From a virus: a DNA stretch of 20,949 bases. Shown one piece after another: positions 1 through 20,949 of the stretch. Position numbers and translations under genes: made by a program. Below the pieces are notes generated by a model. The model ran no database searches and had not been told where the DNA came from. It saw nothing but the letters and a program-made list of their open reading frames with translations. Positions within the stretch are counted from its first letter, which is position 1. Each line of letters begins with the position of its first letter. The stretch lies in the IMG/VR virus record IMGVR_UViG_3300005288_000117, positions 1 to 20,949 of that record; one strand, written 5' to 3'.

Positions 1-2004
1 ATCTATACCTCGTATTTTACATCAACCAAGACAGAAAGCAACGATGTAATTGGTGGGTTTGGTCTCGGTTCGAAAACCCCGTTCTCCTACTGCGACAGCT
101 TCAACATCCGCACACGTAAGAACGGCTTTGAATACAACTTCAATGCCTACATCAACATGCAAGGTGAGCCAGCCACATCGCTGATCAGCAGTAGCCCAAC
201 AGACGAACCTAATGGCGTGCGCGTGACTGTGCCTGTCAAGACAACTGACTTCAATCAGTTCAACAATGATGCGGTGAAGGTCTTCAAGTGGTTTGTTATC
301 ACCCCTGAAATCGTCGGTGCTACGATCAGCATTGACAACAGCAAAGCGATTCGCCTTGCCAAAGATGGATCGTTCTGGTCGACCTACTCGAAGGATGGTT
401 GGGAGCGCAACACGATTACCGCAGTGATGGGCAACGTTGCGTACCACGTGCCTGGCGTGTCTGAGACCTTTGCCTCACACTTCAACTCAAGCGAATGCGC
501 GTTCTTCAGGAACAACACCTTAACAGTCATGTTCGACATCGGTGAACTTGATGTTGCGGCTTCGCGTGAAACAATCTCCTTTGATGAAGAAACTGAAAAG
601 CAGTTCATCAAGCGCGTTAAGGAAGTGATCAGTCAGTTCTGTGCTGAAACACAAGCCAAACTTGACAACGAGATCGACAACGTTCCTGACGCAATCGCAC
701 TGGTTGAGGAAAGTGTAGGTTCATGGGCTTATGACATGTTTACCTACAAAATGGAAAGTATCCATACCCTTGCTTCAAACAACTTCATCACAGTAATGCG
801 TGATGCGTTTGAAGACTCCGACGATACTATCGACACCTACTACTTTGCCGAGAACCGTCGCAGTCAGGTGAAGCGGCATTCACTCGACTACATCGCACAA
901 ATGACCTTCAGCAAGTTGCGCCAGCGTAAGATCGTTATCTTGCAGGGCAACGACAAAGGCTTCCAGCGTGTTGCCCGTAATCTGGTCAAAGAGGCTGTCA
1001 ACTTCTTTGGTGTGTTCTTCACCAATGCAATGGTTGAACAATCAATCAAAGATGAACTGATTGAAGCTTTCGGTGAGTACATTGAATTCGAAGTTGCGGC
1101 CGACCTTCTGGCTATCGATAAGGCTGAGCGTAAAGCCCAACGCGATGCACAGAAACTCCTGCAAGGGCCTACAATACGTGCAAAAGCCGCTGCCCGTATA
1201 GGCGCTGACAGCGTGCGTGTGAAGCTGTTTGAAGTGATCAAAGACCCAACAACTGGCATCCTCACCTACAGCTACCAAGACAACAAAGTCATCACCGACG
1301 ATGCGGTCAAAGGTAAGAAGTACATGATCCTGCAGGAACGTTACGGTGAAAGTGAAGTGTCTATCAAGCGTCCTGCAAAGGCACTTGTCGGTAGTCCAGC
1401 AGACGTCAACGATGGGTTGGAGTTCAATCACGGTGTTTGCACTATCAGTGCAGGTTCTCTGTATGCGTTCTGCCGCATCTTCAAGCTTGACGCATTGATC
1501 ATTATCAAAGCGCCATCGCTGAAGAAAGTTGAAAAGATGTTTGGTGCAGATGCAATCAAGGTCATTGACACCTACGACATCGGTTATATCCGCGCCATTG
1601 CGTTGAAACGTAGCCTTGACCAGTATGCCGACCAGGTCGATATCAAATCGATCATGGGTAAATACACTGATTACGATTCCACTCGGTTGTCTGATGAGAT
1701 TATTGGTCGCGCCGAACGTTACATCGTCGATAACCCTAACAGTGATCTAGCGAAGGCTATTGAAATCGTATCGACACTGACCAGTTGTGATGATTACGAC
1801 AAAATTCCATACAACGTTCGATTCCTCGAAAAGGACGCCACTTACAGCCCTTATCAACTTGCCGTGTCCGCAACGAACAAGGCAAAAGCGATCTTCGACA
1901 GCGTACAAGCTGATTACCCGATGGTGTTTGATGCCGATGAAGGTAGTGTCATCGATCAGTATATCCTGCACATGGATAAACTTCGCGAATTGAATGCATT
2001 CTGA
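1..2004 (+). CDS. rIIA: RIIA-like protein, GHKL ATPase (5' end missing)
   Basis: The reading frame is open from the first base of the window and ends at TGA 2002-2004, giving 667 visible residues. The N-terminus lies upstream. Visible residues 18-30 read GGFGLGSKTPFSY, the glycine-rich ATP-lid motif of GHKL ATPases in the form typical of phage RIIA proteins; the preceding N-box is outside the window. T4 RIIA is about 725 aa, so roughly 60-100 residues may be missing. In T4, RIIA and RIIB are membrane-associated and control lysis timing and exclusion by the lambda Rex system. Here an RIIB-like gene follows after 100 bases, which supports the pairing. The first internal ATG (157) is not the true start, because the ATPase motif lies before it. 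The biochemical activity is inferred from the family. Confidence 0.88.
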   Translation: MYTSYFTSTKTESNDVIGGFGLGSKTPFSYCDSFNIRTRKNGFEYNFNAYINMQGEPATSLISSSPTDEPNGVRVTVPVKTTDFNQFNNDAVKVFKWFVITPEIVGATISIDNSKAIRLAKDGSFWSTYSKDGWERNTITAVMGNVAYHVPGVSETFASHFNSSECAFFRNNTLTVMFDIGELDVAASRETISFDEETEKQFIKRVKEVISQFCAETQAKLDNEIDNVPDAIALVEESVGSWAYDMFTYKMESIHTLASNNFITVMRDAFEDSDDTIDTYYFAENRRSQVKRHSLDYIAQMTFSKLRQRKIVILQGNDKGFQRVARNLVKEAVNFFGVFFTNAMVEQSIKDELIEAFGEYIEFEVAADLLAIDKAERKAQRDAQKLLQGPTIRAKAAARIGADSVRVKLFEVIKDPTTGILTYSYQDNKVITDDAVKGKKYMILQERYGESEVSIKRPAKALVGSPADVNDGLEFNHGVCTISAGSLYAFCRIFKLDALIIIKAPSLKKVEKMFGADAIKVIDTYDIGYIRAIALKRSLDQYADQVDIKSIMGKYTDYDSTRLSDEIIGRAERYIVDNPNSDLAKAIEIVSTLTSCDDYDKIPYNVRFLEKDATYSPYQLAVSATNKAKAIFDSVQADYPMVFDADEGSVIDQYILHMDKLRELNAF

Positions 2005-2015
2005 GTAAAAAGTAG

Positions 2016-2049
2016 TTGTAGTCGGGGATTAACTCGATTACACTACGAG
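2016..2049 (+). promoter_or_regulatory. Promoter-like site upstream of rIIB with -10 inside a small inverted repeat
   Basis: TTGTAG (2016-2021), a 17-base spacer and TACACT (2039-2044) resemble a sigma70 promoter; the -35 is poor beyond TTG. The -10 lies in a 9-base loop between CTCG (2033-2036) and CGAG (2046-2049). It sits in the 100-base gap before the rIIB-like gene. No transcription data are available. Confidence 0.5.
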
Positions 2050-2104
2050 CCACGGGAAAGACTGAACAAACTTACTTACACTATGATCTTGAGGATACAT
2101 CGCA

Positions 2105-3163
2105 ATGACTAAAGCTCTCAACACTCCAATCGAAACCAAGATTGCTGCCCATGACATGGTTGCAAATGGCTGCACCAAGACTGACGTTTCGGCTTACTAT
2201 GGAGTGTCTATCCGTACTCTCGGTCGTTGGATCGAACAAGCGAACGCATCGGCTGCCGCTAAGCCTGTGAAAGTCAAGAAATCCGCATCGAAAAAGGCTG
2301 TTGTGTCTGGCGTTGCAGGTGGTTACGCTGACGGTGATGCTTATCGTCAACCAGTTGTCGCAGATGAAGACGTCGAATACCGCGTACTGGCAACTCGCAA
2401 ATCGATCAGTCTGTCTCGCCTGGTGAATGGCTCGGTTGACAGTTCGGTTGTGATTGATCGCAGCGCCGACAACTTCACTGAAGTGTTCGACCTGATCGTT
2501 TCCAGCGGTATGGCACAGGATGCACTTGAACAAGCATACTTCATGTGCACGCCGAAGAAAATGGTTGAAGGTTTCACCAACGGCAAGTTCAAGGTCGACG
2601 TGGTCAAAGGTACGATCCTGTACACGCCTGACGTAGGTACACCGTTCGAAGTCAGCGGTAAACTGAGCCAGCGCATCATCGACACGATCAAGAATGACGG
2701 CGTTGAAGGTGTTGAGTCGCTGTTCAACTTCCTGGACAAGCTGATGCTGAACCCAAGCAACCGTTCGGTCAACGAACTGTACGGTTTCCTGACTCACAAC
2801 GACATCGAGATCGCACCAAACGGTAACTTCTATGCATGGAAAGTCGTGCGTAGCGATTACTTCGACAAGCACTCCAACACTATGGATAACTCTGTAGGTA
2901 ATGAAGTGCGGGTTGCTCGTAACCAGGTGAACGAAGACAGCAATGTGACCTGCTCGTATGGGCTGCATGTCTGCGCCAAGTCGTACATCAGCTCGTTCGG
3001 TAGCAGCGATGATCGTGTGGTGCGCGTTGAAGTTCATCCACAAGACGTTGTTGCGATCCCTGCTGACTACGGCGATTCGAAAATGCGTTGCGCCGGCTAC
3101 AACGTTGTTGAAGACGTGACTGATGCATTCGTCAAAGAACTTGGTGGTGGCAACTGGTACTAA
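2105..3163 (+). CDS. rIIB: RIIB-like protein with N-terminal helix-turn-helix
   Basis: 352 aa. ATG 2105 is preceded by TTGAGGAT, a good ribosome site. Residues about 9-44 form a helix-turn-helix-like segment (TKTDVSAYYGVSIRTLGRWI) as in transposase or regulator N-termini. A Lys/Ala-rich linker follows (53-66). The C-terminal half (about 205-340) has the signatures of phage RIIB proteins: the NGNFYAWKVV stretch (239-248) and the SYGLHVC motif (284-290), then an acidic tail region. T4 RIIB is about 312 aa, so this version is slightly longer. RIIB partners RIIA in lysis control and membrane protection. The HTH suggests possible nucleic-acid binding, which is inference only. The gene is flanked by a promoter-like site and a strong terminator, so it may be its own transcription unit. 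Confidence 0.85.
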   Translation: MTKALNTPIETKIAAHDMVANGCTKTDVSAYYGVSIRTLGRWIEQANASAAAKPVKVKKSASKKAVVSGVAGGYADGDAYRQPVVADEDVEYRVLATRKSISLSRLVNGSVDSSVVIDRSADNFTEVFDLIVSSGMAQDALEQAYFMCTPKKMVEGFTNGKFKVDVVKGTILYTPDVGTPFEVSGKLSQRIIDTIKNDGVEGVESLFNFLDKLMLNPSNRSVNELYGFLTHNDIEIAPNGNFYAWKVVRSDYFDKHSNTMDNSVGNEVRVARNQVNEDSNVTCSYGLHVCAKSYISSFGSSDDRVVRVEVHPQDVVAIPADYGDSKMRCAGYNVVEDVTDAFVKELGGGNWY

Positions 3164-3179
3164 GCAACACTGCTAGAAC

Positions 3180-3207
3180 ACAAAAGAGCGCTTATGCGCT
3201 CTTTTGT
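3180..3207 (+). terminator. Rho-independent terminator after rIIB
   Basis: A perfect 12-bp stem (ACAAAAGAGCGC paired with GCGCTCTTTTGT) encloses the 4-base loop TTAT, 17 bases after the rIIB stop. The T-rich 3' arm continues into TCGTTTC. The A/T ends make it potentially bidirectional. Confidence 0.85.
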
Positions 3208-3260
3208 CGTTTCAGAATACCATAAATAGGTTCATACTTAATCAATATGTGGACTTACTT

Positions 3261-3665
3261 ATGAGCGCTCCTGCTTTCCTCAACAAACCAAAGCACAAAG
3301 ACAACGTAATTGCGACGCCTAAAGGTTGGGCTGTCGAGAAGACTGGTGAACTACTAGTCAGCGTGAAAAATCTTGACCAGCGTATTGCTGAACACTTGGG
3401 TCTGGCTTCGTTCAAATTTGATGGTCTTGCGGCACAAGTTGATGCGTCTGTAATTGGTGAACTCACTGCCGTTGAAGCCCCTGTAGTCACCGATACGGCG
3501 CTTGACAGTCTGCTTGATACACTCGATACTGCCAAGCCTGATGTCGTTGTAGAAGACATCGTAGAAGACGTGATTAAGGAATCCGAGAAAGTCGAAGCGC
3601 CAGTTGTTGCCGAGAAAAAGAAACGCGGTGGCTACCGTCCACGCAAAGAAAAGGTTGTTGCATAA
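3261..3665 (+). CDS. Small phage protein with acidic middle and basic tail
   Basis: 134 aa from ATG 3261. An in-frame TTG at 3204 would start inside the terminator and is less likely. The first 45 residues contain VIATPKGWAVEKTGELLVS, which resembles N-termini of small conserved myovirus proteins whose function I cannot name. Residues about 70-115 are rich in Asp, Glu, Val and Ala. The end is strongly basic (KKKRGGYRPRKEK), a possible nucleic-acid-binding or scaffold-interacting tail. It follows the rIIB terminator and is directly abutted by the next gene, so it probably heads a short operon. The function is unknown; a virion or head-assembly accessory role is a guess. Confidence 0.7.
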   Translation: MSAPAFLNKPKHKDNVIATPKGWAVEKTGELLVSVKNLDQRIAEHLGLASFKFDGLAAQVDASVIGELTAVEAPVVTDTALDSLLDTLDTAKPDVVVEDIVEDVIKESEKVEAPVVAEKKKRGGYRPRKEKVVA

Positions 3666-4028
3666 GTGCAAATAACTGACTCGACGTTTCGTCTCTTCGC
3701 AGCCAAGCATTACGATAACCCGTTTTGCTTGACTGAAGCGGAATTTGAATCAGACCTTTACCGTGCAAGCATCATTAAGAAGCTGATCACCAATCGGAAT
3801 GACTTAGGCAAGGACAACACAAGGGTCATTGTCAACAGCGTGATCAGTTTCTTTAACGTGTTCGAGACTCATGCGGCAATCAAGATTCTCGAATACAGGC
3901 TGTTTGATCATCAGGTCAAATATGCAAACTCGGTACTACTGTTTCTCTCATTACCACTAATCGAACCAAAACATTTTGATTCACAATTTCTTATCGAGAT
4001 CGGGAACCTATATGCAGAGTCTCATTGA
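3666..4028 (+). CDS. Conserved T4-like phage protein of unknown function
   Basis: 120 aa from GTG 3666, immediately after the preceding TAA, with AAAAGG upstream. The sequence FAAKHYDNPFCLTEAEFESD, followed by a Lys/Arg-rich helix (IKKLITNR) and VFETHAAIKILEYRL, matches the pattern I associate with a widespread small T4-like myovirus family: a short Tyr-Asp-Asn-Pro motif, then an Asp-rich helix, then an NVF motif. I know of no established function. The translational coupling to both neighbours suggests co-production. No membrane segments or signal peptide are visible. Confidence 0.7.
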   Translation: MQITDSTFRLFAAKHYDNPFCLTEAEFESDLYRASIIKKLITNRNDLGKDNTRVIVNSVISFFNVFETHAAIKILEYRLFDHQVKYANSVLLFLSLPLIEPKHFDSQFLIEIGNLYAESH

Positions 4029-4329
4029 ACACCTATTGCTTGGCTTGCTTGAGGCTGAGTCAGCCGCTCCTACGAACACAACTGACGGAGTTGCGATTGC
4101 TGATGCTCCGTTCAAGTCGGGTAGCATTGCAGGTCACAAGTACGTTGAAGTCGATCATGATACCTACGTGCGCTGTCAGCTAGGTAAGGTCCCATACGCT
4201 AAGTGGGATGGCTACATCGAGGATGAGCAACTGCGCACCTTCGTCCAGAAACATTATTCCAATGCCAAGTCGCTGTTGGTCGTCAACAAGACATCAGGCG
4301 TTGCATCATTCTTGCGTAAGCCCAAATAG
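4012..4329 (+). CDS. Hypothetical protein overlapping the upstream gene
   Basis: 105 aa from ATG 4012, which overlaps the previous gene by 17 bases. GAGATCGGGAAC gives a fair ribosome site. The protein has an amphipathic N-terminal helix (MQSLIEHLLLGLLEAE), an Ala/Thr-rich linker, and a compact domain with YVEVDHDTYVRCQLGKVPYAKWDG. I do not recognise it with certainty. Its position next to two conserved phage-type genes suggests a conserved phage role. The open frame extends to 3976, but that would lengthen the overlap without a better ribosome site. Confidence 0.6.
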   Translation: MQSLIEHLLLGLLEAESAAPTNTTDGVAIADAPFKSGSIAGHKYVEVDHDTYVRCQLGKVPYAKWDGYIEDEQLRTFVQKHYSNAKSLLVVNKTSGVASFLRKPK

Positions 4330-4339
4330 GAGAAGTCGC

Positions 4340-4732
4340 ATGTTCACTATGATTAAACCCTACATTATCGGTGGTGTGGGGATTCTGATTGCCGTGCTGT
4401 TCGCATCAACCATGTACTTCATCAACGCGACCAGTGATGCTAAGGTCGAAGCTGCGGGCTTTCAAAGCGATCTGTCTGCGCTGCAATCGAAGGTCGAAGA
4501 GCGCAATGCCGAGATCAAGCGAGATGCGGCCAATCAGGCTACTGTAGGTGTTGAGCGAGCTAAGACTAATCAACAGTTCCTCGATTCGAAGCGCTCTGTT
4601 GAGGGGTTCAAGGGGCGTGAGGCTATATTGCGTGCTAAGCCCGAACTGACCGAGAAAATGATCAACAAGAGCTTTGCCAACTTCGCTGATGAGATCTCAT
4701 GCGCGACTGGAGATGCAACACCATGCAAATGA
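4340..4732 (+). CDS. i-spanin (Rz-like inner-membrane lysis protein)
   Basis: 130 aa from ATG 4340, with AGGAGAAG seven bases upstream. Residues about 7-29 form one transmembrane segment (IGGVGILIAVLFASTMYFI). A long Ala/Glu/Lys/Gln-rich periplasmic coiled coil follows, as in Rz-type i-spanins. The next gene starts inside its last codons and encodes a lipoprotein of the o-spanin type, so the classic Rz/Rz1 pairing is present. Spanins join inner and outer membranes and fuse them after peptidoglycan degradation, releasing virions from Gram-negative hosts. No holin or endolysin is recognisable in this window. The call rests on topology and gene order because spanins diverge strongly in sequence. 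Confidence 0.75.
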   Translation: MFTMIKPYIIGGVGILIAVLFASTMYFINATSDAKVEAAGFQSDLSALQSKVEERNAEIKRDAANQATVGVERAKTNQQFLDSKRSVEGFKGREAILRAKPELTEKMINKSFANFADEISCATGDATPCK

Positions 4733-5064
4733 AAAAACTGTTGATGGCCTCGATTTTTTGTGCGATGCTGGTTGGTTGTGGTCATGACCCTGTCAAGTCA
4801 CCTGAGCCACAATCTGTCATCTCGCACCCTGCACTACCAGCGCCTGTTGGTAAGTACAACCTGCACTGGAAGGTTATCCCTCAGGATGATCATGTCTATG
4901 TCGCTCTGACCTATGATGAATCGTTGCAACTGAAGACAATGATTGAAGACCTGTTGCGCTACACGCGTGAAGCAAACTCGGTGATGTGTTCATACAGACG
5001 CGATCTGAAAGAGACTCGATGCATCCCTATCGGAATTGCAAAACCTATAGGAAATGGCAATTAG
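4723..5064 (+). CDS. o-spanin (Rz1-like outer-membrane lipoprotein)
   Basis: 113 aa from ATG 4723, overlapping the i-spanin gene end by 10 bases. GGAG lies ten bases upstream; ATG 4729 and ATG 4699 are alternatives. The N-terminus MQMKKLLMASIFCAMLVGC is a lipoprotein signal with lipobox LVGC (Cys19). A proline-rich stretch follows (DPVKSPEPQSVISHPALPAP), as in many Rz1-type proteins. The mature part of about 95 residues is longer than lambda Rz1 and has a C-terminal helical region with paired Cys. The predicted location is the outer-membrane inner leaflet, where it would bind the i-spanin coiled coil. Confidence 0.72.
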   Translation: MQMKKLLMASIFCAMLVGCGHDPVKSPEPQSVISHPALPAPVGKYNLHWKVIPQDDHVYVALTYDESLQLKTMIEDLLRYTREANSVMCSYRRDLKETRCIPIGIAKPIGNGN

Positions 5065-5101
5065 GCATAGTTACCTGTTCTCGATAGAATGAACACATCG
5101 A
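5062..5101 (+). promoter_or_regulatory. Promoter-like site with -10 between short inverted arms
   Basis: TAGGCA (5062-5067, overlapping the o-spanin stop), a 17-base spacer and TAGAAT (5085-5090). TGTTC (5076-5080) and GAACA (5091-5095) are complementary arms around a 10-base loop holding the -10. The downstream AGAAT-NN-ACACATCGA (5086-5101) recurs at 6832-6847 behind another promoter-like site. It precedes a gene at 5131 after a 66-base gap. Confidence 0.5.
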
Positions 5102-5130
5102 AACAAACAACGTGAAGAAGGAATTAAATC

Positions 5131-5535
5131 ATGAAAACTATCGCAGACTTCCCAGCAGTAACAATCGTTGACGTTGAACAAGATGTGATTGAACTGTCCC
5201 GCGACGACCTAGATCCTTTCACTACTGGCATGAAGTTCTGTGTCAGCAAAGAAACCACTCGCCACGGCACGATGTATCCAGAAGTTCGGCCGTACTGTGT
5301 CGCTTACTACGCTCAAGACTACAACGAAGACCCTGTAGCCGCTGAAGCGAAAGCAACTGAGCGCAAGCATGAGCTGTACTGGATCAACAACTGCGCAACG
5401 TCGATCACTTCTCACGAACGCGCAAAAGAAACTCGCATCCTGCTGCGCCCTGGTCAAAAGATCATGATGAACGGTAAGTTGCTTCAGGTTCGCGACAAAG
5501 GTTGGGGTCATTACGGTCTGATTGACGCTGAATAA
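5131..5535 (+). CDS. Hypothetical protein, 134 aa
   Basis: ATG 5131 has GAAGGAAT upstream. The gene is flanked by a promoter-like site (5062-5101) and a terminator (5541-5564), so it is probably transcribed alone. It is a soluble, acidic protein without signal or membrane segments. The N-terminal part is rich in Asp, Glu and Val. The middle has KETTRHGTMYPEVRPYCVAYY and a helix with HELYWINNC. The C-terminal LLRPGQKIMMNGKLLQV looks like a small beta-barrel. I do not recognise a family. A well-defined single-gene unit often marks an early, highly expressed host-takeover protein in phages, but that is inference. Confidence 0.7.
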   Translation: MKTIADFPAVTIVDVEQDVIELSRDDLDPFTTGMKFCVSKETTRHGTMYPEVRPYCVAYYAQDYNEDPVAAEAKATERKHELYWINNCATSITSHERAKETRILLRPGQKIMMNGKLLQVRDKGWGHYGLIDAE

Positions 5536-5540
5536 TCATC

Positions 5541-5564
5541 AGAGCCCTTCGGGGCTCTTTGCTT
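5541..5564 (+). terminator. Rho-independent terminator with TTCG tetraloop
   Basis: AGAGCCC (5541-5547), loop TTCG (5548-5551) and GGGCTCT (5552-5558) form a perfect stem followed by TTGCTTTT. It lies 5 bases after the stop of the 134-aa gene. Confidence 0.88.
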
Positions 5565-5575
5565 TTGAGGCTACA

Positions 5576-5671
5576 ATGATCAAACTTATCGCTAGACTAT
5601 CCGTTTGTTTTGTTGTTACAATAGGCATCTTGACAGCGCTTAGCATCGTCTACGCTGAACTCTACTACTAA
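5576..5671 (+). CDS. Single-pass membrane peptide, 31 aa
   Basis: The peptide MIKLIARLSVCFVVTIGILT is followed by ALSIVYAELYY. ATG 5576 lies five bases after TGAGG, a convincing ribosome site just behind the terminator. Nearly the whole product is one hydrophobic helix with two basic residues at the N-terminus, so the N-in topology is likely. The role is unknown; small phage membrane peptides can be holin-like, antiholin-like or host-modulating. Confidence 0.55.
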   Translation: MIKLIARLSVCFVVTIGILTALSIVYAELYY

Positions 5672-5694
5672 TCCAACCATCAACTGAGTGTGTT

Positions 5695-5913
5695 ATGACT
5701 AAGCCGTATATGAATGATGATCCTGCTCGTACCTGGTCCAACGCCTGGGGTCAGGATGCAATAGATTGGTGTAAGAAGTTCTTTCGTAACGGCACTTTCG
5801 CTGATCGCACCGCGTTCGTTCGCTCGTGTATGACGGCAACAAAAGGCAAGATGGATCCTCAGGTCGCGTTCGACATCTGGGCCGCAAACAACACCCAACC
5901 ACAAACTGTCTGA
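5695..5913 (+). CDS. Hypothetical protein, 72 aa
   Basis: ATG 5695 follows the membrane peptide by 23 bases; the upstream GAGTG is a weak ribosome site, and ATG 5710 is an alternative. It is a small soluble protein rich in Trp and Ala (TWSNAWGQDAIDWCKKFF), with a helical C-terminal half. No recognised domain is visible. The next gene starts 12 bases after its stop, so they are likely co-transcribed. Confidence 0.6.
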   Translation: MTKPYMNDDPARTWSNAWGQDAIDWCKKFFRNGTFADRTAFVRSCMTATKGKMDPQVAFDIWAANNTQPQTV

Positions 5914-5925
5914 AGGAACACTTAC

Positions 5926-6315
5926 ATGAAACGCATTTTCGCTGGTCTTGTTCTCGCTATGTCGCTGACTGCTTTGTCTGGTTGCGATGACGCACAGGTC
6001 GCTTCAAGCAATCTGTCGAAAGCTGCTAACAACTTCGAAGTCACCCGCCGCATCGTGTTCTACAACGGCATCACAGGTGAGTACATGTTGTCGCTTGAAG
6101 GTCGTTGCTCGTTTGATGCATCGGTCGCTAAGAAGCTTGACGTGACCTGCAAAACTGGCCCAAACGAATACAAGAAGCATTCGCTGGGCTTATCTGATAA
6201 TGTGACATACTTCAGCGAACAGCTTGAAGGTAGCAATGTCAGCGTCTATCGCTATCGCGTTACCTTCAAGCCATCGGTCATTCTCCCTGACGTCAACGTT
6301 AAACTGGGGATCTAA
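5926..6315 (+). CDS. Beta-rich phage lipoprotein
   Basis: 129 aa; ATG 5926 has AAGGAAC upstream. The signal MKRIFAGLVLAMSLTALSGC ends in lipobox LSGC (Cys20). The mature domain of about 109 residues is beta-rich. It carries RRIVFYNGITGEYMLSLEG, a Cys pair (near CSFD and VTCKTG) and NEYKKHSLGLSDNVTYF. This combination matches a lipoprotein family I recall from diverse phages, sometimes annotated as beta-sandwich lipoprotein. The predicted place is the periplasmic face of a membrane. Phage lipoproteins of this size sometimes block superinfection by masking receptors or DNA entry; for this family the role is not established. Confidence 0.78.
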   Translation: MKRIFAGLVLAMSLTALSGCDDAQVASSNLSKAANNFEVTRRIVFYNGITGEYMLSLEGRCSFDASVAKKLDVTCKTGPNEYKKHSLGLSDNVTYFSEQLEGSNVSVYRYRVTFKPSVILPDVNVKLGI

Positions 6316-6317
6316 AA

Positions 6318-6449
6318 ATGAAACAGCCCGAGAAGTTTTCTTTTCGAAAGCTTTGCAAGTATATGCTATACACAGCAGCAATCATTGTGTGTAGCTACGT
6401 TGCAGGCTTAGGCATCGGTTGGCTCATCTTGAAGATCGTCAACCTGTGA
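6318..6449 (+). CDS. Single-pass membrane protein, 43 aa
   Basis: ATG 6318 starts two bases after the lipoprotein stop. The N-terminus is basic (MKQPEKFSFRKLCKY) and residues about 17-40 form one hydrophobic helix ending GWLILKIV. The stop TGA overlaps the ATG of the next gene (TGATG), so translation of the two is coupled. The ribosome site is weak (GGGGATC). Function unknown. Confidence 0.6.
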   Translation: MKQPEKFSFRKLCKYMLYTAAIIVCSYVAGLGIGWLILKIVNL

Positions 6450-6799
6450 TGAGTCGGGTCTATTCAGTCTACAAGGGCGAGCGTGATGGTTTCTTGGTGT
6501 ATATCGGTACTACGATGCAGAAACCATCAGCGCGCTTTCGCTGGCACAAAGCGAACGGTAAAGATCTGAAGTTCACTGTGTTGCATCAGTTCGACAACCA
6601 CTCGGCAATGCTCGATAAGGAATTCGAACTGATCAGCCTTTACAAACCCGTACTGAACAAGATCGTTCATCGTAAACAGAACCTCAATGTCAAACTGACA
6701 CCCGCTGAAGTTCAGTCGCGTGTTGGTCTGGCAGGGTGGTGTCAATCATGCTTGAAGCGCCGTGTCAACGCGGGCTTCAGCAAATGTGGTTGGTGTTGA
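6449..6799 (+). CDS. GIY-YIG nuclease-like protein with C-terminal Cys4 finger
   Basis: 116 aa from ATG 6449, coupled to the previous stop. Residues 4-10 (VYSVYKG) and 17-22 (VYIGTT) give the Y-x-x-Y ... Y-I-G core of GIY-YIG nucleases. R29, R31 and H33 follow in the helix that usually carries the conserved Arg. E58 in MLDKEFELISLYKPVLN fits the metal-binding Glu before a [LI]I...P..N motif. C98xxC101 and C113xxC116 form a probable zinc finger at the end. GIY-YIG proteins in phages include homing (Seg-type) and DNA-degrading or repair enzymes. This one is short, so it may be a minimal, stand-alone nuclease with a zinc DNA-binding tail. The target is unknown. Confidence 0.78.
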   Translation: MSRVYSVYKGERDGFLVYIGTTMQKPSARFRWHKANGKDLKFTVLHQFDNHSAMLDKEFELISLYKPVLNKIVHRKQNLNVKLTPAEVQSRVGLAGWCQSCLKRRVNAGFSKCGWC

Positions 6800-6807
6800 A
6801 ATAGTTG

Positions 6808-6851
6808 TTGACTGTCTCGGTGTGTGGTAGCAGAATACACACATCGAGACA
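6808..6851 (+). promoter_or_regulatory. Promoter with -10 in the loop of a 14-bp inverted repeat
   Basis: TTGACT (6808-6813), a 17-base spacer and CAGAAT (6831-6836) form a good sigma70-like promoter. Bases 6813-6826 pair with 6838-6851 (14 pairs, one of them G-T), leaving an 11-base loop 6827-6837 that contains the -10. The right arm ACACATCGA also occurs behind the 5085 promoter. Such symmetry could be an operator or a cruciform. Confidence 0.65.
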
Positions 6852-6872
6852 GAAACTACCGAGGTGTTTGAA

Positions 6873-7139
6873 ATGTCCCAAGTAATCATTGATCGTATTG
6901 AGAAAATCCTAAACGATATCATCTACGATCGGTATGACGATTTGCCGGACAACAACACCCGCGCCATGATCGTTGCTATCAGACGCGCATTCCCAAGTTT
7001 CGAGGTCATCGTCGATTCGTCTCACTACGAAGAAGGTCTGTTCGTGTCTTCGGTTCAGGCTAAAATCGACGGTGGTGATTACATCGTGAAAATGTGTTAT
7101 GATTCTGGTAGCACTCTCTGCTGCCTCGTTCAACACTGA
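6873..7139 (+). CDS. Hypothetical protein, 88 aa
   Basis: ATG 6873 lies 8 bases after GAGG; GTG 6864 is in frame but overlaps that site. The first gene behind the 6808 promoter. The N-terminal half is helical and charged (VIIDRIEKILNDIIYDRYDD), the second half beta-rich with YIVKMCYDSGSTLCCLVQH. No signal peptide or membrane segment is visible and I do not recognise a domain. Confidence 0.65.
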   Translation: MSQVIIDRIEKILNDIIYDRYDDLPDNNTRAMIVAIRRAFPSFEVIVDSSHYEEGLFVSSVQAKIDGGDYIVKMCYDSGSTLCCLVQH

Positions 7140-7154
7140 CAGGAACTCTATATC

Positions 7155-7310
7155 ATGCTTACCGAGAACCAGCAACAGATGCTGATTGACGCGCTGTTCA
7201 ACTTGCTTGTGGCCGCCAACGTCGTCGCTAAAACCGCAGTAGTTGATTTGCCAATGCTCGTGTGCATCGCTGAAGACTACACTGAATTCCTCAACACTCA
7301 AGGTGAATGA
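7155..7310 (+). CDS. Small helical protein, 51 aa
   Basis: ATG 7155 has CAGGAAC ten bases upstream. The product is mostly one long helix (LIDALFNLLVAANVVAKTAV), moderately hydrophobic, with an acidic end. The next ATG follows the stop by one base and its ribosome site, AAGGTGA, lies in this gene's last codons. Function unknown. Confidence 0.55.
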   Translation: MLTENQQQMLIDALFNLLVAANVVAKTAVVDLPMLVCIAEDYTEFLNTQGE

Positions 7311-7311
7311 C

Positions 7312-7575
7312 ATGCTCGAACATAATATCGAAGTCGCGCACGAACTCGCGGTGTTTGAAAACATCATTCGTGAACTGAGCGCCTGGTGGAATTCGAAGCA
7401 AGGTACTACTTGTGAAATTGCTACAGGTTATCATCTTATCCAAGACAAGATGGAACTGTTGGCAAAGTACAGCAAAGACCTTGATCGTGGTTGCTGGGCT
7501 GTGCATCACTGCGATGCTTGTAAAGGGCATCATGATGGTACACGCAACCTCCATGTAATGATCTGGAAGTCATGA
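7312..7575 (+). CDS. Hypothetical protein, 87 aa, Cys/His-rich C-terminus
   Basis: ATG 7312 follows AAGGTGA in the end of the upstream gene. The first 60 residues are helical. The end contains CWAVHHCDACKGHHDGTRNL, with a CxxC flanked by several His, so metal binding is possible. Upstream in-frame codons to 7243 are unlikely because they overlap the previous gene. The next gene begins within its stop (ATGA at 7572). Confidence 0.62.
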   Translation: MLEHNIEVAHELAVFENIIRELSAWWNSKQGTTCEIATGYHLIQDKMELLAKYSKDLDRGCWAVHHCDACKGHHDGTRNLHVMIWKS

Positions 7576-7700
7576 CCATGTGTTTCACAGACTCTCAACT
7601 AATGCTTGACTACCTGAGAATGTTCGGCTTTGGGATATTCGTTACAATAATGGTCATCTGTTACCCAAAGCGAAAAGAAACCAAAACGGTGTCCGAGTGA
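7572..7700 (+). CDS. Small membrane protein, 42 aa, ending inside a terminator
   Basis: ATG 7572 overlaps the previous TGA. Residues about 14-31 form one membrane helix (YLRMFGFGIFVTIMVICY), then a basic tail KRKETKTVSE. The last six codons and the stop lie in the stem of the 7683-7709 terminator. Function unknown; the coupling and hydrophobicity support a real gene. Confidence 0.5.
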   Translation: MTMCFTDSQLMLDYLRMFGFGIFVTIMVICYPKRKETKTVSE

Positions 7701-7709
7701 CACCGTTTT
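7683..7709 (+). terminator. Strong rho-independent terminator overlapping a gene end
   Basis: AAAACGGTGTC (7683-7693), loop CGAGT and GACACCGTTTT (7699-7709) form a perfect 11-bp stem with A and T tracts at the ends. It closes the operon that started at 6873. The A tract also suits termination from the other strand. Confidence 0.9.
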
Positions 7710-7727
7710 CTATTTGAAGGTAAAGAG

Positions 7728-7776
7728 TTGCGTTGCGCGATCAGGTGTAGTAGATTTGATGACGTGAACTCTACTA
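7728..7776 (+). promoter_or_regulatory. Promoter-like site with overlapping 7-bp inverted repeat
   Basis: TTGCGT (7728-7733), a 17-base spacer and TAGATT (7751-7756). TAGTAGA (7748-7754) and TCTACTA (7770-7776) are perfect inverted arms 15 bases apart, overlapping the -10 and the expected transcription start. It follows the 7683 terminator and precedes the gene at 7800, where a promoter is needed. Confidence 0.5.
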
Positions 7777-7799
7777 ATCAGGTATGGGGTAACGAAGCC

Positions 7800-8204
7800 A
7801 TGAAAACTGTTCCGCGGTATGACGTAAACCAATTTGGTCATTCTGTTAAAATGGTCATGGCTTCGGCCTACGATGAACAAGCTGAAGAACTCAGACGATT
7901 GAAGACTCAGGTTACCGATCTTCAGTTGAAAATCAGTGATCTACACCTTGAAGCTCATGCTGATACCGTTTTGCTTCAGCGTGTCATTGCTGAGAACTCC
8001 GCTCTGCGCAGTGACATCGACGTCATTGGTAACGTGCTTGACTCATCGATCAATCATGCTGCGCGCTATCTTGACGCTCACAAAGCGTTTCGACGGCGCA
8101 TCTTAGAGCTTGCTGAAGAGTACGACGACCGAGAAGACCCGAGCATTGCTCTCGGTAACCTACGTGACGTACTGGTCGCAGAAGTCAAACATAATCGACC
8201 ATAA
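7800..8204 (+). CDS. Coiled-coil protein, 134 aa
   Basis: ATG 7800 is preferred; the open frame extends to TTG 7728, which lies in the promoter-like site. Residues about 22-75 form a heptad-rich coiled coil (EELRRLKTQVTDLQLKISDL), and the C-terminal part is helical and charged. This is the common layout of small phage structural, chaperone or Ead/Ea22-like proteins, but no specific family is clear. It is the first gene after a terminator and promoter pair. Confidence 0.65.
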   Translation: MKTVPRYDVNQFGHSVKMVMASAYDEQAEELRRLKTQVTDLQLKISDLHLEAHADTVLLQRVIAENSALRSDIDVIGNVLDSSINHAARYLDAHKAFRRRILELAEEYDDREDPSIALGNLRDVLVAEVKHNRP

Positions 8205-8211
8205 AGACCTG

Positions 8212-8259
8212 TTGCTTTATGGTGCTTACCTGAATATAATCGATCTCATCGTGAAGCAA
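8212..8259 (+). promoter_or_regulatory. Promoter with consensus -10, member of a repeated pair
   Basis: TTGCTT (8212-8217), a 17-base spacer and a perfect TATAAT (8235-8240). Bases 8235-8259 match 14938-14962 at 23 of 25 positions, covering the -10 and the likely first transcribed bases. The -35 overlaps an 8-bp stem (8199-8222). It drives the gene at 8283. Confidence 0.7.
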
Positions 8260-8282
8260 TCTTAGACCATGAGGTGCATCAA

Positions 8283-8516
8283 ATGACTAACAAGAAACCA
8301 GCACAATACCCAGACACCAAGCAAGGTGCTATCGACTGTCTGAAGAACGAATCGACCTACGACATGACGCAGGTCAAGCAAGTAATCCCGGACCCATGGT
8401 TCAAAGGTGTCTGGGCCGTCGATCTGTACAGCGGCACTCGTGTCATCGTCTACCTCATGGGTTACGGTGACAACAAAGACAAGACCTACAACGATTTTGA
8501 AGAAGGTGAAGCGTGA
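8283..8516 (+). CDS. Hypothetical protein, 77 aa
   Basis: ATG 8283 is six bases after GAGGTG. A small soluble protein with TKQGAIDCLKNESTYD in the N-terminal part and a beta-rich middle (GVWAVDLYSGTRVIVYLMGYG). The end is acidic. It is first in an operon that also contains the next gene, whose GTG overlaps its stop. No family recognised. Confidence 0.65.
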   Translation: MTNKKPAQYPDTKQGAIDCLKNESTYDMTQVKQVIPDPWFKGVWAVDLYSGTRVIVYLMGYGDNKDKTYNDFEEGEA

Positions 8517-8854
8517 TAGTCATCGAGAAAGACTGGTTTCATAACGAGCGTTCATACAACGCGTTCCTGCTTGCGGTTGACCTCGCTCTGAAGCTCGAAG
8601 CGCTGCATTCTAAAGGTGCAATGATCTTCGATGAAGGCGACATGATCGACGGTAAATGGCGCCTTCACCTCGACGGTGACCAGTCGAACGTTGGTTGCAC
8701 CTTCGGCAACTGTACCCAGCTTTATGCGGGCTGCACTCATGATGCCGAAAGTGGTAAAATCTGGTTGACCAAGAAGATGGTCAACGAAGCGTTCGCAGAT
8801 GTCAAAGTCGTGATGCCGCAACACATTATCTCTCTCAAGGATCTGACGAAATAA
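8513..8854 (+). CDS. Hypothetical protein, 113 aa, GTG start
   Basis: GTG 8513 overlaps the preceding TGA and has GAAGGTGAA upstream. The protein is soluble, with an N-terminal helix (YNAFLLAVDLALKLEALHS) and a Cys-containing middle (NVGCTFGNCTQLYAGC) that could hold a metal or disulfide. The C-terminal part is helix then strand. I do not recognise the family. Confidence 0.65.
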   Translation: MIVIEKDWFHNERSYNAFLLAVDLALKLEALHSKGAMIFDEGDMIDGKWRLHLDGDQSNVGCTFGNCTQLYAGCTHDAESGKIWLTKKMVNEAFADVKVVMPQHIISLKDLTK

Positions 8855-8912
8855 GTAAAGCTAGAAGCACTGTGGCTAATCCTAGTCATGTGTTACGTGG
8901 TGGAAAATAATA

Positions 8913-9749
8913 ATGACCGAGTTCGTATTCCGTACTATCGCCATTGGCAGCCAAACAATTCGCACCGCAACACGCCCAGGTAAAGCGCATCTCACGCCGC
9001 TGTTAGTCTTCAACGGCATTGGTGCAAGTCTTGAGCTGATGTTCCCTATCGTCAATGCAGTCGACCCTGATGTGGAAGTGATTGTGTTCGACGTGCCTGG
9101 TGTGGGTGGTTCGTCTACGCCTGCATTACCTTATCGGTTCTCATGGCTAACCAAGATCGTCAGTCAGATGCTTGACGCGCTTGATCATGGACAGGTCAAT
9201 GTGATCGGTATTTCATGGGGTGGTTTCCTTGCTCAGCAGTTTGCCTACGACTATCCACTACGTTGCTCGAAGCTGATCCTTGCTGCGACGTCTGCTGGCT
9301 TTGCTAGTGTGCCGCCCTCTGCGCGTGTGCTAGCGTTGATGGCAAGCCCTAGACGTTATACTGATCACGAGTACGGCGCAAAGATCGCACCGGAGATCTA
9401 CGGGGGCGAATTCCGCACCAACAAGGAGCTGTGTAAGGCGCACGCCGCCAAGATGAAGTCGACTGGTGGTTTAGGTTACTACTATCAGATGATGGCGATT
9501 TATGGTTGGACAAGTATTCACTTGCTTTATAAGTTGAAACAGCCTACACTTGTTCTCGCAGGCAACGATGATCCCCTGATCCCGTTGGTGAACATGCAGG
9601 TACTTGCGAAGTGGATTCCTAACTCGCAACTCCATGTTTTCGATGATGGTCATTTGTTTCTGATCACTCAGGCCAAAGCAATCAATCCTCTCATCATGCA
9701 GTTCCTGTATGGTGAGACAACTCAGCAACTATTGAAGGAAGCTGCATAA
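8913..9749 (+). CDS. phaZ: PhaZ-like intracellular PHA depolymerase (alpha/beta hydrolase)
   Basis: 278 aa from ATG 8913, with GGTGGAAA upstream. An alpha/beta hydrolase whose sequence closely follows the intracellular medium-chain-length polyhydroxyalkanoate depolymerase of pseudomonads (about 283 aa). Matching segments include LTPLLVFNGIGASLEL (27-42), VFDVPGVGGSSTP (58-70), GQVNVIGISWGG (93-104), PTLVLAGNDDPLIPL (211-225) and DDGHLFLIT (244-252). The nucleophile is Ser101 in GISWG; Asp220 and His247 complete the triad, each one position before Ser102, Asp221 and His248 of Pseudomonas putida PhaZ as I recall them. The host enzyme hydrolyses stored PHA granules to hydroxyacids. Here it could release host carbon during infection. 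Base use looks like its neighbours rather than GC-rich Pseudomonas DNA, so transfer is probably old. No other pha genes are present. Activity on PHA is inferred. Confidence 0.88.
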   Translation: MTEFVFRTIAIGSQTIRTATRPGKAHLTPLLVFNGIGASLELMFPIVNAVDPDVEVIVFDVPGVGGSSTPALPYRFSWLTKIVSQMLDALDHGQVNVIGISWGGFLAQQFAYDYPLRCSKLILAATSAGFASVPPSARVLALMASPRRYTDHEYGAKIAPEIYGGEFRTNKELCKAHAAKMKSTGGLGYYYQMMAIYGWTSIHLLYKLKQPTLVLAGNDDPLIPLVNMQVLAKWIPNSQLHVFDDGHLFLITQAKAINPLIMQFLYGETTQQLLKEAA

Positions 9750-9913
9750 TGTACTTTAAAGTCCTCGCAATGCCTTTGAGCCGCACCGAAACCCTGTTCT
9801 CGGTAGTTGATGCTCACTTCAAATTCAACGAACCGTTCGCAACTGAAGCCCTGGCGCAAGTGCGTGCCGATGAACTCAACGCTGAATACGAACGCATCCT
9901 GGCTGTTCTGTAA
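9749..9913 (+). CDS. Hypothetical protein, 54 aa
   Basis: ATG 9749 overlaps the phaZ-like stop (TAATG) and uses AAGGAAGC in the end of that gene, so its translation is tied to the hydrolase. The product is small, with a beta start (MYFKVLAMPLSRTETLFSVV) and an Ala/Glu-rich helix. Function unknown. Overlap with the phaZ-like gene makes a shared transcript certain if both are expressed. Confidence 0.6.
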   Translation: MYFKVLAMPLSRTETLFSVVDAHFKFNEPFATEALAQVRADELNAEYERILAVL

Positions 9914-9922
9914 GGATTTGTG

Positions 9923-10129
9923 ATGATTCCTGGTGAAGAGATTCGAATTGACAGCTTGGGTAACGAGCGCTTCTGGTATGTGTCTCGACCTACCCAAGGT
10001 CTGATCAAATACATTGATGAAACTGGTGAGCTGTTCCATGTTCACCGTGCATTTGCTATGACGCTCGAACAGTACGAAGTTACTTGCAGAATGCGTGAAC
10101 GTGCCCGTATAATGTACGGCGCTGACTAA
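9923..10129 (+). CDS. Hypothetical protein, 68 aa
   Basis: ATG 9923 is six bases after AAGGA; GTG 9920 is in frame but too close to that site. Small soluble protein, beta-rich start (EEIRIDSLGNERFWYV) with a basic helical end (VTCRMRERARIMYG). It is the third gene of the phaZ-like operon. No domain recognised. Confidence 0.62.
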   Translation: MIPGEEIRIDSLGNERFWYVSRPTQGLIKYIDETGELFHVHRAFAMTLEQYEVTCRMRERARIMYGAD

Positions 10130-10158
10130 CCCTTAAAATTATTTGAAGAAGAAATTAC

Positions 10159-10587
10159 ATGAAGATCTCTAGCAAAAGCTGGCACTATCGTTTCAACCTT
10201 AAAATCCAGGGCGAAAAGTTCGAACACAAAGCTGAATGTGGACGGTTCACAACATGTAGCTACATCCGCACTTGCATCGCATCAGTGATTCAGGGTGCGT
10301 GGTTCGCGTTCCTCATCTGCATTATTGCAGCACTAGCCATCTTCATAGTAGGAAGTGCAATCTGGGTGCCAATCTCGATCTTCTTCCTGGGTGGTATACC
10401 CACAGGATCCCCGTTGGCAGCGGCATGTATAGTCTGGGCTCTGATTGCACTCGGTCTGTTGGTACTGATGTGGAAGCAGCAAGTCAGACCTTACTACAAT
10501 GCTAAAGTTCATCAAGAGCCGAACGTGTTCATCCAAGCTATCAAGGACAAACACGGTAAATTCTGCACTCGCGTAGAGCTTGTATAA
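10159..10587 (+). CDS. Multi-pass membrane protein with SWHYR motif
   Basis: 142 aa; GAAGAAG precedes ATG 10159. The cytoplasmic-looking start KISSKSWHYRFNLKI resembles a motif (S-W-H-Y-R) I have seen at the start of small membrane proteins in many phages. About three hydrophobic segments follow (roughly 39-63, 64-82 and 86-105), then a basic tail of about 35 residues. Cys27 and Cys33 sit before the first helix. The role is unknown in the family as far as I know. It ends just before the RtcB upstream region. Confidence 0.68.
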   Translation: MKISSKSWHYRFNLKIQGEKFEHKAECGRFTTCSYIRTCIASVIQGAWFAFLICIIAALAIFIVGSAIWVPISIFFLGGIPTGSPLAAACIVWALIALGLLVLMWKQQVRPYYNAKVHQEPNVFIQAIKDKHGKFCTRVELV

Positions 10588-10619
10588 CACTGAATGGAGA
10601 TGCTATGATGGCATCTCCA
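10580..10619 (+). promoter_or_regulatory. Promoter-like site with -10 as loop of a perfect 9-bp hairpin
   Basis: TGGAGATGC (10595-10603) and GCATCTCCA (10611-10619) pair perfectly around the 7-base loop TATGATG, which contains a TATGAT -10 (10604-10609) with TG in the extended position. TTGTAT (10580-10585) is 18 bases upstream of it. There is no T tract, so a terminator is unlikely. The same core recurs at 11881-11900. Confidence 0.6.
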
Positions 10620-10645
10620 AACGTTTATGAAGAAGGAAATACATC

Positions 10646-11866
10646 GTGACCATTCAAAGTTATGAGATGATCGAAAGCTACGGTAAGCCGATCAAAGCCT
10701 GGACCCGTGGCGTGCTTGTTGAAGAGCAAGCCAAGGAACAACTGCGCAACGTCGCACAGATGCCCTTCATCCATAAGCATATCGCGGTCATGCCTGATGT
10801 ACACTGGGGCATGGGTGCGACTGTAGGGAGTGTCATCGCAACTAAAGGTGCAATCATCCCTGCTGCTGTAGGTGTTGACATTGGTTGCGGTATGATCGCT
10901 CAAGAAACCTCGTTGAGAGCGATTGACCTGCCAGACAGTTTGGCGTTGATTCGCAGTGACATCGAACGCGCTGTACCTCATGGTTTCGTGTCGACACCTG
11001 GTCGCTCGAAGAACGGTAGCTGGATGGTCGCGCCGAACTCTGCAATCACGCGTTACAGCGCTCTTGCTGATCGCTATGATGCGATTCTTGCCAAACACCC
11101 GCTGATCAACCAAAACAACCCGTTGAAACAAATGGGCACTCTCGGCGGTGGTAATCACTTCATCGAGCTGTGCCTTGATGAGCGTGACCATGTGTGGGTG
11201 ATGTTGCACTCGGGTAGTCGTGGTGCTGGTAACAAGATCGGTACATACTTCATCGACAAAGCAAAAGAAGAAATGGCGCGTCAGTTCATTCATGTGCCTG
11301 ACAAAGACCTTGCTTATCTGGTTGAAGGTTCTGAGCTGTTTGACGACTACTGTGAAGCGGTGTCGTGGGCACAGGACTATGCGATGCTCAACCGTCTGCA
11401 AATGATGGAGTTGACTCTCGGCGTGTTGCGCAAGCATCTGACTACATTCAGTTTGCAGAAGAGCGCGGTCAATGCTCACCACAACTACGTGTCCAAAGAG
11501 TTTCACTTTGGTTCTGATGTTCTGGTAACGCGTAAAGGTGCAGTCAGCGCGAAGGTTGGTCAACTGGGTATCATTCCAGGTAGCATGGGTGCGAAGAGCT
11601 TCATCGTTCGTGGTAAGGGTAACGCTGATTCGTTCTGCTCGTGTTCGCACGGTGCTGGTCGTGTCATGAGTCGCACCCAAGCCAAGAAGCAGTTCACCGT
11701 TGCTGACCATATCGAAGCAACCAAAGGCATCGAATGTCGCAAAGACAAAGAGGTCATTGATGAAACACCAGCGGCCTACAAGGACATCGAAGCTGTCATG
11801 GCTGCGCAGTCTGATCTGGTTGATATCGTTCATACCCTGCGCCAAGTAATTTGCGTTAAGGGCTAG
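10646..11866 (+). CDS. rtcB: RtcB-type RNA-splicing ligase
   Basis: 406 aa from GTG 10646 (GAAGAAGGAA upstream), nearly the length of E. coli RtcB (408 aa). RtcB joins 2',3'-cyclic phosphate or 3'-phosphate RNA ends to 5'-OH ends using GTP and Mn2+. The motifs are all present in order: DVHWGMGATVG (51-61), GVDIGCGM (76-83, metal Cys81), LGGGNHFIEL (166-175, His171), HSGSRGAG (188-195), HHN (278-280) and SHGAGR (334-339), where His335 is the guanylate acceptor. It therefore looks catalytically intact. In phages RtcB is thought to mend tRNAs or other RNAs cut by host nucleases, the job T4 gives to Pnkp and Rnl1. No archease gene is adjacent, as is usual for E. coli-type RtcB. Hairpin-containing sites flank the gene on both sides. 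Confidence 0.93.
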   Translation: MTIQSYEMIESYGKPIKAWTRGVLVEEQAKEQLRNVAQMPFIHKHIAVMPDVHWGMGATVGSVIATKGAIIPAAVGVDIGCGMIAQETSLRAIDLPDSLALIRSDIERAVPHGFVSTPGRSKNGSWMVAPNSAITRYSALADRYDAILAKHPLINQNNPLKQMGTLGGGNHFIELCLDERDHVWVMLHSGSRGAGNKIGTYFIDKAKEEMARQFIHVPDKDLAYLVEGSELFDDYCEAVSWAQDYAMLNRLQMMELTLGVLRKHLTTFSLQKSAVNAHHNYVSKEFHFGSDVLVTRKGAVSAKVGQLGIIPGSMGAKSFIVRGKGNADSFCSCSHGAGRVMSRTQAKKQFTVADHIEATKGIECRKDKEVIDETPAAYKDIEAVMAAQSDLVDIVHTLRQVICVKG

Positions 11867-11875
11867 TGTAATCAA

Positions 11876-11905
11876 GTAAAGAGATGTATGATGGCATCTC
11901 TTTAC
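11876..11905 (+). promoter_or_regulatory. 11-bp hairpin with TATGAT loop, second copy of the RtcB-upstream element
   Basis: GTAAAGAGATG (11876-11886) pairs perfectly with CATCTCTTTAC (11895-11905); the 8-base loop is TATGATGG. GAGATG-TATGATGGCATCTC is shared with 10598-10617, apart from one extra C there. The -35 region is weak (TAGTGT at 17 bases). No T tract follows, so it may be an operator, a promoter or an RNA-processing site rather than a terminator. Confidence 0.6.
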
Positions 11906-11933
11906 AACAATCCATTTGAAGAAGGTCTATATC

Positions 11934-12434
11934 ATGAACCAAGAACAACCTGCAAAGTGCGTGCTGAAGCTCAATATGAACGTACTTGAAGCACTATTCC
12001 CTGAAGGCACAGAAGCCCGTGTACAGCTTCAGCAAGCGGTTCTGGCTGAGGTTTCGAAGACCTACGTCAAGCAAGCACTCAGCGCCGATGTGCAGGCGTA
12101 TCTGCGTACTCTGTCAAATGAAGTCAGCCAGGAAATCGACGTCAAGTCAGTGGTACAAAAGTACTTCGACACAAGTGCGGCATGGAACTCTACCACTAAG
12201 CTGAAACCTGGTACTGGTCTGGTTAAAGCAATCGCCACAGCGGCTGAAAATGCACTGAGCGACCAGTTCTATCAGACATTGAATGATCGGATTGAAGCTC
12301 AGGTCAAAGAATACACCGATCGACTTGACTCGCGTGTTGAATATGCCGTCAAGATGCGCATTGATCGACTGACCACTGACGCAATCAATGCTCGCGTTAA
12401 CGCCGCAGTTGAAGCAGCACGAGCGGCCCTGTAA
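11934..12434 (+). CDS. Helical protein, 166 aa
   Basis: ATG 11934 has GAAGAAGG upstream; ATG at 11916 would begin too near the hairpin. The protein is almost entirely helical, with heptad patterns through residues about 25-75 and 100-165 ([20 protein letters not shown]). It ends in Ala-rich helix, which gives a filamentous or oligomeric look. The N-terminus [20 protein letters not shown] is beta-like and short. No family is recognised; similar coiled coils occur in phage structural and scaffolding proteins. Its stop overlaps the next gene's start (TAATG). Confidence 0.66.
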
Positions 12435-12784
12435 TGGCTGACAAAGAGATCCTCAACAAGATGCATGAAGTAATCAACTCAATGGCTGCGATGCTGAATG
12501 AGTTGTCAAGCTGCAACAGCCCTGAACGGGAGTTGATGAATAAGAGTTGGACTAAGCTCAGCATTGCGATGACTGAACTTAACCAGCCACCTGCTTTGAT
12601 CACAGCCGAATTGGTAAAGCGCTTGCGTGAACACACGGGTGAAGGTTTGATGGCTTCTAAGAAAGCCCTAGTCCGATCCAATGGTAATTTCAATGATGCT
12701 GTTGAATATCTTCGCACTAGCGGGAATATCAACAACTTCTGCACGGACCAGAACCGTCCTGCACTAGGTCAGCGTCACAACTAA
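12434..12784 (+). CDS. Protein with EF-Ts N-terminal (UBA/TS-N) domain
   Basis: 116 aa from ATG 12434, coupled to the upstream stop. Residues about 56-97 follow the UBA-like N-terminal domain of elongation factor Ts: [20 protein letters not shown] (60-79), then [15 protein letters not shown] (83-97). The EF-Ts consensus as I know it is [20 protein letters not shown] followed by a similar acidic helix. In EF-Ts this domain contacts the G domain of EF-Tu. The EF-Ts core and coiled-coil domains are absent, and the first 50 residues form a separate helical region. It could bind host EF-Tu, mimic EF-Ts, or use the UBA fold for another partner. The neighbours (RtcB and a QueD-like gene) make a translation or tRNA theme attractive, but this is inference. 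Confidence 0.8.
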
Positions 12785-12799
12785 AGGTGTATTCACAAC

Positions 12800-13243
12800 A
12801 TGTACAAATCCACAAAGACTTTTGGTCATGAAGTTGGTCTAAGTTGCTGCTTTCGTCAACACCGCGCTGAAAGTCATTGTCGACTGCTTCACGGTTACGC
12901 TATCGCAGTGCGCTTTGAGTTCCAAGCTGAAGTGCTTGATGAGCGCAATTGGGTAGTTGACTTCGGTGGTCTGAAAGGTCTGAAGCAAATCCTCGAAGAC
13001 AACTTCGATCACACAATGTTGGTCGCTGAAGATGATCCGCATCTGGCTACCCTTCAGAACTTGCATGACATCGGAATTGCGCGTATCGTAGTGGTTCCTA
13101 AAGCAGGCTGTGAAGCGTTTGCTCACATGATCTTTGAAGTCACTGAGCAATGGCTACATGACGCAGGTTTCTCACCGCGTTGTCAGTTAAGCTCGGTCGA
13201 AGTCAAAGAACACGGTGCTAACAGCGCCATCTATTCAATGTAA
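12800..13243 (+). CDS. QueD-like 6-carboxytetrahydropterin synthase family enzyme
   Basis: 147 aa; AAAGGTG precedes ATG 12800. A 6-pyruvoyl-tetrahydropterin synthase/QueD fold, matching a subfamily I recall from phages and bacteria: STKTFGHEVGLSCCFRQHRA (4-23), SHCRLLHGYAIAV (25-37, catalytic Cys27), ERNWVVDFGGLK (48-59), NFDHTMLVAEDDPHL (68-82) and VEVKEHGANSAIY (133-145). The usual LHGH zinc motif is LHGY here, with other His nearby (His26, His31). QueD makes carboxytetrahydropterin, the first pathway-specific step from GTP to 7-deazaguanines. Products can modify tRNA (queuosine) or, in several phages, genome DNA (preQ0/archaeosine-type bases against restriction). No folE, queE or queC is in this window. 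Confidence 0.85.
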   Translation: MYKSTKTFGHEVGLSCCFRQHRAESHCRLLHGYAIAVRFEFQAEVLDERNWVVDFGGLKGLKQILEDNFDHTMLVAEDDPHLATLQNLHDIGIARIVVVPKAGCEAFAHMIFEVTEQWLHDAGFSPRCQLSSVEVKEHGANSAIYSM

Positions 13244-13255
13244 AGGAACTGGTTA

Positions 13256-13555
13256 ATGAACATCTATACCGCTGAGGTCGAACACAACAAACCAGGGTTC
13301 GGACATCGCACTATTGATACCGTCATCCTACTTGACGACTATAAGAACTCACTGAAGGTCAACATCTACACTGAGCGTGCGCTGTTTGAAGCTGCCAACA
13401 AAGTGCCAAACGGTGTCTTCTGGGCTATCAACAACTACAACTTCACTAAGGGCACCGACCAGACTACCTGGATGCTCTTCAACAATAAATGGCAAGGCTG
13501 GTTGGAATGCGCTCAAGCGCGTGAATTGGCCGCTGCTCAACTCGGAGAAGCATGA
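13256..13555 (+). CDS. Hypothetical protein, 99 aa
   Basis: ATG 13256 is preceded by AAAGGAACTGG. A soluble alpha/beta protein with Trp-rich middle (NGVFWAINNYNFTKGTDQTTW), no membrane segments. It overlaps the next start. I do not recognise a family. Confidence 0.62.
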   Translation: MNIYTAEVEHNKPGFGHRTIDTVILLDDYKNSLKVNIYTERALFEAANKVPNGVFWAINNYNFTKGTDQTTWMLFNNKWQGWLECAQARELAAAQLGEA

Positions 13556-13857
13556 TGACTACTGTTAATACCCTTGAAGATGTAAAGCGCGACTATCGCT
13601 ATGTGTACGAGTTCGCGGTTGAATACATTGCAGGCCTGTACAAGCGTGATGATGCTTCGTGCCTGGCACTGTCGAAGGTAATGGGCGTCGACTTCAAGGC
13701 TGTGTATCGACATGAACGTGATGTCGAGAACGACAGCAACACCTGGAAAGATGATAGCGTTAATTGGGATGCTGAAACATTCTACGCCGTCAACCCTAAA
13801 GGTAAGGTCGTCTGCTTCCATAACTCGGAATGGGGTAGTGTGGAGCGCGTGAAGTAA
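13555..13857 (+). CDS. Hypothetical protein, 100 aa
   Basis: ATG 13555 is seven bases from GGAG; ATG 13552, which overlaps the previous stop, is the alternative and would add one residue. The N-terminal 55 residues are helical (EDVKRDYRYVYEFAVEYIAG), followed by a beta-rich end with ETFYAVNPKGKVVCF. TAATG couples it to the MazG-like gene. The function is unknown. Confidence 0.62.
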   Translation: MTTVNTLEDVKRDYRYVYEFAVEYIAGLYKRDDASCLALSKVMGVDFKAVYRHERDVENDSNTWKDDSVNWDAETFYAVNPKGKVVCFHNSEWGSVERVK

Positions 13858-14285
13858 TGAACTGCCCTATAACTCATATCCTGAGCGTGTCGCAGAAGTA
13901 TTGCACCTACGACAAGAAACGAATCATGCTCGCTGTCACCGAAGAAACAGGCGAGCTTGCAACTGAAGTCGCTATTGACTGTGGTGATAAAGATCGTCCA
14001 GCAAGCCCTGACGGTGTTATCGGTGAAGCTGTCGACTTGATCATTACCGCAGTTGACATGATCAACGCACACCAACCTGGCATTACGGTTGAAGAGATCA
14101 TGGCAATCGTGACAGCCAAGTGTGGTAAGTGGGTTGCAAAGGTTGAGAACGCCAAGCTGAAAGCAACTCGACCTAAAGGTTGCTGTTGCCCACCAATTGG
14201 CCACACTGGCATTTGGGGTGCTGTAATGTGTCCTGTACACTTCGGCCTTCGCAGTCGTCAAATCGGGAGTGAATATGCTCATTAA
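13857..14285 (+). CDS. MazG-like NTP pyrophosphohydrolase with Cys-rich tail
   Basis: 142 aa from ATG 13857, coupled to the previous stop. EETGEL (29-34) and GEAVDLIITAVD (56-67) give the all-alpha NTP-PPase metal motif: E30-x2-E33 followed by E57-x2-D60. These enzymes hydrolyse NTPs or dNTPs to monophosphates plus pyrophosphate; phage MazG proteins may clear unwanted nucleotides or affect host alarmone balance. The substrate cannot be read from sequence. Residues about 113-130 are a Cys-rich tail (CCCPPIGHTGIWGAVMCPVH) not usual in minimal MazG domains; it might bind zinc. The extra tail could mark a distinct phage subfamily. Confidence 0.8.
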   Translation: MNCPITHILSVSQKYCTYDKKRIMLAVTEETGELATEVAIDCGDKDRPASPDGVIGEAVDLIITAVDMINAHQPGITVEEIMAIVTAKCGKWVAKVENAKLKATRPKGCCCPPIGHTGIWGAVMCPVHFGLRSRQIGSEYAH

Positions 14286-14757
14286 ACACCAAACACAACC
14301 TTGCACTGTGAGTTGTGTTGCAACATGCCTGGCAATGCTTGTAGATGAACCTGTACAGGGGCTCATTGATCAGTTCCATGAGCGCTATCGTGCTGGTGCG
14401 ACGTCGATGGGTCAACTGCTGAAAGAGCTTGAAATCCCTTGCACGTCGTTCGATAGTCTATCCCTACCGACACTTGTAGACGAAGGTGCGTATCTGGTAA
14501 GCGTTCCATCTCTGAACATTCAGGGTGGCATGCACCAGATCATCATTGAAGTCACCGATGAAAACTACTTCGTACATGATCCTGTCAAGGGTATTGAAGG
14601 CAAGTTGTTCTATGGTCGTCGTGGTGAAACCTTTCCTGCTGAAGGTGAGGTCGAACTGAACGGCTTTGTCGTTGATGGATTCATTGACCGTGAATGGTTG
14701 GAGGGACGTGATGCGAGGGTATCGAATCAACCAAGCGCAACTGAACAGGCTAGCTGA
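14275..14757 (+). CDS. C39-like cysteine peptidase
   Basis: 160 aa from ATG 14275 (GGGAG five bases upstream); GTG 14269 is less likely. The start QTQPCTVSCVATCLAM resembles the C39 peptidase motif (Q...C...A..M) with Cys14 as probable nucleophile. GGMHQIIIEV gives His87 and VHDPVKG gives Asp102, the usual order of the C39 triad. There is no signal peptide and no transporter fusion, so it acts in the cytoplasm if active. C39 peptidases cleave after double-Gly leaders; free-standing phage copies have unknown targets. The last 47 bases overlap the next gene. It might process a phage or host protein, or be a degenerate papain-fold protein. Confidence 0.7.
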   Translation: MLIKHQTQPCTVSCVATCLAMLVDEPVQGLIDQFHERYRAGATSMGQLLKELEIPCTSFDSLSLPTLVDEGAYLVSVPSLNIQGGMHQIIIEVTDENYFVHDPVKGIEGKLFYGRRGETFPAEGEVELNGFVVDGFIDREWLEGRDARVSNQPSATEQAS

Positions 14758-14911
14758 CTTGGCGACGACTCAGGAAGCATTGAGAATACTGGATAGCCTT
14801 CAGTTACTCGATAATCCCTACAGCGTGGTGCAGTATCAGCCAGATCCGAAGTTATGGCCAATCAACGTAAGCGCTAGAGATGTGCGTGAGGGGCGATACC
14901 CTGTAAAATAA
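14711..14911 (+). CDS. Hypothetical protein, 66 aa, overlapping the C39-like gene
   Basis: ATG 14711 lies five bases after GGAGGG, a very good ribosome site inside the upstream gene, and the two frames overlap by 47 bases. A helical start rich in Leu and Ala (QAQLNRLADLATTQEALRIL) then an extended Pro/Tyr-containing end. Soluble, no recognised domain. The overlap is long for this region. Confidence 0.6.
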   Translation: MRGYRINQAQLNRLADLATTQEALRILDSLQLLDNPYSVVQYQPDPKLWPINVSARDVREGRYPVK

Positions 14912-14914
14912 TGC

Positions 14915-14962
14915 TTGTGGCGTTGAGTGATCACCTATACAATCGATCTCATAGTGAAGCAA
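14915..14962 (+). promoter_or_regulatory. Promoter-like site, second copy of the 8235 initial-transcript sequence
   Basis: TTGTGG (14915-14920), a 17-base spacer and TACAAT (14938-14943). Bases 14938-14962 share 23 of 25 with 8235-8259, including CGATCTCAT and GTGAAGCAA. Weak arms CAC-TAT and ATAGTG flank part of the -10 with one bulge. It precedes the long gene chain starting at 14990. Confidence 0.65.
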
Positions 14963-14989
14963 CAACTTATCATGTAAAGGAGATTCGAG

Positions 14990-15229
14990 ATGATCACTCA
15001 AGCCCAGCATGTCCTCAACAGAACCTTTGAAGCTTCGGGCTTCGATGGTACCTGGATCAAAGGCACCCTGCACGACGGTGGTGCAATCTTCCTCACCGCG
15101 CAAAAGCTGTTCCCTACTTGTTCTTGGAACAGCATGTTTCAGCAGATTGACTTCAGCGACCAAAGCGCGATTGAATACATCGCTCACGCCAACTCCATGT
15201 TTGAAACGACCTACAAGGCGGTGTGGTGA
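14990..15229 (+). CDS. Hypothetical protein, 79 aa
   Basis: ATG 14990 has the strong site AAAGGAGAT. The first gene behind the 14915 promoter. A soluble alpha/beta protein with ASGFDGTWIKGTLHDGG and a helical end (AIEYIAHANSMFETTYKAVW). No family recognised. Its stop overlaps the next start. Confidence 0.66.
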   Translation: MITQAQHVLNRTFEASGFDGTWIKGTLHDGGAIFLTAQKLFPTCSWNSMFQQIDFSDQSAIEYIAHANSMFETTYKAVW

Positions 15230-15390
15230 TGTTTTTCAAATTCCACAATGATATCACTGACCCTAAGGTGTGGGCCAAGTCATACGGCCGCTGCAAACAC
15301 ATCACCGATTACAAACTCCCTAAAGGCCATGGTGTCAAGCGCAAACAAAAGCGTAAGGCCCAACGCTTAGCACGGAAGGTGAAACCATGA
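15229..15390 (+). CDS. Very basic small protein, 53 aa
   Basis: ATG 15229 overlaps the previous TGA. The second half is extremely basic (GVKRKQKRKAQRLARKVKP), like an RNA- or DNA-binding tail, after a short region with a single Cys and His. No fold is recognised. The next gene overlaps its end by four bases (ATGA). Confidence 0.55.
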   Translation: MFFKFHNDITDPKVWAKSYGRCKHITDYKLPKGHGVKRKQKRKAQRLARKVKP

Positions 15391-15620
15391 AACGTTTACT
15401 CCTGTTGTGCATGTTGGCTTCGGTTCTGACTGGTTGCGCAATGACCGAGCAGGAACGAATCGAGGAAGCCAATGAATTCTGTGGTTACCGTGGTTATCAG
15501 TACCTGAAGATCTACTATTACTACGGCGACCTCGATGAAATCTACTGTTCACTCGGTGACGGTATTCGAATTGTCCCGTACACAAACCCACTTGAAAATC
15601 CGGATGTGCCTCATGAGTAA
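15387..15620 (+). CDS. Small lipoprotein, 77 aa
   Basis: ATG 15387 overlaps the previous stop, with AAGGTG upstream. MKRLLLLCMLASVLTGC is a signal with lipobox LTGC (Cys17). The mature part of 60 residues is Tyr-rich (YRGYQYLKIYYYYGDLDEIY) with two further Cys. Location is a membrane surface in the periplasm. Function unknown. Confidence 0.65.
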   Translation: MKRLLLLCMLASVLTGCAMTEQERIEEANEFCGYRGYQYLKIYYYYGDLDEIYCSLGDGIRIVPYTNPLENPDVPHE

Positions 15621-15942
15621 TCGTCAACTGAGCTATTGCAACGGCCACACTACAATGGGTCACGGCGAAGTTGCTGTCTGTGGTAAACAATTCTACAGCG
15701 AGGTCTACCAGTGTGGTATGTGTACCAAGAAGGACTTGCAGAAAGAACTGAAGCGCTTGCAATCTGTCGTTGAAATCGCTACAATGATCGCTGCCGAGGT
15801 AGATCGGTCTGAAGCTGAACGTGGGCGACCATACAAAGAAACCTACGTTCACCCAAGCACTGGTAAAACTGAAGACAACGCCCTCACCATCAATATGCGC
15901 TTGCTCAACAACCTGCGCAAAGCTGTTAAGGAACTCAAATGA
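15613..15942 (+). CDS. Zinc-ribbon-like protein with coiled coil, 109 aa
   Basis: ATG 15613 overlaps the lipoprotein end by 8 bases; the ribosome site is weak. C9, H12, C23, C34 and C37 (YCNGH ... VCGKQ ... QCGMC) suggest a zinc knuckle. A charged coiled coil follows (LQKELKRLQSVVEIATMIAA), then a helix at the end. No named family, but the zinc plus helix layout is common in phage regulators. Translation is tied to both neighbours. Confidence 0.6.
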   Translation: MSNRQLSYCNGHTTMGHGEVAVCGKQFYSEVYQCGMCTKKDLQKELKRLQSVVEIATMIAAEVDRSEAERGRPYKETYVHPSTGKTEDNALTINMRLLNNLRKAVKELK

Positions 15943-16163
15943 GCGTCAAACAATTTCGTTTGCTGACTGACAGTACGACTGAACCTTTAGCGACCAAGGG
16001 CACAGTTGTGCAGAAGTGCGTTATGCACGATTACGGTTGCGCAAGTGATGATACTCGTATTACTGGTGTGCATCACATCAGCTTGACACTTGATCCAGAA
16101 GGTGGTTATCCATTCTTCACTCACCCACTCAAAGATCTTGAAGAAATCAAGGAAGTCAAATGA
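15939..16163 (+). CDS. Hypothetical protein, 74 aa
   Basis: ATG 15939 overlaps the previous TGA. Soluble, mostly beta (TKGTVVQKCVMHDYGCASDD) with two Cys and a charged tail (LKDLEEIKEVK). Coupled by ATGA to the 42-aa gene. No family recognised. Confidence 0.6.
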   Translation: MSVKQFRLLTDSTTEPLATKGTVVQKCVMHDYGCASDDTRITGVHHISLTLDPEGGYPFFTHPLKDLEEIKEVK

Positions 16164-16288
16164 ATTTTGAAGTGTTTGCTACTGAGGCTGAACTGAACAA
16201 CAGAGTCAGAGTGCTCCAGAAAGACGGCGTATCTGATATCATCACAAACTTCAACGGGTCTGCTTGGACTTTAAAGTGGAGAGGGTAA
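16160..16288 (+). CDS. Small hypothetical protein, 42 aa
   Basis: ATG 16160 overlaps the previous TGA; the stop TAA overlaps the next ATG. AAGGAAG lies in the end of the upstream gene. The protein is soluble, with a short helix and an aromatic end (NFNGSAWTLKWRG). Function unknown. Confidence 0.5.
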   Translation: MNFEVFATEAELNNRVRVLQKDGVSDIITNFNGSAWTLKWRG

Positions 16289-16413
16289 TGACCAGTAAGC
16301 AGAAATACGAAGAACTTGTCGAGTTGCTAGAAGAGGTAGGCGTGTTGCAACTCGACACTGAATGGGCCGAACAAATCCAGCGGTTGATCGCTGAACATAG
16401 AGGTGATGAATAA
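16288..16413 (+). CDS. Small helical protein, 41 aa
   Basis: ATG 16288 overlaps the previous TAA, with GGAGAGGG as ribosome site. The product is acidic and helical (YEELVELLEEVGVLQL). TAATG couples it to the membrane protein downstream. Function unknown. Confidence 0.52.
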   Translation: MTSKQKYEELVELLEEVGVLQLDTEWAEQIQRLIAEHRGDE

Positions 16414-16613
16414 TGGACAGCTTTACTGCTTTCATCATCGCCGTATGTGTGGCAGCGGGTATAGGTTTCGTTGGTGGTCGATACTCGCCTCAGGAAGATG
16501 TCAAGACGTCTTGCTACTTGAAAGGTGAGGTGGTCATCAACAACACTGTTATCAAATGTAAACCAGTCGCTGCTATTGTTGATGGCAAGCGCGTTGAATT
16601 TGTGGAGAAGTAA
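16413..16613 (+). CDS. Membrane-anchored small protein, 66 aa
   Basis: ATG 16413 overlaps the previous stop. Residues about 3-23 form one membrane helix (SFTAFIIAVCVAAGIGFVGG), then a soluble domain of about 43 residues with a Cys pair (SCYLKGE and IKCKPVA) and beta character. Periplasmic or cytoplasmic orientation is unclear. Function unknown. Confidence 0.6.
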   Translation: MDSFTAFIIAVCVAAGIGFVGGRYSPQEDVKTSCYLKGEVVINNTVIKCKPVAAIVDGKRVEFVEK

Positions 16614-16614
16614 C

Positions 16615-17277
16615 GTGGCAAAGACGTGTAAGAACATGAGCGCATTGGGTGGTTGCCAGATGCACAACCTTCATTGTGGCTATCCGAAGTGTTTGACTGA
16701 AGAGGCAATGCAACCTGTTGCAAAAGAACTTGACTATATTCTCATCGACGGCATGCGCTTCAGCTATCACGAGATCCTGAATTGGCGTGAACAAGAAGTC
16801 GCCTACAGGGACCGTCACGCTGACGACATCGCAATCGATACATTCGCTCAAGCAATGAAGAACAAGATGGCTCGCATGCGTGAGCGCGGTCGTAGTGGCT
16901 GGGATGATAAGTCTCAATGCACCGAGGAAAGTCTGGCGCAGATGCTTGTTAAAGAGATCAGCAAGGGTGATCCTGTCGACGTTGCCAACTTCGCTATGAT
17001 GCTGTTCAATCGTGGTGCTCCAAATCTTACGTTGACAAGTGCGATGCTTGACGCCTATGTTGACTACCACATTGTCATTCAGCAAGCGCAACGCAAAGCC
17101 AAAGACTTGATGGGGATCGTAGAGCTGCCACGAATGTTGGTTGAAATTTACATCGACATGCAGAACAATGCCAGTCGCTATACAGTCGACCGCCGCATCA
17201 CTACCGAAGAGCGTTTGTTGAAGCTCATCGAAATCAAAGACGAAACACTTGACAAGGTGGTTAGCAATGAGTTTTAA
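16615..17277 (+). CDS. 220-aa protein with N-terminal Cys cluster and GWDD phage module
   Basis: GTG 16615 has TGTGGAGAAG upstream; the frame extends to 16525 but would overlap the membrane gene. C5, C14, C21 and C26 in the first 30 residues may bind zinc. Residues 71-135 carry a module recurrent in phage small-gene regions: an Asp-Phe-Ala-x-x-Met-Lys-like helix, then RGRSGWDDKSQC (91-102) and KGDPVDVANFAMML (117-130). I recall it appended to diverse phage proteins, with no known function. The remaining C-terminal part is helical and charged. It is the largest product in the 15-18 kb chain. Its end overlaps the next gene by 11 bases. Confidence 0.72.
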   Translation: MAKTCKNMSALGGCQMHNLHCGYPKCLTEEAMQPVAKELDYILIDGMRFSYHEILNWREQEVAYRDRHADDIAIDTFAQAMKNKMARMRERGRSGWDDKSQCTEESLAQMLVKEISKGDPVDVANFAMMLFNRGAPNLTLTSAMLDAYVDYHIVIQQAQRKAKDLMGIVELPRMLVEIYIDMQNNASRYTVDRRITTEERLLKLIEIKDETLDKVVSNEF

Positions 17278-17548
17278 TATCAACTTAACAGAAGCCGAAC
17301 ATACCAAGATCATGTGTCTGCTTGGGCTGTTAGGTGAAGTTGCAAGTGCAGCATGTCAAGCCGCTGATGATAGCGAAGGTCTTGCAGGTGGTGAAGCAAC
17401 TGTTCCTGCTGATCGCTTCCAAGCGCTGTCTGATGCTCTTGATGAGTGCGACAAACTGCCCGAGCTTGATGACAATTATGTCCGCGATGGCTGGTTGCGT
17501 GCGCTCGATACCCTCCGTGAAATGTTGAAACTACCTGAAGGAAAGTAA
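17267..17548 (+). CDS. Helical protein, 93 aa
   Basis: ATG 17267 lies within the end of the previous gene, with AAGGTGG upstream; in-frame ATG 17249 is possible but less well placed. All-helical, acidic (EAEHTKIMCLLGLLGEVASA). No family is clear. Co-transcribed with the lipoprotein that starts 5 bases after its stop. Confidence 0.6.
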   Translation: MSFNINLTEAEHTKIMCLLGLLGEVASAACQAADDSEGLAGGEATVPADRFQALSDALDECDKLPELDDNYVRDGWLRALDTLREMLKLPEGK

Positions 17549-17553
17549 CACTC

Positions 17554-17838
17554 ATGAAAAAGATTCTCGCTCTTGCTGTACTGTCGTTGGCACTTGTTGG
17601 TTGTGGCCCGTCACAAGGTGAAGCTGTATACCAAAACCAAAGCAACTTCAACAACCCTATGAAAGTCGGTACGCTGCCTGATGGTCGTGCAGTAAGCCGC
17701 ATCACTGTTGCAGTGCCGAACCAAATTCATAACCATTATGTCTATGTGGTTGAAGGTGGTGGTAGCACAACAGTCAATCATCAAGTGCCTGAAGGTAAGA
17801 CTACTCGCACCCAAACCTCAGCTTTTCTGGACGAATAA
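17554..17838 (+). CDS. Small lipoprotein, 94 aa
   Basis: AAGGAAAG precedes ATG 17554. MKKILALAVLSLALVGC is a signal with lipobox LVGC (Cys17). The mature part is polar and beta-rich, with NHYVYVVEGGGSTTVNHQVP. Likely anchored in a membrane facing the periplasm. Function unknown; possible superinfection exclusion or envelope role is inference. Confidence 0.68.
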   Translation: MKKILALAVLSLALVGCGPSQGEAVYQNQSNFNNPMKVGTLPDGRAVSRITVAVPNQIHNHYVYVVEGGGSTTVNHQVPEGKTTRTQTSAFLDE

Positions 17839-17841
17839 ACC

Positions 17842-18162
17842 ATGAGCCATGCAGGGTTGGGATCGTTGATGCAGGCACGCGATGCCGTGAAGCTCAATGA
17901 TCATGAATTGATCGAACGCGCCAAGTCGTTATCGCGTCTGCGCATTGCTAGCGATGAGTCATCTGTGATGCTTGAATTGGCTAATCGTCTGGGCTTGCGT
18001 GTTGTCACTATGCAACATTCGCCTAACGGTTTCTTGATGATCGACCTGTTTAGCAACTGTCGGTACTTGACGCGGTGGGAATCTTTCATGTATCGCATGT
18101 TTAAGCGTTTGCCTAAAGGGCTCAAGCTGCTCACTCACCAACCTGAATGGCCTATACTATGA
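17842..18162 (+). CDS. Hypothetical protein, 106 aa
   Basis: ATG 17842 follows the lipoprotein stop by three bases. A helical N-terminal half (ELIERAKSLSRLRIASDESS), beta centre and basic, aromatic end. No signal. The next ATG overlaps its stop. No family recognised. Confidence 0.6.
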   Translation: MSHAGLGSLMQARDAVKLNDHELIERAKSLSRLRIASDESSVMLELANRLGLRVVTMQHSPNGFLMIDLFSNCRYLTRWESFMYRMFKRLPKGLKLLTHQPEWPIL

Positions 18163-18491
18163 GCCGCATGCAGCGTTATGACTTCGATACAGACGAGGCA
18201 TGCACCTACGTTCGCTTCGGTCCAATGGATGATGGTGGGTACGTTCGGCATGAAGATGCAACGTTGGTCGAGCTTGAATTGGCTTACGCGATGAATGACA
18301 TTGTCAACATGCGCCGTGAACTGAAGAAAACCTACGATCTCATCAGCTATCACGCTAAGCAGTCTCGCAAGTTTGAAGCTCTCTGGGATGATGCTCGTGA
18401 GCTGTTGAAGATCGCTGAAACCGTTTCGCGGGACGTTGGTCGTCATACACTCACTTTCCGTATCAAATGTCTGTTGGAACGCCCTGTGTAA
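18159..18491 (+). CDS. Hypothetical coiled-coil-containing protein, 110 aa
   Basis: ATG 18159 overlaps the previous stop (ATGA); in-frame ATG 18147 is an alternative. The start is acidic (YDFDTDEACTYVRFG), then a helical region (NDIVNMRRELKKTYDLISYH) to the end. It is the last gene before the promoter-like site at 18496. Function unknown. Confidence 0.6.
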   Translation: MSRMQRYDFDTDEACTYVRFGPMDDGGYVRHEDATLVELELAYAMNDIVNMRRELKKTYDLISYHAKQSRKFEALWDDARELLKIAETVSRDVGRHTLTFRIKCLLERPV

Positions 18492-18495
18492 CTGC

Positions 18496-18524
18496 TTGCA
18501 CGTATCCTGTCCAGGCAGTACACT
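18496..18524 (+). promoter_or_regulatory. Promoter-like site upstream of 18555
   Basis: TTGCAC (18496-18501), a 17-base spacer and TACACT (18519-18524), the same -10 as the rIIB promoter. CAGT and ACTG arms (18516-18525) overlap the -10. It lies in the 63-base gap after the 18491 stop. Confidence 0.5.
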
Positions 18525-18554
18525 GAGCGCATAAGCTAAATTGGAGATTGAATT

Positions 18555-18848
18555 GTGAAGCTATCTGAAGCGATTGAACAAATGATTGTGACTCGCAAGT
18601 ACTGCCTGTACGACCACGAATACATGTGCAACTCCCTGTCGCACAACGATCTAGGGGGTTTCGTTGATGCTGTGCACGACATGGTTTGCACTATCAAGCC
18701 AGGAATTGGCCGAGGAACTCCTTTGATCTGCGCATTGCATGCTGCGGGTATCATCAACGTAAACAATATGACCGATCCTGAAATGTTCAGCTACACCTTA
18801 CAAGTGTACTGCTGGTGGGTATTCGATCTCAAGCGTAAGGGGTTGTAA
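18555..18848 (+). CDS. Hypothetical protein, 97 aa, GTG start
   Basis: GTG 18555 has TTGGAGATTG upstream. Mostly helical, with several Cys and aromatic residues (YCLYDHEYMCNSL and VYCWWVFDLKRKG). Hydrophobicity is moderate but no clear membrane segment is seen. First gene behind the 18496 promoter. Function unknown. Confidence 0.62.
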   Translation: MKLSEAIEQMIVTRKYCLYDHEYMCNSLSHNDLGGFVDAVHDMVCTIKPGIGRGTPLICALHAAGIINVNNMTDPEMFSYTLQVYCWWVFDLKRKGL

Positions 18849-18849
18849 C

Positions 18850-19065
18850 ATGTCGCAATACGAACCAAAGGCACCGTTGCCTGGTAAAGGCCTTGAAGGT
18901 CAGAACTGCAATGTTACCCAGTGCCAGAAGCCTGACAGCGCGCATCACTTCAACACTGTGATGAAAGCTTGGTACTGCCTGGAGTGTGCAGAGAAGATCG
19001 AATACTGGGCTAACAAAGACGGCAATTCGTTTTACGACGGTGTTGTAGGGAAGAGGGATCGATAA
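18850..19065 (+). CDS. Zinc-finger-like small protein, 71 aa
   Basis: ATG 18850 follows the previous stop by one base. C20, C25, C43 and C46 (NCNVTQC ... YCLEC) with His32-His33 between suggest a small zinc ribbon. The tail is acidic, then basic (GVVGKRDR). TAATG couples it to the next gene. Function unknown. Confidence 0.62.
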   Translation: MSQYEPKAPLPGKGLEGQNCNVTQCQKPDSAHHFNTVMKAWYCLECAEKIEYWANKDGNSFYDGVVGKRDR

Positions 19066-19295
19066 TGGTACGTTGGATGAGACTGTCAACGTTCATCAAA
19101 CTGATGACAAACATTTACAACATGCATTCAAATGTAAGTTTCTATAACGACCATTCGAAAGTGGGTTATAAAGAATTTGACTTTGATGCATGCAAGTCAT
19201 GGCGTCAAAGCGTGAAGGCAAACGACCTCGCAATCAAGACTGCCACAATCGTGATGTATGACAGATGGAGCGATAAGCGTGCGTTGGCTGATTGA
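19065..19295 (+). CDS. Hypothetical protein, 76 aa
   Basis: ATG 19065 overlaps the previous TAA. Soluble, basic start (MVRWMRLSTFIKLM), then an aromatic, polar region. No domain recognised. It overlaps the following gene by 17 bases or more. Confidence 0.55.
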   Translation: MVRWMRLSTFIKLMTNIYNMHSNVSFYNDHSKVGYKEFDFDACKSWRQSVKANDLAIKTATIVMYDRWSDKRALAD

Positions 19296-19482
19296 ACAGT
19301 TTGTTGGTGCATGGGTATGCATTGATCATGGTGTATCACCTTTCTACAACGGCATGATCATCGTCAAGCAACACACATTCACCAAACGCAAGAAAGCTAT
19401 TGCAGATTTTGACATCAGTGGGCGCCGTGACATTCCGGTTGAGCGCGCCGAAAAACTTATCAGTGAGTGGAAATTACAATGA
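19279..19482 (+). CDS. Hypothetical protein, 67 aa, GTG start uncertain
   Basis: GTG 19279 is nine bases after GGAG; ATG 19258 is an alternative without a visible ribosome site. The protein has a hydrophobic start (IEQFVGAWVCIDHG) and a basic region (QHTFTKRKKAIADF). Its TGA overlaps the next ATG. Function unknown. Confidence 0.5.
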   Translation: MRWLIEQFVGAWVCIDHGVSPFYNGMIIVKQHTFTKRKKAIADFDISGRRDIPVERAEKLISEWKLQ

Positions 19483-19646
19483 ATTTCAGTTATTTGGTTT
19501 TGGCGTTGATTGTAGCGTTCGGCTTGAAAGAACTCATTATCGTGCTAACCGACAGTACCACTGCAGGTAATCGTTTCATCAGCATCCTCAATGTTGGTGG
19601 CTGCATTGCAGTAGTCGCAAACTACAGTAAGTGGTTGATCATATGA
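19479..19646 (+). CDS. Two-helix membrane peptide, 55 aa
   Basis: ATG 19479 overlaps the previous TGA. Two hydrophobic stretches (about 5-24 and 34-50) are separated by TDSTTAGNR, giving a hairpin-like topology. The end overlaps the next gene's ATG. Function unknown; small two-helix proteins may be holin-like, but nothing else here supports that. Confidence 0.52.
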   Translation: MNFSYLVLALIVAFGLKELIIVLTDSTTAGNRFISILNVGGCIAVVANYSKWLII

Positions 19647-19858
19647 ACCGTCGTGTATGTCATGCGTGCGCAGGGTTGCCGCGTTCGTTCTTCTGCAACG
19701 TGTGCGACACTCCGGCCGTTGAGTCTGAGCATATGGTTGAGAAGTATCAGGTTCTCGAAACTCACGTCTACCCATCGTGGTGCGACACAAACAAATCAGG
19801 CTATGAACATGCGATGCGGTGTGGTCTCCAGGTGCGAAGACTTATTTGGACTTATTGA
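19643..19858 (+). CDS. Zinc-finger-like protein, 71 aa
   Basis: ATG 19643 overlaps the previous TGA. C6xxC9 and C18xxC21 (VCHAC and FCNVC) form a probable Cys4 zinc site near the N-terminus. The remainder is polar with two more Cys. It is the last gene before the 19868 promoter-like site. Function unknown. Confidence 0.6.
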   Translation: MNRRVCHACAGLPRSFFCNVCDTPAVESEHMVEKYQVLETHVYPSWCDTNKSGYEHAMRCGLQVRRLIWTY

Positions 19859-19867
19859 GGAAATAAC

Positions 19868-19897
19868 TGTACAACGTGATGTGATCTGTCGTATACT
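19868..19897 (+). promoter_or_regulatory. Promoter-like site upstream of 19944
   Basis: TGTACA (19868-19873), an 18-base spacer and TATACT (19892-19897). The 85-base gap 19859-19943 also holds the ribosome site AAGGAGA at its end. The -10 is good; the -35 is only partial. Confidence 0.45.
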
Positions 19898-19943
19898 GCG
19901 TATGTGAAGTGAAATTATACCATGTACGTAAGGAGAACATCAC

Positions 19944-20342
19944 ATGCCTTTCTGGATTCCAACTCGCGAAGATATCACACTCATCAAGCAGGCCGCCAGC
20001 ACTGAGACTGGCTTAACTGTTGGCCGCTTGATCCTCGAACCTGGTCGTCGCTGCAACATCATGTTTGATGGCGTCGACTCGAACATCAATATTGCTCTGG
20101 TTACGCGTCAACATGACGCCGATGAAGAGTGGCATGAAGACACTGACCTCGAATGCCCTGAAGACCTTACTGAGTTCAAGCGCGGCGTGACGCTGACTGA
20201 CGATGGTAAAGCAATCGTTGACTTCTACGTCAGAAACAAAGACGGCCTACACGGTAACGTAACTGTCTACTACAGCGACACCAAGATCCAGAAGATCGTG
20301 GGTTATCGCGTTGCTGATCGCATCCTGTATCAAGCACGGTAA
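19944..20342 (+). CDS. Hypothetical acidic protein, 132 aa
   Basis: ATG 19944 has TAAGGAGAAC upstream. Soluble, acidic in the middle (DADEEWHEDTDLECPEDL), with a basic Arg-rich start (LILEPGRRCNIMF) and a beta-rich end. No signal, no known domain. It has promoter-like sites on both sides, so it may be a single-gene unit. Function unknown. Confidence 0.66.
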   Translation: MPFWIPTREDITLIKQAASTETGLTVGRLILEPGRRCNIMFDGVDSNINIALVTRQHDADEEWHEDTDLECPEDLTEFKRGVTLTDDGKAIVDFYVRNKDGLHGNVTVYYSDTKIQKIVGYRVADRILYQAR

Positions 20343-20346
20343 AAGG

Positions 20347-20372
20347 TTGACGCCGTGCGAAACGGTGCAATA
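20347..20372 (+). promoter_or_regulatory. Weak promoter-like site upstream of 20429
   Basis: TTGACG (20347-20352) is a good -35. The -10 is unclear: AATACT at 16 bases or TACTAC at 18. The 86-base gap 20343-20428 carries an imperfect GCACGG/CCGTGC stem (20334-20358), too weak to be called a terminator. Confidence 0.35.
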
Positions 20373-20428
20373 CTACAAATGCAGCACACACAAACTGAAG
20401 TTCCAACTAAATCATAGAGGTATCAATC

Positions 20429-20812
20429 ATGTGCAAAGCCCGTGTAGCAGTACAAGCAATCACCACTGAAGCGCAAGTCCGCGCTCTGTTCCTTCTCGCA
20501 AACATCGACGTCATCTCGGTCATGTCGATTGACAACGAGTACTCTCCAAGTCTGATCGATACACTCCCTTGGTGGAAGGTGCAAACGCCGTCTGGCACAA
20601 TCAAGCTCGGTAATCGCAAACGCGTGATCAACATCGACTGGACTGACACTGACGTTCGTTTCGTCGTCACTGAAGACCATGTGACCAAAAGCGAAACGCA
20701 TGTTCACGCCTGGTCTGTCGGTAAAGCGGTAAACTACTTGATCGTGCTGCAACAGTTTGTTACCATGCGTGCATCGGGTGCTACTGAAGCAGTCGACCTC
20801 GACGAAGAGTAA
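20429..20812 (+). CDS. Hypothetical protein, 127 aa
   Basis: ATG 20429 is preceded by AGAGGTATC. Soluble alpha/beta protein with TEAQVRALFLLANIDVISVM near the start, a beta-rich centre (INIDWTDTDVRFVVTED), a helical part near the end and an acidic tail. No domain recognised. The partial gene at 20819 follows by six bases. Confidence 0.64.
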   Translation: MCKARVAVQAITTEAQVRALFLLANIDVISVMSIDNEYSPSLIDTLPWWKVQTPSGTIKLGNRKRVINIDWTDTDVRFVVTEDHVTKSETHVHAWSVGKAVNYLIVLQQFVTMRASGATEAVDLDEE

Positions 20813-20818
20813 ACCAAC

Positions 20819-20949
20819 ATGATCACCCAGACCTCACTCATGCACCCCTCTACACTGACAAAGCTCCGTACTGCAATCGCAGATGCGGAGCAGAAAGCGG
20901 CGGTAGACCCTACAGGTGTCGTTGTTGTCGATGTGTACAACAGCAAGGG
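20819..20949 (+). CDS. Hypothetical protein, 3' end outside window
   Basis: ATG 20819 opens a frame that runs off the window after 43 codons. The start contains PSTLTKLRTAIADAEQKAA, a helix, then a Val-rich strand (GVVVVDVYNSK). The ribosome site is poor (GAAGAG in the upstream gene end). Function unknown. Confidence 0.5.
   Translation, partial: MITQTSLMHPSTLTKLRTAIADAEQKAAVDPTGVVVVDVYNSK

Follow-up and report, generated by a model that had tools for sequence, protein, structure and literature searches.

In Pseudomonas putida KT2440, the intracellular mcl-PHA depolymerase PhaZ carries a Ser102/Asp221/His248 triad and a FNGIG loop (residues 34–38) in which mutation of Asn35 abolishes activity, and its lid, with hinge residue Ser184 and segment YYWQLF (190–195), controls specificity (PMC12504323). 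Engineered deletions in this lid led to loss of activity in all cases, and a single hinge change in P. putida PhaZ, S184F, removes depolymerase activity and introduces esterase activity (PMC12504323). Intracellular degradation of mcl-PHA is apparently a Pseudomonas-specific trait (PMC12504323). In line with general knowledge, PHA synthesis and breakdown run side by side in P. putida (PMC3918157, PMC8764540). On the viral side, phage-borne phaC, phbB, fadJ and other genes have been proposed as auxiliary metabolic genes (AMGs) in PHA-producing mixed cultures (PMC12013262). A tblastn search for PhaZ in 50,697 annotated phage records returned only general hydrolases at 28–30% identity, and we found no report of a phage or viral PHA/PHB depolymerase in the open-access literature, although an earlier mention elsewhere is possible; an earlier note on the DNA described here, which knew of no characterised phage PhaZ, agrees with this outcome. 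To our knowledge, there is no cultured or characterised example of a phage mcl-PHA depolymerase as a class of storage-polymer AMG.

The window, i.e. the whole stretch of DNA analysed here, is an IMG/VR virus record of 20,949 bases. Its nearest annotated phage is pf16, a T4-like phage of P. putida (Chakrabartyvirus; PMC5587285), and the genes that matter for the argument are the following:

1–2004 (+): rIIA homologue, truncated by the window start, 43% identical to pf16 RIIA
2105–3163 (+): rIIB homologue, 64% protein identity to pf16, with 78% DNA identity across 630 bases
4208–5064 (+): two overlapping genes that match the Rz-like spanin pair of pf16 in the pf16 comparison
8513–8854 (+): phage gene flanking PhaZ on the 5' side, 40% identical to a pf16 hypothetical protein
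8913–9749 (+): phage PhaZ of 278 aa, homologue of intracellular mcl-PHA depolymerases, lid region at about residues 125–210
9749–9913 (+): 54-aa ORF, its ATG sharing a base with the stop codon of PhaZ (TAATG), no Pfam family
9920–10129 (+): small 69-aa ORF in the interval between PhaZ and the membrane protein, no family match
10159–10587 (+): membrane protein, the phage flank on the 3' side, 46% identical to pf16 YP_009595482
10646–11866 (+): RtcB-type RNA ligase, 83% identical to pf16 RtcB

The window and pf16 have rIIA, rIIB, the spanin pair, RtcB and several hypothetical genes in common, in partly collinear order, yet PhaZ is absent from the entire 158 kb of pf16 and is thus an accessory gene. 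Since pf16-like genes flank it on both sides while pf16 itself lacks it, PhaZ is a host-type metabolic gene within phage DNA. This bears out the earlier description of a gene lying among phage genes without host-like flanks: the genes around PhaZ have homologues in pf16, no host pha genes were found beside PhaZ, and no PhaC was found in the record. The chromosomal-type phaC1-PhaZ-phaC2 arrangement, which describes the chromosomal locus and not the enzyme, is likewise absent from the window. The phage is pf16-like and T4-related, and its host, as judged from relatives only, is probably a Pseudomonas, because pf16 as the closest known phage infects P. putida; the apparent restriction of intracellular mcl-PHA degradation to Pseudomonas (PMC12504323) agrees with such a host. 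The overlap with the downstream gene also reads as first described, with TAA at 9747–9749 and an ATG at 9749 that opens the 54-aa ORF, which suggests translational coupling of the two genes. A promoter matrix built on 11 annotated pf16 sites gave no hit near PhaZ, the few window matches above the shuffled maximum all lying away from it; sigma-70-like and terminator-like sites were no more frequent than by chance, and the window contains no Rfam families or tRNAs.

Four other genes of the window deserve mention in their own right. A putative endonuclease (6419–6799, +; PHROG 16880, E 2.8e-8) lies in the variable stretch that separates the spanin genes from PhaZ and is a possible agent of gene mobility. 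On the 3' side of RtcB, positions 11916–12434 (+) encode a PHROG 3806 protein of unknown kind with a homologue in a 116-kb phage (L084, 9483–9977, +), where it stands immediately 5' of PhaZ; in the stretches compared, it is the sole gene besides PhaZ common to both phages. A 116-aa protein (12434–12784, +) has an EF-Ts N-terminal (TS-N/UBA-like) domain (TIGR00116, E 1e-10, residues 55–99 only) and might act on EF-Tu or the translation machinery; a related 96-aa EF-Ts-N-like protein is encoded by another PhaZ carrier (L098, 1237–1527, +). Finally, positions 12800–13243 (+) encode a QueD/6-pyruvoyl-tetrahydropterin synthase homologue (PHROG 2389, Pfam PTPS), and a queuosine module is on record for pf16.

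The PhaZ protein itself matches TIGR02240 (NCBIfam, poly(3-hydroxyalkanoate) depolymerase, an equivalog model with a curated cut-off of 250.6 bits) at 421.6 bits (E 1.3e-126) over residues 4–272 of 278, as against 104 bits for the second-best model, a PcaD-type lactonase. Together with the tree placement given below, this score rules out that the protein is a generic esterase. The intact ORF is 63–66% identical to the Pseudomonas intracellular enzyme over its whole length, in line with the full-length match described in the earlier note, and the Ser101, Asp220 and His247 that the note had pointed out are invariant across 43 phage and 93 bacterial sequences (numbering in the window is that of KT2440 PhaZ minus one). 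The nucleophile sits in a GISWG elbow (G99-I-S101-W-G103, a GxSxG context), the FNGIG loop corresponds to F33-N34-G35-I36-G37, and N34, G35, I36, G37, Y189 and Q192, like the triad, never vary in this alignment. An AlphaFold2 model (pLDDT 85.3, pTM 0.86) gives an alpha/beta hydrolase with lid-like helices inserted between strands E118–124 and E212–217, and its PDB matches are alpha/beta hydrolases, among them a Bacillus PHB depolymerase.

It is the lid that calls for caution. In the window protein, S183 is kept and Y189-Y-Y-Q-M-M194 stands where KT2440 has YYWQLF, with Y189, Y190 and Q192 retained; this lid is one of those nearest to the bacterial form among phage copies. The lid-hinge positions are different in most phage copies and vary among the phage enzymes. 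Therefore, given that the lid controls specificity in P. putida and is systematically different in the phage forms, we call the window protein likely, and not certainly, a functional PHA depolymerase; with the diverged lid its substrate specificity may differ, and mcl-PHA hydrolysis is its presumed activity.

Phylogenetic analysis, set beforehand as the test that could refute the assignment, places phage and Pseudomonas PhaZ in one clade (100/100), not outside PhaZ and apart from two bacterial groups scoring about 305 and 200 bits. Within this clade, chromosomal PhaZ forms a sub-clade (99/100) outside of which the window protein and every other phage copy fall. Two label changes appear in the tree that the search returned, but likelihood is slightly higher when all phage copies are kept together (AU p 0.62). 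A tree with the window protein and chromosomal PhaZ as one clade or closest sisters is not rejected either (p 0.34), and the phage copies may or may not be strictly one clade. Phage enzymes and their chromosomal counterparts are fixed for different residues at five positions (105 F/A, 135 P/G, 136 S/K, 150 T/I and 181 M/V), which lie near the nucleophile and the lid, with four in the lid region. The phage motif occurs in 0 of 399 Pseudomonas-family genomes. The dN/dS ratio is 0.04–0.16 for within-group carrier pairs, and the GC content of PhaZ tracks that of each phage from 0.41 to 0.62. PhaZ is under long purifying selection in phages and is maintained there. It is an old, selected phage gene and not a recent pick-up.

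The reach of the equivalog model is a separate observation. Among bacterial PhaZ-like proteins (L132 and L133; bacterial genomes G235 and G232), one further group scores about 305 bits, over the cut-off, yet lies outside the phage and Pseudomonas clade, and another scores 180–240 bits, under the cut-off. TIGR02240 may thus also take in proteins that are not mcl-PHA depolymerases.

The gene had been presented as a single curiosity; it turned out to be one member of a phage-borne PhaZ family present in many phage lineages. Besides the window, 44 IMG/VR contigs carry PhaZ, and their names point to 22 metagenome data sets. A single protein query found one other viral contig and a profile-like query 35, and a phage-specific DNA motif (WGGFLAQQFA) found 40, nine of them new, whose copies align with the window protein along almost the entire length at 63–70% identity. 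All 35 carrier records tested exceed the TIGR02240 cut-off, with complete copies at 313–477 bits. By common flank genes, these carriers represent at least nine backgrounds that have almost nothing but PhaZ in common: the pf16-like window; a 116-kb phage; an 86-kb phage; phages of ~48 kb with 58% GC and a ZF40-like terminase; a large set of ~48 kb siphophages; a 22-kb contig; a 54-kb lambda-like phage; and phages of 85–92 kb and of 104 kb (phiPMW-like, 85–104 kb). Group representatives encode terminase, portal, head, tail or replication hallmark genes, and jumbo contigs of 228, 284 and 307 kb combine PhaZ with phage tail, tail-sheath or DNA-polymerase genes. The nearest annotated relatives of the hallmark genes are Pseudomonas phages in three groups (MR14/PAJU2, phiPMW of P. 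putida, and IME307); by the same measure, the carriers with the ZF40-like terminase show no clear Pseudomonas affinity.

No partner gene is conserved beside PhaZ across these carriers, two or three groups having small or endonuclease-like proteins in common, and neither phaC nor phaD flanks any of the 35 copies from the profile-like query; phaC is absent from all 25 carrier records checked. In the window and in the H and I groups, PhaZ belongs to a series of small genes that all lie on one strand and overlap at their start and stop codons. The layout of the 48-kb siphophage group is moron-like, unlike that of the window: PhaZ (L096, 9968–10801) is on the strand opposite to its neighbours, and a two-way terminator-like hairpin follows at 11176–11198. 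In a 15-kb contig of the siphophage group (L102, 2106–2903), stop codons interrupt the PhaZ frame, reflecting either a broken copy or a sequencing error.

The most probable reading of these data, and one that we hold with reasonable though not full confidence, is that PhaZ is a phage auxiliary metabolic gene for hydrolysing host mcl-PHA during infection. The enzyme would attach to the surface of mcl-PHA granules in the host and, acting as a serine hydrolase (S101-D220-H247) whose active site is covered by a lid, convert the polyester to (R)-3-hydroxy fatty acids. From these, the acyl-CoA synthetase and beta-oxidation of the host would supply phage replication with acetyl-CoA, reducing power and ATP, and the bulky granules would be removed as well. 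Because synthesis and breakdown run together in P. putida, additional PhaZ would favour breakdown; with its own enzyme, the phage might tip this cycle when chromosomal phaZ is limiting or shut off. Of the first interpretation, a carbon-release gene, the family assignment and the phage location stand firmly (TIGR02240 score, 100/100 clade, pf16-like flanks); mcl-PHA activity, granule targeting, timing and the benefit to the phage are, all four, what we infer. We would give even odds to a broader proposal, namely that the phage copies form a clade of mcl-PHA depolymerases that is specific to viruses and marked by characteristic residues in active site and lid, passed from phage to phage among unrelated phages including jumbo-sized ones, and a general route to the storage granules of Pseudomonas-type hosts.

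Other explanations fit part of the evidence. A minority possibility, unlikely but the most serious of them, is that the phage protein is a PhaZ-derived esterase with a new substrate, such as a short acyl ester, a signal lactone or a lipid, in which fold and triad were kept and the lid was changed. The five fixed differences, mostly in the lid region, and the variable hinge residues would fit such a change, and S184F alone suffices for the swap from depolymerase to esterase in P. putida PhaZ (PMC12504323). However, the tested copies score well over the TIGR02240 cut-off and fall within the PhaZ clade, no aligned sequence departs from Asn34, the NGIG core or Gln192, and several carriers are Pseudomonas-phage-like, so that mcl-PHA is the expected polymer.

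It is rather improbable that the protein is an active PHA depolymerase whose benefit is not carbon, i.e. that it removes granules obstructing lysis, virion assembly or the replication compartment, or counters PHA-based stress protection of the host. PHA granules are large intracellular bodies, and in the three carriers with contigs of 228–307 kb cell volume could matter; yet no lysis or assembly gene common to the carriers was found, and they have almost no neighbour in common. A moron acting in the prophage state, by which lysogenic conversion would alter PHA turnover of the lysogen and not lytic growth, is very improbable. It would suit the inverted siphophage gene with its two-way terminator-like site, the temperate nature of PAJU2, a relative of that group, and the integrase of one carrier (G821), but 24 of 25 records including the window, many of the records being fragments, lack a Pfam tyrosine integrase, and the same-strand, overlapping small-gene runs of the window, H and I groups argue against it. 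Lastly, viral metagenome contigs can be chimeric and the protein is 63–66% identical to the host enzyme, but host contamination, a chimera or a recent passive pick-up of chromosomal phaZ without phage function is most improbable of all and was rejected on the pf16-like flanks on both sides and the absence of phaC (0/25 carrier records, with neither phaC nor phaD near the 35 copies), in agreement with a window protein outside the chromosomal clade (99/100), a phage motif in 0/399 Pseudomonas-family genomes and a dN/dS of about 0.1 between carriers.

For many bacteria in the environment and in industry, PHA is one of the main carbon stores. If, as we propose for PhaZ, a depolymerase comes with the phage, infection would draw on this store, which would matter for the movement of carbon through soils and reactors and for what PHA production loses to phages. 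Furthermore, the phage copies provide a set of naturally diverged mcl-PHA depolymerase homologues with altered lids.

The phage genes of PHA-producing mixed cultures (PMC12013262) are, like PhaZ, candidate AMGs of PHA metabolism, but they are synthesis genes, and nowhere does the paper's main text use the term depolymerase. The polysaccharide depolymerases of phages (tail spikes, EPS depolymerases) have only this term in common with PhaZ, being virion-borne enzymes of unrelated fold that act on capsule or EPS. The closest counterpart is KT2440 PhaZ (TIGR02240), which the phage protein resembles in full-length homology, the triad, the essential Asn of the FNGIG loop, the lidded alpha/beta-hydrolase fold and the lack of an obvious N-terminal signal peptide. 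The phage form differs from it in being encoded away from phaC1, phaC2 and phaD, in five clade-fixed substitutions, in a shorter and different C-terminal tail, and, in many phage copies, in a divergent lid hinge.
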